DNA of 64,000 nucleotides from contig JASHOR010000131.1 in assembly GCA_030041005.1 (NCBI GenBank), positions 1-64,000 on the forward strand. Direction: 5' to 3'. This DNA is from Xanthobacteraceae bacterium (GTDB taxonomy: Bacteria; Pseudomonadota; Alphaproteobacteria; Rhizobiales; Xanthobacteraceae). A program made the position numbers and the translations under genes. The notes below the pieces were generated by a model, which was given only the letters and a program-made list of their open reading frames with translations, did no database searches and was not told the origin of the DNA. Position 1 is the stretch's first letter. Every line of letters starts with the position of its first letter. Of this stretch, positions 1 through 64,000 are shown piece by piece.

Positions 1-799
1 TGCGGAACGCCGGCAACCTCGGATCGCTCAAGCGCGTGATCTTCTCGACGCCGCGCAGCGCGGCGGCGCCCGTGGCGAAGGCGAGCAGGGTGTCCGAGGT
101 CGAGGTGTCGCCGTCGATGGTGACGGCATTGAACGTATCCTCGACGCCTTCGCGCAGAAGCTTGCGCAGAATGGCGGGCGCGATCGGCGCATCGGTGAAA
201 ACGAAAGACAGCATGGTGCCCATGTCGGGGGCGATCATGCCGGCGCCTTTGGCGATGCCGCAAATCGTCAGGGCGCTCGATCCCTGCCGAACCATTGCCG
301 CGGCGCCCTTCGGAAACGTATCGGTGGTCATGATCGCCTTGGCGGCGTGTTCCCAGCCGCCGGGCTTGGCGTCGGCGATAAGTTGGGCCATGACGCCTTG
401 GAACTTCGTGGCGTCGAGCGGTTCGCCGATGACGCCGGTGGACGCGAGGAAGACACTATCGGCTTCGCAGCCGGCCGCCGCAGCGGCAATCTCGGCCGTC
501 ATCCGGGTCGCGGTCCGGCCCGTCTTGCCGGTGAACGCATTGGCATTGCCGGAATTGACCACGAGCGCGCTGGCTCTGCCATTTTTGATCCGACCGCGGC
601 ACCAGTCCACCGGCGCGGACGGGCATTTCGAGCGAGTGAACACTCCCGCAACGGCTGTCCCAGGATCGAAGACTGCGACCAACACGTCGGTGCGCCCGCC
701 ATAACGGATTCCCGCAGCCGCGGTCGCCAGCCGGACCCCGGCCACGGGCGGCATTTCCGGAAAAGACACGGGCGCGAGAGGAGAGACGCTGGCGGCCAT
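1..799 (-). CDS. argJ: Bifunctional glutamate N-acetyltransferase / amino-acid acetyltransferase ArgJ (C-terminal end outside window)
   Basis: ArgJ transfers the acetyl group of N-acetylornithine to glutamate, the recycling step of cytoplasmic arginine synthesis, and can also make N-acetylglutamate from acetyl-CoA. I translated the minus strand from the ATG at 799; it stays open to the window edge (266 codons). Family signatures are visible: RYGGRTDV near the N-terminus, [13 protein letters not shown], and the self-cleavage segment [14 protein letters not shown], whose Thr195 would become the N-terminal nucleophile of the beta chain. [11 protein letters not shown] follows. The gene lies downstream of and co-directional with the PpiC-type gene, separated by a palindromic repeat (814-911). 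The C-terminus is missing only because the window ends. Confidence 0.93.
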
Positions 800-813
800 A
801 GTAAACCCGTTTT

Positions 814-911
814 CGTCATGGCCGGGCTGACCCGGCCATCCACGCCTTCTGTCAAATATCGGGTGTATAAAGGCGTGGATGCCCGGCACAAGCTTGCAGC
901 CGGGCCGGCCA
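814..911. repeat. Dispersed intergenic palindrome, CGTCATGGCCGGG type
   Basis: The left half (814-848) begins CGTCATGGCCGGGCTGACCC and ends CATCCACGCCTT. The right half, from 870, starts AAGGCGTGGATG and continues into degenerate GCCCGG-rich sequence. The inner arms pair perfectly over about 12 bp around a 20-bp AT-rich loop. I recall repeats of this type as common between genes in Bradyrhizobium and Rhodopseudomonas genomes. It fills nearly all the space between the ppiC-like gene and argJ and could act as an attenuator or mRNA stabiliser; that is inference. Confidence 0.6.
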
Positions 912-949
912 TTTCGGGCCGGACCCTGTTGGCCGGGCATGGCGTGCGG

Positions 950-1831
950 TCACTTCTTCACCGGCGCTGCGGGATTGAGCGTCGGCGAGGGTCGCGGCGG
1001 CGGCGCAGGCTGATCCAGGCGCTCGATCGTTGCGGTCTTGCGCAGGTTTTCGACCAGCTCCGCCTGGGCGCGGTGCGCCACGTAGGTTTCGAGCTGCGGT
1101 TTGACCTCCTCGAAGGTCGGCGTCGGCTTGATGCGCTTGTCCTCGACTTTGATGATGTGCCAGCCGAATTGGGTGTGCACCGGATTGGAGATCTGTCCCT
1201 TGTCGAGCTTGAACGCAGCATCGGCGAACGCGGGCACCATCTGATCCTTGGTGAAGTAGCCGAGATCGCCGCCGTTGGCCGCGGCGCCCGGATCTTTGGA
1301 TTTTTCCTTGGCCAGAGTGGCGAAGTCCGCGCCCTTCTTCAGTTCGGCCTCGATCTCGTTGGCCTCCGCTTCGGTCGAGACCAGGATGTGTCGGGCGTGC
1401 ACCTCCTCCTCGGGCGGCATGCTTTTGACCGCGTCATCGTAGACCTTGTGCAGCGCCGCATCGGTCTGTGCCTGCTGACCGACCTTCTGCAGCAGCGCTT
1501 CCATCAGCACTTTGTTGTGCTCGAATGCGAGCTGCTGTTTGACGTCGGGACTGTCCGCCAGCTTCTGCTGTTCGGCGGCCTGGGCGAGGACCATGACGTC
1601 CGTGAGATAGGTGATGAGGTAGTCGCGCTTCTGCTGCGGCGGCATATTCGGCATGTTGGACCCGATCTCGTCCTCAGCGAGCGCGAGATCGCTTTGGTGA
1701 ATAGCGGCGCCATTGATGCGGGCGATCACCGGGTCGTCCTGGGCGGCAAACGAGACGGAGGGGCTGCCGATCGCCGCCGCGATGATAAGCGCGCCGATCG
1801 TTCGGGAAACGAGCGAGCGAGTTGTGGCCAT
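950..1831 (-). CDS. PpiC-type (parvulin) peptidyl-prolyl cis-trans isomerase, exported
   Basis: This is a predicted periplasmic parvulin foldase of 293 residues, resembling the SurA/PrsA/PpiD group that helps secreted proteins fold. The ATG at 1831 is chosen because it is followed at once by a signal peptide (MATTRSLVSRTIGAL, hydrophobic core, SFAAQ cleavage region); the same frame upstream is Arg-rich and looks non-coding. An N-terminal SurA-like region is followed by the rotamase domain (about 140-240), with VHARHILVSTEAEA, GGDLGYFTKDQMVPAFADAAF and TQFGWHIIKVE. The tail is Pro-rich (PAPPPRPSPTLNPAAP). It is divergent from secA and precedes argJ, a gene order I know from related alphaproteobacteria. 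Its client proteins cannot be read from sequence. Confidence 0.9.
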   Translation of the reverse strand: MATTRSLVSRTIGALIIAAAIGSPSVSFAAQDDPVIARINGAAIHQSDLALAEDEIGSNMPNMPPQQKRDYLITYLTDVMVLAQAAEQQKLADSPDVKQQLAFEHNKVLMEALLQKVGQQAQTDAALHKVYDDAVKSMPPEEEVHARHILVSTEAEANEIEAELKKGADFATLAKEKSKDPGAAANGGDLGYFTKDQMVPAFADAAFKLDKGQISNPVHTQFGWHIIKVEDKRIKPTPTFEEVKPQLETYVAHRAQAELVENLRKTATIERLDQPAPPPRPSPTLNPAAPVKK

Positions 1832-2303
1832 GGGGCATGATCCTTTGTCACGGGCGCAAATCGCCCGGTTGCGTACAAGCTCGCCGAAGGCCGGTCCACC
1901 ACCGTCAGCGCGGACGCGCCGCCGTTGTCGGGTCTGGCGGGTACGCTGGTCTCGGCTTTGCCGCGGCCGTTCGCCGCTGCGGGTTTTCGGCGCAAACACT
2001 CGCCCAATCGGCCGCCTTTAGCAATGGAAGAGTGGGGTCGCGGACCGAGGCCGCGCGGCTGGGCGGTCGCATTGACAAGAAAACCACCCCCTCTTATCTC
2101 TCGCCACAACTGTGGGCGGTCATTGCGTTACATTTGAATGCGCTTGCATTGTCGCCTTGCAGAAGCCCGAATAGCGCCGCATTTTCCGTGAGTTGGACAG
2201 TCGTGCCGATCGCGAGAAACCTACAGCATGATCGCGGCGGGCGGCCGGGGATTCGCGCGGAAGCCGGATTGGCGCGGTCGCGAAGCGGAAGGATGATAAT
2301 GCT
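1832..2303. other. Divergent intergenic region between ppiC-like gene and secA
   Basis: This 472-base gap contains no convincing gene. Several short frames cross it on both strands, but they show no family features and have Arg/Pro-rich, shadow-like composition. It must hold the promoters for the leftward ppiC-argJ unit and for rightward secA. A candidate secA promoter is described at 2072-2100. The secA ribosome binding site (AAGGA, about 2289-2293) lies at its right end. Confidence 0.5.
2072..2100 (+). promoter_or_regulatory. Candidate sigma-70-type promoter for secA
   Basis: A perfect TTGACA (2072-2077) is followed after 16-17 bases by TTATCT/TATCTC (2094-2100), a mediocre -10 element. 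It lies about 200 bases upstream of the secA start and points rightward. Only the hexamers and spacing support it; a start site would have to be mapped. Confidence 0.3.
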
Positions 2304-5168
<2,865 letters not shown>

Positions 5169-5316
5169 GCCGGCGCCTCAGCGCGAATAACGGAAACGTC
5201 AATCCGGCGCGCAAGGGCGCCATTCGTTGTGAAACCGGGCCCGATAGGCCGGCGCCGTGCACTCGCTTTCGCGGGGCGAGCCGGGTTGCCGCGCTCAAAG
5301 CGCCGCCGAGCGGCGC

Positions 5317-6216
5317 TCACGCGCGCTCGACGATCAAGAGAACTACGCCGGCCACGACTAGAACCATGCCGACGGCCTCGCGTGGCGTTGTTTTCTGGCC
5401 GAAGGCGAAACGGGCCACCAGTTGCGCGAACAGAACCTCGACCAGAGCAAGCGTGCGGACGCTGGCGGCGGTAGCCAGCGCAAACGCGAGAAACCAGAAC
5501 TGTGAGGCGAGTGCGCCCATGAAGCCGGCGAACAGCGACGGTTTCCAGGCGTGACCGATGGCGGCGAGCACGGAAGGCGCGCGCAGCAGCAAATAGAGCG
5601 ACAGCGCGATGGCCTGCATCACGAGGCCAATCACAAGCGTGAAGGTTGCGGCCATGACGAAATCGGTCAGATGCAGATCGAGGATTGCGCCGCGAAAGCC
5701 CACCGCCGACAGCGCAAACATGCCGCCCGAGCCCAGACCAATCAGCGTCGGTCTTAGTCCCCCCACCATGCCGCCCGGCTTGATCGACATGATCAGAACG
5801 CCGGCGGTGGCAACCAGGATGGACACCATCATCGGCCCGCTCACCCGGTCGCCGAGGAAGACCAGTCCGAAGATCGCGACCTGAATCGGTTCGGTCTTCA
5901 GGTAAGCAATAGTCACCACGAACGAGCGCTCGCCCATGGCAACGAGCATCAGCGCCGTGGCGGCGACCTGCGCGAGCGCGCCGTCGATCACCCAGGGCCA
6001 AAAACTCCAACCCGGCCGCGGCAGCGGCACGCCTGTGTCGAGCATCAGCCCGAGGAGGAAGATCAGGGCAAACGGAAATCCAAACAAAAATCGTACATGG
6101 GTTGCTCCGACCGTGCCCAAGCGCGGCGTCAGTTCGCGCTGCATGGCGTTTCGCACGGTTTGAAAAAATGCCGCAACCACCGTGAAAACGGCCCAAAGCC
6201 AGCCCGCGACGATCAC
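5317..6216 (-). CDS. EamA/DMT-superfamily permease
   Basis: This is a 299-residue integral membrane protein with about ten hydrophobic segments in two repeated EamA halves, typical of drug/metabolite exporters. Substrate is unknown. The conserved family segment YLKTEPIQVAIFGLVFLGDR closes the first half, and ALVEVLFAQLVARFAFGQ the second. It starts with a GTG whose GTGA overlaps the ubiG stop codon (6213-6216), so it is probably translationally coupled to ubiG. It converges with secA, leaving 148 bases in which I do not see a clean terminator hairpin. Confidence 0.85.
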   Translation of the reverse strand: MIVAGWLWAVFTVVAAFFQTVRNAMQRELTPRLGTVGATHVRFLFGFPFALIFLLGLMLDTGVPLPRPGWSFWPWVIDGALAQVAATALMLVAMGERSFVVTIAYLKTEPIQVAIFGLVFLGDRVSGPMMVSILVATAGVLIMSIKPGGMVGGLRPTLIGLGSGGMFALSAVGFRGAILDLHLTDFVMAATFTLVIGLVMQAIALSLYLLLRAPSVLAAIGHAWKPSLFAGFMGALASQFWFLAFALATAASVRTLALVEVLFAQLVARFAFGQKTTPREAVGMVLVVAGVVLLIVERA

Positions 6217-7028
6217 GCGGGCTTCTCCGCGGCGACCATGTAATTGACGTCCATATCGGTCGAAAGCTGGAAACGGTCCGCGAACAGATTATAGATCACG
6301 CCGGTTTCGTCGACGACGCGCAGTCCGCTGTCCTCGAGTGCGATTTCGAGTTCCTGCGGCGTGATGAACTTGTCCCAGCGATGGGTGCCGCGCGGAACCC
6401 AGCGCAGGATGTACTCGGCGCTTACGATCGCCAGCGCAAAGCTTTTCACGGTGCGGTTCAGCGTAGCCGCGAACATGAGTCCGCCGGGTTTGACCAATGC
6501 GGCGCAAACGTCGACGAACAGCCTGAAGTCCGCAACGTGCTCGACGACCTCCATCGCCAGCACCACGTCGAAGGTTTCCGCGGCCTGCGCCAGAGCCTCC
6601 GCCGTGGCGCAGCGATAATCGATGGCCAGGCCGACCTCGGCGGCATGGCGCTGCGCAGCGGCAATGTTGCCCTCGACCGGATCGACGCCGACCATGGAAG
6701 CGCCAAGCCGAGCGAGCGGTTCCGATAGAACCCCGCCGCCGCAGCCGATATCCAGGACGCGCAAGCCGTCAAGGCTGTCGAGCCGCGCCGGATCGCGACT
6801 GAAGTGTGCGGCAATCTGATCGCGGATGTAGCCAAGGCGCACCGGGTTGAAGCGATGCAGCGCTGCCCAGGGCCCCTGCGGATTCCACCATTGCCCCGCA
6901 AGCCGCGAGAAATGCGCGACCTCGTCCGCATCGACCGTGTCCGTCGGCTTCTGTCCTGGGTGCATGCAAGCGGCCTGTTCAGCGTCCGGCGAACGACGGA
7001 CCGACGGCCGGATCGTCGAGCGCCCCAT
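6213..7028 (-). CDS. ubiG: 3-demethylubiquinone-9 3-O-methyltransferase UbiG
   Basis: UbiG carries out both SAM-dependent O-methylations of ubiquinone synthesis. The family entry motif VDADEVAHFSRLAGQWWNPQG is followed by LHRFNPVRLGYIRDQI, SAM motif I VLDIGCGGGVLSEPLARLG, GVDPVEGNI and the late signature VPRGTHRWDKFITPQEL. Length is 271 residues from the ATG at 7028; the ATG at 6965 (MHPGQKPTDTVD) would give 250 and is closer to usual UbiG N-termini, so the start is uncertain. The first 21 residues are Arg/Ser-rich and may not be translated. A DMT permease follows with overlapping stop and start. Confidence 0.93.
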   Translation of the reverse strand: MGRSTIRPSVRRSPDAEQAACMHPGQKPTDTVDADEVAHFSRLAGQWWNPQGPWAALHRFNPVRLGYIRDQIAAHFSRDPARLDSLDGLRVLDIGCGGGVLSEPLARLGASMVGVDPVEGNIAAAQRHAAEVGLAIDYRCATAEALAQAAETFDVVLAMEVVEHVADFRLFVDVCAALVKPGGLMFAATLNRTVKSFALAIVSAEYILRWVPRGTHRWDKFITPQELEIALEDSGLRVVDETGVIYNLFADRFQLSTDMDVNYMVAAEKPA

Positions 7029-7290
7029 CCATTTCCGGGCGGTTCATCATCAACGATATGCCGCGCCCGTTCTCAAGGAGGGTAATTTTCTGCTGCGTGG
7101 CCGCGACCATGGTTCTCTCCAAGCGGGAGCTGCCCATTCAATAGCCGATGGCCGGCGCGACACAAGGCCGACTGTGCGGGCCGCGTCCCACCGCCGGTTC
7201 GGATTGCTCCGGCACGTTGCACTTGCTCGCGACCTGAACGAGGATAGGCTTCGACATCGCCTTGATGATCGGAACAATTGGGAGGAAACG

Positions 7291-8496
7291 ATGCAGAGAC
7301 TGTTAGCGGGCGCCGGCGGCGCAGCGGCGCTGCTGTTGGCTCTGGTCTTGGCGCCGCTCTTGGCGCTGGCGGAATTGCATCCGGCCATTGCGGCGGGCAC
7401 CGTCAGAATTGCGCTCATCATGTGCTATTCGGGCCAGTTCGCCGATACCGCGACGGAAATGGACGACGCGATCAAGCTGTACATGCAGCAGCACGGCGAC
7501 ACGGTTGCGGGCGAGAAGATCAAGCTTATTCGCAAGGATACCGGCGGTATTGCCCCCGACGCCGCCAAGCGCCTGGCGCAGGAGGCCATCGTGCGTGATC
7601 ACGCCGATATTCTCGCCGGCTGGATACTGACGCCGAATGCGCTCGCCGGCGGTGACGTTTCCAAGGCGGCCAAGAAATTCATGGTGGTGATGAACGCAGC
7701 GACATCAGTCATCATTACCAAGTCGCCATACATGGCGCGCACCTCCTCGACGACACCGCAATTGAATTACACGTTCGGGCAATGGGCGGTGAAGAACGGG
7801 AACAGGAAAATCTACACGATGGTATCCGGTTACGGACCGGGAATCGACGCCGAGACCTGGTTCCAGAAGGGCGTCAAGGATGCCGGCGGTCAAATCGTCG
7901 GCTCGGTGCGCTTCCCCGTGGACAACCCCGATTTTTCGGCCTTCATCCAGCGCGCCAAGGACGTCAATCCGCAAGCCATCTACATTTGGGTGCCCGGCGG
8001 CGCGCAGCCTGCGGCGGTAGGCAAGGCGCTGGTCGAACGCGGCATCGACATCAACAAGACCAAGATTTTGGGACAGGATGCGCTCGCCAGCGAGAGCGCG
8101 CTCAAAAGCATGGGCAATCAGGCCTTGGGAATCATCACGGTCTCGAACTACGACTATAATCATCAATCGAAGCTCAACGACGCCTTCGTGAAGGCGTACA
8201 ACGCCGACTTCCACCGCAATCCCGATTTCTTCTCGATCGGCGGTTACGACGGCATGCACCTGATCTATGCAGCCCTGAAAAAGGACGGCGGCAAGACCGA
8301 CGGCGCCTCGCTGATTGCCGCCGCCAGGGGCATGAGGTGGGAGAGCCCGCGCGGCCCGATGATGATCGATCCGAAGACCCGGGACGTGGTGCAGACGGTC
8401 TACATTCGCCGCGTCGAGAAGGTCGGCAACGAACTGCGCAACGTCGATATCGACAGTGTCCCGCACGTCAAGGATCCGGGCAATCCGATGAAATGA
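7291..8496 (+). CDS. Branched-chain-amino-acid-type ABC transporter substrate-binding protein
   Basis: This is a periplasmic type I binding protein (PF13458-like, 401 residues), first gene of a complete HAAT-family importer. A long signal peptide with a Leu/Ala-rich core ends around HPAIAAGTVRIALIM. The mature part shows the LivJ-type layout: MDDAIKLYMQQHG, DTGGIAPDAAKRLAQEAI, and SIGGYDGMHLIYAALK near the end. The ATG at 7291 is preceded by GGAGG at 7281-7285. The ligand cannot be read; binding proteins of this family also serve amides, urea and aromatic acids. Permease and ATPase genes follow immediately. Confidence 0.92.
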   Translation: MQRLLAGAGGAAALLLALVLAPLLALAELHPAIAAGTVRIALIMCYSGQFADTATEMDDAIKLYMQQHGDTVAGEKIKLIRKDTGGIAPDAAKRLAQEAIVRDHADILAGWILTPNALAGGDVSKAAKKFMVVMNAATSVIITKSPYMARTSSTTPQLNYTFGQWAVKNGNRKIYTMVSGYGPGIDAETWFQKGVKDAGGQIVGSVRFPVDNPDFSAFIQRAKDVNPQAIYIWVPGGAQPAAVGKALVERGIDINKTKILGQDALASESALKSMGNQALGIITVSNYDYNHQSKLNDAFVKAYNADFHRNPDFFSIGGYDGMHLIYAALKKDGGKTDGASLIAAARGMRWESPRGPMMIDPKTRDVVQTVYIRRVEKVGNELRNVDIDSVPHVKDPGNPMK

Positions 8497-8550
8497 TTGG
8501 GTCGCAATGAACAACCGGATTAGTCCGATAGTCCCGTAGGCCACCCGCTC

Positions 8551-9411
8551 ATGTCCGCACTCCTCGGCATGTTGTTCGACGGCGTCGCCTACGGGATGCT
8601 GTTGTTCCTCATGTCGGTTGGCCTGTCGGTAACGCTCGGGATGATGAACTTCGTCAACCTGGCGCACTGCAGCTTCGCCATGCTCGGCGGATACCTGGCG
8701 GTCACCTTGATGAACGGATGGGGCTGGCCATTTTTTGCCACCTTGCCTGTCGCGTTCGTCGCTGCCGCAGTCGCGAGTATCGTGCTTGAACGCTTGTTTT
8801 TCCGGCGTTTCTATAATGCCGGCGACTTGCCGCAGTGCCTTTTGACGATCGGCATCGTCTTCGTCTCCATCGCCGGGGCTGCCTACATTTACGGTACCGA
8901 TCAGCAGCCGGTGCACTTGCCGGACTACCTGAACGGATCGATCGCCTTCCACGGCATGGAATTCGCCGTCTACCGGCTCTTCCTGATCGCCACTGCCGCG
9001 CTGGTGACGCTGGTGCTCGCCGTCGGGGTCGAAAAGACCCGGTTCGGCGCGCAGGTTCGCGCGGCGGTCAATAATCAGCGCATGGCGCGCGGGCTCGGCA
9101 TCGACGTCGACACGCTGTTTGCCGTCACCTTCGCGCTCGGCGGCGGACTCGCAGGGCTGGGTGGAGCGCTTGCGATCAACATGCTCGGTCTCGATCCTTC
9201 CTTCGCCTTGACCTACGTTATCTATGTGCTGATCGTCGTATCGATCGGCGGCCTTGGTTCGATCGCTGGAACCTTCGCCGCCGCCATGCTGCTCGGGATT
9301 GCCGATGTGGCCGGCAAATATTACATCCCGGCGCTTGGCTCGGTGCTGATCTATCTGGTCATGCTGACGATGATCATGTGGCGGCCGACCGGCCTGTTCG
9401 GGAGGCGCTAG
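8551..9411 (+). CDS. Branched-chain-type ABC transporter permease, LivH family
   Basis: This is a 286-residue inner-membrane permease, the LivH half of the importer. It opens with the family segment DGVAYGMLLFLMSVGLSVTLGMMNFVNLAH and carries QVRAAVNNQRMARGLGIDVDTLFAVTFALGGGLAGLGGAL, the EAA-like loop contacting the ATPases. About eight hydrophobic segments are seen. The stop codon TAG (9409-9411) is also the first three bases of a palindromic repeat, so the original 3' end may have been altered by repeat insertion; the product still ends in the normal family position (RPTGLFGRR). Confidence 0.92.
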   Translation: MSALLGMLFDGVAYGMLLFLMSVGLSVTLGMMNFVNLAHCSFAMLGGYLAVTLMNGWGWPFFATLPVAFVAAAVASIVLERLFFRRFYNAGDLPQCLLTIGIVFVSIAGAAYIYGTDQQPVHLPDYLNGSIAFHGMEFAVYRLFLIATAALVTLVLAVGVEKTRFGAQVRAAVNNQRMARGLGIDVDTLFAVTFALGGGLAGLGGALAINMLGLDPSFALTYVIYVLIVVSIGGLGSIAGTFAAAMLLGIADVAGKYYIPALGSVLIYLVMLTMIMWRPTGLFGRR

Positions 9412-9480
9412 TGTCCCGATTCCGAAGTTCGCATCATTATGCGGCACCCTCGTTTGCGAACTTCGGAATCGAAGGACACT
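9409..9480. repeat. Palindromic element A, first of three in tandem between livH-like and livM-like genes
   Basis: The left arm AGTGTCCCGATTCCGAAGTT plus CGCA (9410-9433) pairs with TGCGAACTTCGGAATCGAAG plus GACACT (9455-9480), interrupted by a 2-base bulge and a 21-base loop. Sixteen inner base pairs are perfect. The element edge TAG is the stop codon of the upstream permease gene. Elements B and C follow directly, and a relative (D) is at 21864-21933. No transposase is present, so this is a REP/MITE-like non-autonomous repeat. Confidence 0.8.
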
Positions 9481-9497
9481 CGCAACTTATTGATCTC

Positions 9498-9569
9498 GTG
9501 TGGCTTTGGTTCAGAAATCCGCATGACGAGGTCGCGGCAGGAATGATGCGGATTTCAGAACCGCCACAC
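9498..9569. repeat. Palindromic element B, second of the tandem set
   Basis: The left arm GTGTGGCTTTGGTTCAGAAA plus TCCGCAT (9498-9524) pairs with ATGCGGATTTCAGAACCGCC plus ACAC (9546-9569). Pairing is perfect over ATCCGCAT and GTGTGGC, with small bulges between. Total length (72 bases) matches element A, and so does the arm/loop architecture, although arm sequences differ. It ends one base before element C begins. Confidence 0.75.
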
Positions 9570-9645
9570 TAGTGGAGTTTTGGATTTGACCTTCGCTTCA
9601 CGACCGAGCGGCTTGGGGGTAGCGAATGTCAAATCCGCTCCGCTA
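9570..9645. repeat. Palindromic element C, third of the tandem set, overlapping the 5' end of the next permease gene
   Basis: The left arm TAGTGGAGTTTTGGATTTGA plus CCTTCGCT (9570-9597) pairs with AGCGAATGTCAAATCCGCTC plus CGCTA (9621-9645). The right arm is almost the same as that of element D (21909-21933). The reading frame of the downstream permease is open through this element, so the first 20 or so possible codons of that gene would be repeat-derived. Confidence 0.78.
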
Positions 9646-10638
9646 GAGGTGACGAGCGAGACGGCTGCCGGACTTCATGACCATCTGCGGGCGCAGGTGC
9701 GATGGCGGCTTGCCGAGATCGCTTTTTGGCTCGCGACGCTTCTGCCGTTCGTGCTGGCGCCCGACTATCTGGTGCTGGCGAGTCAGGTCGCCATCGCCGC
9801 GCTGTTTGCGCTCTCGCTCGATCTCATCCTCGGCTTTTCCGGGATCATCTCGCTTGGTCACGCCGCCTATTTTGGCGTCGGCGCCTACACGGCCGGCCTG
9901 TTGTCGGTATGGGGATGGGGGGAGCCGTTGACGGGGCTGGTGATTGCCGGCCTTGCCGCCGGGCTCTTCGGTTACGTCACAAGCTTCATTGTCGCCCGTT
10001 TCCGCCATCTGGCGCTGATCATGATCACGCTTGGAATCGGTTTGCTGCTGCAGCAGGGGGCTAACAGCGCGAGCTGGCTGACGGGCGGTTTCGATGGGCT
10101 GCAAGGCATAGACACCTGGCCGATCCTGCAGCACTTCGAGTTCGACCTTTACGGATACACGGCGTATGGCTACTCGCTCATTGTGCTGTTCATCGTGTTC
10201 CTGTTCGCGCGTCGGCTCGTGTACTCTCCGTTCGGGCTTGCCTTGCGCGGAATCCGCGAGAACGGAGCGCGGATGCCGGCGATCGGCGCGCCGGTTTACG
10301 CGCATATCCGCACCATCTATACGATCGGCGCGATGATCGCCGGTATCGCCGGCGCCTTGCTGGCTCAGACCACCGAAACCGTGTCGCTTGAAGCCTTGGG
10401 CTTCCAACGTTCAGCCGATGTGCTGGTGATGCTCGTTATCGGCGGCACCGGCCGCCTCTATGGCGGTCTGGTCGGCGCCATCGTTTACGTGGTCGCCCGC
10501 GACCGCTTTTCCGGATTGAACCCCCAGTATTGGTATTTCTGGATAGGCCTTCTGCTGATTGCAGTGGTGATGGCGTTGCCCGATGGCATTCTCGGCGGGC
10601 TTGAGCGCCTGGCTCGGCGCCTCAGGGCCAAGCCGTGA
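9580..10638 (+). CDS. Branched-chain-type ABC transporter permease, LivM family
   Basis: This is the LivM half of the importer, an inner-membrane protein of up to 352 residues with about nine to ten hydrophobic segments. Family features are DLILGFSGIISLGHAAYFGVGAY and GIRENGARMPAIGAPVYAHIRTIYTIGAMIAGIAGALLAQ. The start is doubtful. The longest frame begins with TTG at 9580 inside palindromic element C; GTG at 9649, just after the element, would give 329 residues and fits family length better. No good ribosome binding site is visible at either. It overlaps the next ATPase gene by four bases (GTGA). Confidence 0.9.
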   Translation: MDLTFASRPSGLGVANVKSAPLEVTSETAAGLHDHLRAQVRWRLAEIAFWLATLLPFVLAPDYLVLASQVAIAALFALSLDLILGFSGIISLGHAAYFGVGAYTAGLLSVWGWGEPLTGLVIAGLAAGLFGYVTSFIVARFRHLALIMITLGIGLLLQQGANSASWLTGGFDGLQGIDTWPILQHFEFDLYGYTAYGYSLIVLFIVFLFARRLVYSPFGLALRGIRENGARMPAIGAPVYAHIRTIYTIGAMIAGIAGALLAQTTETVSLEALGFQRSADVLVMLVIGGTGRLYGGLVGAIVYVVARDRFSGLNPQYWYFWIGLLLIAVVMALPDGILGGLERLARRLRAKP

Positions 10639-11402
10639 CAGAGGCAGCTCTTGCCGCCCGCGGCGTCAACAAGAGTTTCGGCTCTCTTGTCGTTGCCGCC
10701 GATGTCGAATTGAGCCTGCCGCAAGGCGTGCGTTACGCGCTGATCGGTCCCAACGGCGCCGGCAAGACCACCCTCATCAATTTGATGACCGGAATGCTGC
10801 GCCCGGATTCCGGCAGCATCCATCTCGGCGCCGACGATATCACTGCACTGCCGCCCGAGCAGCGCGTGCGGCGGGGACTCGTCCGCACGTTTCAGATCAA
10901 CTCGCTGTTTCCCCAACTGACTGCGCTGGAATCGGTGACGCTCGCGGTTTGCGAACGCCGCCGGCAATCCCGCATCTTTTGGCGCCCGCTGCCGGCCTAC
11001 CGCAATAATGTGGACGAAGCCCATGAGATCCTCGCTGCGCTCACGCTTGCGCCGGTCTGTCACCGCCGCACGCGGGAATTGGCCTATGGTCAGCAGCGGC
11101 TCCTGGAGATAGCGCTCGCTTTGGCGACACAGCCGAAAGTCCTGCTGCTCGACGAACCGGCCGCCGGAGTGCCGCGCGAGGAAAGCAAGGACCTGTTCGA
11201 GGTGATTGCCGGGTTGTCTCGCGACATTACCGTTCTGTTCATCGAGCACGACATGGAGCTTGTTTTCCGCTTCGCCTCGCGCGTGATCGTTTTGGTCGGC
11301 GGACGCGTCCTCATGGAGGGCACGCCGGCCGAGATCGCCGCCGACGAGCGCGTGCGCGCGGTCTATCTGGGCAAAGCACACGGGGCGCCGCGCCATGCCT
11401 GA
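10635..11402 (+). CDS. Branched-chain-type ABC transporter ATP-binding protein, LivG family
   Basis: This cytoplasmic ATPase (255 residues) powers the importer. Walker A is GPNGAGKTT (38-46), Walker B LLLDEP (169-174), and the signature region reads ELAYGQQRLLEIALAL (148-163) in place of the usual LSYGQQR. The LivG-specific RGLVRTFQINSLFPQLTALE is present. The start is GTG at 10635, overlapping the permease stop codon, which implies translational coupling. Its end overlaps the following livF-like gene by eight bases. Confidence 0.93.
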   Translation: MTEAALAARGVNKSFGSLVVAADVELSLPQGVRYALIGPNGAGKTTLINLMTGMLRPDSGSIHLGADDITALPPEQRVRRGLVRTFQINSLFPQLTALESVTLAVCERRRQSRIFWRPLPAYRNNVDEAHEILAALTLAPVCHRRTRELAYGQQRLLEIALALATQPKVLLLDEPAAGVPREESKDLFEVIAGLSRDITVLFIEHDMELVFRFASRVIVLVGGRVLMEGTPAEIAADERVRAVYLGKAHGAPRHA

Positions 11403-12111
11403 TCCGTTGCTGTCGCTCGCCGACATCCGCGCCGGCTACGGCGCGGGTATCGTGCTCGAGGACGTGACATTCGACCTGCCGGAATCCGGCAGTCTTGCCG
11501 TGCTGGGGCGAAACGGCGTCGGCAAATCGACGCTTATTCTCACCATCATGGGCATGACGCATATCGGTCGTGGCCGCATTGTCTGGCGCGGCGAAGACAT
11601 TACCGCTTATCCCCCGCACCGGCGCGCGCGTGCCGGCATTGGCTGGGTAGCGCAGGAGCGCGAGATTTTCTCGAACCTGACGGTCGAGGAAAATCTTACA
11701 GTCGCCTCCCGCCAGGGTCGGTGGGATCTGCCGTCCGTCTATGACCTTTTTCCGCGCCTTGCCGAGCGCCGCCGCCATCTCGGCAATCAGTTGTCGGGCG
11801 GCGAGCAGCAAATGCTGGCAATCGCACGCGCGCTCATGACCAATCCGGCGCTGCTATTGCTCGACGAACCGCTCGAAGGCCTCGCCCCGATTGTGGTCGA
11901 AGAGCTTGCCGCCGCCGTCCGCCGCATGACCGGCGAGGCCGCCGGCGCCTTCATCCTGGTCGAGCAACACGCTGATATCGCGTTGTCGCTGACGCAATCC
12001 GTTATCGTCCTTGAACGCGGCCGTATCGTCCATTCCGGTCCCTCGGCAGGACTGCTTGCCGATCATGCGGCCATGGATCGGCTGATCGGATTACGGCTGG
12101 CGGAGGCCTGA
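11395..12111 (+). CDS. Branched-chain-type ABC transporter ATP-binding protein, LivF family
   Basis: This is the second ATPase of the importer (238 residues). Walker A is GRNGVGKST (38-46), the signature LSGGEQQMLAIARALM, Walker B LLLLDEPLEGLAP, and the LivF hallmark GIGWVAQEREIFSNLTVEENL is present. It ends the rightward transporter operon 7291-12111. A convergent bicupin gene begins 71 bases downstream, so this transporter and the bicupin/EutA genes are separate transcription units even if functionally linked. Confidence 0.93.
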   Translation: MPDPLLSLADIRAGYGAGIVLEDVTFDLPESGSLAVLGRNGVGKSTLILTIMGMTHIGRGRIVWRGEDITAYPPHRRARAGIGWVAQEREIFSNLTVEENLTVASRQGRWDLPSVYDLFPRLAERRRHLGNQLSGGEQQMLAIARALMTNPALLLLDEPLEGLAPIVVEELAAAVRRMTGEAAGAFILVEQHADIALSLTQSVIVLERGRIVHSGPSAGLLADHAAMDRLIGLRLAEA

Positions 12112-12182
12112 AATCGATTCGTCCGGTCCTCGTCGCCTCGCCGCCTCGGGGCTCGGGCGATGCAGCCGCGGCCGGCAGGAGG

Positions 12183-13331
12183 TTACGCCGGCGCCTTCAT
12201 GTCCTCGGGCGTGGCAATGAACTTTTCCATTTTTGGCGGAGCGCCGTTCCTGCGCATCTCTTCGAGCCAGATGCGGTGAATGCGCGGATCCTGATCCTCG
12301 TATTCGATCTGGTCGCCGCCCTCTTTGAGGCTCTTCGAGACCGCCGGCTTGTCGTCGCCGCCGGTGCCCAGCAGCGAAATCCGGTTTGCCAGCGTGGTCG
12401 GATAGCGCAATCCGCCGACGGCGGTCGCCAGATAGCGTGCGGGTTGCGGGCCGGTATTGAAATGCTGGTGGAATTGACGATCGGCGGGCACCAGGACCAT
12501 GCCGTGCTTCCAATCGATGCGGCGAAAATCCTTGTCGCCCTCGAACCACATCAGCGAATAGCCGAGCCCGACCACGCACATGACGTGAAAGCTCGGTCCG
12601 TGCCGATGGCCCTTCTTGTAGGTTCCGACGGGCATTTCCGAAATGTGCGCGTGCATGGTGCCGTCAGCGAGCACGAACATGATGTTGGTCCCGCCGGCGC
12701 CGCGGTCGCCCCAGCTTTTCAATTCGATCGCGGTGAGGTCCGGCACAAAATTGGTTTCCCACATGTGGTTGCCGGGCCGAACCGTGATCAGATCGCCTTC
12801 GCCGGAGAAATATTCCTTCTTGCCCGTCCGCTCGGTGAAATCGAACTCGCTGCCGAACACGAAGTCCTCGTTGTGAAAGACATTCATGACCATCGGCAGA
12901 TTCGTCGTGCTGACGAGCAGCGTCCGCTCCGCGCCGCTGGCGTTGAAGTGGCGGTGCTTGGCGTTAAGCGGAATGGCGAACAGGCTTTTTTCACCCCATT
13001 CGAAACTGCGACGGCTGCCGTCGGGGAGTTCGAGCTGAGTCGAGCCGTGGCCTTCGAGCACGTAGACGACCTCTTCATAGAGGTGCCGCTGCGGCGCCGT
13101 CGATTTGCCGGGCGCGATTTCTATGACGAACATGTTGGCGAAATCGCCGCGGCCTTTGAGATGCACGGCCGCACCGTTGGCGCCATAGCGCGGCCAGGGC
13201 GCCGTCTTCACGTCGAATAGATAGACCCCGTAATCCTCGGTCACCGGGATGCCTTCGCCCTTGAGCCAGTCGAGATAGGGGTCGACGCCGTAGCGTGGTT
13301 CTGCCTGCTGCGGAACTTCGCGAATATTCAT
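12183..13331 (-). CDS. Bicupin protein of the group annotated as ethanolamine-ammonia-lyase-activating
   Basis: A 382-residue cytosolic protein with two cupin barrels. The first (about 75-170) has IAPGKSTAPQRHLYEEVVYVLEGHG and a later NAKHRHFNASG; the second (about 245-330) has GTYKKGHRHGPSFHVMCVVGLGYSLMW and RQFHQHFNTGPQPARYLA, both supplying His-rich metal sites. The ATG at 13331 has GGAGGACGTC directly upstream, a strong ribosome site. I recall relatives carrying an ethanolamine ammonia lyase-activating annotation, and here it lies 67 bases after an EutA-like gene on the same strand. The catalysed reaction, if any, is unknown; a dioxygenase role is equally possible. Confidence 0.75.
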   Translation of the reverse strand: MNIREVPQQAEPRYGVDPYLDWLKGEGIPVTEDYGVYLFDVKTAPWPRYGANGAAVHLKGRGDFANMFVIEIAPGKSTAPQRHLYEEVVYVLEGHGSTQLELPDGSRRSFEWGEKSLFAIPLNAKHRHFNASGAERTLLVSTTNLPMVMNVFHNEDFVFGSEFDFTERTGKKEYFSGEGDLITVRPGNHMWETNFVPDLTAIELKSWGDRGAGGTNIMFVLADGTMHAHISEMPVGTYKKGHRHGPSFHVMCVVGLGYSLMWFEGDKDFRRIDWKHGMVLVPADRQFHQHFNTGPQPARYLATAVGGLRYPTTLANRISLLGTGGDDKPAVSKSLKEGGDQIEYEDQDPRIHRIWLEEMRRNGAPPKMEKFIATPEDMKAPA

Positions 13332-13398
13332 GACGTCCTCCGGCGACTCTCGGCGAAACCATACTATATCGACGCCTTGACAGTCATCCTTCGACAGC

Positions 13399-14901
13399 CT
13401 AGGCAAACAACAGCGACTTGATAACAACCGGCACCACACCCGGCGGCACGATCAACTCGCCGACATCGACATAGTCGAGTTCGTGCAGTTCCATGCCATC
13501 GATGGAGACGATCTTGCCCGCCCAGTGCAGTTCGCGGTGCAGCAGGCGGCCTAGCGATTTTCCGATATCGCCGTCGATCATCAGCAGCAGAAGCTTTATC
13601 GCGCCCTCGACCGGATCGAGCGCGCGCAAAATCGCCTCGCCGACGGCCTTCAGGCGGGAATGTTCAGGATCGCCGCGCCAGGAGAAGGCGATTGCCATGC
13701 ACGGGTTGCGATCGAAATCGAATTCATCGAGCCGGGCGCGAATGTCGGCCGTCAGGCGCCGGGCATCGATCGGGCCTGCGGATTGAAGGTCCACGCGCAC
13801 GACCGGCACATTGTGCACCGGCAGCACGTAGGGGTCGGGCAGATAAATCGTCTTGCCGCTGACCTGAACGGTGAACTGCGAGGCGCCGATCACTGTGGCG
13901 CGGATGCGCTGGCCAGGATCGATCAGCGGCAATGAGCTGCGTCGACTCAGTTCGTGCGCCAGCTCGCCCGCGAGCAGCTTGGCAATATCGCCGTATTCAG
14001 TCTGCTCGTGGCCGAACACGTATTCCGCCACACCGCCGGAGAACGTGATTGCGCTTGGCTTGGGGCCGCGCGGCAGCCGCTCCGTCAGCATGAGCGATCC
14101 GCCCAGAGCGTCCAGCGGTGCATCGAGAATGACATCGGCGGCAATGGTGGCGAGGCGCCGTGCGATCTTGTCCCGAAGCGCGGGCTCAGCAAACGCCCGC
14201 GGCGTGGCCTCCACTGCAAAGTCGTCACAAACGAGCCGAGCCGAATGGTCGATGCGTGTCCAGGCGCCCCGCGCGTCGGTTGCCACGAGCCGGCCGCCGA
14301 CCGCAAAGGCCGAAAGCCCGAGAATGGCGCCGCGGTCGATCAACGCCAGCTTGGTGGTGCCGCCGCCGATATCGGCGTGCAGGATGCAGGCATCGCGCGT
14401 TTTGGATAAGGCCACAGCGCCGGAGCCGTGCGCGGCGAGGCGGCATTCGAGCTTGTGGCCGGCGGTGGCGCAGACGAATTTGCCGGCTTCGCCGGCGAAT
14501 AGCTCGTCGATGGCGCGGGCATTTTTGCGTTTGATCGCCTCGCCGGTAAGGATCACGGCGCCGCTGTCGATTTCGCTCTGCGCCATGCCGGCATCACGAT
14601 AGCAGCCGCGAAAGAACTCGCCGAGCGCGCCAGCATCGATCGTGCCGTCGGGGAGAAACGGCGTGAGCAGGATCGGCGAGCGCCAGATGATCTCCCGGCC
14701 GATGACCACGAAGCGGCTGGAGAGCCCCTGCGACTGGCGCTGCAAGGCGACCTTGGCGAAAAGAAGATGCGAGGTCGAGCTGCCGATATCGATGCCGACC
14801 GTCTTGAACTCGACGTTCTCCTGGCTCCAGATCGCGCGCGACAATTCGGCGCGTTCGGCCTCACTCATTGCGTGTTCGTGGAGAAAATCGGTCTCGTGCA
14901 T
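13399..14901 (-). CDS. eutA: EutA-like reactivating factor (ASKHA ATPase)
   Basis: EutA proteins use ATP to eject damaged cobalamin from ethanolamine ammonia-lyase. This 500-residue homologue has the actin/hsp70-type phosphate loops DIGSST (38-43) and DIGGGT (177-182) and the adenosine motif FSGGVAEYVFG. The C-terminal half includes FTVQVSGKTIYLPDPYVLPVHNVPV. ATG at 14901 (MHETDFLHEHAMSEAE) is preferred to an upstream start that adds 19 Arg/His-rich residues. No eutB, eutC, eutH or microcompartment genes are in the window, so its lyase partner is elsewhere or it serves another cobalamin enzyme. It heads a two-gene minus-strand unit with the bicupin. Confidence 0.85.
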   Translation of the reverse strand: MHETDFLHEHAMSEAERAELSRAIWSQENVEFKTVGIDIGSSTSHLLFAKVALQRQSQGLSSRFVVIGREIIWRSPILLTPFLPDGTIDAGALGEFFRGCYRDAGMAQSEIDSGAVILTGEAIKRKNARAIDELFAGEAGKFVCATAGHKLECRLAAHGSGAVALSKTRDACILHADIGGGTTKLALIDRGAILGLSAFAVGGRLVATDARGAWTRIDHSARLVCDDFAVEATPRAFAEPALRDKIARRLATIAADVILDAPLDALGGSLMLTERLPRGPKPSAITFSGGVAEYVFGHEQTEYGDIAKLLAGELAHELSRRSSLPLIDPGQRIRATVIGASQFTVQVSGKTIYLPDPYVLPVHNVPVVRVDLQSAGPIDARRLTADIRARLDEFDFDRNPCMAIAFSWRGDPEHSRLKAVGEAILRALDPVEGAIKLLLLMIDGDIGKSLGRLLHRELHWAGKIVSIDGMELHELDYVDVGELIVPPGVVPVVIKSLLFA

Positions 14902-14978
14902 CGTGGTCCCGGATCGGTGTGCGTGCCGCACAATGCAGCGCGCACGGCCAATCTTCAATCGGCCAAGCCCTGCGGATT

Positions 14979-15110
14979 CGTCATTCCGGATCGCCGCGGA
15001 GTGGCGATTCCGGCATAATCACAGGTCTTGCAGAAGGGGCGAATGAGTATTGAACTGCGCCGACTGTGATTATGGATATCGGGTTCGCCTCTTGGCGCCC
15101 CGGAATGACG
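14979..15110. repeat. Long dispersed palindrome with CGTCATTCCGG ends
   Basis: The element begins CGTCATTCCGG and ends CCGGAATGACG, a perfect 11-bp terminal inverted repeat. Inside, CATAATCACAG (about 15014-15024) pairs with CTGTGATTATG (15064-15074). The 132-base unit can fold into a long imperfect hairpin. I recall repeats with CATTCCGGGGCGCG-type ends as very common in Bradyrhizobium-like genomes. It occupies the divergent space between the EutA-like gene and the next rightward gene, whose ATG starts six bases beyond it. Confidence 0.75.
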
Positions 15111-15115
15111 GCGCC

Positions 15116-16111
15116 ATGTCGCTTCTGTCCCTCACCTACGCCAGTTGCCGCTACGATCGCATCGAGCCGTTGCGCATGGGCGAGGTACCGGTCGAAGGCA
15201 TCGATCTCAACGTCGTCGTCTTTCCCTCGGGCCGGCAGATCTTCGACCGAATGGTTGGCGGCGAGGAGTTCGACGCCTCGGAATTGTCTGCGTCCGAATT
15301 CATCAGCCTGATGGGAAACGACAAGACCCGCTTTGTCGCCATCCCGGTGTTCCCGTCCCGGGTCTTTCGCCACGGCTATATCTTCATCAATACCCGGGCG
15401 GGGATTCGGACACCCAAGGACCTGGAGGGCCGCCGCGTCGGCGTGCCGCTCTATACGCAGACCGCATCGATCTGGCTGCGCGGACATCTCATGCACCAGT
15501 TCGGTGTCGACATCGACGCCATCCATTGGGTGCAAGGGGCGGTCGAAAGCGGCGGCGCTCACGGCAGCCCGCATGTGCTGCCGCTGCTGCGCCCTGTCCC
15601 GATCGAGCAAAACCGCAGCGGGCGCTCGCTCGGCGAGTTGCTCGCCGACGGGAAGATCGATGCGTATCTGGGTTCGCGCAAGCCGCCGTCGTTCGGCGTC
15701 CACCCGGACGTGGCGCGGCTGCTGCCGAATCATCATGCGCTTGAGCGCGAGCTGTTCGAGCGCGACAAGATCTTTCCGATCATGCATCTGGTCGCCATCC
15801 GCCGCGCGCTCTACGAGCGCCATCCCTGGATCGCCAACAGCCTTTACGCAGCGTTCGTCGAAGCCAAACGCATCGCGCGGGCGCGGCTGCGTTATGCCGG
15901 CTCGCTTGCCGCCATGTTGCCCTGGCTGCAGGATGAGATCGAGGAAATCGACGAGGTCTTCCCTGGTGGCGACCCGTTTCCCTACGGTGTCGAGCCGAAC
16001 CGGCCGACGCTGGAGGCGCTGGTGCGCTACATGGTCGAGCAGCGCTTCATTCCGAAGGCGATTCCGGTCGAGCGGCTGTTCGTGCCGCTGCCCGGGGCGA
16101 CCGGCATGTGA
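15116..16111 (+). CDS. 4,5-dihydroxyphthalate decarboxylase-like protein (periplasmic-binding-protein fold)
   Basis: A 331-residue protein resembling the Pht5/4,5-dihydroxyphthalate decarboxylase family, which shares the type II periplasmic-binding fold with NMT1/PhnD proteins. Seen in the sequence: SLTYASCRYDRIEPLRMGEVPVEGIDLNVV, ASELSASEFISLM, AIPVFPSRVFRHGYIFINTRAGIRTPKDLEGRRVGVP and IDAYLGSRKPPSF. There is no signal peptide, so it is probably cytosolic. The ATG at 15116 directly follows a palindromic repeat; the only ribosome-site-like sequence (GGAA) lies in the repeat end. The reaction is not assigned; decarboxylation of a hydroxylated aromatic acid is one possibility. Confidence 0.75.
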   Translation: MSLLSLTYASCRYDRIEPLRMGEVPVEGIDLNVVVFPSGRQIFDRMVGGEEFDASELSASEFISLMGNDKTRFVAIPVFPSRVFRHGYIFINTRAGIRTPKDLEGRRVGVPLYTQTASIWLRGHLMHQFGVDIDAIHWVQGAVESGGAHGSPHVLPLLRPVPIEQNRSGRSLGELLADGKIDAYLGSRKPPSFGVHPDVARLLPNHHALERELFERDKIFPIMHLVAIRRALYERHPWIANSLYAAFVEAKRIARARLRYAGSLAAMLPWLQDEIEEIDEVFPGGDPFPYGVEPNRPTLEALVRYMVEQRFIPKAIPVERLFVPLPGATGM

Positions 16112-16167
16112 CGAAGCTGCTCGGCGTCGGCGCCGCGCGAATGAGCGGCAGGAGCAAGGTCTGAGCG

Positions 16168-17208
16168 TTACTTCGCGGCCACGCCGTCCTGCAGTAGTCC
16201 GGCAATCGTCTTGATCTCGTTGCGGGCGTATTGCGGCAGGCCGGCACTGATCGAGGCGCCGGAGTTGAACGACGAACGACCCATCAGCACGTCCGCCGGT
16301 ACCAGGTTGCGCAGCACCGGCACCTTCTCGTAGCCGCGCTTCTCGTCGAGGATCGAGGCCTTGATCGCCAGCGCCATGAAGGCGGTGACTACGGTCTTGC
16401 CGGGGTCGGTCGGATCGCTCTGAAACACCGCGTAGAACTTGCCGAATTTCATGATCTGATTGACGTGGAAAATGTCCTGCTCGAGCACCCCGGTCACCGG
16501 AGTGTCGAGCTTGGTCAATTGCTGCAATGCGGCCTGATCCACATCCGCGGGGGACAGTGCCGAGAACTCGCTCTGGAAATCGATGTGGGTGGAAATCTTC
16601 TTGTCGCTTTCGCGCAGCTTGTTCACCAGCGTGATGCCGAGCGGAATCTTGCCTTCCAGTTGGTATGTCGACTGAACGCAGATCGACGTCTGCCTCCCCG
16701 TGCACCATTGACGTGCCGGATTTTGATTGCCCGTCCCGGCTTCGTCGTCTAGCGAAGCCACCTCGGTGGGGGCGATGAGCTGGTGTTTGATCTGCGGATC
16801 GATTCGACCGAGAAAGTCGAGAGTCACGTAGCGCGACAGATCGATCGCAGACGGCGCCCGATCAAGCACAAAGCGCGCTTGGGCCACGTACATGTACAGC
16901 TTCTCGACTTCGGGCTTTCCGCCGGCGTCAGCCTCGTGAACGGTTGGCTCGGCGTAGGACGGATACAGCGACAGAAATTTCTTCTCGTTGGGATGCTTGC
17001 TGGCCCAGTCGGAGAAATGGACCATGTCCAGATTGGCATCGGTTCCCGGCGGCGAAGGTTTGTCGCTGAAGGCAATGGTGCCGGGCTTGATGTCCGCAAC
17101 ACTGGTGCTTCTCGCCGAGGCCACGTCATCGATGCGAAACGCCTGCGCGCTCGCGGCGCCGAGCGAACCGATCAGCGCGAAGAGCACGATCGGATGCCTA
17201 ACCCACAT
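16168..17208 (-). CDS. Secreted protein of unknown function
   Basis: I do not recognise a named domain. The 346-residue product has a clear signal peptide (MWVRHPIVLFALIGSLGAASAQAF). The mature protein is soluble, without further membrane segments, and has a single Cys pair (CTGRQTSICV, about 165-173) that may form a disulfide, as expected for a periplasmic protein. Motifs such as IPLGITLVNKLRESDKKISTHIDFQSE and FFAVF-like beta segments suggest a compact beta-rich fold. It lies 20 bases downstream of the large penicillin-binding protein on the same strand and is probably co-transcribed with it, which points to an envelope role. Confidence 0.7.
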   Translation of the reverse strand: MWVRHPIVLFALIGSLGAASAQAFRIDDVASARSTSVADIKPGTIAFSDKPSPPGTDANLDMVHFSDWASKHPNEKKFLSLYPSYAEPTVHEADAGGKPEVEKLYMYVAQARFVLDRAPSAIDLSRYVTLDFLGRIDPQIKHQLIAPTEVASLDDEAGTGNQNPARQWCTGRQTSICVQSTYQLEGKIPLGITLVNKLRESDKKISTHIDFQSEFSALSPADVDQAALQQLTKLDTPVTGVLEQDIFHVNQIMKFGKFYAVFQSDPTDPGKTVVTAFMALAIKASILDEKRGYEKVPVLRNLVPADVLMGRSSFNSGASISAGLPQYARNEIKTIAGLLQDGVAAK

Positions 17209-17228
17209 TGAATTTCCCCGTGCGGGAA

Positions 17229-20200
17229 TCAGTCGACACGTCCGCCCCAGTAGTAATCCTGACTGCGGTACGGCGGCGGCTGGCCATCAGCGGGATTATT
17301 TCTCCAAGGGGTAAAGAAACCACGCGCCGTGGGCTGGGGCGGCTGAGCCGGCGGCGGCTGCCGCGGGTAGCCGGAATTTCCCCAATTGCTGAACAGGCCG
17401 CGCGGCGTGGGCGGCGGCTGGGGCAGCTCCCGCTGCCCGTCCTCATAGGGATAATAGTAACGGCCGCCGTAATCAGCTCCGTCGCTGTTCCCGTAGCCCT
17501 GGTAATAGCCGTTGTAGCCGTATTGCTGCTGCTCGCGCTGCTCATCGGCATCTTCACGCGAGACAAGTTGATATTGGGTGTCGGCGATCTGCCCGTCCGG
17601 GTCGATACGCATGTGCTCGATAAAGTTGCCGCGGCCGTACGTCGCTGGATCACCGCTCATATAATCGATCGGCACCTCGGCCAGATGACGCGCGGCTGCA
17701 GGCGAAGGCCCGCTCAGCAGCGCTTTCGGCGCGATGTTATCCGCCCATACGTCCTCGATGACCGGCTTGAAGATGGGCAGCGCCACTCTCGCCCCATCCA
17801 CGCCGCCCAGGGCGCGGCGCTTGCCGTTGCCGTTGTCGTAGCCGACCCAGACCGCCACGGTCACGTCATTGGTGAAGCCGATGAACCAGCCGTCGACCGA
17901 ATTTTCCGTGGTGCCGGTCTTGCCGGCCACGTACGGCGAGAGTGAACTGATCGCCCGTGCCGTGCCGCGCGCTACGACTCCCTGCAATATGCTCTTGAGC
18001 TGGTAGAAGCTCGCCGCGTCGGCCGCGCCGATCATCGGAAAATTCGGCGCTTTGGGGAACTGATAGATCGTCTTGCCGTTCCGTTCGATCGAGTCGATGG
18101 CGTGAGGTTGTGGTCGAATGCCGCCGTTGGCGATGGCGGCGTAGAAGGCGGCAAGATCGATCATCCGCACCGGCTGCGCGCCGAGCACGAACGGATAGTA
18201 GCGGACGCAATCGGTGTAGATCTTTGCGGCCACCGCGGTCGCACAGACATCGTCGAGGCTCTTTTCCGGATCGGCCTCGATGCCGCCATCGAGCAGGTGG
18301 GCGGTCACGACGTTGACGGAATTTTCCAGACCGCGCCGCAGGGTGTAAAGGCCGCCGAACACATCGTCGTCGTTGCGCGGCGACCAGTAATCCTGCTCGC
18401 GATCGGAGTCGCCATAGGCGATGATGTTGCCGTTCTCGACGCCGCTGCCGATCGGTGGCAGTGTTATCGGATCGTTGAGGACGAGCGTATTGGGCTGAAG
18501 CCCCTTCTGCAGCGCGGTCAGGTAGGTCACGGGCTTGACCGCCGAGCCGGGTTGGCGCTGCGTCTGCCACGTACGGTTAAGCTGGCTCAACGGGTAGGAA
18601 AAGCTCCCGGTCATCGCCAGGATTCGGCCGGTCTTGTTTTCAAGCACCAGCGCGGCGCCCTGCACGGTCGGCCGCACCCGAATCTCCGCCCGCGTCGCAT
18701 CGACAATCGTGTCCTTGCCCTTTGCGCGGTATCGCCGCGCCTTGCCCTCGACCAGGTTGACGTAAATGACGTCGTAGAGATTGAGGCTCCGTTTGATTGC
18801 GTAGGTGTAGGTGGTCAGCGGGACAATCCGTCCGTCCGGCAGACCGACGTGAATCTGACCGTCGCCTGTCTTACCGCCCTTGCTCACCACGACCGCCGGA
18901 GTCCAGTGCACGTCATAGAGCGGCAGGTGGACCGCGAGCAGCGCCTGCTGCCAAACCGGCATTCCGGCGCTCTGGCTGCCGCTGTTGCCGCCGGTCTTGG
19001 CTGACGTGAGCTTGGCTGACGTGAGCTTGGCAGACGTAAGCTTCTGCACCGCGTCGGCGAGGTTGGCCTCCGGCCCGTGAAACTCCATGCGGCCAGCGGA
19101 TAATTCGTATTCGGCCAAGCCTTCCTGCAGCGCGGCTTCAGTCTGGCGCTGCAGTTCCGCGTTGATCGTCGAGTGCACGTCGTAGGAATTCGCGGTGAGA
19201 CTGTCGACGCCGTCCGCCTTGGCCTCATGGCCGAGATAATCGATGAACTCGAAGCCGCTATCGCGGCGCAGGCTCGTCGCCGCGACGAGGTTAAGAGGCG
19301 CAGCGAGCGCCTGCTGCTTCTGCGCGGCGGTGATGAAGCCGTCATCCTTCATGCGGTCGAGCACGTAGGTCAGGCGCTCTCTGGCGCGATGCGGGTGCCG
19401 ATCCGGGTTGTAGTAGCTTGGACCTTTGAGCAGGCCGGCGAGCATCGCGGCTTGCGGCAGCGTCAGGTTCTTCGCCGACTTGTCGAAATAGCTGCGCGCC
19501 GCCATTTCGATGCCCCACGAGCCCCGGCCCATATAGACCGAATTGACGTAGAGTTGGAGGATCTGATCCTTGCTCAGGGTGTCTTCCAGGCGCGAAGCCA
19601 CGATCATCTCGCGGATCTTGCGTTGGTAGGTCACGTCGTCGCCGACCAGCAGATTCTTCACCACCTGCTGGGTGATGGTCGAACCGCCCTCCGGTCTTCC
19701 CGGGTTGGCGAGATTGCCGATGAACGCCCGGATGATGCCGCGTTCGTCGATTCCATGATGCTGGTAGAAGCGTTGGTCCTCGGCGGCGATGAACGCCTTC
19801 TGCGCGAAATCGGGCAGATCGGACAGCGGGATCCAGACGCGTCGGTTTCCTGACTGATAGATCTCGGCGTACCTGCTGCCGTTCCCGTCGAGCACCGTGC
19901 TCATGCCCGGCAGTTTCTTGTCCTTAAGGCCGACAAGGACCTTCTGGTCTGGCAGGTCGGCGGCCGCGTTATTGAAGAAGTCGATCACCTGGGTGAGGTC
20001 GACCACCGGCTTGTCGATCGCTTCGTTCTTGCAGAACTGATGGTACGCGGTGTTGAGGTCGGCGAAGTTGATGCCGTGAAAGACCTCGGCGTTGGCCCCA
20101 ACCGCCTTCGGGTCGTTGAGCGCGGTAGAAATAAGTTCGTCGAGATTGATCGATTCGAGATCGAAGGCCTTGCGCATGTAGGTGCAGCCGTTGCGCAGGA

Positions 20201-20321
20201 TCTGCACCACTTCGGTCTGATCGGTCGCCGGATCGAACTTGGTCTTCACCGCTTGCGGTTGGGTGAGAATCTCGCTCAGCGCCAAGGCTGTCGCGAAGAT
20301 TTTGACCAGGATGGTGTCCAT
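17229..20321 (-). CDS. Bifunctional penicillin-binding protein (class A PBP: GT51 + transpeptidase), extended form
   Basis: This enzyme polymerises and cross-links peptidoglycan in the periplasm. The GT51 domain carries EDQRFYQHHG (Glu181 with this start), RPEGGSTITQQVVKNLL and the RKIREM block. The transpeptidase domain has SAVK (catalytic Ser593), SVN and KTGTTENSVDGWF. At 1030 residues it is longer than usual. About 150 unrecognised residues precede GT51, a triple LTSAK repeat lies between the domains, and the C-terminus is a Tyr/Gly/Pro/Gln-rich tail. The ATG at 20321 is preferred over TTG at 20342. The N-terminal hydrophobic stretch (ILVKIFATALAL) is weak for a membrane anchor. Confidence 0.9.
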   Translation of the reverse strand: MDTILVKIFATALALSEILTQPQAVKTKFDPATDQTEVVQILRNGCTYMRKAFDLESINLDELISTALNDPKAVGANAEVFHGINFADLNTAYHQFCKNEAIDKPVVDLTQVIDFFNNAAADLPDQKVLVGLKDKKLPGMSTVLDGNGSRYAEIYQSGNRRVWIPLSDLPDFAQKAFIAAEDQRFYQHHGIDERGIIRAFIGNLANPGRPEGGSTITQQVVKNLLVGDDVTYQRKIREMIVASRLEDTLSKDQILQLYVNSVYMGRGSWGIEMAARSYFDKSAKNLTLPQAAMLAGLLKGPSYYNPDRHPHRARERLTYVLDRMKDDGFITAAQKQQALAAPLNLVAATSLRRDSGFEFIDYLGHEAKADGVDSLTANSYDVHSTINAELQRQTEAALQEGLAEYELSAGRMEFHGPEANLADAVQKLTSAKLTSAKLTSAKTGGNSGSQSAGMPVWQQALLAVHLPLYDVHWTPAVVVSKGGKTGDGQIHVGLPDGRIVPLTTYTYAIKRSLNLYDVIYVNLVEGKARRYRAKGKDTIVDATRAEIRVRPTVQGAALVLENKTGRILAMTGSFSYPLSQLNRTWQTQRQPGSAVKPVTYLTALQKGLQPNTLVLNDPITLPPIGSGVENGNIIAYGDSDREQDYWSPRNDDDVFGGLYTLRRGLENSVNVVTAHLLDGGIEADPEKSLDDVCATAVAAKIYTDCVRYYPFVLGAQPVRMIDLAAFYAAIANGGIRPQPHAIDSIERNGKTIYQFPKAPNFPMIGAADAASFYQLKSILQGVVARGTARAISSLSPYVAGKTGTTENSVDGWFIGFTNDVTVAVWVGYDNGNGKRRALGGVDGARVALPIFKPVIEDVWADNIAPKALLSGPSPAAARHLAEVPIDYMSGDPATYGRGNFIEHMRIDPDGQIADTQYQLVSREDADEQREQQQYGYNGYYQGYGNSDGADYGGRYYYPYEDGQRELPQPPPTPRGLFSNWGNSGYPRQPPPAQPPQPTARGFFTPWRNNPADGQPPPYRSQDYYWGGRVD
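18996..19040. repeat. Three tandem 15-bp units inside the PBP gene
   Basis: The unit CTTGGCTGACGTGAG occurs twice exactly (18996-19010, 19011-19025) and once with two substitutions (19026-19040). On the coding strand it encodes LTSAK three times in the linker between the GT51 and transpeptidase domains. Slippage would change linker length in five-residue steps without a frameshift. Confidence 0.9.
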
Positions 20322-20488
20322 GAGGGCACGCCGAGGCGACAATCAAGCCGGGTTGGAGGGCGGCAACCTATAGAGTAGAGAACCGCGAATATAGCGATCC
20401 GATCCTTACAAAAGGACTTTTTTTGGGAGACTTCAGGCGTTCCAGCAGTCGCCGGTCCGGCGGTGCCTACGACGGTCCTAAGCTGTTG

Positions 20489-21853
20489 CTAATCCGTCGA
20501 TAATTGGTCGAAATGGCGGCGCTTTTGCAGCCACGCGAGCAGGCTCAAACCCGGTATGGCGGCAAGCGCGCAGACGACGAAGAACCACACCCAGCCGGTC
20601 CGGTGTTCGACATAGCCGCTGCCGAGCGAGAACACCGTGCGGCCTAGAGCCGCGAGCGCGTTCAAGAGCGCGAATTGAGTCGCGGTATAGAGCGGGTTCT
20701 TGCACAGCACCGACAGGTAGGCGACGAAAATCACCGTGCCGACTGCGTCGGTGAAGAATTCGATCGTGGTGGTCACCGTGAGCAAGGGAACATTCATTCC
20801 AACGTGCGCCTGCCAGGAAAAGGTCAGGATCATCAATGTCTGCAGCAATCCCCCGATCCACAGGCTTACCGACAGCGGCAGCGCGCGGGCGATGAAGCCG
20901 CCGGTAAATCCGCCGAGGATAGTGGCGACGAAGCCGATGCCGTTGCGGATGGTGGCGACCTGAGTGAGCGAAAAGCCCAGTCCGAGCATGAAATTGGTCG
21001 ACAGCGAAAAGGCCAGCGCGTCGGCAAGCTTGAACAGCGTTACGAAAGCGAGGACGGCGAATGCAAGATCGCGCGACAGGAAGTCGCGAAAGCTGTTGAC
21101 CGCAGACCAGAACGCGCGTTCGAGCCAATTTTCGCGCGCGGCCTGCGTCGTGTGGGCGGCTTCGGCCTCCCCCGACCTCTCCGGTTCTTCCGCCAACAGA
21201 GTGGCAACGAGGCCGACCACAATCAGAAAGGCCATCACTGCATAGCAGGCTCGCCACGCTCCGATCTGGCCGAATTCGCCGTGCAAGCCGGCCACCAGCA
21301 ACAGCGCTCCGGCTCCGGAAACAAGGGCGCCGATGCGGTAGGCAGCGATGTAGCACGCCAGGCCCGCAGCCTGCTCGCTTTCCTCGAGGCTTTCCACCCT
21401 GAACGCATCGATCACGATGTCCTGTGTCGCCGATGCGGCGGCGACGAACAGCGCACCCAAGGCGATGAGGAAAGGGGAGGTCGACGGGTCGCACAGGCCG
21501 AGCAGCACGATTGCCGCCATCAGCCAGAGCTGGCTGAACAAGAGCCAGCCGCGGCGTCGGCCCAAAAGCGGCGACAGCAGCGGAATGTCGAGCGCGTCGG
21601 CCAACGGCGCCCACAGAAACTTGATGCTGTAGGGAATGCCTACGGCCGCGAACAGCCCGATGGTTCGCACGTCGAGGCCGCTCTGCGTCATCCAGGCTTG
21701 CAGCGTCGAGCCGATCAGCACGATCGGCAATCCGCTGGAAAAGCCGAGCAGCAGCACGATCAGGACGGGCCGCTTGCCATAAACGGCGAGCGTTTCCAGC
21801 CAGGACGAACGGGTCTTGCCGGACTCTTTGGTCGCTTCGCGCGTGGCCGTCAT
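20489..21853 (-). CDS. ampG: AmpG-like MFS permease
   Basis: AmpG imports anhydro-muropeptides from the periplasm for cell-wall recycling and can influence beta-lactamase induction. This 454-residue membrane protein has the family features GFSSGLPIVLIGSTLQAWMTQSG, GIPYSIKFLWAPLADALDIP, GRRRGWL and ASATQDIVIDAFRVE, with about twelve to fourteen hydrophobic segments. Placement upstream of a PBP gene on the same strand supports a peptidoglycan role. I chose ATG at 21853; GTG at 21859 is possible. The 5' leader runs into palindromic element D (21864-21933), only ten bases from the start. Confidence 0.85.
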   Translation of the reverse strand: MTATREATKESGKTRSSWLETLAVYGKRPVLIVLLLGFSSGLPIVLIGSTLQAWMTQSGLDVRTIGLFAAVGIPYSIKFLWAPLADALDIPLLSPLLGRRRGWLLFSQLWLMAAIVLLGLCDPSTSPFLIALGALFVAAASATQDIVIDAFRVESLEESEQAAGLACYIAAYRIGALVSGAGALLLVAGLHGEFGQIGAWRACYAVMAFLIVVGLVATLLAEEPERSGEAEAAHTTQAARENWLERAFWSAVNSFRDFLSRDLAFAVLAFVTLFKLADALAFSLSTNFMLGLGFSLTQVATIRNGIGFVATILGGFTGGFIARALPLSVSLWIGGLLQTLMILTFSWQAHVGMNVPLLTVTTTIEFFTDAVGTVIFVAYLSVLCKNPLYTATQFALLNALAALGRTVFSLGSGYVEHRTGWVWFFVVCALAAIPGLSLLAWLQKRRHFDQLSTD

Positions 21854-21863
21854 GTGCACGGCC

Positions 21864-21933
21864 TAGTGGTCCGATTCCAACATTCGCATCCCATTTCGGC
21901 ACCTCTTGTGCGAATGTCAAATCCGCTCCACTG
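21864..21933. repeat. Palindromic element D, dispersed relative of elements A-C
   Basis: The left arm TAGTGGTCCGATTCCAACAT plus TCGCA (21864-21888) pairs with TGCGAATGTCAAATCCGCTC plus CACTG (21909-21933). It shares its right arm with element C and its TAGTG/CACTG edges and 70-odd-base length with the whole family. It lies between the AmpG-like start and rmuC, at the left edge of the compositionally unusual rmuC segment. Confidence 0.78.
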
Positions 21934-22081
21934 GCCGATTTGCCGATCCGTGCCACCGTGCAAGTATTCGCCAGGACCTCGCCTTCAGCGTGTACAATTT
22001 GTCAGGCTGCTGCGAAGATACGTTGCGATTCTTTGAACCCTTTAATGTCCACAATAAGGAGCAGGAACGCGGAGAATAGTC

Positions 22082-23734
22082 ATGGTGGAGATCCTTTGCA
22101 TCGCGAACTTGGCGCTCGTCTGTATTGCTGCGCTATTTGCGCTTCTCGCTTTCCGACGCGCAGGCAAAACCAAGCCAATCGCAATTGACCCAGTGGTGAC
22201 CGCTCCGTTAGCGCAACTTTTGCGTGTAGAGACTGATCGGATTACGTCCTCAAGTGAAGATCACAGTCGGAAGCTCCGACAGGAGCTAATCGACAACCTG
22301 AGAGGTTTCCAAGAGACGACACTTAGGGGATTTCGCGAACTCGGTGACGCCTTAGGCAATCAAGTGAAGGATTTTGGTGGACGCCTAGATGGTGGGCTGA
22401 AAGTGATTGACGCGCGTGCGGAAGCTATTGCCACAAAACTGGACAAGGACATCGCCCAGATGGGTGTCGAGGCCAATCGGCATCGCGACATCCTGCGCCA
22501 AAGCATAGAATCCAAGCTCGACGAGTCCGCCGCCAGAAATGCTACTGCGGCGAAAGAGGCTCGGGAAGAAATCATGGGAAGCTTCAGAACCCTTGGCAGT
22601 GGCGTTGCGCAGACGCTCGAACGCATGTCGGAACAGCAGAAGGAGCGATTAGATGGAGTCACAAAAGCCCTGGGCTCATTGAGCGATAAAAATGAGAAAT
22701 CTCAAGAAGCTCTACGAGACTCAGTGGAGAGCAAGCTTGAGTTTATTCGCACCGGAAACGAGGCAAAGCTGGAGGAGATGCGTAAGACGGTTGACGAGCG
22801 ACTGCAGTCGACTTTGGAGACGCGTCTTGGCCAAAGCTTTCAACTGGTCAGTGATCAATTACAAAAGGTGTCGCTGGGACTCGGTGAGATGCAGCAGTTG
22901 GCGTCCGGCGTAGGAGATCTAAAGCGTGTTTTGACGCAGGTGAAGCCGAGAGGAATCTGGGGCGAAGCTCAGCTCGGAAGTCTCTTGGAGGATTTCCTTT
23001 CACCAGACCAGTATGTCAAAAATCTTACTGTGAATCCGGGCACACAGGAGAAGGTTGAGTTCGCGATACGCTTACCGCGGCTTAGCGATTCGGATGAAGA
23101 AAGATTTCTTCCAATAGATGCCAAATTTCCGCACGATCAATTCGAACGCATAGTTGCTGCTGCGGACGCCGCCGACGCCGTTATGGTCGAGGAAGCTTCG
23201 CGGGCTCTCGAAAGAGCCGTGCGAGAACAAGCCAAAAGAATCTCAACCAGATACGTTGGTACGGTGTGCACTATCGATTATGCAATAATGTTCTTGCCAT
23301 CCGAAGCGCTTTACGCGGAGGTCTCTCGACGACCAGGCCTTGTCGAATCCGTAAACCGCGAGTGCTCGGTAGTAATTTCGGGGCCGTCCACCCTCGCCGC
23401 TCTGTTGAATGCAACACGCGTTTGCTACCGCTCTGCCTCGATCCACCACCAAGCCGGCGAAATCTCGAAATTGCTTCAGAAAGTCCGAGGTGAATTCGAG
23501 AAATACGGAAAGGCTGTACAAACGGCTTATAATCGCGCTGCCAGCACCGTTGACGCGATATCGAAGCTGCAGACGCGTCAAAACGTCATTGGAAGAGCTC
23601 TGAGAGGCGTCGATCTCATATCTGCGGATACGCCCATCGAGGCGACTAAAATGCTGCTGGATTTCGAAACTCAGGAGGACGTTGCCGAGCAAGAAGCAAC
23701 TCCTACTGAAGGGCAGCTTGCGGCCTCGCTGTAG
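22082..23734 (+). CDS. rmuC: RmuC-family DNA recombination protein
   Basis: RmuC limits rearrangements at inverted repeats in E. coli and has a PD-(D/E)XK-like nuclease core. This 550-residue protein has an N-terminal membrane segment (LCIANLALVCIAALFALLAF, 5-24), a long charged coiled-coil (about 45-280), and the RmuC domain with KPRGIWGEAQLGSLLEDFLSPDQYVKN, LPIDAKFP and CTIDYAIMFLPSEALYAEV. It precedes def-fmt-truA, its usual place in related genomes as I recall. The gene is visibly less GC-rich than all neighbours and uses many A/T-ending codons, suggesting replacement by a foreign copy. The start is ATG at 22082 with a weak GGAG upstream. Confidence 0.92.
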   Translation: MVEILCIANLALVCIAALFALLAFRRAGKTKPIAIDPVVTAPLAQLLRVETDRITSSSEDHSRKLRQELIDNLRGFQETTLRGFRELGDALGNQVKDFGGRLDGGLKVIDARAEAIATKLDKDIAQMGVEANRHRDILRQSIESKLDESAARNATAAKEAREEIMGSFRTLGSGVAQTLERMSEQQKERLDGVTKALGSLSDKNEKSQEALRDSVESKLEFIRTGNEAKLEEMRKTVDERLQSTLETRLGQSFQLVSDQLQKVSLGLGEMQQLASGVGDLKRVLTQVKPRGIWGEAQLGSLLEDFLSPDQYVKNLTVNPGTQEKVEFAIRLPRLSDSDEERFLPIDAKFPHDQFERIVAAADAADAVMVEEASRALERAVREQAKRISTRYVGTVCTIDYAIMFLPSEALYAEVSRRPGLVESVNRECSVVISGPSTLAALLNATRVCYRSASIHHQAGEISKLLQKVRGEFEKYGKAVQTAYNRAASTVDAISKLQTRQNVIGRALRGVDLISADTPIEATKMLLDFETQEDVAEQEATPTEGQLAASL

Positions 23735-23838
23735 ATTTCGCCTTTTTCTGAGCAATAAGCTATTGTTTTGGCGTTAGATTTTTGCTCAACTAGACGCGCG
23801 CATTGACCGCGCTTTGCACACCCCTTACATCGCAAAAC

Positions 23839-24354
23839 ATGGCCTTGCGCGAGATCATCACACTGCCCGACCGGCGGCTGCGACTGAAGTCCGAGCCGGT
23901 CAAGCGCATTGACGCCGGTATCCGCAAGCTGGTCGACGATCTGTTTGAGACTATGTACGCCGCCCCCGGCATCGGGCTTGCGGCAATTCAGATTGGCGTC
24001 GCCAAGCGCGTCATCACGATGGATCTGTCGAAGAAGGAAGAGGATCACCGGCCGCAGGTCTTCATCAATGCGGAAGTCACCTGGAAATCGGCGGAAAAGT
24101 CGAAATACGAGGAGGGCTGCCTCTCCATTCCGGACTTCTATGAGGAGGTTGAGCGGCCCGCTCAGGTCAAGGTCAGATACCTCGACCTCGATGGTCAGGA
24201 GCACGAGATCGAGGCGTCAGGGCTGTTTGCCACCTGCCTGCAGCACGAGATCGATCATATCAACGGCGTGCTGTTCATCGATCACATTTCCAAGCTCAAG
24301 CGCGACCGCATCACCAAGAAATTCGCCAAGGCTGCCAGAAAGGTGGAGGCGTGA
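23839..24354 (+). CDS. def: Peptide deformylase
   Basis: Def removes the formyl group from nascent proteins. The 171-residue product shows all three family motifs: GIGLAAIQ (44-51), EGCLS (92-96, metal ligand Cys94) and QHEIDH (135-140, two metal His plus catalytic Glu). The ATG at 23839 ([11 protein letters not shown]) is standard; an upstream TTG in frame adds twelve unlike residues and is not favoured. The TGA stop is immediately followed by the fmt start, so the pair is coupled. Composition returns to the high-GC norm here, in contrast to rmuC. Confidence 0.97.
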
Positions 24355-25281
24355 TTGTTGCTCCGCCTGGTTTTCATGGGCACGCCGGATTTCGCCGTGC
24401 CCACGCTGCTCGATCTTGTCGGCGCTGGGCATGAGATAGCCGCGGTCTATACGCGCGCGCCGCAGCCGGCCGGGCGGCGAGGATTGCAGTTGACGCCGAG
24501 CCCGGTGGCGCGCGAAGCCGAACGGTTCGGCATTCCGGTCTTTACGCCCAAGAGCCTGCGTGACGCCGACGCCATCGAAGCGATGCGCGAGCACCGCGCG
24601 AATGCGGCCGTGGTCGTGGCTTATGGTTTGATCCTGCCGAAAGCGATCTTGGACGCCTTTCCGTTCGGTTGTTTCAACCTGCACGCTTCGCTGCTGCCGC
24701 GCTGGCGAGGGGCGGCGCCGATCCATCGCGCTATCATGGCGGGCGATCGCGAGACTGGCGTGACGGTGATGCAGATGGACGAAGGGCTCGACACCGGCCC
24801 GATCGCGATGGCGCGCCGCGTTGCTATCGGTGCTGACGCGACTGCGGGCGAGCTGCATGATGAACTGGCCCGGCTCGGCGCCGAACTGATGCGGGTCGCG
24901 CTCGGCGCGCTTGAGCGCGAATCCTTGCAGGTGTCGGCGCAAGCCGCTGCCGGCGTGACCTACGCCGGCAAGATCGACAAGTCCGAGACGCGAATCGACT
25001 GGCGCAGACCGTGGCGCGATGTCCATAACCATTGCCGCGGATTGTCGCCGTTTCCCGGCGCCTGGTGCGAGCTTCCCGATGTCGGACGCGTGAAAATTCT
25101 GCGCACGACGAAGGGCGTTGGCGAAGGGCAGCCGGGACGCGTCCTTGATGAGCAACTGACGATCGCCTGCGGCTCCGGCGCGGTTCGCATCCTGGAGCTG
25201 CAACGCGCCGGCGGAAGGCCAATGCCGGCGGATGAGTTCTTGCACGGCGTTCCGGTGGTGCGGGCCAGCACCGTGTCCTGA
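24355..25281 (+). CDS. fmt: Methionyl-tRNA formyltransferase
   Basis: Fmt formylates initiator Met-tRNA using 10-formyl-THF. The 308-residue product has [19 protein letters not shown] at the N-terminus, the formyltransferase signature [12 protein letters not shown] (111-122), [16 protein letters not shown] and the C-terminal tRNA-binding region ([14 protein letters not shown]). No ATG precedes the conserved N-terminus; two consecutive TTG codons (24355 and 24358) directly after the def stop are the likely starts, which is unusual and suggests translational coupling to def. Confidence 0.96.
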
Positions 25282-25289
25282 GCCGAGCA

Positions 25290-26027
25290 ATGCCACGCTA
25301 CAAGCTTACCATCGAATATGACGGCACGCCGTATGTCGGCTGGCAGGTGCAGGATAACGGACCGTCCGTTCAAGGCGTTCTGACCGACGCGATCGCGGCC
25401 TTCGCCGGCGAGCGGTCGGCAGTGCAGGGCGCCGGGCGCACCGATGCCGGCGTGCACGCACTCGGTCAGGTCGCGCATGTCGATCTTGCGAAGGAATGGG
25501 ACAACGACACGGTGCGCGACGCGATCAACTTTCACCTGCGCCCGCGGCCGGTGGCCGTGCTGAAAGTCGAACGCGTGGAGGCGACGTTCGACGCTCGCTT
25601 CTCGGCGACCAGGCGGCATTATCTCTATCGCATCGCCAATCGCCGGGCCGATCTGACCCTGGATCATAACCGGAGCTGGCGCGTGCCGCGTCCGCTCGAC
25701 GAAGCCGCCATGCACGCCGCAGCGCAGCAACTCGTTGGCCGACACGACTTCACGACTTTCCGTGCTGCCGAATGTCAAGCGAAATCGCCGATCAAGACGC
25801 TCGATCGCCTCGACGTGTCGCGTCAGGGCGAGGAGCTGCGCATCATTGCCTCGGCGCGGTCGTTCCTGCACCATCAGGTGCGGTCAATGGTCGGTTCGCT
25901 GGTTCACGTCGGCGAAGGCAAATGGGCCGCCGAGGATGTCGCCGCTGCGCTTGCCGCGCGCGACCGCGCGCGTTGCGGTCAGGTTGCCCCGCCGCAGGGG
26001 CTTTATCTGGTGCAGGTGGAGTATTGA
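25290..26027 (+). CDS. truA: tRNA pseudouridine(38-40) synthase TruA
   Basis: TruA converts uridines 38-40 of the tRNA anticodon arm to pseudouridine. The 245-residue product has the canonical start [19 protein letters not shown], the catalytic Asp52 in [41 protein letters not shown] and the C-terminal [22 protein letters not shown]. It starts eight bases after fmt and closes the def-fmt-truA translation/modification operon. Confidence 0.97.
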
Positions 26028-26145
26028 TCGGCATCGTCAAGTGCCGGGGAGGGGACGGCGGCGGCCCCGATGACCGCACCTGCAACAGCATCACGATCGA
26101 ACGATCGGGCGCGTGCGAGATCACGGTCGACGAAGCGCGCGATCG

Positions 26146-26862
26146 TCACAGTCCCAGATATGCGCGACGTATCTCCGGCATGGCCGAAAGCTTTGCCGGT
26201 TCGCCCTCCGTGAACAACTTTCCTTCGGCGATGACATAGGCGTAATCGGACAGCGCCAGCGCCAAATGCACGTTCTGCTCGACGAGCAGAATGGTAAGCC
26301 CCGCCTCTTTCAGCTTCTTGAGCGTTGCCAAAAGCTGATAGACCACGACCGGAGCCAGACCGAGCGACAGTTCGTCGATGATGAGGATGGTGGGGTCCGA
26401 CATCAGTCCGCGAGCGATCGCCACCATCTGCTGCTCGCCACCCGACAGCGTGCCAGCCCGCTGGCCCTGCCGCTCGGCGAGCCGCGGGAACAGCGCGAAG
26501 ACCTGGTCGCGGCGGGTGGCGAAGCTGTGGCTGGCGCGCTTGGAGAACGCGCCGAGCTCCAGGTTTTCGGCGACGCTCATCGATGAGAACAGTTGGCGCC
26601 CTTCGGGAACGAGCGCAAAACCGCGCGCCGCCTTCTCGTGGGTGGCCAATCGGGTCACGTCCTCGTTCTCGAACGTGACCCGTCCGCGCCACGGCAGGAT
26701 GGTTCCGGCAACCGCCCGCAGCGTCGTGGTCTTGCCGGCGCCGTTGGCGCCGACGATGGCCGTGAGCGCGCCGCGCCGCGCCTTGAGCGACAGGCCCCAC
26801 AGCACCTGTACCTCGCCGTAGCCGGCCTCCAGCGCTTCGACTTCGAGGATGGCTTCGCTCAT
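26146..26862 (-). CDS. Branched-chain-type ABC transporter ATP-binding protein, LivF family (second importer)
   Basis: Last gene of the second HAAT importer (238 residues). Walker A is GANGAGKTT (38-46), the signature LSGGEQQMVAIARGLM, Walker B ILIIDELSLGLAP with an Asp-Glu pair but Leu instead of the usual Pro, and LivF hallmark GFALVPEGRQLFSSMSVAENL. Its start adjoins the LivG-type gene (shared base 26862). It converges with truA; the 118 bases between contain no obvious terminator stem that I can delimit. Confidence 0.93.
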   Translation of the reverse strand: MSEAILEVEALEAGYGEVQVLWGLSLKARRGALTAIVGANGAGKTTTLRAVAGTILPWRGRVTFENEDVTRLATHEKAARGFALVPEGRQLFSSMSVAENLELGAFSKRASHSFATRRDQVFALFPRLAERQGQRAGTLSGGEQQMVAIARGLMSDPTILIIDELSLGLAPVVVYQLLATLKKLKEAGLTILLVEQNVHLALALSDYAYVIAEGKLFTEGEPAKLSAMPEIRRAYLGL

Positions 26863-27626
26863 CAGGCGTGCCCTTCCAGTTCGGCGGCAAGCTTCGGGTC
26901 GCCGAGATAGGCCTCGATCACCTGCGGATGTGTCGCCACCTCGGCCGGCCGGCCCTCGGCGAGCTTCTCGCCGAAATTGAGCACGACCACGCGATCCGAC
27001 AGGCTCATGATCGCCTGCATGAGGTGCTCGATCATCAGGATGGTCACCCCGGAATCGCGGATGCGGCGGATGACGCCGATCATGTGCTCGACCTCGGTCG
27101 GATTGAGTCCGGCCAGCACCTCGTCAAGCAGCAATAGCTTCGGCCGCGCCGCGAGAGCGCGCGCAAGCTCCAGGCGTTTCTTGCCTGCAATGGTCAGCTG
27201 CAACGCCAGCATCTCGCGGCGGTCGTCGAGTCCTGCGATCTTCACCGCTTCGAGCGCGATCTGGCGGGCGCGGTGCAGTGGCAGATTTTCGCGGCCGAAG
27301 CAGGCCCCCACGGTGCAGTTGGCGAGCACCGTCATGTTGGTGAGAGGCTGCACGATCTGGTGCGTGCGAGCGAGACCGTGACGCGCGACCTGATAGGGCG
27401 GCTGCCCGGTGATGTCGATGCCGCTGAAGAAGATGCGTCCGTCGTTGGGCGGAAACACGCCGTTGATGAGATTGAACAGCGTCGATTTGCCGGCGCCGTT
27501 CGGCCCGATCAGGCCGAGAATCTCGCCCTCGTTGATATCGAAACTCAGATTGTGCACGGCCTGCAGGCCGCCGAACCGCTTGCCGACGTGATCGAGCCGC
27601 AACAGAGGGGCCGCGTTCGCCGTCAT
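26862..27626 (-). CDS. Branched-chain-type ABC transporter ATP-binding protein, LivG family (second importer)
   Basis: A 254-residue ATPase with Walker [10 protein letters not shown] (41-49), Walker [14 protein letters not shown] and the LivG entry [21 protein letters not shown]. The ABC signature is the divergent [15 protein letters not shown], a variant known in LivG-like proteins of non-amino-acid importers. ATG at 27626 overlaps the permease stop (27623-27626), implying coupled translation. Confidence 0.92.
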
Positions 27627-28585
27627 TCGAGCACCTTCTGGGTGCGCGGGAAACGGCTGTAGATGAAACCCATCAGCCCGGACGGGAAGAACAGCACAAT
27701 GATGAGCAGCAGCACGCCGGCGATCGTCAATTGGAAATCCGCAAACGTCGGGGATGTCAGAAGATAGCCCCGCAGCTCCTCGTAGAGAAAGGCGCCGAGC
27801 GCCACGCCGGTCACCGTGCCCTGCCCGCCCAGCATGCAGATGACGATCGCCTCGGTTGACAGCGTTAGATCAAAGGCGTCGGAAGGCTGGATGAATGCGC
27901 TCTTGAAAAAATAAAGCCCGCCGGTGATTGCGGGCAAAAACGCGGAGATACAATAGACCAATGCCTTGTAGAACGGGGTCGGCACGCCAAGGATCGCCGC
28001 AGCGTCCTCGTTCTGGCCGATGGCGAGCAATCCGAGGCCGAATTTCGAGGATTTGATGCCGTAGCTGAGATAGAGCGACGCGCCCATTACCGCGACCATG
28101 GCGAAGTAGATTACCCAGAGCGCTTCCGCCGCCCCGCCAAAGGGCTTGAACACTGCCGGCGAGATGTAAATGCCGGATGAGCCGCCCCAGGGCGAGAAAT
28201 TTTCGGCAAAGGCCTGCACGCCCTCGACGATACCAATGGTCGCCAGCGCGAAAAAATGACCGCGCAATCGCAGGATGCCAAGACCGAAGATTAACGCCAG
28301 CGCGCTTACGCCAAAGCCGGCGGCGAGCAGGCTCGGGAGCAGCGGCCAATTATGGGCATAGACCAACCAGACACAGATGTAGCCGCCCAACCCGAAGAAA
28401 ACGATGCTGCCGAAATTGATGTAGCCGGCATAGCCCAGCATCAGATTGAGATTGGAGGCGAGCGTGATGTAGACGCAGGCAAGCACCAGGCTCTCGCGCA
28501 TCTCCACGTTGTTGCCGATAGCGGGCAATGCGGCGAATACGGCGATCACCAGCGCGATGATCCAGAAGAACGGCCGGCGCACCAT
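27623..28585 (-). CDS. Branched-chain-type ABC transporter permease, LivM family (second importer)
   Basis: A 320-residue inner-membrane permease with about ten hydrophobic segments. The LivM pattern is clear: ITLASNLNLMLGYAGYINFGSIVFFGLGGYICV, GLGLLAIGQNEDAAAILGVPTPFYKALVYCISAFLPAITGGLYFF and IVICMLGGQGTVTGVALGAFLYEELRGYL. The start codon shares one base with the LivH-type stop (28585). Unlike the LivM gene of the first importer, its 5' end is clean, with no repeat. Confidence 0.93.
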   Translation of the reverse strand: MVRRPFFWIIALVIAVFAALPAIGNNVEMRESLVLACVYITLASNLNLMLGYAGYINFGSIVFFGLGGYICVWLVYAHNWPLLPSLLAAGFGVSALALIFGLGILRLRGHFFALATIGIVEGVQAFAENFSPWGGSSGIYISPAVFKPFGGAAEALWVIYFAMVAVMGASLYLSYGIKSSKFGLGLLAIGQNEDAAAILGVPTPFYKALVYCISAFLPAITGGLYFFKSAFIQPSDAFDLTLSTEAIVICMLGGQGTVTGVALGAFLYEELRGYLLTSPTFADFQLTIAGVLLLIIVLFFPSGLMGFIYSRFPRTQKVLE

Positions 28586-29451
28586 CAGAGTCCTCCGCGT
28601 CGCCGTGTAAAGATGCCGCCTGGAAACGCTATGAGCACAATGACGAACAGGGCGAATTCGATCACCAGCGTCCAGCTCACCGGCACGAACGGCGTCACTG
28701 CGCCTTCAAGCACGCCGAGCGCGACACCGCCGACCAGGGCGCCGATCGGATTGCCGAAGCCGCCGAGCACGGTAACGATGAAGCCTTTAAGCTCGTAGCT
28801 GTCGCCGGAAAGGATGGTGTACGGAAACAGGGTGCCGATCAGCGTGCCGGACACCGTGGCCAGCGCGACGCCGACGCCGACGGAGATGGCGAGGAGCCGG
28901 GTCGTCGGGATGCCGACCAGTTCGGAGGCTTCGCGATTGTTGGCGACCGCACGCATCGCCTTTCCGGTCCGCGTATGGTGCAGGAAGAAATAAAGCCCGA
29001 CCGCGATTACCGCCGCGAGCACGGCGGCAAGGATATGTGGGCCGGGAAAAGTGTAGCGGCCGAGCGAAAAGCCTGGCACCGACACTTCGACGTTGAACAG
29101 CGCGGTTCCCCACACCGCCGTGCCGACCCCGACCAGGACAAGATTGACGGCGAAGGTGGAGAGGAGGCTCATCAGCGGCGGCCGTCCGGTCATGCGGTGG
29201 ATGGCGATCCAGTACAGCGCAATACCGGCGAAAAAGCCGCCGATCAGCGACGGCGCCAGGATCAGATACGGTGACAGGCCTAGCGCGCTCGCCAGCAGAT
29301 AGAGCAACATCATGCCGGCCACGATCATGGCGCCGTGCGTCAGGTTGATAACGTCCATGACGCCCCAGATCAGCGTGAGCCCCATGGCGGCAAGGCCATA
29401 GACCAGCCCCACCAGCACGCCGTCGATAATCGATGCGATAAATCCAAGCAT
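28585..29451 (-). CDS. Branched-chain-type ABC transporter permease, LivH family (second importer)
   Basis: A 288-residue permease beginning IIDGVLVGLVYGLAAMGLTLIWGVMDVINLTHGAMIV, followed by TGKAMRAVANNREASELVGIPTTRLLAISVGVGVALATVSGTLIG (the ATPase-contact loop) and GLGVLEGAVTP-like endings. About eight hydrophobic segments. It follows the binding protein gene after a 54-base gap and is coupled to the LivM gene downstream. Confidence 0.93.
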   Translation of the reverse strand: MLGFIASIIDGVLVGLVYGLAAMGLTLIWGVMDVINLTHGAMIVAGMMLLYLLASALGLSPYLILAPSLIGGFFAGIALYWIAIHRMTGRPPLMSLLSTFAVNLVLVGVGTAVWGTALFNVEVSVPGFSLGRYTFPGPHILAAVLAAVIAVGLYFFLHHTRTGKAMRAVANNREASELVGIPTTRLLAISVGVGVALATVSGTLIGTLFPYTILSGDSYELKGFIVTVLGGFGNPIGALVGGVALGVLEGAVTPFVPVSWTLVIEFALFVIVLIAFPGGIFTRRRGGL

Positions 29452-29505
29452 GCCGGCCTGCGCAGCAGGGGACCGGCGGCGCCGCCGCCGGTCCTTGGCG
29501 GATGG

Positions 29506-30714
29506 CTATTTGCTTGCAGGCATCGGATAGAGCAGATTGGCGGACTGTGCCTCGGTTGGCCACACGACTTGCCGACCGAGCTTGCCGTTGATCATCTGCC
29601 ACTGCGCCAGCACCATTTTATGCCCCACCTGCAGGCCATGATGGCCTGGATCGGTGGCGAATTTGATGCGCCCGAAGAAAGTGGTCACGTCGATGGCGTT
29701 CAGCGCCGCCGTGACCTTCTCGGGATCGACGGAGCCGGCCTGCTCGATGGCGTGTTGCAAGATCATGCCGTCGGTGTAGCCCGACGCGGCATGATAATCC
29801 GGCGGCGCATGGAACTTGGCTTCGTAGGCCTTGACGAACTGCGCCGTGGTGGGCCCGAATTGCGGCTTGTACGAAACCTGCACTTCCCATTGCGACGGCA
29901 CGGTGACACCCAAAGCTGCCGGCCCAAGCTCGGCAAATTTGTCGTCCGCCGGCGCCACCAGGATCGACATCCATTTCATATTGGCTTTTTGGTCGTGCAT
30001 TTGCCGCGCCAGCGTTGCGCCATCCGAGTAATGCCCGCCGCCCAGGAACGCATCGGCATTCGAGGAGATGATCTTGTTGACGACCGGCCCGAAATCGGTG
30101 GTGGAGGGCGAGTAGGACTCGTCCAGCACCACATCGAGGCCCGCCGCTTTGGCCTGCTGCGCAGCCGCGGCCAGAACGTCCTTTGAGAACGGATCGTCCG
30201 AGTAGACCATCGCGAGCTTGGCGTGCGGATCCTTTTCCTTGAGCGCCTCGATCGCGCCAGAGAGGTAGTGAGTTGCCGAGGTGATGACCATGAACAGATA
30301 TTTGTTACCCTGCTCGAACGGCTTCTCCTCGGCGCCGCCGGAATCGATCATGATCTTTCCGTACTGCTCGGAGATGACCGCAGCCGGGGCAGTAAGTCCC
30401 GACGAATAGGGGCTGAATAGAAAGTTTGCCTTGTCCTGATTGATCAGCCGCGTATAGAGCTGCTGCACGCGCCCGCCCACCGATTCGTCGTCGTAGCTGA
30501 CGAACTTGACCTTGTAGCTTTTGCCGCCGGCCTTTATGCCGCCCGCCGCATTGACTTCATCGCGCCAGAACTCATAGCCGCGGGTCTGTCCCAGCGAATC
30601 GACGTTGAGCGGACCGGTCACCGAATCGGTGAAGCCGATCGTGATCGTGTTCTGAGCAAAGGCAGGCGTCGCAATCAATGCCGCCGCTGCGGCAAGCAAG
30701 TAGAGTCGCTTCAT
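29506..30714 (-). CDS. Branched-chain-type ABC transporter substrate-binding protein (second importer)
   Basis: A 402-residue periplasmic binding protein with signal peptide MKRLYLLAAAAALIATPAFAQ. The mature domain starts NTITIGFTDSVTGPLNVDSLGQTRGYEFWRDEVNAAGGI, and includes LFSPYSSGLTAPAAVISEQYGKIMIDSGG and AASGYTDGMILQHAIEQAG. Ribosome site GGGAGG lies directly upstream of the ATG at 30714. It is only distantly similar to the first importer's binding protein, so ligands probably differ; identity is unknown. Three TCACCGCG octamers upstream (30745-30810) may be regulatory. Confidence 0.92.
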   Translation of the reverse strand: MKRLYLLAAAAALIATPAFAQNTITIGFTDSVTGPLNVDSLGQTRGYEFWRDEVNAAGGIKAGGKSYKVKFVSYDDESVGGRVQQLYTRLINQDKANFLFSPYSSGLTAPAAVISEQYGKIMIDSGGAEEKPFEQGNKYLFMVITSATHYLSGAIEALKEKDPHAKLAMVYSDDPFSKDVLAAAAQQAKAAGLDVVLDESYSPSTTDFGPVVNKIISSNADAFLGGGHYSDGATLARQMHDQKANMKWMSILVAPADDKFAELGPAALGVTVPSQWEVQVSYKPQFGPTTAQFVKAYEAKFHAPPDYHAASGYTDGMILQHAIEQAGSVDPEKVTAALNAIDVTTFFGRIKFATDPGHHGLQVGHKMVLAQWQMINGKLGRQVVWPTEAQSANLLYPMPASK

Positions 30715-30744
30715 CGTTTTCCTCCCTGATCGCCCCCGGAACTC

Positions 30745-30810
30745 TCACCGCGGAGTTGTCACCGCGAACTTATAGAGTAACTACCCTCTGGCGCTTGGCC
30801 AGTCACCGCG
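30745..30810. promoter_or_regulatory. Three direct TCACCGCG octamers upstream of the second ABC importer
   Basis: TCACCGCG occurs at 30745-30752, 30759-30766 and 30803-30810, all in the same orientation and 31-96 bases upstream of the binding-protein start (minus strand). Starts are 14 and 44 bases apart. In GC-rich DNA an octamer repeated three times in 66 bases is suggestive but not conclusive. Confidence 0.25.
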
Positions 30811-30998
30811 TGGCGGCACGGCAGGCGTCCTTTTGCCATAAGCGCTTCCGCCGCAGCAAGTCTTGCGAATTATAACGCTAGGGATAATGAAAGCATCCCG
30901 CAAGTCGGCGAAAGGTCCCTTTGGCGGAGCCGGCGGCATGGGTGGGGGGGTGCTCGCTCCGCTCGTTCGGCGCACCCCCGATGGCCCGCAGCAATGCG

Positions 30999-32828
30999 TC
31001 AATCGGCCGCTGCGGTTACCTCTTCAGGCGGCGCGTGCTCGTCCTGCGCCCGCTGCTCGACCGGCTTTCTGCTCCGCGTCAGATTGTAGGCGCTGTTGAC
31101 GAGCGCGAGGTGGGAGAAGGCTTGCGGAAAGTTGCCGACCAGCCGCTTGGCATGCGGATCGTATTCCTCGCTGAGAAGGCCTACGTCGTTGCGCAGTGTG
31201 AGAAGCCGTCGGAAAAGCTGCTCGGCCTCTTCGCAGCGCCCTTGCAGCATGTAGACATCGACCAGCCAAAAACTGCAGGCGAGAAACGCGCCTTCTCCCG
31301 GCGGCAGCGCGTCCCCGCCGTCGCCGGTGCTGTAACGCATGACGAAACCGTCGTTAAGCAGGTGGCGTTCGACCGCGGCAACCGTGCGCTCGATGCGTGG
31401 GTCCGTCGACGGCAGGAAACCGACGCAGGGCAACAGCAGCAGATTGGCGTCAAGCTGCTTGGAACCGTAGGCCTGCATGAACGTGCCGCGGTCGGGGTCG
31501 TACGCGCGCTCGCACACCTCGTCGCAAATCCGCTCGCGAAGCTTCCGCCATTCGTCGAGCGGTCCTTCAAGGCCGAACGTTTCGGCGCTTTTGATCGCCC
31601 GATCGTAGGCGACCCAGGCCATGACTTTGGAGTAGGTGAAATGCTGCGGCGGGCCGCGCATTTCCCAGATGCCGGAATCGGGTTCCCGCCAGATCTTATT
31701 GAGATGCTTGAGAAACTCGATCTGGGTGTCCCAGCCCGATTCATTGGTCGAAAGGCCGCCGCGACGCGCCTGGTGATGCACGTCCATGATCTCGCCGAAC
31801 ACGTCGAGCTGCAGTTGAGTGTGCGCCGCGTTGCCGATGCGCACCGGCGAGGAATTCTCGTATCCTGGCAGCCACGGCACGGTCCACTCGGCGAGCCGCC
31901 GCTCGCCGGCGATGCCGTACATGATCTGCAGTTGATCCGGGCTGCCGGCGACCGCGCGCAGCAGCCATTGGCGCCACGCCTGCGCCTCGCCGAAATAGCC
32001 GGCGTGCATGGAGCCGAGCAGCGTCAGCGTAGCGTCGCGCAACCAGCAGAAGCGATAGTCCCAATTGCGCTGTCCGCCAAGCCGCTCCGGCAGGGACGTG
32101 GTGGGGGCGGCGACGATCCCGCCGGTCGGACCGTAGGTCAGCGCCTTGAGCGTGATCACTGAGCGGCGAACCGCCTCGGTCCAGTGTGCGGCGTGCCGGC
32201 ATGTGCTGGACCATTCGCGCCAGAAAGTTTCGGTCGCGGCGAGAGCGGACGCGGCGTCGATCGGGTCCGGCAGCGGCCGGTGCGAGTGCGTATAAGTGAG
32301 GACGAAAGGAATTGTCTCGCCGCGGTTTATGGTGAACTCGCCGACCGTGGTCAGGTCTTTGCCCCGCATATGCACGGGGGTGTTGAGAACCACCATGTCG
32401 GGGCCGGCAATGGCGCGCAGCGCACCGCTTTCGACCCTGCTCACCCACGGCACGACGGCACCGTAGCCGAACCGCAAGATCAGCTCGGTGCGCATCGCCA
32501 GTTGGCCACGCGTGCCGATGACGAAGCGTATGACGCTCGAATGTCGCTCGCCAAACGGCATGAAATCGACCAAAACGGCGGCGCCGTCATCGCTCTCGAA
32601 ATGAGTCTCCAGTACCAGCGAGCCCGGTCGGTAGCGACGGGTAATGCGGGTCTTGCCGCGTGGCGCAATCAGCCATCGCCCGTGCTCTTTGCCGCCGAGA
32701 ATGGCGGCAAAGCAGGCTTCGGAATCGAAACGCGGCCAGCACAGCCAGTCGATCGAACCGTCGCGAGCGACCAGCGCGGCGGTATGGCAGTCGCCAATCA
32801 GGGCGTAATCTTCGATCCTGGAGGGCAT
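30999..32828 (-). CDS. Glycoside hydrolase family 15 protein (trehalase- or glucoamylase-like)
   Basis: GH15 enzymes release glucose from alpha-glucosides by inversion; several bacterial members are trehalases. The 609-residue product has the N-terminal beta domain starting RIEDYALIGDCHTAALVARDGSIDWLCWPRFDS, the catalytic barrel landmark RNWDYRFCWLRDATLTL (254-270), and GLLSEEYDPHAKRLVGNFPQAFSHLAL, which contains the probable general-base Glu. There is no signal peptide, so action on cytoplasmic trehalose or glycogen fragments is likely. Neighbours (glucose-dehydrogenase-like enzyme, otsA) favour trehalase. The Arg-Lys/Glu-rich tail is not conserved. Confidence 0.88.
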   Translation of the reverse strand: MPSRIEDYALIGDCHTAALVARDGSIDWLCWPRFDSEACFAAILGGKEHGRWLIAPRGKTRITRRYRPGSLVLETHFESDDGAAVLVDFMPFGERHSSVIRFVIGTRGQLAMRTELILRFGYGAVVPWVSRVESGALRAIAGPDMVVLNTPVHMRGKDLTTVGEFTINRGETIPFVLTYTHSHRPLPDPIDAASALAATETFWREWSSTCRHAAHWTEAVRRSVITLKALTYGPTGGIVAAPTTSLPERLGGQRNWDYRFCWLRDATLTLLGSMHAGYFGEAQAWRQWLLRAVAGSPDQLQIMYGIAGERRLAEWTVPWLPGYENSSPVRIGNAAHTQLQLDVFGEIMDVHHQARRGGLSTNESGWDTQIEFLKHLNKIWREPDSGIWEMRGPPQHFTYSKVMAWVAYDRAIKSAETFGLEGPLDEWRKLRERICDEVCERAYDPDRGTFMQAYGSKQLDANLLLLPCVGFLPSTDPRIERTVAAVERHLLNDGFVMRYSTGDGGDALPPGEGAFLACSFWLVDVYMLQGRCEEAEQLFRRLLTLRNDVGLLSEEYDPHAKRLVGNFPQAFSHLALVNSAYNLTRSRKPVEQRAQDEHAPPEEVTAAAD

Positions 32829-33030
32829 ATCAGATGGGCTGCGGCGGTGGCGCGTTCGTGGTCTTGCAATCCTCGACTTCGCAATGCTTGGCTTCGCCGC
32901 AGCTTGGCGACACGGCGAAGGACGGCGTCAAAGGAGCAACAGTGAGATGCGGATGCAAGTCGCGTTCATGGTCGTTGTGGATTGCTTCTATCATCGGCGT
33001 TTCGTTGGCATCGGTCCCGCACGTTCAAAA

Positions 33031-34080
33031 TCAGGAAAAATCGACGATCACCTTGATGTCGTCCGGCTGTTGCTCAAGGGCCTGCGTCCATTGCTCGGGC
33101 GGCACCCGCCGCGTGATCAGGCGACTCAGCCACGCCTTGTTGGCCCGCCGTAGCGCATCGACGGCATCCTCATAATGTTTGCGGTTCGCATTCACCGTGC
33201 CGAATACGGCGTCGTTGTCGAGCACCATGGTGCGATTGAGCGCCCCGATATCGAGGTCGAACTGGTGCCCAGGAGCGCTCACTCCGACCAGACAAACAAT
33301 ACCGCCTGACGAGGTGCGGCCCAACGCGTCGCGCGCCACGATCGGCGCCCCGGTGCACTCCATCAAAATATCAGGCTTGAAATCATCGAGCTCCGACAAG
33401 CTGCCGAGATGGAACGTGCCGCCGAGTTCGCGCACGATCAGTCTCTTTTCCAAGCTGTCACGGTTGTCGAGCACGTGAACGTCCAGTCCGCGTTGCGCGC
33501 CCAACAAGGCGGCGAGCAGTCCGACCGGCCCGGCGCCGGTTACGAGCAGCGTCTTCGGCTGCCAGGCACGTGATCGGCGGCCGATGCGTTCGGTGTGGTC
33601 CCACGCCTTGGCGACGACGCTGGCGGGCTCGACCAAAACTCCTTCGGCGCCAAGCCCGCGATCGAGTTTGACGAGAAATTCCGGCTCGATGCGGAAGTAA
33701 TCCGCCCCAAATCCGTTGCGCTCCTTGATGCCGCGTTCGGTGTAGCGGCCGTTGCGGCACATATCCCATTCGCCGACGGCACAGGCCGGACAAGGAACGG
33801 GATCGGGCCGACGGACAATGCCGACAACAAGATCGCCGGCAGCAAAGCCGCAGTTGGCGGGCGCTTCCTCGACGTGCCCGAGAGATTCGTGGCCGATCAC
33901 TAGCCGCTTCTGCCCCGGCGGCGCCCAGCCGTAGGCGCCGGATACGATTTCGCGGTCCGTGCCGCAGACACCCAGCGCCAAGCTGCGCACCAGTACGGCG
34001 CCATCGGATTCAGGGGGCGGCGGTATGTCTTCAATCAGGGCCGAATTGGCGACGGTCGGCGCCACCGTAAGCGCGCGCAT
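33031..34080 (-). CDS. Zinc-type glucose/alcohol dehydrogenase, glucose-1-dehydrogenase-like
   Basis: A 349-residue medium-chain dehydrogenase of the glucose-dehydrogenase subgroup. Catalytic zinc ligands are Cys39 (GVCGTDREIVSG) and His64-Glu65 (GHESLGHVEE). The nucleotide-binding motif is TGAGPVGLLAALLGAQRGLDVHVLD. EGVLVEPASVVAKAWDH is typical of glucose dehydrogenases, as is the C-terminal FGTVNANRKHYEDAVDAL. It would oxidise free glucose, for instance that released by the adjacent GH15 enzyme, but substrate specificity is inferred from family and context. It is transcribed leftward like the GH15 gene, 202 bases upstream of it. Confidence 0.85.
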   Translation of the reverse strand: MRALTVAPTVANSALIEDIPPPPESDGAVLVRSLALGVCGTDREIVSGAYGWAPPGQKRLVIGHESLGHVEEAPANCGFAAGDLVVGIVRRPDPVPCPACAVGEWDMCRNGRYTERGIKERNGFGADYFRIEPEFLVKLDRGLGAEGVLVEPASVVAKAWDHTERIGRRSRAWQPKTLLVTGAGPVGLLAALLGAQRGLDVHVLDNRDSLEKRLIVRELGGTFHLGSLSELDDFKPDILMECTGAPIVARDALGRTSSGGIVCLVGVSAPGHQFDLDIGALNRTMVLDNDAVFGTVNANRKHYEDAVDALRRANKAWLSRLITRRVPPEQWTQALEQQPDDIKVIVDFS

Positions 34081-34304
34081 TGTCCTGTCCCACGGTTATT
34101 AGCCGCCTCGACCGAGGTCGGTCGGCGGGGTTTGGGTCCAGTCAGCCCGCCCTCCAGCTGACGTCGAATTGGGAGTATAACCCGACGGATGAAAAAAAGT
34201 TCCAATTCGTGGAACCAACCCCGGAGCCTCTGCGTTCTGAGCTCGCCCTCCAGGCGGCTCGCCCCCCACATCCCAGCCAAATCATCAGCAGGAAAAGCCA
34301 GCCC

Positions 34305-34679
34305 ATGGAACCCATCGGACATAAGCGTTGGGCTATCGCCGAAGGACATATTCCGGCGCAAAGCTCGTTCTCGGAGCGCGCGCTTATTTCCCATGAAACT
34401 GCGTGCATTCTCAACGCCGGTGACAGGGAAGCGCACGTCCAGATCACGATATTCTTCGCCGATCGCGAGCCGGTCGGCCCTTATCGCGTGACAGTGGCTC
34501 CGCGACGGACGCTTCACCTGCGCTTCAACGATTTGACGGACCCGGCCGCCGTTCCGCGCGACACCGACTATTCCTCGGTATTCGAGTCCGACGTACCGAT
34601 CGTGGTGCAACACACGCGCCTCGATTCACGTTACGCTGAAATCAGCCTGCTCTCGACTACGGCTTATTCAGAAGCCTGA
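34305..34679 (+). CDS. Anabaena sensory rhodopsin transducer (ASRT) family protein
   Basis: The 124-residue product matches the ASRT family closely: WAIAEGHIPAQSS, SHETACILNAGDREAHVQIT, FADREPVGPYRVTV, RTLHLRFNDLTDP and SDVPIVVQHTRLDSR all correspond to blocks I recall from the Anabaena protein. The latter is a soluble tetrameric beta-sandwich that interacts with a microbial rhodopsin. No rhodopsin gene is present here. I recall a comparative-genomics proposal that the family is a small-molecule-binding domain, possibly for sugars, which would fit the trehalose neighbours. ATG at 34305 is chosen because upstream in-frame sequence to 34080 has no family similarity. It is co-directional with otsA, 174 bases upstream. 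Confidence 0.9.
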   Translation: MEPIGHKRWAIAEGHIPAQSSFSERALISHETACILNAGDREAHVQITIFFADREPVGPYRVTVAPRRTLHLRFNDLTDPAAVPRDTDYSSVFESDVPIVVQHTRLDSRYAEISLLSTTAYSEA

Positions 34680-34853
34680 GCAGGCGTTACGGATTCGCAA
34701 CCGGTTCCGCCAGATGCATCAGGTGTCGAGGGTCCACCGCAAGATATCGCCGAGATCTCGGCAGTTCCAGAGTTTCAGTTGCAGCACTGCACCACAGGAA
34801 CCAACAGCCCATCGGCTGTGTTGTCGCAACAGTCTCATTGGAGAATTCGTCCT

Positions 34854-36320
34854 GTGAAAATCGTCGTCGTTTCCAACCGCGTTGCGCGGGCAAGAACGGA
34901 TGAACCGATCGCCGGAGGGCTGGCGTCGGCATTGTTCCCGATGGTCAAGGAGTCCGGCGCGATCTGGGTCGGTTCCAGCGGCCACGCCGGAGATGCGGCT
35001 CAAACGAGGGATTCATTCGCAAAAATCGAAGCGCTCGGCCGCGGTGCATTGGCTACTGTCGATATGCCGGCGAGACATTATCGCGGCTATTACGAGGGAT
35101 TTGCCAATTCCGCTCTTTGGCCGGCGTTGCATTCGCGTCCGGATCTCATCCAGGTAACGGCGGACGAATATTCCTCGTATCGCGAAGTGAATGCTTTCAT
35201 GGCGCGCTCTCTCTTGCGCTTTGGTGGCCCGGAGACTGTCTTCTGGATACAGGATTATCACTTCTTGAGCCTGGGCGCAGAATTGCGCCACCTGGGAATC
35301 AAGCGGCCGATCGGATTTTTTCTGCATACGCCCTGGGCGGAACGCAGCACGATGGCCGCGGTGCCGCACCATGGCGATCTGATTTCCGCGATGCTCGCCT
35401 ACGATCTGATCGGCTTTCAGACCGAGGATGACCAGCGGAATTTTGAGGATTATCTCCGACTTGATCTGGGAGTCTCGATCATCGACGACGTCGTAACGTC
35501 GAAATACGGAACGACCCGGCTCGCCGTCTTTCCGATCGGAATCGATGTAGACGAATTTGCCAGCCGCGCCGCCAAGGCGGTGGCGCGTCCGGAAATCATG
35601 CGCCTGCGCGCAAGCCTGCAAGGTGCCAGGCTGGCGCTGGGCGTCGACCGTCTCGACTATTCGAAAGGCCTGGCGAACAGACTGCGCGCTTTCGACCGCC
35701 TGTTCGAGCTGCAACCGTCCGCCAAGCGCGCGGTGTCGCTGCTGCAGGTGGCGGTGCCGACGCGCGGCAACATTCGCGCCTACCGCGAACTGAAAAACGA
35801 ACTCGCTACCCTGGTCGGCGAAATCAACGGCCGTCACGGCGAAGTCGACTGGATCCCGATCCGCTACCTCAACAGGGGATTTGCCCAGTCAACGCTTGCC
35901 GGCTTCTATCGAGTTGCACATGTGGGCTTGGTGACGCCGCTGCATGATGGCATGAACCTGGTCGCCAAGGAGTATGTGGCGGCGCAGAATCCGTTCGATC
36001 CAGGCGCGCTCGTGCTTTCGTCGTTTGCCGGAGCGGCGAAGGAGCTCGACGCCGCGCTGATCGTGAACCCGCACGATGTCGATGCGATGGCCAAGCAAAT
36101 CTCCCGCGCGTTTTCCATGAGCCTCGAAGAGCGGCGCGAGCGTTGGCAGAGCATGATCGCCAGGCTGCGGGAAGGCTCGGTGCAGAACTGGTTCTCCGAT
36201 TTCCTGCAGGCCCTCGCCGGTGTCGAGCTGGTGCCGGCACGCGTTGCCGCGTCGGACGCCGCTGTCATGCCGATCATCCTCGATGTCGCCGAAGGCGGCA
36301 GGACGGCGCACAGCGGTTGA
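34854..36320 (+). CDS. otsA: Trehalose-6-phosphate synthase OtsA
   Basis: OtsA (GT20) makes trehalose-6-phosphate from UDP-glucose and glucose-6-phosphate in the cytoplasm. The 488-residue product has KIVVVSNRVA at the start, a Gly-Gly loop (EPIAGGLASAL), WIQDYHFLSLGAELR, IGFFLHTPWA, GVDRLDYSKGLANRLRAF, and the nucleotide-sugar site TPLHDGMNLVAKEYVAAQ. The start is GTG at 34854, with GGAG about ten bases upstream and the conserved N-terminus directly after. No trehalose-phosphatase (otsB) is found in the window, although the pathway needs one. Confidence 0.95.
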   Translation: MKIVVVSNRVARARTDEPIAGGLASALFPMVKESGAIWVGSSGHAGDAAQTRDSFAKIEALGRGALATVDMPARHYRGYYEGFANSALWPALHSRPDLIQVTADEYSSYREVNAFMARSLLRFGGPETVFWIQDYHFLSLGAELRHLGIKRPIGFFLHTPWAERSTMAAVPHHGDLISAMLAYDLIGFQTEDDQRNFEDYLRLDLGVSIIDDVVTSKYGTTRLAVFPIGIDVDEFASRAAKAVARPEIMRLRASLQGARLALGVDRLDYSKGLANRLRAFDRLFELQPSAKRAVSLLQVAVPTRGNIRAYRELKNELATLVGEINGRHGEVDWIPIRYLNRGFAQSTLAGFYRVAHVGLVTPLHDGMNLVAKEYVAAQNPFDPGALVLSSFAGAAKELDAALIVNPHDVDAMAKQISRAFSMSLEERRERWQSMIARLREGSVQNWFSDFLQALAGVELVPARVAASDAAVMPIILDVAEGGRTAHSG

Positions 36321-36369
36321 TCTCGGCGACAGGCGCGAGCCTGTTCGACGGGCTGGCGCGGAGGCGAGC

Positions 36370-38178
36370 TCAGCCTTCCTCTTTTGTCCGCCGCAAAGTG
36401 CTGCGCTTGACCGAATGGATGGCGTGCAATCCGGCTTGGCGTGCCGCCTGCTGCAGCGCACGACGGATCTGGTCGCGCTTTTCGTGGATCGAAGCTATCA
36501 CCGTCCCGACCGGGCGCCCGAGCCCGATCAGAGCCGCTTCCGAGAGTTGCAGGCTTGCCTCGATCGTCTCCGGCACGGCATCGCTCGCGCCGAGGCTGTA
36601 GAGATGGCTCGCGTGCGCGGCATCGCGGGCTCGGGAGACGATGAGAATGTCGGGCCGCCGCGTGCGAACGTGCGCGACGACTTCATCAATGACGTTCTGG
36701 GTGTGGATCGTGATGATGACGCCGGCGGCAGCCGAAAGACCGCATGCTTCCAGGAACCGCGGATCGGCGGCGTCGCCGTAAAAGACGTCGTGGCCGCTGC
36801 GGCGATCGCGCGTCACCGTCGGAGCATCGAAGTCGGCCGCCACGTACGCAATGCCATGCTCTTTGAGCAAATCGCAGACCACCTTGCCGACGCGACCATA
36901 GCCGACCACGATCGCATGGTTCTCTCCCGCGGTCGGCAGCACGCTCAACTCGGCGGCCGACGCCCCGAGCGGTTGAAGGAGAGACGCAAAACGTCGGCCG
37001 ACCAAGGAGAGCAGCGGCGTCAGCAGCATCGTGACCGAGGTGACGGCAAGCGCGAAGGTCACTGTGCTCGGATCGATAAAGCCGGCGACGCCCGCCATTC
37101 CGATGCCGACGAAGGCGAATTCGCCGCCCGGCCCGAGCAATAAACCGGTCTCGATCGCAACCGGCCACGACAGTCGAAACGCCCTGACCAGTGGGGTGAG
37201 GATGAGCGTCTTCGCGGCAATGACGGCGAGGACCGCGCCGCCCAGCCGGAGCGGCTCGTGGACAATCTCGCGATAGTCGATCTCCATGCCGACCGTGAAG
37301 AAAAAAATGCCGAGCAGCAGCGACTTGAACGGCTCGAGCGTCGTTTCGACCGCTTTGCGGTACTCGGTTTCCGCCAGCAGGAGGCCGGCCACGAAGGCGC
37401 CAAGCGCCATGGACAGGCCCGCCTCATTGGCGACGACGCCGGCCCCCAGGATCACGAATAAAACAGCGGCGATGAACAGGTCGCGGGAATGCGTCGTCGC
37501 CACCAGCCGGAACAACGGACGCATCAGCAAGCGGCCAAAAACAACGATCACGGAAAGTGCCGCTGCCGCGGAGATGAGCGCGCTGGCGAGACTGGCAAGG
37601 ACCGAGTTGCCCGGCCCCACCGCCAGGATCGAGACAAACATGAGGATCGGAATGACGGCGAGATCCTGGGCCAGCAGCACGGAAAAGCTGGCACGTCCGA
37701 CGCTCGTGGTGAGGCGCTCCTGGCGCGACAGCAGTTCGAGCACGATCGCGGTGGAGGACAGTGAGAGGCTGGCACCGAGGATGACTGCAGCTGCCGGCTT
37801 CTGGCCCATGATCGCTGCGCCGCCAGCGAACAAGACGGTGGTGAGAAGCACCTGCAATCCGCCAAGACCGAAGACGTAGCGCCGCATCGTCAGCAGGCGT
37901 TGAAACGACAGCTCGATGCCGATAAGGAACAGGAGGAAAACGACGCCGAGTTCGGCGATCCCGGCGACGTTTCTGGCGTCGCCGACGGTAAACCAGTAAA
38001 GCCACGGAAACGTACGGATAAACGAACCCAGGCCCAGCGGGCCCAGGATGGCGCCGGCCACGAGATAGCCCAGTATCGGGCTGAAGCCCAAGCGACTGAC
38101 GACCGGGACCAGAATTCCCGCGGTACCGAGCACGACCAGTGCGTCGCTGTAAGCGGCGATATTGATCGTCGGGGGCAC
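36370..38178 (-). CDS. Kef-type (CPA2) cation:proton antiporter with RCK/TrkA-N domain
   Basis: A 602-residue inner-membrane antiporter or glutathione-gated-like K+ efflux protein. The membrane domain (about 1-395) has twelve or so hydrophobic segments with LGYLVAGAILGPLGLG, LGVVFLLFLIGIELS and LSLSSTAIVLELLS. A Rossmann regulatory domain follows with GYGRVGK at about 424-430 and DAADPRFLEACGLSAA. The tail is basic. It converges with otsA (49-base gap) and is divergent from the enolase-superfamily gene. Cation specificity (K+ or Na+) is not readable. Confidence 0.92.
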   Translation of the reverse strand: MPPTINIAAYSDALVVLGTAGILVPVVSRLGFSPILGYLVAGAILGPLGLGSFIRTFPWLYWFTVGDARNVAGIAELGVVFLLFLIGIELSFQRLLTMRRYVFGLGGLQVLLTTVLFAGGAAIMGQKPAAAVILGASLSLSSTAIVLELLSRQERLTTSVGRASFSVLLAQDLAVIPILMFVSILAVGPGNSVLASLASALISAAAALSVIVVFGRLLMRPLFRLVATTHSRDLFIAAVLFVILGAGVVANEAGLSMALGAFVAGLLLAETEYRKAVETTLEPFKSLLLGIFFFTVGMEIDYREIVHEPLRLGGAVLAVIAAKTLILTPLVRAFRLSWPVAIETGLLLGPGGEFAFVGIGMAGVAGFIDPSTVTFALAVTSVTMLLTPLLSLVGRRFASLLQPLGASAAELSVLPTAGENHAIVVGYGRVGKVVCDLLKEHGIAYVAADFDAPTVTRDRRSGHDVFYGDAADPRFLEACGLSAAAGVIITIHTQNVIDEVVAHVRTRRPDILIVSRARDAAHASHLYSLGASDAVPETIEASLQLSEAALIGLGRPVGTVIASIHEKRDQIRRALQQAARQAGLHAIHSVKRSTLRRTKEEG

Positions 38179-38320
38179 ACAATCTCCCGATATGCGATGG
38201 CAGCCGCAATCTTATCGAGCTTGCCGATCGATTACGAGACGCGTTGACGGCAGGCGAAGCTTTGCGCAGGTTCCGCTTGCCGGGATGAAGCAGCCCGCTC
38301 GATCGGGAGGAACCGAGTCC

Positions 38321-39418
38321 ATGTCTGACATGACGATCAAATCCGTGCGCATAACGATGCTGCGCGTGCCGTGGCCGCACAGTCGCTGGCTCAAGGGCCA
38401 CGCCTTCGGCGAAACGCGAAACTTTCTGGTCCTGGAGGCCGAGACGCAGGGCGGCATCGTCGGCATGGGCTATCTGTTCCTGTTCCGGCCCGCCATGCGG
38501 ACGATCGCGGCGTGCCTCGACGAGTGCATCGTCCCACATGTCATCGGCAAGGACGCGAGCGAGGTCGAGAGAATTTGGCAGGACCTATGGCACGCGACGA
38601 TGACCTACGGCCGCGGTGGCATCGCTATGATGGCGATCTCGGCGCTCGACATCGCGCTGTGGGATGCTGTCGGAAAGCATGCCAAGCTGCCGCTGCATCG
38701 GCTGTGGGGACATTATCGCAGCGACTTGCCGGCCTATGGCAGCGGCTGTTTTCGCGGCTCCGGCGGCGATGGAATGATCGCCAAAGCGCTCAACTACAAG
38801 GAGCGCGGCTACAAGGCGATCAAGATGCAGGTCGCACATGTCGGCAGCCTCGCGAGCGATCTCGACAACGTCAAACGCATGCGCGAAGCGCTGGGGCCGG
38901 ATATCGCCATCATGATCGACGTCAACATGGGATGGACCGCCGACGTTGCCATCCAGATGGGCAGGAAGTTTCAGGATTACGACGTCTACTGGCTGGAGGA
39001 ACCGGTCGTCGCTGACGATTTCGCCGGATACCTTCGCATCGCCGAAGCGCTCGATCTGCGCATCGTCGGCGGCGAGACGCACTTTACCCGCTTCGATCTC
39101 AAGCCGTTCTTCGAACATCCCCGCCTGCCCATCCTGCAACCCGATCCGATGCGCGGCGGCCTTACCGAGCTGCGCAAAATTGCGACGGTCGCCGATACCT
39201 GGGGCATGACGATCGCGCCTCATCTGTTTCCCGAACTCAACGTGCAACTGCTCGCGTCCATTCCGAACGGACTATGGATCGAGGATATGGGTTTGGCCGA
39301 CGACCTCTGGCTTGATCCGGTCCCGGTGCACAACGGCATGATCACGGCGCCGGAACGGCCGGGTCATGGGCTCGCCTTCAGGCCCGAGATCGTCAAGGAT
39401 TGCACGGTGACTGCGTGA
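38321..39418 (+). CDS. Mandelate racemase / muconate lactonizing enzyme family protein
   Basis: A 365-residue enolase-superfamily member acting on a carboxylate by alpha-proton abstraction. Predicted Mg ligands are Asp200 (IMIDVNMGW), Glu226 (WLEEPV) and Glu252 (GGETHF). The second-strand base motif is K168-M-Q in place of KxK, and His301 (APHLFPE) could be the opposite base. ATG at 38321 has GGGAGG about ten bases upstream; the longer frame starting at 38162 overlaps the divergent antiporter gene and is rejected. Substrate is unknown; the downstream molybdenum hydroxylase operon is co-directional but 142 bases away. Confidence 0.88.
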   Translation: MSDMTIKSVRITMLRVPWPHSRWLKGHAFGETRNFLVLEAETQGGIVGMGYLFLFRPAMRTIAACLDECIVPHVIGKDASEVERIWQDLWHATMTYGRGGIAMMAISALDIALWDAVGKHAKLPLHRLWGHYRSDLPAYGSGCFRGSGGDGMIAKALNYKERGYKAIKMQVAHVGSLASDLDNVKRMREALGPDIAIMIDVNMGWTADVAIQMGRKFQDYDVYWLEEPVVADDFAGYLRIAEALDLRIVGGETHFTRFDLKPFFEHPRLPILQPDPMRGGLTELRKIATVADTWGMTIAPHLFPELNVQLLASIPNGLWIEDMGLADDLWLDPVPVHNGMITAPERPGHGLAFRPEIVKDCTVTA

Positions 39419-39524
39419 GCGGCAGACGAGGGGGTCGGTACGGCCCGTCGCCAACGGTCATCCGCCGCATGCTTGACGCAGCGCGGCGGATGGCGGGTAT
39501 GGTGTTGCCCCTCCATGAAGCTGT

Positions 39525-39547
39525 ATTCATTGCATTCATTGCAATGA
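39525..39547. promoter_or_regulatory. Direct repeat plus perfect 12-bp palindrome before the molybdenum hydroxylase operon
   Basis: ATTCATTGC is repeated head to tail (39525-39533, 39534-39542), and the second copy runs into TCATTGCAATGA (39536-39547), a perfect palindrome. The palindrome ends 13 bases before the TTG start of the FAD subunit gene. Position and symmetry suggest a repressor-type operator; no cognate regulator is adjacent. Confidence 0.35.
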
Positions 39548-39560
39548 CGGCCGAGGCACC

Positions 39561-40448
39561 TTGAAGGCGTATCCATTCGACTATGTCAGGCCGCGCTCGC
39601 TGGACGAGGCTTGCAGCCTGCTGGCCGGTGACGATGGCGCGCGCGCCATTGCGGGCGGGCAGACGCTCGTGCCGATGATGGTCATGCGGCTTGCCCGCCC
39701 GGCGCGATTGATCGACATCAGCCGAATTGCCGTGTTGGCCTACGTCCGCGCCGACGAGTTTGGCATCTCCATCGGCGCCACCACGCCGCAAGGGGTGGTC
39801 GAGCGCAATGCCTTGGTCGGCGCCAAGGTGCCGCTGCTGGCGCGCGCCATTCCGCATATTGGACACGCCGCGACGCGCGCGCGCGGCACCGTCGGCGGCT
39901 CGCTGGCCAATGCCGATCCGGCAGCGGAACTGCCGCTTGTCGCCGTCACGCTCGATGCCGTGTTGAGTTACCGCTTCGGCGCGGCAACGGCGGAGGTCCC
40001 GGCGCGCGATTTTTTTGTCGGCCCGATGACCACGAGCCTGCCGGCTGGCGGATGTCTGGTGAATGTCGGTTTCCCGGTCTGGAAGGGCGACAGGATCGGT
40101 GTCGGCTTTCGGGAAGTCAGCGCGCGGCGCAGCGATTTCGCCTTCGCGGCGGCAGCGGCGCAGGTCGCTCTTGGCGCCGACGGCAGGTGCAAGCGCATCG
40201 CCATCGGCGTCGGTGCGGTTACGGATTTTCCCATCCGCCTGGCCAGCGCCGAACGCGCGCTTATTGGCAGTGAACTGCGTCCCGAAGATGTTAAGGCGGC
40301 GGTGCGCGATGAACTCGACGGCCATGAAATGCTGGCCGACCTGCATGCCTCGTCCCAGTACCGACGCCGGGCCGCGGTCGCGCTTGCCGCCCGCGCGGTC
40401 GCCGATGCGCTGTGCGAGGCGCAAACGAGCAGAACCGATGCGCATTGA
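39561..40448 (+). CDS. Molybdenum hydroxylase FAD-binding (medium) subunit
   Basis: A 295-residue subunit that passes electrons from the Fe-S subunit to FAD in xanthine-dehydrogenase-family enzymes. FAD motifs are AIAGGQTLVPMM (about 31-42) and TRARGTVGGSLANADPAAELP (about 110-130). The C-terminal CO-dehydrogenase flavoprotein domain includes GFREVSARRSDFAFAAAAAQV. The start is TTG at 39561 with GAGG a few bases upstream; no ATG or GTG fits the conserved KAYPFDYVRP. It overlaps the Fe-S gene by 11 bases. Confidence 0.92.
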   Translation: MKAYPFDYVRPRSLDEACSLLAGDDGARAIAGGQTLVPMMVMRLARPARLIDISRIAVLAYVRADEFGISIGATTPQGVVERNALVGAKVPLLARAIPHIGHAATRARGTVGGSLANADPAAELPLVAVTLDAVLSYRFGAATAEVPARDFFVGPMTTSLPAGGCLVNVGFPVWKGDRIGVGFREVSARRSDFAFAAAAAQVALGADGRCKRIAIGVGAVTDFPIRLASAERALIGSELRPEDVKAAVRDELDGHEMLADLHASSQYRRRAAVALAARAVADALCEAQTSRTDAH

Positions 40449-40923
40449 ACTTGACGTCAACGGCACGAAGCATGAACTCACGGTCGAGCCGCGCACCACG
40501 CTGCTCGACTGCCTGCGCGATTGCCTCGATCTCAAGGGTGCGCACGCCGGCTGCGAGCACGGCGTGTGCGGCGCCTGCACCGTGCTGTTCGACGGCGCAG
40601 CGGTGCGCTCCTGCCTGATGTTTGCAGTCCAGGCGGAAGGCTCAATCATTACCACGATCGAGGGCGTGACGCCCGCTCCCGGCGAACTGTCGCCGGTCCA
40701 AGACGCGTTCTGCGAAACTCACGGCATGCAATGCGGATATTGCACGCCGGCCATGATCCTGGCCGCGCACGCGCTGCTTGCCGACAATCCGCAGCCGACG
40801 CGCGAGCAGATCGTCGAAGCGATTTCAGGCAACATATGCCGCTGCACCGGCTATACGCAGATCGTCGAAGCGATTGCGCTGGCGGCCGAGCGAATGCGCG
40901 GCGCCAACCGACCGCAGGCCTGA
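40438..40923 (+). CDS. Molybdenum hydroxylase [2Fe-2S] (small) subunit
   Basis: A 161-residue iron-sulfur subunit. Two [2Fe-2S] sites are intact: plant-ferredoxin-type CEHGVCGACTVLFDG in the N-terminal half and the helical-bundle type CGYCTPAMILAAHALL with GNICRCTGY. The ATG at 40438 lies within the end of the FAD gene, a tight coupling typical of these operons. No export signal is present, so the holoenzyme is cytoplasmic. Confidence 0.94.
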   Translation: MRIELDVNGTKHELTVEPRTTLLDCLRDCLDLKGAHAGCEHGVCGACTVLFDGAAVRSCLMFAVQAEGSIITTIEGVTPAPGELSPVQDAFCETHGMQCGYCTPAMILAAHALLADNPQPTREQIVEAISGNICRCTGYTQIVEAIALAAERMRGANRPQA

Positions 40924-40927
40924 ACAA

Positions 40928-43330
40928 ATGAACGGCGGCGCGCATCACCGTTATGTTTCAACCGACCGCCGGGTGCGGGAGGATCGACGTTTTGTCGCCG
41001 GCAAGGGGCAGTTCGTTGCCGACGTCAAATTGCCCGGCATGAGACACGTGGCGGTGGTCACCTGCCCGCACGCGGCGGCGCGCATCCGCCGAATCGACAA
41101 AGCGGCGGCGCTGAACATGCCCGGCGTGCATTACGTGCTCGACGGCGCGGAATTGGCCGCAGCCACGCAGCCGCTGATGAACGGGCTTGAAACGCCGCAT
41201 GTGCCGCGCCGCCCGCTCGCCCATGAGACGGCGCGCTACAGCGGCGAATGGGTCGCGGCCGTGGTGGCGGACAGCCGCGCGCTCGCCGAAGATGCCGCCG
41301 AGGCGGTCGAGATCGAGTATGAGCCGCTGCCATTCGTGCTCGATGCCGAAGCGGCGCTCGGCAAAGACAGCCCCTTGGTGCACGAAGCGCACGGCTCCAA
41401 CGTGCTGCTCGACAAGACCTTCGTCTGGGGCGAGGTCGAGAAAGATTTTGCCGCCAGCGCCCGCAGATTGTCGCTGCGCGTCAAATGGGGTCGCTCGTCG
41501 ACCGTGCCGATAGAGACATTCGGCGTGGTCGCCGCTTGGGATCCGTGGCGCGACATACTCGACGTCTATGCCTCGATTCAGATGCCGCGCTACGCCGAGC
41601 AAATTGCTGCGGCATTGAAGATCCCCGGCTCTTCGGTGCGGGTGCACTACGAAGTCGATGTCGGCGGCAGCTATGGAGTAAAGCGCGGCATCAAGCACAC
41701 GGTGCTGTGCGGCTACCTGGCGCGGCGCCTTGCTTTCCCGGTACGGCTGATCGAGGACCGACTGGAGAACATGCGCGGCGGCGATGCCCACGGTCCGGAG
41801 CGACTGTTCGACGTCGAGGTCGCTTTCGAAGACGACGGGATCGTCCGTTCCATGAAAATGCGGGCGCTGGAAAATCTCGGCGCCTATGCAGGCCGTTCTC
41901 CGTTCCAGCTTGGCAAGCCCATCGGCGCCATTGTCGGCCCGTATAAGATCAAGAGCGTGCAATATCGCGCCCTTGCCGTGGTCACCAACAAGACGACTCA
42001 GGAGGCGGTACGCGGCTTCGGCCAGGCGCCGACCAATCTCGCGCTCGAACGCTGCATGGACGAAATCGCCGCCGTGCTCAAACTCGATCCGTTGGATGTT
42101 CGCCGTCGCAACCTGATCCGCCACGACGAATTTCCCTACCTGATCCCGAGCGGCACCACCTACGACAGCGGCAATTACGAGACGGTGATCGCCAAGGTGC
42201 TCGCCGACGCGCGTTATGAGGAGCTGAAAGCCGAACGCGACCGGCTGCGGCGCACGGGCAAGCTCGCCGGTATCGGCATTGCCGCCTGCCTGGAGCCTTC
42301 CGGCGGCAATGCGACATTCGAAGCGCTGCTCAATCCGGCCATCACCACGTCGACGTTCATGGAGTCCTGCCGCATCAACGTGGATGGGACGGGCACGGTC
42401 ACTGCCACCATGCACACGACCTCTTCCGGCCAGGGCCACGAGACGCTGGTCGGCACGGTCATCGGCGAAGTGCTCGAACTCGATCCGGATACGGTACGGG
42501 TGACGCGGCCGGATTCGCTTAACTCCTTGCCGAGCGGCACTCCGGTTGGCAGCCGCATGGCGATCTCGCTTGGCGGCGCGGCGTTCCATGCGGCGCAGAA
42601 GCTTAAAGCCAAACTCACGGCCATTGCGGCGCACGACCTCGGCATTGCGCCGGATCGCGCGGTCTACGAACGCGGCGAAGTCTACGACGGTCAGGCGCCG
42701 GCGCGCCGCCGCACATGGGTCGACCTCGTCGGCATCGCCTACCGCAACTACCACCGCATGCCGCCCGGCTTCGAGCCGGGGCTTGCGGTTGAATACGTCT
42801 ACCAGGTGCCGGCCGGCGGGGCGCTCCCGGACAAAACCGGCCGCGTGCAGATGTATCCGTGCTTCTCTTTCGAATTTCATGTCTTGCTGCTGTCCATAGA
42901 CCCAGATCTCGGTCAGCCGCAGATCGTGCGCTATCTGCTCGGCCACGATTGCGGCACCCAGGTCAATCCGAAAATCGTGCGCGGGATGACGATGGGCGGC
43001 GTCGCCCACGGCATCGGCGCGGCGCTCTTCGAGGAATTCGCCTACAACGAAGATGGCCAGCTCATCGCGCAGACCTTCATGGACTACCTTCTGCCATCGG
43101 CGCATGAAGTGCCGGCGGTGGAGATCGTCGATCACGAGACGCCATCGCCCCACACCGTGCTTGGTCAAAAGGGCTCTGGCGAGAGCGGCTATCTCGGCGC
43201 ACCGGCCGCGCTCGCCAACGCAGTTAACGATGCGGTTCGTCCGCTCGGCATTTTCGTCAATACGCTGCCGATCAGAATGGCGGCGCTCGGCGACCTGATC
43301 GCCGGCGCAGTGGAGCGACAGAAGGAGTGA
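40928..43330 (+). CDS. Molybdenum hydroxylase large (Mo-pterin) subunit, substrate unknown
   Basis: The 800-residue catalytic subunit binds molybdopterin cytosine dinucleotide. Domain pattern: ald_xan_dh_C N-terminal domain with RRVREDRRFVAGKGQFVADV, then the Mo-binding domain with EAVRGFGQAPTNLALERCMDEIA, MHTTSSGQGHETLVGTVIGE, and the active-site Glu in QKGSGESGYLGAPAALANAV. The form I CO-dehydrogenase loop AYRCSFR is absent; the equivalent region reads GAYAGRSPFQLG, so this is not a CO dehydrogenase. Aromatic or N-heterocyclic hydroxylation is possible. ATG at 40928 follows the small-subunit stop by four bases. Confidence 0.92.
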   Translation: MNGGAHHRYVSTDRRVREDRRFVAGKGQFVADVKLPGMRHVAVVTCPHAAARIRRIDKAAALNMPGVHYVLDGAELAAATQPLMNGLETPHVPRRPLAHETARYSGEWVAAVVADSRALAEDAAEAVEIEYEPLPFVLDAEAALGKDSPLVHEAHGSNVLLDKTFVWGEVEKDFAASARRLSLRVKWGRSSTVPIETFGVVAAWDPWRDILDVYASIQMPRYAEQIAAALKIPGSSVRVHYEVDVGGSYGVKRGIKHTVLCGYLARRLAFPVRLIEDRLENMRGGDAHGPERLFDVEVAFEDDGIVRSMKMRALENLGAYAGRSPFQLGKPIGAIVGPYKIKSVQYRALAVVTNKTTQEAVRGFGQAPTNLALERCMDEIAAVLKLDPLDVRRRNLIRHDEFPYLIPSGTTYDSGNYETVIAKVLADARYEELKAERDRLRRTGKLAGIGIAACLEPSGGNATFEALLNPAITTSTFMESCRINVDGTGTVTATMHTTSSGQGHETLVGTVIGEVLELDPDTVRVTRPDSLNSLPSGTPVGSRMAISLGGAAFHAAQKLKAKLTAIAAHDLGIAPDRAVYERGEVYDGQAPARRRTWVDLVGIAYRNYHRMPPGFEPGLAVEYVYQVPAGGALPDKTGRVQMYPCFSFEFHVLLLSIDPDLGQPQIVRYLLGHDCGTQVNPKIVRGMTMGGVAHGIGAALFEEFAYNEDGQLIAQTFMDYLLPSAHEVPAVEIVDHETPSPHTVLGQKGSGESGYLGAPAALANAVNDAVRPLGIFVNTLPIRMAALGDLIAGAVERQKE

Positions 43331-43546
43331 TCGCCGACTGCGACTCCGATCCGTCATCCATCGCCGCGAACGCTGGTTGATCAACACTGCCGCAGGTGCA
43401 ATTCCTGGAAGAATCATGTCGTCTTGAGACATCGCCTGACAGCAAAATTTTTTTTCGATGAACGGTATTGCGTTTCGGCTCGGGGCGATTTTATTCCAGT
43501 AAAACCAATGAGATGATTGAGGCGGGCTGATGCTTCCGCCGGGCGT

Positions 43547-45394
43547 ATGTCGGCGATGAGCAAACTGGAATTCCCAAGTTCGACTCTGACAACCAATCAG
43601 TGGGAGCAGATCGATCGGCTTGCGACCTCGCTCAGCCACGAGCAGGCGATCTGGATCAGTGGCTACTTCGCCGGCCTCGGCCACCAGGCGCGCACGGCGG
43701 CGGTCGGCGCGGAGTCTGCTGCCGAGCTGGAGCCGCCTTTCGAGGTGCGGCCGGCCGCCGCGTCGTCCCGATCGCTCACAATTCTGTTCGGCAGTGAGAC
43801 CGGGAACGGCAAGAGCCTTGCTAAATTGCTCGCCGAAGCCGCCAAGGCTCGAGGTGTCGAGGCGCGGCTTTCCGACATGGCCGATTACAAGACGCGCGGC
43901 CTGAAGGACGAGCAGGATCTGCTTATCATCACCAGCACGCACGGTGAGGGCGATCCGCCGCAGACCGCTCGTGGCTTCTTCGAATTCCTGGAAAGTCGCA
44001 AGGTGCCGAAGCTGCCGCAATTGCGGTTTGCGGTTCTGGCGCTGGGCGATTCGACCTACGAGCGCTACTGCGAGGCCGGCAAGCGGATCGACCGGCGCAT
44101 GGCGGAATCGGGGGCAGAACGCCTTGCCGATCGCGTGGATTGCGACGTGGATTATGAGGAGGCTGCGGCTGCCTGGATCGCGGCCGTCGTTGCCAAGGTG
44201 GCGCCGACCGGGCAGGCATTGCCGCCCGTCGCGCGGTCAGCAATTGCCGCGCGGGCCGACGTTCCAGCTCCGGCGACGTTCGACAAGAGGAATCCGTTCA
44301 ACGCGCCGGTCATCGAAAACATCGTCCTGACGGGGCGGGGCTCGACTAAGGAGACCCGTCATGTCGAATTGTCGCTCGCCGATTCCGCCTTGACCTATCA
44401 GCCCGGAGACGCGCTCGGCATCATGCCGCGCAACGATCCCGCGCTGGTCTCAACGCTGCTGGAGCGGCTGGCGCTGTCGCCGGATGCGCCGGTGACGGTG
44501 AACAAACGCACGATGGGTCTTGGCGAAGCAATGAGCGGTTCGCTGGAAATCACTGCAGCCACACCACGATTTCTCAACCATTGGGCGGAGATCACCGGCG
44601 CCGAGGAATTGCATGTTCTGTGTGCGAGCGATCAAGGACAGGCGCGCACTGCCTTCCTGCAAGGCCATCACATCCTCGACATTGTCAGCCGCTTTCCCGC
44701 CCCGGGCATCGACGCCGGGCGGTTTGTCGGCGGTCTGCGGCCCTTGCAACCGCGACTCTACTCGATCGCATCGAGTTCTGTCGCGGCGCCGGACGAGGCA
44801 CATCTCACCGTCACGACCGTGCGCTATACGCTGCATGGCCTGCCGCGCACCGGCGTCGCCTCCGGCTATCTCGCCGCGAGCACCGAGGCTGACGCCGCGA
44901 TTCCGGTCTATATTCAGACTAACGACCATTTCCACCTGCCGGACGATGACGTTCCGATTCTGATGATTGGCGCGGGTACGGGCGTCGCTCCCTATCGCGC
45001 TTTCATGCAGGAGCGGGAGGCACGCGGCGCCGGCGGCCGCTCCTGGCTGTTCTTCGGCGAGCGCAACTTCCGCAGCGACTTTCTCTATCAGGTCGAATGG
45101 CAGTCGCTGCTCAAGACCGGTGTGCTGAGTCGGCTCGATGTTGCCTTCTCGCGCGACGCCGCGCCGAAGACCTACGTCCAAAACCGGCTGCGCCAGCAAG
45201 GACGCGACGTCTATGCGTGGCTGGAGGAAGGCGCGTGGCTTTATGTCTGCGGCGACGCTGCATCCATGGCGCCGGATGTCGATGCCGCGCTCACCGATAT
45301 TGTTGCCGAGCACGGCGGTCTCGATCGCGACGGCGCACGCGCGTATCTGTCGGAACTGCAGCGCGACCGCCGCTATCGGATCGACGTTTATTGA
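43547..45394 (+). CDS. cysJ: Sulfite reductase flavoprotein (alpha) subunit, CysJ-type
   Basis: CysJ shuttles electrons from NADPH through FAD and FMN to the sulfite reductase hemoprotein. The 615-residue product has the flavodoxin FMN loop FGSETGNGKS (81-90) and STHGEGDPP, the FAD motif RLYSIASS (about 403-410), and the NADPH site GAGTGVAPYRAFMQER, ending YRIDVY as in CysJ. Starts at 43547 or 43556 are equally plausible; neither has a strong ribosome site. About 216 non-coding bases, including a T-rich tract (AAAATTTTTTTTCGATG), precede it. cysI follows ten bases after the stop. Confidence 0.94.
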   Translation: MSAMSKLEFPSSTLTTNQWEQIDRLATSLSHEQAIWISGYFAGLGHQARTAAVGAESAAELEPPFEVRPAAASSRSLTILFGSETGNGKSLAKLLAEAAKARGVEARLSDMADYKTRGLKDEQDLLIITSTHGEGDPPQTARGFFEFLESRKVPKLPQLRFAVLALGDSTYERYCEAGKRIDRRMAESGAERLADRVDCDVDYEEAAAAWIAAVVAKVAPTGQALPPVARSAIAARADVPAPATFDKRNPFNAPVIENIVLTGRGSTKETRHVELSLADSALTYQPGDALGIMPRNDPALVSTLLERLALSPDAPVTVNKRTMGLGEAMSGSLEITAATPRFLNHWAEITGAEELHVLCASDQGQARTAFLQGHHILDIVSRFPAPGIDAGRFVGGLRPLQPRLYSIASSSVAAPDEAHLTVTTVRYTLHGLPRTGVASGYLAASTEADAAIPVYIQTNDHFHLPDDDVPILMIGAGTGVAPYRAFMQEREARGAGGRSWLFFGERNFRSDFLYQVEWQSLLKTGVLSRLDVAFSRDAAPKTYVQNRLRQQGRDVYAWLEEGAWLYVCGDAASMAPDVDAALTDIVAEHGGLDRDGARAYLSELQRDRRYRIDVY

Positions 45395-45404
45395 GGCCGG
45401 GCGG

Positions 45405-47135
45405 ATGGACGCGAGGACACAACCGGACCGCAGCCGCGACCTCTCCCAGCCGCTCGACAAGCTCGGCCCGGACGAGACGTTGAAGGCCAACAGCGACTAT
45501 TTGCGCGGTACCATCAAGGAGAGCCTGGTCGACGAGGTGACCGCCGCCGTGGCGGCGAGCGACGCCAAGCTGATGAAGTTCTTCGGCATCTATCAGCAGG
45601 ACGACCGGGACGTTCGGGACGAGCGCCGGCGGCAGAAACTGGAAGCGGCGTTCTTCTTCATGACTCGCGTGCGTCTTCCCGGCGGCGTCTGCAGCCCGAG
45701 CCAATGGCTGAAGCTTGACGAACTGGCGCGCGCCTATGGCGGCGGCACGTTGCGCCTGACCACACGGCAGACGTTCCAGCTTCACCGGGTCATGAAGCAG
45801 AATCTCTGCACCGTCATCCAGGGCCTGCGCGACGTGCTGCTCGACACCAAAGCGGCCTGCGGCGACGACACCCGCGGGGTGATGTGCACGGTCAACCCCA
45901 GTCTGTCGAAACTGCATCGACAGGTCTATGCGCTCGCCAAGCAAGCGAGCGACCACGCCACTCACAAAACCGGGGCTTACAGCGAAATCTGGTACGGCGC
46001 GGAGCGCCAGGATACGGACGGCCCGGAAGAGCCGTTCTACGGACGCACCTACATGCCCCGCAAATTCAAGATCGGCTTTGCGATCCCGCCCAGCAACGAC
46101 ATTGACGTTTACGCCCAGGACCTCGGATTCATCGCCATCGCACGCCGCGGCGCGCTCAAGGGCTTCAACGTCGCCATCGGCGGCGGCCTGGGTCGCACCG
46201 ATCAGGCGCCAAAAACCTATCCGCGTCTGGCCAGCGTGATCGGCTATATCGATGCCGACAAGCTCCTGCCGACGATCGACGCAGTGATGTCGGTCCAGCG
46301 CGACTACGGCGACCGGGTCGATCGTTCGCACGCCCGTTTCAAGTACACCATCGACGACAAGGGCCTCGACTGGGTCAAGGCGGAGATCGAGCGGCGCCTT
46401 GGCCGCGCGCTGGCGCCGGCGCAGGCCTATGCGTTCACCTCCAACGGCGACCCGCTCGGCTGGGTCAGGGGCGAAGACGGCCGCGAGCACTGCACGCTGT
46501 TCGTCCAGAACGGCCGCGTCATCAACACGCCTGACCATCCAATGATGGACGGGCTGCGGGCCATCGCCCGCGTCCACAAGGGCATGTTCCGGATAACGCC
46601 GAACCAGAATCTCATCATTTCCGACATCGCGCCCGAGGACCGCCCCGCCATCGAGGCGCTGATGCGTGAATACGGTCTGGACGAATTCGAGAACCGCAGC
46701 GGACTGCGTCTCAATTCGCTGGCCTGCGTGGCGCTGCCGACCTGCGGCTTGGCCATGGCCGAGAGCGAGCGCTATCTCCCCAACCTCATCACCAAGATCG
46801 AGTCCATCCTCGATGTCCACGGTCTGAAAGACGACCCGATCACGATCCGCATGACAGGATGCCCGAACGGCTGCGCACGGCCTTATATCGCCGAAATTGG
46901 CCTGACCGGCCGAGCGCCGGGCAAGTACAACCTCTATCTTGGCGGCGGTTTCCACGGCCAGCGCCTGAACAAGATGTATCTTGAGAACGTCGGCGAGGGC
47001 GCGATCCTCCAAGCGCTCGACAAGACGCTCGGCCACTACGCCCGCGACCGCAGGCCCGGCGAACGCTTCGGTGATTTTGTGATCCGAGCCGGTTACGTGG
47101 TGGAAGTGAAAGAGGGCCGGTACTTCAACGATTGA
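45405..47135 (+). CDS. cysI: Sulfite reductase hemoprotein (beta) subunit, CysI-type
   Basis: CysI reduces sulfite to sulfide at a siroheme coupled to a [4Fe-4S] cluster. The 576-residue product has duplicated ferredoxin-like halves: RVRLPGGVCSPSQWLKLDELA and LRLTTRQTFQLHRVMKQNL in the first, GMFRITPNQNLIISDI in the second. Cluster cysteines are CVALPTC (about 440-446) and CPNGC (about 485-489), the standard CX5C and CX3C pair. The ATG at 45405 lies ten bases after cysJ, so the two are one operon for assimilatory sulfate reduction. Confidence 0.96.
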   Translation: MDARTQPDRSRDLSQPLDKLGPDETLKANSDYLRGTIKESLVDEVTAAVAASDAKLMKFFGIYQQDDRDVRDERRRQKLEAAFFFMTRVRLPGGVCSPSQWLKLDELARAYGGGTLRLTTRQTFQLHRVMKQNLCTVIQGLRDVLLDTKAACGDDTRGVMCTVNPSLSKLHRQVYALAKQASDHATHKTGAYSEIWYGAERQDTDGPEEPFYGRTYMPRKFKIGFAIPPSNDIDVYAQDLGFIAIARRGALKGFNVAIGGGLGRTDQAPKTYPRLASVIGYIDADKLLPTIDAVMSVQRDYGDRVDRSHARFKYTIDDKGLDWVKAEIERRLGRALAPAQAYAFTSNGDPLGWVRGEDGREHCTLFVQNGRVINTPDHPMMDGLRAIARVHKGMFRITPNQNLIISDIAPEDRPAIEALMREYGLDEFENRSGLRLNSLACVALPTCGLAMAESERYLPNLITKIESILDVHGLKDDPITIRMTGCPNGCARPYIAEIGLTGRAPGKYNLYLGGGFHGQRLNKMYLENVGEGAILQALDKTLGHYARDRRPGERFGDFVIRAGYVVEVKEGRYFND

Positions 47136-47287
47136 GAATGGCCGTCGCGCTGTCGCCCGCAGGCGGAGTTTCCGTGCCGCAAATTTTCGAATCAGCGCGT
47201 TATTCCATCTGATAGGCAGCGGAGCATCCCGCTGAAGCTGAATCACCTCAGGAGCCGAGAAATGCCGTCGCGATCGACGGTGGCAAT

Positions 47288-47743
47288 GTGCCAATGCTGA
47301 AAGACGGCGAAGTCGTTGGAGTGATCAACCTTTATCGACAGGACGTCCGGCCGTTCATCACTGCTCAGGCCGTCATCGCCACCGAGAATGCGCGGCTGCT
47401 CAATGAACTGCGTTCTCGGACCGATGAACTCGCTCGCTCGGTTGGCGAGCTGCGGGCGCTCGGCGAAGTGTCGCAGGCGGTGAATTTGACGCTCGATCTG
47501 CAAACCGTGCTCTCGACCATCGTCGCGGTGCAGCTCGCCGGCGCCGAGGCGGCGTTCGCGCAGGAGAGCGCCAAGCTTTTTCCGGTGCGGCTCGACGACA
47601 CGCCGCTACCGTTGCGCTTCATCCACGTGCACACGCTCAATCTTTCCGATTGGGACGGAAGCGCCGCACACGCCAGCGTGCAGGCGCTCGTTGCCCATCT
47701 AGTGGACGCGATCGGCAGGCCGGCGGCGGACGATGGCGTGTAG
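47288..47743 (+). pseudogene. Chimeric remnant: GAF sensor fragment joined to a TIR-like C-terminal tail
   Basis: The 151-codon open frame is not a normal gene. Its first part (PMLKDGEVVGVINLYRQDVRPF, then ITAQAVIATENARLLNELR and GELRALGEVSQAVNLTLDLQTVLSTIVA) is the C-terminal part of a GAF domain plus signalling helix and the next GAF start, as in Bradyrhizobium-type sensor kinases. A short stretch normally present between VRPF and AQAV is missing. After about residue 80 it changes to LFPVRLDDTPLPLRFIHVHTLNLSDWDG and AHASVQALVAHLVDAIG, which resembles the end of bacterial TIR domains. I read it as the join of two decayed genes; expression is unlikely but the frame is open. Confidence 0.6.
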
Positions 47744-47855
47744 CGTATCCCCGCGCGCGTAAAGCTCGGCACGAGTATGGCGGCTGCCAGCACACCTCCA
47801 GGGAATTCAACGCGCACGGGACTCTCCTCGTGACCTTGATTTCTGGAAGCGACCG

Positions 47856-48830
47856 TCACTCGACCGTGAGGCCCAGCTTTTTGATCAGGGCGGCCCATTT
47901 GCCTTCCTCGCGCTTGATGTTGGCGGTGTAGGCTTCGGGCGTGCTTGGCGCCGGATCATCACCGGCCTCAACCAACCGTTTCTTGAACGCTTCGGAGGCC
48001 AGCGCCGTGCGCAGGTCCTTGTTGAGCCGATCGACGATCGGGCGCGGCACGCCCGCCGGAGCAACCAAGCCATAATAGAGCACCGCATCAAAGCCGGGCA
48101 GGCCGGATTCGGCAGCGGTGGGCACATTGGGCAGCGCCGCGGAACGCTTTGTGTCGGCGACTGCGATCGCGTGCAGTTGTCCACCCTGCACGTTGCTGAT
48201 CGCCGCCGGAATCGTGTCAAAGCCGATCGGCACATGATTGCCGATGACGTCCGTCGTCAGCGGCGCGGTGCCCCTGTAGGTAACGACAGTCGTGTGGACG
48301 CCGGCGACCATGTTGAACAACTTGACTGCGAAGTAAAGCAGCGTCGGCGAAGGCGGAGTGCCGATCGCGAGCTTGCCCTGCTCTTTCTTCGCGAGCGCGA
48401 TGACATCGGTCAGCGACTTCGCTGGAAACGACGGATTGGAGACGATGAAAACCGGCGTCGAGGCGATCAGGCCGATTGGGGAAAAATCCTTGTTGACGTC
48501 ATAATCCGCGTTGGGGCTTAGGCCGATGCCGGTCATTATGATTCCCAACGTGTAACCATCCGGGGCGGCATTGGCGATGTCGCGTGTTCCTATCATGCCG
48601 CCGGCGCCACCGCGATTTTCGACGATCACCGTCTGGCCGAGCGCTGCCGACAGGCGCTGCCCGACCAACCGGCCGACCAGATCGACGCCACCGCCGGGTG
48701 GAAAGGGCACGATGAGGGATATCCGCCGGGCGGGATAATCTTGTGCAACCGCCTGCGTGAACGGTATGAGAGTCGAACCGATGACGAGCGCGCTCGCCGC
48801 AAGGCCGGCGCGAAACATACTCGACGCCAT
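47856..48830 (-). CDS. Bug/TctC-family tripartite tricarboxylate transporter substrate-binding protein
   Basis: A 324-residue periplasmic binding protein with signal peptide (MASSMFRAGLAASALVIGST, cleavage near AVAQDYPA). Family blocks are ISLIVPFPPGGGVDLVGRLVG, ENRGGAGGMIGTRDIANAAPDGYTLGI and PTAAESGLPGFDAVLYYGLVAPAGVPRPIVDRLN. ATG at 48830 has GGAG upstream. It is the last gene of the leftward unit nitrilase-MFS-amidohydrolase-Bug (52968 to 47856). No TctA/TctB membrane genes are nearby, as is common for Bug proteins; it may act as a receptor or use a distant permease. Confidence 0.9.
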   Translation of the reverse strand: MASSMFRAGLAASALVIGSTLIPFTQAVAQDYPARRISLIVPFPPGGGVDLVGRLVGQRLSAALGQTVIVENRGGAGGMIGTRDIANAAPDGYTLGIIMTGIGLSPNADYDVNKDFSPIGLIASTPVFIVSNPSFPAKSLTDVIALAKKEQGKLAIGTPPSPTLLYFAVKLFNMVAGVHTTVVTYRGTAPLTTDVIGNHVPIGFDTIPAAISNVQGGQLHAIAVADTKRSAALPNVPTAAESGLPGFDAVLYYGLVAPAGVPRPIVDRLNKDLRTALASEAFKKRLVEAGDDPAPSTPEAYTANIKREEGKWAALIKKLGLTVE

Positions 48831-48874
48831 GATGATTTTTCTCCAGCGTGACTCGAGACTACCGAGGACGAGCT

Positions 48875-49930
48875 TCATTGCGCGGCCACTTGCGGTAGTG
48901 CGCGGCCGGTCGCATCGGTCGGTAACCGCAGGAATTCCGCGGCCGTAACGCTGTAAACGCGTTGACGCTGCTCTGCGGTCAGCGATTGCTGGGTTTCGAT
49001 CTCGGCGACCGGCGACGTTGCGTTCATGTCGAAAGGAAAATCGGTGCCGAACATGACGCGTTCGGCGCCAACGGTATCGATAAGGAATGCCGATGAGCGA
49101 GCAGAGTGAATGATCGTGTCGTAGTAGAAGCTTTTGAGATAATCGCTTGGCGGACGTTTGATGTTGCGGCGACATTCCGGACGCGCCCGGTAGCCGGCAT
49201 CGAGGCGGCCGATGATGTAAGGGAGGAATCCGCCCGCTTGACCGAGACAAATCCGCAGGCGGGGAAACCGATCGAGCACGCCGGTGAAGATAAGTTGCGC
49301 GGCGGCGAGGGTGGTGTCGAGCGGGAATCCGATCAGATTGCGCAGGTGATAATCGGCCATCCGTTCTTGGCCGGCGACGTTGTGGGGATGAATGAGCAGC
49401 GCGAGACCAAGCGACTCTATTGCGGCGTAGAAGTCGAAATGTCTGGCGTCGTCCAAACCGAGGCCGTTAACGTTGGATCCGATCTCGACGCCCAGAAGGC
49501 CAACCTCCTTGATCCGCTCCGCCTCGCGGATGCTTCCCGCTACATCTTGCAGCATCACGGTGCCGAAGCCGAGCATCCGGCCCGACCGATGCCGCACCGC
49601 TTCGGCGATGCCGTCGTTTTCCAACGCCATCAAGGCGCGCGCTTCGGCGACGTTGGACCAGTAATAAAAGACGAACGGCGGCGCCAGCAGCACCTGTCGG
49701 TCGATCTGCTCGCGGTCCATATGCGCAAGCCGCAGGTCAATGTCATAGAAGGTCGGCTTTATGGGCCCGTAGGGCCGCTCCGGCGTATGAACGAAAATGC
49801 CGACCCCGGCGCGATCCTCATACGGTGTATCGCAGTGCGCACCGACCCGCCGGATTTCGGCGAGCACCGCCGGGGAAATATAGTGGCTGTGGATATCGAT
49901 ACGCGGCATCGGTTGGTCTCGAACCGCCAT
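48875..49930 (-). CDS. Amidohydrolase family 2 (ACMSD-like metal-dependent hydrolase/decarboxylase)
   Basis: A PF04909 TIM-barrel enzyme of about 351 residues. The N-terminal metal motif is IDIHSHYISP, His in LALLIHPHNVAG and Asp in ERVMFGTDFPFDMN complete the predicted site. This family includes aromatic decarboxylases such as ACMSD and hydroxybenzoate decarboxylases, and some hydrolases. ATG at 49930 (MAVRDQPMPRIDIHSH) is my choice; 49909 gives a start directly at PRIDIHSH. The gene is in the catabolic operon between the MFS carrier (36-base gap) and the Bug protein. Confidence 0.87.
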   Translation of the reverse strand: MAVRDQPMPRIDIHSHYISPAVLAEIRRVGAHCDTPYEDRAGVGIFVHTPERPYGPIKPTFYDIDLRLAHMDREQIDRQVLLAPPFVFYYWSNVAEARALMALENDGIAEAVRHRSGRMLGFGTVMLQDVAGSIREAERIKEVGLLGVEIGSNVNGLGLDDARHFDFYAAIESLGLALLIHPHNVAGQERMADYHLRNLIGFPLDTTLAAAQLIFTGVLDRFPRLRICLGQAGGFLPYIIGRLDAGYRARPECRRNIKRPPSDYLKSFYYDTIIHSARSSAFLIDTVGAERVMFGTDFPFDMNATSPVAEIETQQSLTAEQRQRVYSVTAAEFLRLPTDATGRALPQVAAQ

Positions 49931-49966
49931 ACCGTGATCTTCACGGCCAACGGCGCGGGGCAACGG

Positions 49967-51286
49967 TCAGGTCATCTTCCCTTGCGTCTCCGGCACAATA
50001 ATCGCGCCGACGATATAGAGCGCGATCGCCACCAGGAGAAACGTGATCACCGTTGATGGGATATGTTCCACGGTCCCGCTCGCGAGCGTGACAAAGGTCG
50101 GCATCATGCCGCCGAGAGCGAAACCGGCGTTCCAGGACAGCGACGTCCCGGTGGCGCGAAGCTTCGTCGGGAAACGTTCATTGAGGAAGATGATGATCGG
50201 AGCCAGCACGGCATTTCCGCAGAACGTCAGTATCAAAGCATACAGGTAGATCAGGCCGAGTGAATCCGACGACAGTCTTGCCAGCAGCATATAGCAGGAC
50301 GGTATCAGAATCAGGTTCGCCACGCCGAGGAACAGAAAGACGCGCTTGCGGCCGAAGCTGTCGGAAAGATGGCCGAATATCGGAGTTGCGGCAATCGCGG
50401 CGAAATTGGCGATGACCAGGATGCCGCCGAGTTCTTGACCCGGAACTTTGTTGATCAGTTTCAGGAATGCAGGCAGGTAACTCTGGGTTAGATAGATCTG
50501 TATTCCCGCGCCGATGACGATCATCATGTTGACGACGTTGATGCTCGCATATTTCCGGGTGAAAAGATCGCGCAACGGCGAACGGCTCTGTTGTCGCCGC
50601 TGTTCGGCAGCGAGCCAAAGCGGCGACTCTTCTACGGCGCGATAGATGAACGCGCTGAGGATCGCTCCGACGAATCCACCAAAGAACATCACACGCCATC
50701 CCCAGGTGAGAAAGCTGTCGCCCGGGAAAATGTGCGAAACGATGAAATACATGGCGGAGGCGAGAAGCGAACCGATAGCTGCGCCGGTGCCGATGATACC
50801 CGATACCAGCCCGCGCAAACGCGGCTCGACGGTTTCGGTGCCGATGGTGTGCGACGACGACACGACGCCGCCGACAAAGATGCCCTGCAGCACGCGCAAC
50901 AGGATGAAAAGGATCGGCGCCAGCAAGCCGACCTGATTGATCGTCGGCAGCAGCCCCATCAGGCCGGTAACGGTGCCAATGCCGCCAACCGCGACGATCA
51001 TCGCGCGCCGTCGGCCGTTGCGATCGGCATAGGGCCCGAATATTGCGGAACCCAGCGGACGCATGACCAGTGTCACGGCATAGGCGGCATAGACGGCCGC
51101 CAGCGAGAGAAGCTGGCTATTGCTGGGAAAGAAGATCGCGCCGATGGTCGGAGCGACGAACAGGATAATAAACAGATCGAATAGATCGCAGGACCATGCG
51201 AGTGTCGAGCAGATCGCAGTATTGATGACCTGGCGTTGGCTGGGGCGACGGGGGGTACCTGAAGGGTTCGCAAGATCGGTGCTCAT
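49967..51286 (-). CDS. MFS transporter, metabolite:H+ symporter type
   Basis: A 439-residue inner-membrane carrier with twelve hydrophobic segments. The loop 2-3 motif reads GPYADRNGRRRAMI, preceded by VTLVMRPLGSAIFG, and the loop after helix 5 contains LRGLVSGIIGTGAAIGSLLAS. WSCDLFDLFIILFVAPTIG replaces the EWYDF motif of the MHS group. It likely imports the acid or amide processed by the neighbouring nitrilase and amidohydrolase; the substrate itself is unknown. It starts 32 bases after the nitrilase stop. Confidence 0.88.
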   Translation of the reverse strand: MSTDLANPSGTPRRPSQRQVINTAICSTLAWSCDLFDLFIILFVAPTIGAIFFPSNSQLLSLAAVYAAYAVTLVMRPLGSAIFGPYADRNGRRRAMIVAVGGIGTVTGLMGLLPTINQVGLLAPILFILLRVLQGIFVGGVVSSSHTIGTETVEPRLRGLVSGIIGTGAAIGSLLASAMYFIVSHIFPGDSFLTWGWRVMFFGGFVGAILSAFIYRAVEESPLWLAAEQRRQQSRSPLRDLFTRKYASINVVNMMIVIGAGIQIYLTQSYLPAFLKLINKVPGQELGGILVIANFAAIAATPIFGHLSDSFGRKRVFLFLGVANLILIPSCYMLLARLSSDSLGLIYLYALILTFCGNAVLAPIIIFLNERFPTKLRATGTSLSWNAGFALGGMMPTFVTLASGTVEHIPSTVITFLLVAIALYIVGAIIVPETQGKMT

Positions 51287-51318
51287 CGCCGGGGCCCTTG
51301 TTTGGTATGCGGCTTCGA

Positions 51319-52968
51319 TCAGGCCGTGATCGGTTGGATCAATGGATCGTAGAATTGCGGGCGGCGGTTGCGGACGAGGTCGGTCCCGGGTCGAATCTGC
51401 TTATCCCGGGCCCATGCAAGATTGAGGTAGGAAAACACGTAGTCGCCCTGATCGGTGCCGGCCTTGTTCGGTGTCGCGGCATTGGGGAAGATCACCGTGC
51501 TGCCGCCCGGATGCGAGGCGTCAGCGCGATTGGCGGCGACCACGAAAATCTTGTTCTCCAGGGCTCGCTCGCGCGCAAACAGATCGGCCTCCCGCGGGGC
51601 GCGGAAATTCGACGGGAGCGCGACGATGTCGGCGCCCATGCAGGTCAGCACGCGCGCGACCTCGAAGAAGCAGACTTCGTGTCCAATCATGAGGCCGACA
51701 TTGCCGAACGGAAGCTGCAATACGCGATAGGCCTCGCCGGGCGTGGCCCAATCGCGCTCCTGATCGGTGAGATGGACCTTGCGGTACCTGTCCGCGACAG
51801 CTCCGTCCGGTCCGACCACGAAAACGGTGTGGTAGAGCTTTCCGGCTTCGGCCTCGACGAGATCGAGGACGTACCAGGCGTTCCAGCGTTTTGCGATTGG
51901 ACCGAATGCGTTGAGGACGCTCGCGGTCTCGCCGGCCGATTGCCTCGCCTGCGCCGCTGACGGCCGCGGTGCGGTCATGAACAGCTCCGGAAAAACGACA
52001 AGTCCGGAGTTTTCCTTGCCGGCCTCATCGCCATGCTTGAGTGCGCGCTGCAACGTCTCGGCGCTGTTACCGTCGTGATTGCAGACCTGCGCCGGCGAAG
52101 CGAGCACCGCGAGGCTGGCCGACACGATGGGTGTCGCGGCGACTTTCGCATATGGCAGGGCTTCGTACTTCTGGGTCAGCAGCTCGTAGGTCTTGGGCCG
52201 TCGGCCGCGCATCAGGCTGTCGGCGCGCTGCCGTACCGCCGCGACGTCCTCGGTATCGACGTCGGCATAAATAATCTCGTGATTGTGTTGGCTGCCGCGC
52301 ACGACAATGCTGCCGTCGGGGTGAATGATCTGGCTGTACCCCGGATAGGTAAGCCCTTCCTCGCGTCCGGCCTTGTCGGCGCAGACCATCCACAGCTCGT
52401 TCTCGCTGCCGCGGGCCGGCTCGTGGATTTCGTGCTGCTCGTGCGTCGTCGAGTTGGTGATATGGAGCAGAATTTCGGCGCCGTTGAGGGCTAGTATTCT
52501 CGCGCCTTCGGGAATACGCGCGTCGGCGCAGATGAACATGCCGATACGGCCGACCGGGGTATCGAACACCGGATAGCCGGTGTCCCCGACCGTGAAATAG
52601 AACGGGTCGAAATCGAACAGAAAGTTCTTCTGATATTTGCCGATCAACCCCTTGGGGCCGACCAGTACCGCAGAATTGTAAACCTTGTCACCGTCCTTTT
52701 CCGAAAGGCCGATCGCCACGTAAACCGACAATTCCTTGCAGAGCCTGCCGATATTCTCGGTGAACTCGCCGGGGATCGCGTCGCTGCACGAGACCGCATG
52801 GGCGCGGTCGCGCCAAACGTAGCCGGCATTCATGCACTCGGGGAACACGACGAGGCTGGCACCGTTCTTCGCCGCTTCGCGGACGTTGCGCAACACGCCG
52901 TCCAGGTTGAATTTTGTACGGTCAAGTTCCGAATAGGTCTGAATCGCGGCTACTTTGATTTTTGGCAT
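51319..52968 (-). CDS. Tandem-domain carbon-nitrogen hydrolase (two nitrilase domains)
   Basis: A 549-residue protein made of two complete nitrilase-superfamily domains. Predicted triads are Glu44 (LVVFPECMNAG), Lys114 (YQKNFLF), Cys147 (MFICADARIPE) in domain 1 and Glu328 (LVVFPELFMTA), Lys397 (YRKVHLTD), Cys433 (GHEVCFFEVARV) in domain 2. Both look catalytically competent. Known members hydrolyse nitriles, amides or carbamoyl groups; which applies is unknown. ATG at 52968 follows AAGGCAGAG. It heads the leftward operon ending at 47856, and a GACAC-N3-GTGTC operator candidate lies 56 bases upstream. Confidence 0.88.
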   Translation of the reverse strand: MPKIKVAAIQTYSELDRTKFNLDGVLRNVREAAKNGASLVVFPECMNAGYVWRDRAHAVSCSDAIPGEFTENIGRLCKELSVYVAIGLSEKDGDKVYNSAVLVGPKGLIGKYQKNFLFDFDPFYFTVGDTGYPVFDTPVGRIGMFICADARIPEGARILALNGAEILLHITNSTTHEQHEIHEPARGSENELWMVCADKAGREEGLTYPGYSQIIHPDGSIVVRGSQHNHEIIYADVDTEDVAAVRQRADSLMRGRRPKTYELLTQKYEALPYAKVAATPIVSASLAVLASPAQVCNHDGNSAETLQRALKHGDEAGKENSGLVVFPELFMTAPRPSAAQARQSAGETASVLNAFGPIAKRWNAWYVLDLVEAEAGKLYHTVFVVGPDGAVADRYRKVHLTDQERDWATPGEAYRVLQLPFGNVGLMIGHEVCFFEVARVLTCMGADIVALPSNFRAPREADLFARERALENKIFVVAANRADASHPGGSTVIFPNAATPNKAGTDQGDYVFSYLNLAWARDKQIRPGTDLVRNRRPQFYDPLIQPITA

Positions 52969-53024
52969 CTCTGCCTTACCTGCCCCCTGGCGACGGGAGA
53001 ATTTGGCAATATAGTGTCCTTTTG

Positions 53025-53037
53025 GACACCAAGTGTC
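53025..53037. promoter_or_regulatory. Operator candidate 1, GACAC-CAA-GTGTC (nitrilase operon side)
   Basis: GACACCAAGTGTC is a perfect 5-3-5 inverted repeat 56 bases upstream of the tandem-nitrilase ATG at 52968. It overlaps a second palindrome, GTGTCC-TTTT-GGACAC (53014-53029), so three half-sites are contiguous. A further half-site GTGTCAAC is at 53064. Sites 2 and 3 have the same architecture. Confidence 0.65.
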
Positions 53038-53146
53038 AACAAGCCTGAATGAGCCTTTATCCCGTGTCAACGATCATTTTTGCAGGGCTGAAGACGCGCC
53101 ACCACAGGCGGCGGTCGTCGGCATTTTTTCATTGAACGTCATGCGT

Positions 53147-53159
53147 GACACAGAGTGTC
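53147..53159. promoter_or_regulatory. Operator candidate 2, GACAC-AGA-GTGTC (aldolase copy 1)
   Basis: GACACAGAGTGTC lies 51 bases upstream of the class II aldolase ATG at 53211. It shares the extended context GTGACACA..GTGTC with site 3 upstream of the paralogous aldolase gene. The sequence after it (TTGGATGATAAAATACTTC) is AT-rich as expected for a promoter region. Confidence 0.65.
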
Positions 53160-53210
53160 TTGGATGATAAAATACTTCAAAATTAACCGTCGCAATGGAA
53201 GGATTGCACC

Positions 53211-53990
53211 ATGAACGTCATTGTCAGAGACAAAGCTGATTATCATGAGCAGACGACTCAACGGATGCAGCAGCATTTCGTTGTGCCGGAATGGACGGTG
53301 CGGCAGAAACTCGCGCTCGCGTGCCGGATGCTGGCGGCCGACGGTCACGATTCGGGGCTCGCCGGGCAGCTTTCTGCACGCGCCGCCAAGCCCGGCACCT
53401 ATTATATGTTGCGCTTCGGCCTGGGGCTGGAAGAAATCACCGCAGAAAACCTGCTGCTGGTCGACGATGACCTTAACGTGCTTGAGGGCGAAGGGATGCC
53501 CAACCCCTCGAATCGCTTTCATCTTTGGATCTACCGGGCGAAGCCGCGCGTCAACGCGATTACTCACACCCATGCCCCTCACGTGTCGGCATTGTCGATG
53601 ATCGGCGTTCCCTTGGCCGTCGCCCACATGGATACAAGTCTTTTTCATGAAGACTGCGCCTGGCTGCCAGTGTGGCCCGGCACGCCGATCGGCGACGACG
53701 AAGGCCGTATCATTTCGGAAGCAATAGGCGACAAGCGCGCTATCCTGCTCGCCCACCACGGCCAGTTGACGGCCTGCAGCAGCGTCGAGGAAGCGGCTGT
53801 TATGGCGATCTTCATCGAGCGCGCCGCACGCCTCCAATTGATGGCCATGAGCGCCGGGAAGATCCAATCAATCGACCCGCAACTTGCTGCCGAGGCGCAC
53901 GATTATCGTCTGAAGCAGCGTGCGATTGCCGCGACCTTCTACTACTACTCGCGCCGGGTCTTGCGTCAGGACAAAACAGTCATTGCCTGA
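53211..53990 (+). CDS. Class II aldolase/adducin family protein, copy 1
   Basis: A 259-residue cytosolic protein of the fuculose-aldolase/adducin fold, which uses a zinc ion held by histidines. The presumed ligands lie in AITHTHAPHVSALSM and LLAHHGQLTAC. Other conserved pieces are GLAGQLSAR and FGLGLEEITAENLLLVDDD. By hand count it differs from copy 2 (57704-58483) at about 34 of 259 positions, so they are recent paralogues. It is followed 83 bases later by a serine-glyoxylate-type aminotransferase gene. ATG at 53211 has GGAAGGA upstream. Substrate unknown. Confidence 0.88.
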   Translation: MNVIVRDKADYHEQTTQRMQQHFVVPEWTVRQKLALACRMLAADGHDSGLAGQLSARAAKPGTYYMLRFGLGLEEITAENLLLVDDDLNVLEGEGMPNPSNRFHLWIYRAKPRVNAITHTHAPHVSALSMIGVPLAVAHMDTSLFHEDCAWLPVWPGTPIGDDEGRIISEAIGDKRAILLAHHGQLTACSSVEEAAVMAIFIERAARLQLMAMSAGKIQSIDPQLAAEAHDYRLKQRAIAATFYYYSRRVLRQDKTVIA

Positions 53991-54073
53991 GCGAACCCCG
54001 ACGGCAAGGAGGCAAAACGGCGTCCTTGCCGGCAACCGCGCCGCGCATCACCACGTCACCACAGAGTACGCCG

Positions 54074-55267
54074 ATGACTCGCCATGCCGGTCGTCATTTT
54101 CTGCAAATCCCCGGCCCGACCAATACGCCGCTCGCCGTTCTTGCAGCCATTGCCAAGCCAACGATCGATCACCGCGGCCCGGAATTTGGTCTGCTCGGGC
54201 GCAGCGTGTTGGCCGGCATCAAGACAATATTCAAGACCAGCCAGCCCGTGGTGATTTATCCGGCATCGGGAACGGGCGCCTGGGAAGCGGCTCTCGTCAA
54301 CACGCTGTCGCCAGGCGACAAGGTGCTGATGGTCGAGACCGGGTGGTTTGCGACGCTGTGGAAGAAGATGGCGGCGCGCCTAAAGCTGGATGCGGAATTC
54401 ATCCCCGGCGACTGGCGCTCGGGCGTCGATGCGGGCAAAATCGCTGCTCGGCTGGCCGAGGACAGACAGCACCACATCAAGGCGGTGGCCGTTGTGCACA
54501 ACGAGACATCGACCGGTGTGACCTCGGACATTGCTGCGGTCCGCAGCTCGATGGACAGCGTCAAGCATCCTGCCTTGCTTCTCGTTGACACCATTTCTTC
54601 TCTCGCCTCGATGGACTACCGTCATGACGAATGGGGAGTGGATGTCACCGTTGCCGGTTCGCAGAAGGGGCTGATGCTGCCGCCTGGTTTGTCGTTCAAC
54701 GCCCTATCGGAAAAGGCCCGTAGAGCCTCCAGGACCGCCGGCCTGCCCCGCTCGTTCTGGGACTGGGAAGATATGCTGGCAGCCAATGAGACGGGCTATT
54801 TCCCGTACACCCCGGCAACCAACATGCTGCAGGGCCTGCAGGTCGCGATCGACCTGCTGCATGCGGAAGGTCTCGATTCCGTATTCGATCGCCATAAGCG
54901 CGCCGCAGAGGCGGTCCGGCGGGCGGTGCAGCATTGGGGCTTCGAAATTCAATGCCGCAACCCCGCCGAATATTCCTCTTCGCTGACCGCGGTTATCATG
55001 CCGCAGGGGCACTCTGCCGACCGATTGCGAGCTGAAATCCTTGAGCGCTGCAATATTTCGCTCGGCAACGGATTGGGACCCTTGAGCGGCAAGGTCTTTC
55101 GTATCGGCCACCTGGGCGATTTCAACGATCCGACGATCACGGCAACGCTGACCGGCATCGAAATGGGATTGCGCGTGGTCGGCGTGCCCCATCGTCCTGG
55201 CGGAGCCGAGGCAGCAGTGGCCTATCTCGCCGGCAACGGCCCCCCGGTTGCGCAAGCTGCGGAATGA
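54074..55267 (+). CDS. Class V PLP-dependent aminotransferase, serine-glyoxylate aminotransferase-like
   Basis: A 397-residue fold-type I enzyme. The opening RHFLQIPGPTNTPLAVLAAI and IDHRGPEF are typical of serine-glyoxylate and alanine-glyoxylate aminotransferases. The PLP Lys is in VTVAGSQKGLMLPPG; LLLVDTISSLASMDYRHDEWGVD and the phosphate-side segment PASGTGAWEAALVNTLSPGD are present. ATG at 54074; an upstream in-frame extension overlaps the aldolase gene and is rejected. It would move amino groups between serine or alanine and glyoxylate, connecting the island to C2 metabolism; this is inferred from family membership. Confidence 0.88.
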   Translation: MTRHAGRHFLQIPGPTNTPLAVLAAIAKPTIDHRGPEFGLLGRSVLAGIKTIFKTSQPVVIYPASGTGAWEAALVNTLSPGDKVLMVETGWFATLWKKMAARLKLDAEFIPGDWRSGVDAGKIAARLAEDRQHHIKAVAVVHNETSTGVTSDIAAVRSSMDSVKHPALLLVDTISSLASMDYRHDEWGVDVTVAGSQKGLMLPPGLSFNALSEKARRASRTAGLPRSFWDWEDMLAANETGYFPYTPATNMLQGLQVAIDLLHAEGLDSVFDRHKRAAEAVRRAVQHWGFEIQCRNPAEYSSSLTAVIMPQGHSADRLRAEILERCNISLGNGLGPLSGKVFRIGHLGDFNDPTITATLTGIEMGLRVVGVPHRPGGAEAAVAYLAGNGPPVAQAAE

Positions 55268-55571
55268 CTGCCGATCTGATGTAGAGATACGAGCCTCCGG
55301 ACGGCGAGCGTCATCACGGCCATCGCATCAAACCTCACTGAGCCGCTTTGACGGTGAGACAGGGTCGATCCGGATCCGCTTGGGCCCATCCTGGCATTGT
55401 TCAGTTCGCCGTCGGGTTGACTTGCGCGCGAGACGGCGTACGAACGCGCGGTGGCGTACGCCCGGGGTCGCCATTCGTCCAGATTTCCGCTTACACGCGG
55501 TGCAGCCGTATCTTTCCTCGCCGAACCCTATTCGGCGCGCATTAATCGTAAGGGACCCTAATTGGGACAAA

Positions 55572-56216
55572 GTGATAGTGGTCAAGCGAACTGACAACCG
55601 AATATCCGACGTCAAAGCGCGGAAGAAGCCTGGGCAGAATTATCGCGCCTTGGGTTTCAGGTCCGGCGGGGAAGGGATCGGCGCGCGCATCCGATTTCTG
55701 CGGCAGCAAAGAAACATGACTTTGGAACAATTGTCTGCATCGTCCAAACTGACCAAAAGCTTCGTTTCCAAAGTAGAACGCGGCGTGTCAGTCCCCTCGA
55801 TATCGACTGCAATGAGGTTGGCTGAAAGCTTCAAGATCACGGTCAGCCAACTTCTCGGCGAGGATCACTACGACGATGCCTTGTCGTTGGTCCGCAAGGA
55901 AGAACGGCGTTCGTTTATGCGACCCGGCAGCTCCTCCGGATACAATTATGAAATGGTTGCGGGCCCCAAGCGGTTTAAGCGCATGGAGCCGTACGTCATG
56001 CGGCCTCCACTCAAATTTCAGAACAAGCGCCTTTTCAAGCACGTGGGCGAAGAACTCATGTTCGTCTTATCGGGAAGGGTCGAGGTCGAAATCTCGGATC
56101 AGATCATCGAGCTGCGGCACGGCGATGCGCTTTATTTCGATTCGCATTTGCCTCACCGCTCGCGGTCGCTTGGCGGAAAATATGCCGAGGTTCTCGTCGT
56201 CGTCACGGAAGCATGA
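55572..56216 (+). CDS. XRE-family transcriptional regulator with C-terminal cupin domain
   Basis: A DNA-binding regulator of about 214 residues. The helix-turn-helix is RIRFLRQQRNMTLEQLSASS, followed by KLTKSFVSKVERGVSVPSISTAMRLAESF (about 37-85), and the C-terminal cupin effector domain has HVGEELMFVLSGRVEVEISDQIIELRHGDALYFDSHLPHRSRSLG. GTG at 55572 or 55578 are the plausible starts; upstream in-frame sequence back to 55248 is Arg-rich and not conserved. It is the only regulator between the two aldolase copies and so the best candidate reader of the GACAC-N3-GTGTC sites, though nothing in the sequence proves it. Confidence 0.88.
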   Translation: MIVVKRTDNRISDVKARKKPGQNYRALGFRSGGEGIGARIRFLRQQRNMTLEQLSASSKLTKSFVSKVERGVSVPSISTAMRLAESFKITVSQLLGEDHYDDALSLVRKEERRSFMRPGSSSGYNYEMVAGPKRFKRMEPYVMRPPLKFQNKRLFKHVGEELMFVLSGRVEVEISDQIIELRHGDALYFDSHLPHRSRSLGGKYAEVLVVVTEA

Positions 56217-56299
56217 AACCTTGGCGTCAGCTTCAAGGTTTTGTGGAACAAGCAAATGCCGGGTCAACGTTAACTGAAGCGTCGCGCCGGATCGCCGGC

Positions 56300-57622
56300 C
56301 TACTCCGGCATAGGCTCATGCGCCGTCTCGCGCGTGGATAAAACCGCCGTCAGGCTGACAAGAGCGAGCACCATGAGGTATGTGGAGATCGGCCAGGTTG
56401 CGCCGCCGAAATAATTCACCGAGACGGCTGCAATCAGCGGCGTTATGCCGCCGAAGATCGCGGCCCCGATCTGAAAGCCGATGGAAACGCCGCTGTAGCG
56501 CGCGTTGGTGCCGAACAGTTCCGGCATCAGACTGGCATGCATCGAATACATGATGCCTTGACCGAGGCTGATGCCCAGCGCCAGCGCCGGCAGGATCACC
56601 GCCGGATTGCGCGTGTTGAGCAGCCAGAACATCGGGAAGGCGGCGATCAGGCAGAAGATTGCTCCGGTGGCGAATACGGTGCGCCGGCCGAGCTTGTCGG
56701 AGAGGTAGCCGGCCAGCGGCACGACGACGATTCCGCATGCCGCTGCGAGCAGAATGGCGTCGAGCACGAACTGCCGCGGCATATGCAGACGATTGGTGAG
56801 ATATGACACTGCATAGATCGCGAACATGCCGGTCCACGCCACCTCGCAGGTCTTCAGGCCGATCGAGGTGTACATCGCACGCCGGTAGGTCGTCAGCACT
56901 TCCACCAACGGAACCTTCGCCTGCCTGCCGGCTTTCCGCATTTGTACAAAGGCCGGCGTTTCATGCAGCCGGTAGCGGATGAAAAGCCCGACCGCGACGA
57001 GGAGGATGCTCAGCAAGAATGGAATCCGCCACGCCCCGCTTAGAAAGCTGCCAGCGAATATCAGCGCCGTGAGGGCGAAGACGGCGTTGGCGATCAAGCG
57101 CCCGACCGGATTACCCAGTTGAACCAAGCCGCCGAACCAGCCGCGCCGATTGGCCGGCGCTGATTCGGCGACCATCAGGACGGCACCGCCCCATTCGCCG
57201 CCAAGGCCAAGCCCTTGTACCAGCCGAAGCGCAACCAAAAGAACAGGCGCCCAGATGCCGACCTGCTGATAAGTGGGGAGGCAGCCGACCAGGAAACTCC
57301 CGAGGCCCATGATCGTCATCGACAGCATCAGCATGTTGCGGCGACCAAAGCGATCGCCGAAATGCCCGAAGATGAGACCGCCCAGCGGTCGCGATAAGTA
57401 GCCCACCGCATAGACGCTGAAAGCGGAAACGACGCTGATGCGCGCGTCCGCCGAGGGAAAGAACAGTTTGCCAAACACCAGCGCGGCGGCAGTGCCGTAA
57501 ATCAGAAAGTCATACCATTCGATAACTGATCCGATGAGGCTCGCGGAGATGACGCGACCCATCGGAACCTCGGACTTGGCTTCCGGAGGAAATCCGGAAC
57601 GGGCGAGATTGGTGACCGCCAT
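56300..57622 (-). CDS. MFS transporter, MHS (metabolite:H+ symporter) family
   Basis: A 440-residue carrier with the MHS hallmarks: SLIGSVIEWYDFLIYGTAAALVF, RPLGGLIFGHFGDRFGRRNML and GLGLGGEWGGAVLMVAE. Twelve hydrophobic segments. Substrates of the family include dicarboxylates, shikimate and betaines; specificity here is unknown. It lies downstream of aldolase copy 2 on the same strand (81-base gap), so the pair is probably one operon under operator site 3. It converges with the XRE-cupin regulator. Confidence 0.92.
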   Translation of the reverse strand: MAVTNLARSGFPPEAKSEVPMGRVISASLIGSVIEWYDFLIYGTAAALVFGKLFFPSADARISVVSAFSVYAVGYLSRPLGGLIFGHFGDRFGRRNMLMLSMTIMGLGSFLVGCLPTYQQVGIWAPVLLVALRLVQGLGLGGEWGGAVLMVAESAPANRRGWFGGLVQLGNPVGRLIANAVFALTALIFAGSFLSGAWRIPFLLSILLVAVGLFIRYRLHETPAFVQMRKAGRQAKVPLVEVLTTYRRAMYTSIGLKTCEVAWTGMFAIYAVSYLTNRLHMPRQFVLDAILLAAACGIVVVPLAGYLSDKLGRRTVFATGAIFCLIAAFPMFWLLNTRNPAVILPALALGISLGQGIMYSMHASLMPELFGTNARYSGVSIGFQIGAAIFGGITPLIAAVSVNYFGGATWPISTYLMVLALVSLTAVLSTRETAHEPMPE

Positions 57623-57703
57623 GATCGAGTCCTCCCCAAAAGCCTTGCCGATCGAGCCAAAACGGGCGCGCGTTCTACGCGCGATAGCCGTTCGGCCCGA
57701 GCC

Positions 57704-58483
57704 TTAATTGATTATGGTTGGGTCGCGCCGGAGCGAGCGTCGAGCGTAGTAGAAGAAAGTCATAGCAATCGCCCGCGCCTTCAACCGATAATCGTGAGCC
57801 TCCGCAGCCAAAGCCGGATCGATAGCTTGGATTTTGCCGGCGCTCATCGCCATTAATTGCAGCCGCGCGGCGCGCTCGATGAAGAGCGCCATGACAGCCG
57901 CTTCCTCGACGCTGCCGCAGGCCGTCAACTGGCCGTGATGAGCGAGCAGAATGGCACGCTTGTTGCCGATCGCCTCAGAGATGATGCGGCCTTCCTCATC
58001 ACCGATTGGCGTGCCCGGCCATTCCGACAACCAGGCGCAATCGTCGTGAAACAAGCTCGTGTCCATGTGCGCAACCGCAAGCGGCACTCCGATCATTGAC
58101 AGCGCCGACACATAGGGCGCGTGCGTGTGGGTAATGGCGCGCACATGCGGCTTGGCACGGTAGATCCACAGATGAAAGCGGTTTGACGGATTAGGCATGC
58201 CGTCGCCTTCGAGCACGTTGAGGTCATCATCGCAGAGCAAGAGGTTTGCCGCGGTAATCTCCTCGAGTCCGAGGCCGAAGCGGAGCATGTAATAAGTGCC
58301 CGGCCTGTCGGCGCGGGCCGAGAGCTGGCCGGCAAGACCTGAATCGTGCCCGTCGGCCGCCAGCATGCGGCAGGCGAGCGCCAGCTTCTGCCGGGCGGAC
58401 CATTGCGGCACGACAAAATGCTTGTCCATCCGTTCGGTCGTCTGCTGGTGATAGTCGGCCTTGTCGCGAACGACAACGTTCAT
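57704..58483 (-). CDS. Class II aldolase/adducin family protein, copy 2
   Basis: A 259-residue paralogue of the protein at 53211-53990, with the same length and no gaps; differences cluster at residues 13-30 and at the C-terminus. The zinc-site segments AITHTHAPYVSALSM and LLAHHGQLTAC are kept. The ATG at 58483 has GAAAGGA a few bases upstream. Operator candidate 3 lies 38 bases upstream. Orientation is opposite to copy 1, so the two copies face each other around the aminotransferase, regulator and MFS genes. Confidence 0.88.
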   Translation of the reverse strand: MNVVVRDKADYHQQTTERMDKHFVVPQWSARQKLALACRMLAADGHDSGLAGQLSARADRPGTYYMLRFGLGLEEITAANLLLCDDDLNVLEGDGMPNPSNRFHLWIYRAKPHVRAITHTHAPYVSALSMIGVPLAVAHMDTSLFHDDCAWLSEWPGTPIGDEEGRIISEAIGNKRAILLAHHGQLTACGSVEEAAVMALFIERAARLQLMAMSAGKIQAIDPALAAEAHDYRLKARAIAMTFFYYARRSLRRDPTIIN

Positions 58484-58981
58484 GCGAAATCCTTTCGGTC
58501 ATGCCACCTCTTATCCCATGTGACACAATGTGTCCGCAGGCACGCCCTGTCAAGGCGCGCCGGAGGCGTGTCGTCTTGTCGCGGAACCGCAAAGGTCGTC
58601 GCAGCCGCTGCACTTGGTGCGCGCCGAAATCTTCATTGAGTCCACAAGGTTGGGCCGATGTGATGGTCCCGCCGTGCCGCTGATGAGCTGCCGCTGGAGC
58701 GGACACGGTAGATAATTACAGCGTGCCAAAAGCGACATCGCGCCTCACCCAGCGTTGAACCCACTGGTGTACGTTGGCTGAGAGCTGGTGGCGACGGGAC
58801 ATGCCGCGATCCCGCAAGTGACTGCTGGCGTTGCTGCCTGCGGCGGGCAATGAATTCTTCCAGACTTCTCAATCAGCGGCGCGGTTCTGTCAGAGCGAAT
58901 CGTCGTCCTTCAACAATTCGAATGGAAGCGAGCGAAGTAATGTAAAATCGGCCGGCGCGCGCCGCACAAGGGAGGGCAGTC
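58484..58981. other. Divergent intergenic region between aldolase copy 2 and Bug protein gene
   Basis: About 500 bases without a supportable gene. The left part holds operator candidate 3. The rest is mixed sequence with short shadow frames on both strands and no repeat family that I recognise; no second GACAC-N3-GTGTC site is seen near the rightward Bug gene. The ribosome site GGGAGGG (about 58970-58976) of that gene is at the right end. Confidence 0.5.
58522..58534. promoter_or_regulatory. Operator candidate 3, GACAC-AAT-GTGTC (aldolase copy 2)
   Basis: GACACAATGTGTC is a perfect 5-3-5 inverted repeat 38 bases upstream of the aldolase copy 2 start (minus strand). With flanks it reads TGTGACACAATGTGTCCGC, sharing GTGACACA with site 2. 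It is the third occurrence of the motif, again directly upstream of an island gene. Confidence 0.65.
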
Positions 58982-59944
58982 GTGAAAAGGATCGCAATGA
59001 TTGCGCTGGTGCTGTCTGCAATTGCCGGCAGCTCCGTCGGTTACGCCGCCGATTATCCCTCGCATTCGATCCGACTGATTGTCGGCTTCCCGCCGGGATC
59101 GGCCGCCGACCTCACCGCGCGCTTGGTGGGGGAACAGATGAGTAAGATCTTGGGTCAGCAACTCGTCGTGGAGACCCATCCCGGAGCCTCAAGCAGCATC
59201 GCCGCGGAGACCGTCGCTCGTGCGTCGCCGGATGGCTATACGCTCTACATTGGCACATCGACGAACGTGACCGACGCCGTCACGAATCCCAACTTGCGCT
59301 TCGACTTTACCAAGGATTTCGCTCCGATCACGCCGCTGACCGCGCTGCCGCTCGTCCTTGCAGTCAATCCCTCGCTCGGCATTTCGGATTTCCAGGGGCT
59401 GATCGCGCTGGCGCGGTCGAAGCCCGGCGCACTCACCTATGCGTCGGTCGGTATTGGCTCCGTTCCTCAACTCGCCTGCGAACTCATCAGTATCCGCGAG
59501 CACATCAAGCTCGTTCACGTGCCCTATCCGGGCAGCCCGCAGGCGGTCACCGATCTGCTGGCCGGCCGGGTATCGATGATGCTGGGCGTGGCTTCGACGA
59601 TCATGCCCTTCGTCGAATCCGGTCGGCTGAAAGCGCTCGCCGTTAGCTCCGCAAAGCGGGCGCGGACCGTCCCAAATCTGCCGACAATCGAGGAGCTCGG
59701 CGTGCCCGACTTCGATGCCACGGTGTGGTTTGGTCTCATGGCGCCAGCCGGCACGCCGCGCCCAATCGTTGACAAGCTCGCCGCCGCGGCCAACGCGGCG
59801 TTGAAATCGCCACAGGTGGATTCAAAGCTCGCCGCCGCGAAGTTCGAGCCGCTCGGCGGCTCACCCGACGAGTTTGCCGCCTTTATCGCGCGCGAGACCG
59901 CCAAGTGGCGCGCGGTCGCCAGGGCCACCGGCTTGGCAAAATAA
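58982..59944 (+). CDS. Bug/TctC-family substrate-binding protein, second copy type
   Basis: A 320-residue periplasmic protein starting at GTG (58982) with GGGAGGG upstream. Signal peptide MKRIAMIALVLSAIAGSSVGYAAD is clear. Family blocks: IRLIVGFPPGSAADLTARLVGEQMS, ETHPGASSSIAAETVARASPDGYTLYIG, VPYPGSPQAVTDLLAGRVSMMLG and APAGTPRPIVDKLAAAANAAL. It is only moderately similar to the Bug protein at 47856-48830. Ligand unknown; location next to the aldolase operon suggests uptake or sensing of the same compound class. Confidence 0.9.
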   Translation: MKRIAMIALVLSAIAGSSVGYAADYPSHSIRLIVGFPPGSAADLTARLVGEQMSKILGQQLVVETHPGASSSIAAETVARASPDGYTLYIGTSTNVTDAVTNPNLRFDFTKDFAPITPLTALPLVLAVNPSLGISDFQGLIALARSKPGALTYASVGIGSVPQLACELISIREHIKLVHVPYPGSPQAVTDLLAGRVSMMLGVASTIMPFVESGRLKALAVSSAKRARTVPNLPTIEELGVPDFDATVWFGLMAPAGTPRPIVDKLAAAANAALKSPQVDSKLAAAKFEPLGGSPDEFAAFIARETAKWRAVARATGLAK

Positions 59945-60229
59945 ATAAAGCGGCTCCTCATGCCAGGCGCGCTGGGACACTTTACCCTGCGAGGATGAAT
60001 TGACTTCGCGCATCGTGCCTATTGTTGGACCTTCGCATGAGCCGCGTCGTCGCGTCTATGAAGGCGCGAACTTTTGGCTGATTCCGAGTCCTGTCCGGGA
60101 AGTAAGGAATCCGGCGACCGGAATACGTGCTACAAAAGCGAAAGAGCTAAATCCCGGTCTGTACTCAGCGTCTGCACTCGGCGCGAGGCCAGGAACACAA
60201 AACATCCCGGGCATCAACGTATCAGGGTC

Positions 60230-60795
60230 ATGTCCGCGCCCAGCATTGCCAGACTAGCAGGTCGTCGGGTCTTCGGCCTCGACCCGGCCGGCTATCACAG
60301 CGCGCGGCCCGATTATCCGGGCTGGGTGTACCAGACGCTGCGCTCTCGACGCGGCCTGACCCGCGGCGCGGCGGCATTCGAGATTGGCGCGGGAACGGGC
60401 ATTGCAACCCGCCATCTTCTTGATCTCGGTGCGGAGCCCTTGGTCGCCGTAGAGCCGACGCTCGCCTCGCTGGCTTCCTCCAACGCAACAATCCGGACTC
60501 AGCGTTGAAGGTCCTCGTCTGCGCCTTTGAGGATGCGGTGCTTGAAAACTTCGCTTTTGACCTTGGTGTCTGCGCTACCGCATTTCACTGGATTGAAGAG
60601 GATACAGCACTTGCCAAGATCGCACGACTTCTTCGTCCCGGCGGCTGGTGGGCGGCGTTCTGGAATGTGTTCGGCGATGACAGCCGGCTCGCAACCGGTC
60701 CCGATTGTGACACTATTACGACGTTGGATCAGGGGCTATCAAACCAAAGTCCCCTGCGCAAGCGATGTGCGAATTCGCGCTGCAATATGGAATAG
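60230..60795 (+). pseudogene. Class I SAM-dependent methyltransferase, frameshifted and truncated
   Basis: From ATG 60230 the frame encodes MSAPSIARLAGRRVFG and SAM motif I FEIGAGTGIATRHLLDLGA, then loses similarity and stops at 60508. In another frame, continuous similarity resumes at about 60475: FLQRNNPDSALKVLV, then FDLGVCATAFHWIEEDTALAKIARLLRPGGWWAAFWNVFGDDSR. The switch must lie near 60470-60478. After GDDSR the sequence decays and the normal C-terminal part of about 80-100 residues is missing. This looks like one methyltransferase gene with an indel and a 3' deletion. The 285 bases upstream hold no supportable gene. Confidence 0.7.
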
Positions 60796-60856
60796 GACTC
60801 GTTGAATGCCGTTCGACCGGACGTGGAATGGTATCCGGGCCGGACAAGGCTGAGAG

Positions 60857-60933
60857 TGGTAGCGGAGGACGGATTTGAACCGCCGACACACGGATTATGA
60901 TTCCGCTGCTCTAACCAGCTGAGCTACTCCGCC
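60857..60933 (-). tRNA. tRNA-Met (CAT), elongator type
   Basis: Read on the minus strand, the 77-nt sequence begins GGCGGAGTAGCTCAGCTGGT and ends CTCCGCTACCA with encoded CCA. The acceptor stem GGCGGAG pairs with CTCCGCT apart from a G-T pair at the end. The anticodon loop AATCATAAT carries CAT flanked by GCGGA/TCCGT, and the T-loop is GTTCAAATC. An initiator tRNA would have a mismatched first pair and GGG/CCC anticodon-stem pairs, which are absent. A CAT tRNA could also be Ile2 after lysidine modification, but the body resembles alphaproteobacterial elongator Met. Confidence 0.93.
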
Positions 60934-61112
60934 ATTGCAGGGCCCAGCCGGAAGGTCGACCGGCCATGCCCGAGCCGGGCAAGATTTAGGGCAGTTCGGG
61001 GCGCTTTTAAAGGGCCGTCCGGGGGGCTCAGTACGCATCCGCTCATCGTCTGATGCGGTCTCGCGATAGGCATCGGCAGTTCTCGCGCGACATCCAAGCG
61101 ACCGTAGGAATG

Positions 61113-61793
61113 CTAGGTCGATGCGGGCGCTAGACCCTCCCCGTCGGCGAAACCGCCGAGCTTGGCAAATCGGATCAGTGAAAAGTGGCCGAGCGGCGGC
61201 ATCGGGCGGCGTTCGACGATACGCACGCCGTGATGGTGCGCCGCCCACGCTACCAGGCGTTCCCAGCGAAATTCCGGTTGCCATCCGAGCCGCCGCGCGA
61301 GCGGCGCAAGCCAGGCTTCGAGGGTTGCGCGAAACCCCGCCTCGGCGCCGAGGTGGTTTATCAGAATAATCTCGCCGCCGGGCTTCACGACACGCGCAAA
61401 TTCATCGAGGGTGGCTTCCGGCTCCGGCACCACCGTAATGACGTACTGGGCGACCACGACGTCGAATGCCCCGTCCGCAAAGGCGAGATGCTGCGCGTCC
61501 ATGACCGCGAGGCCCTCGACGTTGACGAGCCGGTGCTCGTCCACGCGGGCCTTGGCCTTGCGCAACATCGGTTCCGAAAGATCGATGCCGGTAATTCGAT
61601 TGGTCCAGGCATATTCAGGCAAGGACAGGCCGGTTCCGACGCCGACTTCGAGGATACGGCCGCCGACGCGCTCGGCGGCGGCGACAGAGGCCTTGCGGCC
61701 ACGCTCGAACACCGAGCCGAACACCAAGTCATAGACCGGCGCCCAGCGCGCGTAAGCTCTTTCGATTTGACCTGTTTCAAGTTCCGCCGGCAT
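61113..61793 (-). CDS. Class I SAM-dependent methyltransferase, PmtA (phosphatidylethanolamine N-methyltransferase)-like
   Basis: A 226-residue methyltransferase of the rhizobial Pmt/UbiE-like group. It has YARWAPVYDLVFGSVFERGRKASV at the N-terminus, SAM motif I ILEVGVGTGLSLPEY, GIDLSEPMLRKAKARV, and FDVVVAQYVITVVPEPEATLDEFARVVKPGG. The VYDLVFG and YVITVVP blocks are those I associate with phosphatidylethanolamine methylation for phosphatidylcholine synthesis. ATG at 61793 is chosen; a longer frame runs antisense-like into mnmA and is rejected. It follows mnmA on the same strand after 41 bases. Confidence 0.82.
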   Translation of the reverse strand: MPAELETGQIERAYARWAPVYDLVFGSVFERGRKASVAAAERVGGRILEVGVGTGLSLPEYAWTNRITGIDLSEPMLRKAKARVDEHRLVNVEGLAVMDAQHLAFADGAFDVVVAQYVITVVPEPEATLDEFARVVKPGGEIILINHLGAEAGFRATLEAWLAPLARRLGWQPEFRWERLVAWAAHHHGVRIVERRPMPPLGHFSLIRFAKLGGFADGEGLAPAST

Positions 61794-61834
61794 GGCAACG
61801 GTCGCTGTCTTGCTGCCAATTCCTTCCAGCGCAC

Positions 61835-63025
61835 TTAGCGAGCGGCGGTCAACGCCGCGGCGCTTTCCTTCCCTGTCTCGGCCGCCGCCGTGCTCGCGAT
61901 GATGCCGCCGCCCAGCACGCGCGCCTGGCCTTCGGCTGCGTCGTAGAATACGCACGCCTGTCCGGGCGAGACGCCGTCCTCGCCGGCGATCAGCTCGACA
62001 TCGACGTCGCTGCCGCGACATGACGGACGCAGCCAAGCCGGCTGCGGCGGTCTTGTCGAGCGCACCTTGACGTAAATCTCGGCGGGACGGCACGCTGCCG
62101 CCTCTTCGATCGAGCCATCGCCAAGCCAATTGATTTCGCGCAGCTTGATCCGACTCGTGCGCAGCGTCTCGCGTGGTCCGACGACGACGCGGCGAGCCGC
62201 CGCGTCAAGCCGCACCACGTAGAGCGGCGAGCCGGTGGCGATGCCAAGCCCGCGGCGCTGGCCGACGGTGAAATGAATGATGCCATGGTGATGGCCCAGA
62301 ACGTGTCCATCGAGGTCAATGATTTCACCTGGCCCTGAAGCGCCGGGCCGCAGCCGCTCGATCACTTGCGCGTAATGGCCGGTCGGCACGAAGCAGATAT
62401 CCTGGCTGTCCTGCTTGTCGGCGACGGGAAGGCCGAAGTGGCGGGCAAGCTCGCGCGTTTCCGCCTTGGTGCGGTCGCCGAGCGGAAAGCGCAGCAGCTC
62501 AAGTTGAGCGCGCGTCGTGGCGAACAAAAAATAGCTCTGATCGCGTTCGGCTTCGCGAGCCCGAAACAGCCCGCGGCTGCCATCCGGCAGTGACCGCGAA
62601 GCGACATAGTGGCCAGTCGCCAAAAACTTTGCCCCGAGCTCGCGCGCGGTCTCCAGCAGATCGCGGAACTTGATCGATTGATTGCATTCCACGCATGGAA
62701 CCGGCGTTTCGCCGGACACGTAGCTGTCGACAAAGCGGTCGATGACCGCTTCCCTGAAACGGCTCTCGTAGTTGAGAACATAGTGCGGGATACCGATGCG
62801 CTCGGCGACCGCCCGGGCATCATGGATGTCGCGTCCGGCGCAGCAGGCGCCCTTGCGGTGGGTGGCCGCACCGTGATCGTAGAGCTGCAGGGTGATGCCG
62901 ATGACGTCGTAGCCGGCATCGGCAAGAAGCGCCGCGGTGACCGACGAATCGACGCCTCCCGACATGGCGACGACAACGCGCGTATCGGATGGCCGCCCGC
63001 CAATGTCGAGATCATGCAGCATCAT
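61835..63025 (-). CDS. mnmA: tRNA-specific 2-thiouridylase MnmA
   Basis: MnmA thiolates U34 in the wobble position of Lys, Glu and Gln tRNAs. In the 396-residue product (from ATG 63025) the ATP-pyrophosphatase loop is SGGVDSS (22-28), the catalytic cysteines are Cys114 ([10 protein letters not shown]) and Cys211 (SQDICFVP), with [19 protein letters not shown] in the tRNA-binding part. Two adjacent ATG codons (63025, 63022) follow an AGGAG; the upstream in-frame ATG at 63064 is less likely. The Ala/Glu-rich tail after GGGIIAS is variable in the family. Confidence 0.96.
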
Positions 63026-63339
63026 ACCGCGGACATGCTCCTGGACGCTCCGTCGCGACCACATGGCACCAAGCCTAAGCCACAAGGAAGGCATCCAACC
63101 ATACTACATACTATAAGTGGGGTCGGTTGGCTCCGCCATGGTTGCGGTCCTCCGGCAGCAATAGCCGTCGGCTGCTTCGGTCGCGGGCAAATTTTGCCCG
63201 GTTGCAGGCGATGGGAGGCGCTTTATGCCGCGCGCAGACGAGGCCAAGTTATTGTGTTGTCGCAACTTCTCGCCGCTGGATGCGTGGCCCGCGGGTTGCA
63301 AGCGAAGTTGGGCTTGTCGCCCTCTCCGGGAGCGCCGCA
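63026..63339. other. Intergenic region between mnmA and the FliK-like gene
   Basis: This roughly 310-base divergent region must hold promoters for mnmA (leftward) and the Ala/Ser-rich gene (rightward). I see no supportable gene or repeat in it. An AT-rich stretch (CATACTACATACTATAAGTG, about 63098-63117) is the only promoter-like composition. The GGGAG ribosome site of the rightward gene is at its end (63328-63332). Confidence 0.4.
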
Positions 63340-64000
63340 GTGCCGAGTTCTCCGAGTATCACGTCAGACCCCGGCGCCACACCCCCGCTTGCGTCGCCGC
63401 GATCACAGGTCGGTGCGGCCACCGTGCAGGTGGACATGCCGTTTGCCGACCTGCTTGAGACCAACGGCGCGCCGCCCCTTACGACCAATGGGTCTGCCGC
63501 ATCGTCGCCGTCAGAGTCCCAGACGCCGCAGCCTACGGTGGCGGATGGAAACGGTCGCGCGTCGGCCAGCCTTGCGGCCGATAGCGTGAGTGCGGCCGGC
63601 GGTACGCAACAAAATGCCCGAATGGGCACCGCACTTGCCGGAACATCGCGTGCGAATGGGGCAGCCGCCAATTCGGCCGCGCGCTCGGCCCAGTTTCATA
63701 GCGCGAGATGGAGTCGGTCGCGTGCCGCGTCGGCGAATTCGAACGCCGCTGATGCAAACACCACCGCCACCGCCGCCGACTCTGCGTCCGACTCGTCGGG
63801 CGGCGGAAGCGACGCGCAAATCGCTGCGAAAGCGAGTGATGGGTCAACAAACCCCTCAAACGATTCGGCGGCGCAAACTGACGCGCGCGATTCTCTGGCA
63901 GCGAGCGTCAGCGCCGCGGCGGCAGCCGCCATGGCAGCAAACGCTGCCAACGTTTCCGCCGGCTCCGGCGCAATAGCGGCGCCGAAGGTAACCTCCGCCC
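63340..64000 (+). CDS. Ala/Ser/Thr-rich protein, possible flagellar hook-length control protein FliK (N-terminal part)
   Basis: From GTG 63340 (GGGAG seven bases upstream) a frame stays open to the window end, 220 codons. The sequence is low-complexity, rich in Ala, Ser, Thr, Asn and Gly, without signal peptide or membrane segment. The VDMPFADLLET segment near residues 32-42 followed by a long disordered Ala/Ser tract resembles the N-terminal half of alphaproteobacterial FliK proteins, whose folded C-terminal switch domain would lie outside the window. That assignment is tentative; a different disordered secreted or surface protein is possible. Confidence 0.45.
   Translation, partial: MPSSPSITSDPGATPPLASPRSQVGAATVQVDMPFADLLETNGAPPLTTNGSAASSPSESQTPQPTVADGNGRASASLAADSVSAAGGTQQNARMGTALAGTSRANGAAANSAARSAQFHSARWSRSRAASANSNAADANTTATAADSASDSSGGGSDAQIAAKASDGSTNPSNDSAAQTDARDSLAASVSAAAAAAMAANAANVSAGSGAIAAPKVTSA

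Follow-up and report, generated by a model that had tools for sequence, protein, structure and literature searches.

Ten ORFs between 47.8 and 59.9 kb of the window, the whole stretch of 64,000 nucleotides analysed here, were classified with Pfam, and the sole regulator among them is, as the earlier note had stated, an XRE-cupin gene (55572 to 56216, forward strand, start codon uncertain). On the reverse strand lies a fused tandem carbon-nitrogen hydrolase (nitrilase) gene (51319 to 52968) with two stretches matching PF00795; in the domain alignment its ICAD motif has Cys in the first domain and Gly in the second. An MFS transporter gene (49967 to 51286; PF07690) follows 32 bases later on the same strand, and the presumed operon continues with an amidohydrolase-2 family protein (48875 to 49963, reverse strand; PF04909) and ends with a TctC-type solute receptor (47856 to 49250, reverse strand; PF03401), the ORF of which overlaps the preceding gene and probably has its true start further in. 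On the forward strand, aldolase copy 1 (53211 to 53990; PF00596, above the cut-off of NF005484) precedes a BhcA-like class V aminotransferase (54077 to 55267; PF00266), which scores 453.7 bits against NF045640, under the cut-off of 650. Aldolase copy 2 (57704 to 58483, reverse strand), 86.9% identical to copy 1, has downstream of it an MHS-like MFS metabolite/H+ symporter (56300 to 57622, reverse strand), for which the score against TIGR00883 (410.4 bits) is under the cut-off of 443.45.

Exact motif scanning of the window with GACACNNNGTGTC revealed three copies, all of them GACAC-N3-GTGTC dyads located before ATG start codons. Putative operator 1 (53025 to 53037, reverse strand) reads GACACTTGGTGTC towards the nitrilase operon and lies 56 bases before the nitrilase ATG, operator 2 (53147 to 53159, forward strand) reads GACACAGAGTGTC and lies 51 bases before that of aldolase copy 1, and operator 3 (58522 to 58534, reverse strand) reads GACACATTGTGTC towards aldolase copy 2, the start of which is 38 bases away. 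Positions, distances and the combination of constant arms with variable spacers are identical to what had been noted earlier, and the flanks differ among the three sites as well. The overlapping palindrome GTGTCC-TTTT-GGACAC, also reported before, was located at 53014 to 53029 (no strand assigned); it occurs once in the window and gives operator 1 an additional, third half-site. The window scan found no one-mismatch copies of the dyad, and the exact dyad appeared in 0 of 100 dinucleotide shuffles of the window.

The source genome (G000) comprises 4,914,083 bases in 188 contigs and is 95.09% complete. Its 4.91 Mb contain four exact dyads, the three of the island and one at C180:87482, compared with 5.7 expected under a simple base-composition model, and thus the total is at chance level. 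The fourth site falls within a 477-aa ORF, 224 bases in, and was for that reason rejected as a member of the regulon. The other three all precede start codons of one neighbourhood by 38–56 bases, which is a strong bias towards upstream positions; of the genome-wide check proposed in the earlier note, the frequency part therefore failed and the positional part held. The clustering of the three dyads is above chance. When positions are treated as independent, the probability of at least three dyads within a given 5.5 kb is about 4e-8 (roughly 8e-5 once crudely corrected for all windows), and that of three dyads within the approximately 740 bp of intergenic DNA is about 1e-10.

A promoter scan of positions 52930 to 53230 gave one promoter-like match, GTGACA-17-TAAAAT with TG before the -10 (53145 to 53173, forward strand; consensus match only), whose -35 hexamer extends into operator 2. 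At operator 1, the dyad edge together with two flanking T forms TTGACA on the coding strand. No consensus promoter was recognised by the scan around operator 3.

The XRE-cupin protein (214 aa) has an N-terminal HTH_3 domain (PF01381) and a C-terminal Cupin_2 domain (PF07883), both above cut-off, and thereby shows the arrangement, within roughly 200 aa, that is expected of the XRE-cupin family; palindromic dyads in promoters near the regulator gene, another trait of the family, are present at the sequence level, three within 3 kb. Its recognition helix reads TKSFVSKVERG, and residues 62–69 are modelled as helix, the HTH model being confident and the cupin part of low confidence (mean pLDDT 45.9). 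The protein is the only full-length match of profile A2 in the genome (E 1e-4), the other match at that threshold, at C180:123508, being HTH-sized only; a PDB sequence search with the same profile retrieved 40 sequences, mostly with HTH-only matches. The regulator is rare: it was found in 5 of 391 genomes of the family, the window's own included (E 1e-40), close orthologs besides that of the window were absent from 397 genomes of the order and 385 of the class (E 1e-60), and the phylum-level search (249 genomes, E 1e-25) returned only more distant matches, from 17 other genomes.

The comparison of loci across genomes suggests what distinguishes the regulators that are accompanied by the dyad. 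An exact dyad was present within 3 kb of 25 of the 29 XRE-cupins with the recognition helix TKS[YF]xSKxER (duplicates L014–L018, L027–L029 and L034 and profile matches below 95 bits left out), compared with 1 of the 34 whose helices are different. The earlier claim of a single dyad-binding protein, the XRE-cupin, gains support from this co-occurrence. In two of the four TKS regulators lacking the exact site the same arms are separated by a spacer of 4 (L075) or 2 (L076). Altogether, the GACAC and GTGTC arms occur within 3 kb of the 29 TKS regulators 27 times at N3, twice at N4 and once at N2, the remaining spacers between 0 and 12 giving none; scrambling the arms 29 ways at N3 gave a mean of 0.38 and a maximum of 3, and the 27 exact dyads compare with 3 one-mismatch copies. 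The dyad was found at 6 of 7 TKS-class loci in the window's own family plus two other Alphaproteobacteria, at 5 of 7 in Burkholderiales, at 3 of 4 in Actinomycetota and, as an exact copy, at all 11 in family f233, where every locus has the regulator, the aldolase and DHDPS. Distant XRE-cupins having the same helix and an adjoining dyad come from Burkholderia, Paraburkholderia, Cupriavidus, Rhodococcus and family f233. The profile by which regulator relatives were found was built from site-bearing loci, and the Fisher values (2e-12 for helix versus site, 1e-7 for the enzyme-first count described below) overstate independence, the sampled regulators being related.

Conservation in orthologous islands, another check suggested earlier, was borne out in five (G005, G315, G212, G451 and G452) of six other genomes with close relatives of the regulator. 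The sixth, G286, has a regulator of 50% identity, yet no exact dyad anywhere in the genome and only a one-mismatch dyad 2.4 kb from the regulator. In Prescottella (L077) the region near the regulator contains only a two-mismatch candidate, and the TRG-helix regulators of G077 and G036 are accompanied by ACAAG-TTT-CTTGT in place of the dyad. The XRE-cupin gene of the window, unlike most of its relatives, has no exact dyad in front of it. In 15 genomes 21 exact dyads were counted, 9 in regulon promoters and 12 off-island. The latter were rejected as regulon sites: 11 fall within ORFs that were called mechanically, one (G025:C11) is outside any such ORF, and the surrounding 2.8–6.5 kb contained neither a POD-family gene (E 1e-50) nor an A2 regulator (E 1e-10).

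The association is also seen when starting from the enzymes. Both window "aldolases" belong, judging from sequence, to the pyruvic oxime dioxygenase (POD)/ErgA family: copy 1 is identical to PDB 8il8 at 126 of 249 positions (50.6%; published range 46.9% and up), and His119, His121 and His183 are kept in both copies. The 8il8 entry appears to be the POD of A. faecalis, based on its 261 aa and its N-terminus compared with PMC5216522. With the "aldolases" placed in this family, the island probably handles an oxime, a nitrile or a related organic acid; possible substrate diversity is noted for the family (PMC5216522). After 21 duplicate loci and aldolase matches weaker than 1e-70 had been left out, the dyad accompanied 24 of the 26 POD/ErgA loci that have a TKS regulator and 1 of the 14 distinct loci that lack it (L012 and L026, the same G025 locus, were counted once). 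The lone exception lies on a 3.6 kb contig of G452, a genome whose regulator sits on another contig; here the dyad precedes a pair of aldolase and aminotransferase genes, like the second unit of the window, by 45 bases. Such a pair behind a dyad is found in both G452 and L084.

Taken together, we consider it likely, with a probability of about 0.8, that the dyad is the operator of the XRE-cupin at 55572 to 56216, which would be an ErfA-type local repressor with a three-unit regulon. A dimer would bind the dyad with one recognition helix per arm and, where the dyad overlaps the core promoter, keep RNA polymerase out, the block being lifted once a metabolite is sensed by the cupin domain. Operator 1 would control the nitrilase-MFS-amidohydrolase-TctC unit, operator 2 aldolase 1 and the aminotransferase, and operator 3 aldolase 2 and the MHS transporter. 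The regulon of at least seven genes suggested earlier agrees with our count of about eight, in which operon membership is presumed. The only nitrilase ortholog found, in L006, has no dyad before the gene, so a single genome speaks for including the nitrilase operon in the regulon. This ortholog, the ErfA-type character of the regulator and the POD-family assignment, all read from sequence, go beyond the earlier note.

Judged from operator, domains and neighbours, Pseudomonas ErfA (PA0225) with ergAB comes closest among known systems. ergAB consists of an aldolase and a DHDPS-family gene and is divergent from the regulator. Measured against this composition, the window differs in having the aldolase twice and, at E 1e-10, nothing homologous to the DHDPS-family protein of Rhodococcus. 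In the available text of PMC7901475, ergAB is given as the ErfA target, and P. aeruginosa XRE-cupin regulators are described as repressing adjacent genes by binding in core promoters. The ErfA site reported in the available part of PMC13001255, ACAACACTTTGTGTCAA, matches the window dyad at 9 of 10 arm bases, one arm base being different. Both systems thus have an HTH_3 and cupin regulator near a POD/ErgA-family aldolase, nearly identical arms in their palindromic operators and repression of neighbours, the last presumed in the window; the window departs from ErfA-ergAB by its three operators, about eight genes, the added nitrilase operon and a regulator that is divergent from neither aldolase and lacks an exact site of its own. 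PauR and PsdR of P. aeruginosa are likewise XRE-cupin repressors with palindromic sites but belong to other pathways. With its several targets, PauR shows that regulons of more than one promoter are not exceptional. The consensus sequences of ErfA, PsdR and PauR are quite different from each other (PMC7901475, available text).

The dyad might instead be read by another DNA-binding protein encoded elsewhere, for example of the GntR type, the XRE-cupin being just a neighbour. A GntR/FCD gene is located directly upstream of the L006 nitrilase ortholog and two more are near the site-bearing island of G212 (L020); besides, the Pfam classification covered ten window ORFs and the genome-wide regulator survey consisted of the A2 profile only. 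We regard this as unlikely, as the dyad tracks XRE-cupins of the TKS-helix class in two phyla, being absent from 13 of the 14 distinct POD loci without the regulator, no GntR gene is annotated at the three Rhodococcus loci that have both site and regulator, none occurs among the ten window ORFs, and the ErfA site, as far as published text was available, is nearly identical. A somewhat better, though still small, chance is given to the same regulator and sites acting by activation or with dual sign, to which the variable operator-start distances (38–56 bases) and the missing recognisable promoter around operator 3 would point. The overlap of operator 2 with a -35 hexamer and the TTGACA at operator 1 argue for simple repression, and so does PMC7901475, according to which repression is the mode of action of those P. 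aeruginosa XRE-cupin regulators whose regulons have been determined.

Very improbable is a by-product without any binding protein, meaning that a promoter was copied along when the aldolase was duplicated, or that the sites cluster by chance. The high identity of the two aldolases and the chance-level genome-wide number of dyads would fit it, and in G452 two dyads have a common spacer and near flanks, resembling a copied promoter. The window dyads, however, differ in flanks and spacers, operator 1 serves an unrelated gene, and scrambled arms near the TKS-class regulators never approached the 27 occurrences at N3.

Under the repressor reading, a concrete operator can be proposed for an XRE-cupin class defined by a short recognition-helix sequence and tied to POD-family enzymes, and one such module has probably been extended over a nitrilase operon. 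Most likely this combination of repressor and site also controls related oxygenase-like genes in distantly related bacteria. More tentatively, and with the odds somewhat against it, the TKS-helix XRE-cupin and GACAC-N(2-4)-GTGTC may form a module for POD-family oxygenases across two phyla and be the missing regulator of many pod-like clusters, the nitrilase operon having been captured here into a regulon for oxime/nitrile use. The regulatory system of the A. faecalis pod clusters is stated to be unknown in the available text of PMC8629993. According to the same text, these clusters resemble the window in that the neighbour of the POD-family protein is a TctC receptor in podh and an MHS-type transporter in pod, and differ in carrying a GST or HCCA-isomerase gene, absent among the ten classified window ORFs. 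Literature searches, with supplementary motif tables outside their scope, gave no match for the dyad motif, its exact sites or the gene set of the window. The motifs described in the available parts of PMC6449761 and PMC9769523 are other than the dyad, and GACAC-N3-GTGTC may be among the 223 XRE motif clusters listed, according to its available text, in PMC12565409.

A single XRE-cupin regulator, encoded at 55572-56216 and having the recognition helix TKSFVSKVERG, probably reads three copies of the inverted repeat GACAC-N3-GTGTC in the window, and this proposal of the earlier note is upheld by the association of helix with site among XRE-cupins and by a control starting from the enzyme. The three dyads are exact and are located at 53025-53037, 53147-53159 and 58522-58534 (operators 1, 2 and 3), upstream of ATG start codons by 56, 51 and 38 bases as the note had described; the repeat said to overlap site 1 was also found (53014-53029). 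Genome-wide there are four exact copies, and base composition alone would predict approximately 5.7, so the count shows no enrichment; three of the four, however, are upstream of genes in one neighbourhood. It is this placement that is unusual, with three dyads in approximately 740 bp of intergenic DNA, while the fourth copy is within an ORF approximately 29 kb past site 3. At operator 1 (53014-53037) there is a third half-site, six bases off and in inverted order, which may permit additional or cooperative binding. No exact dyad precedes the regulator gene itself in the window, unlike in most relatives, where the dyad is within the regulator's own promoter region.

When 63 XRE-cupin regulators were sorted by recognition helix and the site was scored within 3 kb, an exact site was present near 25 of the 29 having the helix TKS[YF]xSKxER (TKS class) and near one of the 34 with other helices (1.6 kb off). 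Distant XRE-cupins among the plasmid matches fetched are approximately 36-41% identical. The exact sites are distributed over the window's family together with two named Alphaproteobacteria (6/7), Burkholderiales (5/7), family f233 (11/11) and Actinomycetota (3/4), and at the sequence level helix type and operator are cleanly associated in two phyla. Because these sequences share ancestry, Fisher values for such counts are not true probabilities. Around the 29 TKS-class regulators the arms occur 27 times with spacer 3, twice with spacer 4, once with spacer 2 and at no other spacer in the range 0-12; scrambled arms at N3 gave a mean of 0.38 and a maximum of 3, and there are three one-mismatch copies. 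Of the four regulators lacking the exact site, two carry identical arms just upstream, with a spacer of 4 in Cupriavidus (L075) and of 2 in Variovorax (L076). Arms at spacer 4 are also found in Cupriavidus metallidurans (L031) in addition to the exact site, and the helices of these three regulators have SKLERG instead of SKVERG. The exact site of L031, at 6662, lies ahead of a gene downstream of the regulator, MOSC-domain-like by eye. Across 28 exact sites, whose arms are identical by selection, the flank preference is ATGACACWWWGTGTCAT. Directly upstream of TRG-helix XRE-cupins in two genomes (G077 and G036), an ACAAG-TTT-CTTGT inverted repeat adjoins TctC and POD-family genes; this repeat may be the operator read by a sister class of helices, which would suggest a broader helix-to-site code.

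For a control with a different starting point, the loci tabulated were those carrying a POD (pyruvic oxime dioxygenase)/ErgA-family aldolase (41 rows, two of them the same locus, hence 40 distinct loci). The site was present in 24 of the 26 loci with a TKS-class regulator vs. one of the 14 without (Fisher 1e-7, not a true probability because the sequences are related), most of the 26 having originally been fetched via the regulator, enzyme-fetched loci being the bulk of the 14, and some loci spanning just 1.5 kb per side, so that a regulator beyond would be missed. The lone exception is a short contig of G452, a genome that has the regulator elsewhere. On a Burkholderia stagnalis plasmid, a POD-family gene is clustered with genes for a diiron oxygenase, an acyl-CoA dehydrogenase and a ketosynthase-like protein in what looks like a biosynthetic cluster, and neither a TKS-class regulator nor the dyad was found in its 6.8 kb.

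Close relatives of the regulator were found in six other genomes, and the dyad is retained before an island gene in five of them. The exact site is 36 (G451) or 40 (G005) bases ahead of an aldolase, or in the divergent gap between aldolase and regulator (G315, G212). G452 has two, one ahead of a solute-receptor gene (DctP-like by eye) and the other 45 bases ahead of an aldolase-aminotransferase pair resembling that of the window. In G005 and G315 the island site is the sole exact copy genome-wide, and both copies in G452 are of the island type. G286 has no exact site in its genome, only a one-mismatch site. The eight remaining genomes compared have seven exact copies in total, with no POD-family gene or regulator in the DNA fetched around each. 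G452 apparently has the same island in pieces: one contig (L006) carries the nitrilase and amidohydrolase genes together with the regulator, and another (L084) the operator, aldolase and aminotransferase. The aldolase and regulator genes of G451 flank a transporter gene (2437-3538 of locus L005) that is split across several frames, so that either the gene is disrupted or the sequencing or assembly is at fault.

The element most likely belongs to a known kind, that of ErfA-type XRE-cupin repressors and their operators, with a regulon that would be enlarged here. In one study, P. aeruginosa XRE-cupins with determined regulons are described as repressing their neighbours by core-promoter binding, palindromic motifs are given for the three having a consensus, and the conserved ErfA target is the operon adjoining erfA (PMC7901475). 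The ErfA site, as printed elsewhere, differs from the window dyad in one arm base (PMC13001255). In a promoter scan operator 2 overlaps the -35 element of the sole promoter-like match there, and site 3 gave no recognisable promoter; a TTGACA is formed at the edge of operator 1. Because of the repression in P. aeruginosa, the near-identical ErfA site, the promoter overlap of operator 2 and the TTGACA at operator 1, promoter occlusion is favoured: the regulator would repress by occluding promoters, and a ligand of the cupin domain would relieve repression. The structure model supports the HTH only, with the recognition helix at 62-69.

Both aldolases (53211-53990 and 57704-58483) are NF005484 members above the cut-off and have His119, 121 and 183; copy 1 and PDB chain 8il8 share 50.6% identity. 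The N-terminus of 8il8 nearly matches that given for POD in a paper that describes POD as an Fe(II)-using class II aldolase homolog and lists PA0224 as a homolog (46.9%) (PMC5216522). TKS-class regulators are beside an aldolase followed by a DHDPS-family gene in 11 f233, three Burkholderia and three Rhodococcus loci. We take PA0224 to be ErgA, and ergB is presumably such a DHDPS-family gene. The association of helix with operator offers a useful prediction on the regulation of pod. Regulator neighbours are an aldolase and a TctC receptor in L031, L075 and L076, and neither is beside the regulator in a Prescottella locus.

The presumed units, with operon membership drawn from strand and spacing, are nitrilase-MFS-amidohydrolase-TctC, aldolase 1-aminotransferase and aldolase 2-MHS transporter. 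These eight genes agree with the regulon of at least seven suggested earlier; putative nitrilase control, though, is seen in one genome, because the L006 ortholog lacks a site ahead of it and is preceded by a GntR/FCD gene. Two GntR/FCD genes are near the G212 island. The carbon-nitrogen hydrolase of the window (51319-52968) is a fused tandem protein, domain 2 being 27% identical to domain 1 and having Gly at the position of the ICAD cysteine, and domain 2 may therefore be catalytically dead; by eye, the nitrilase ortholog in L006 has the same domain pattern.
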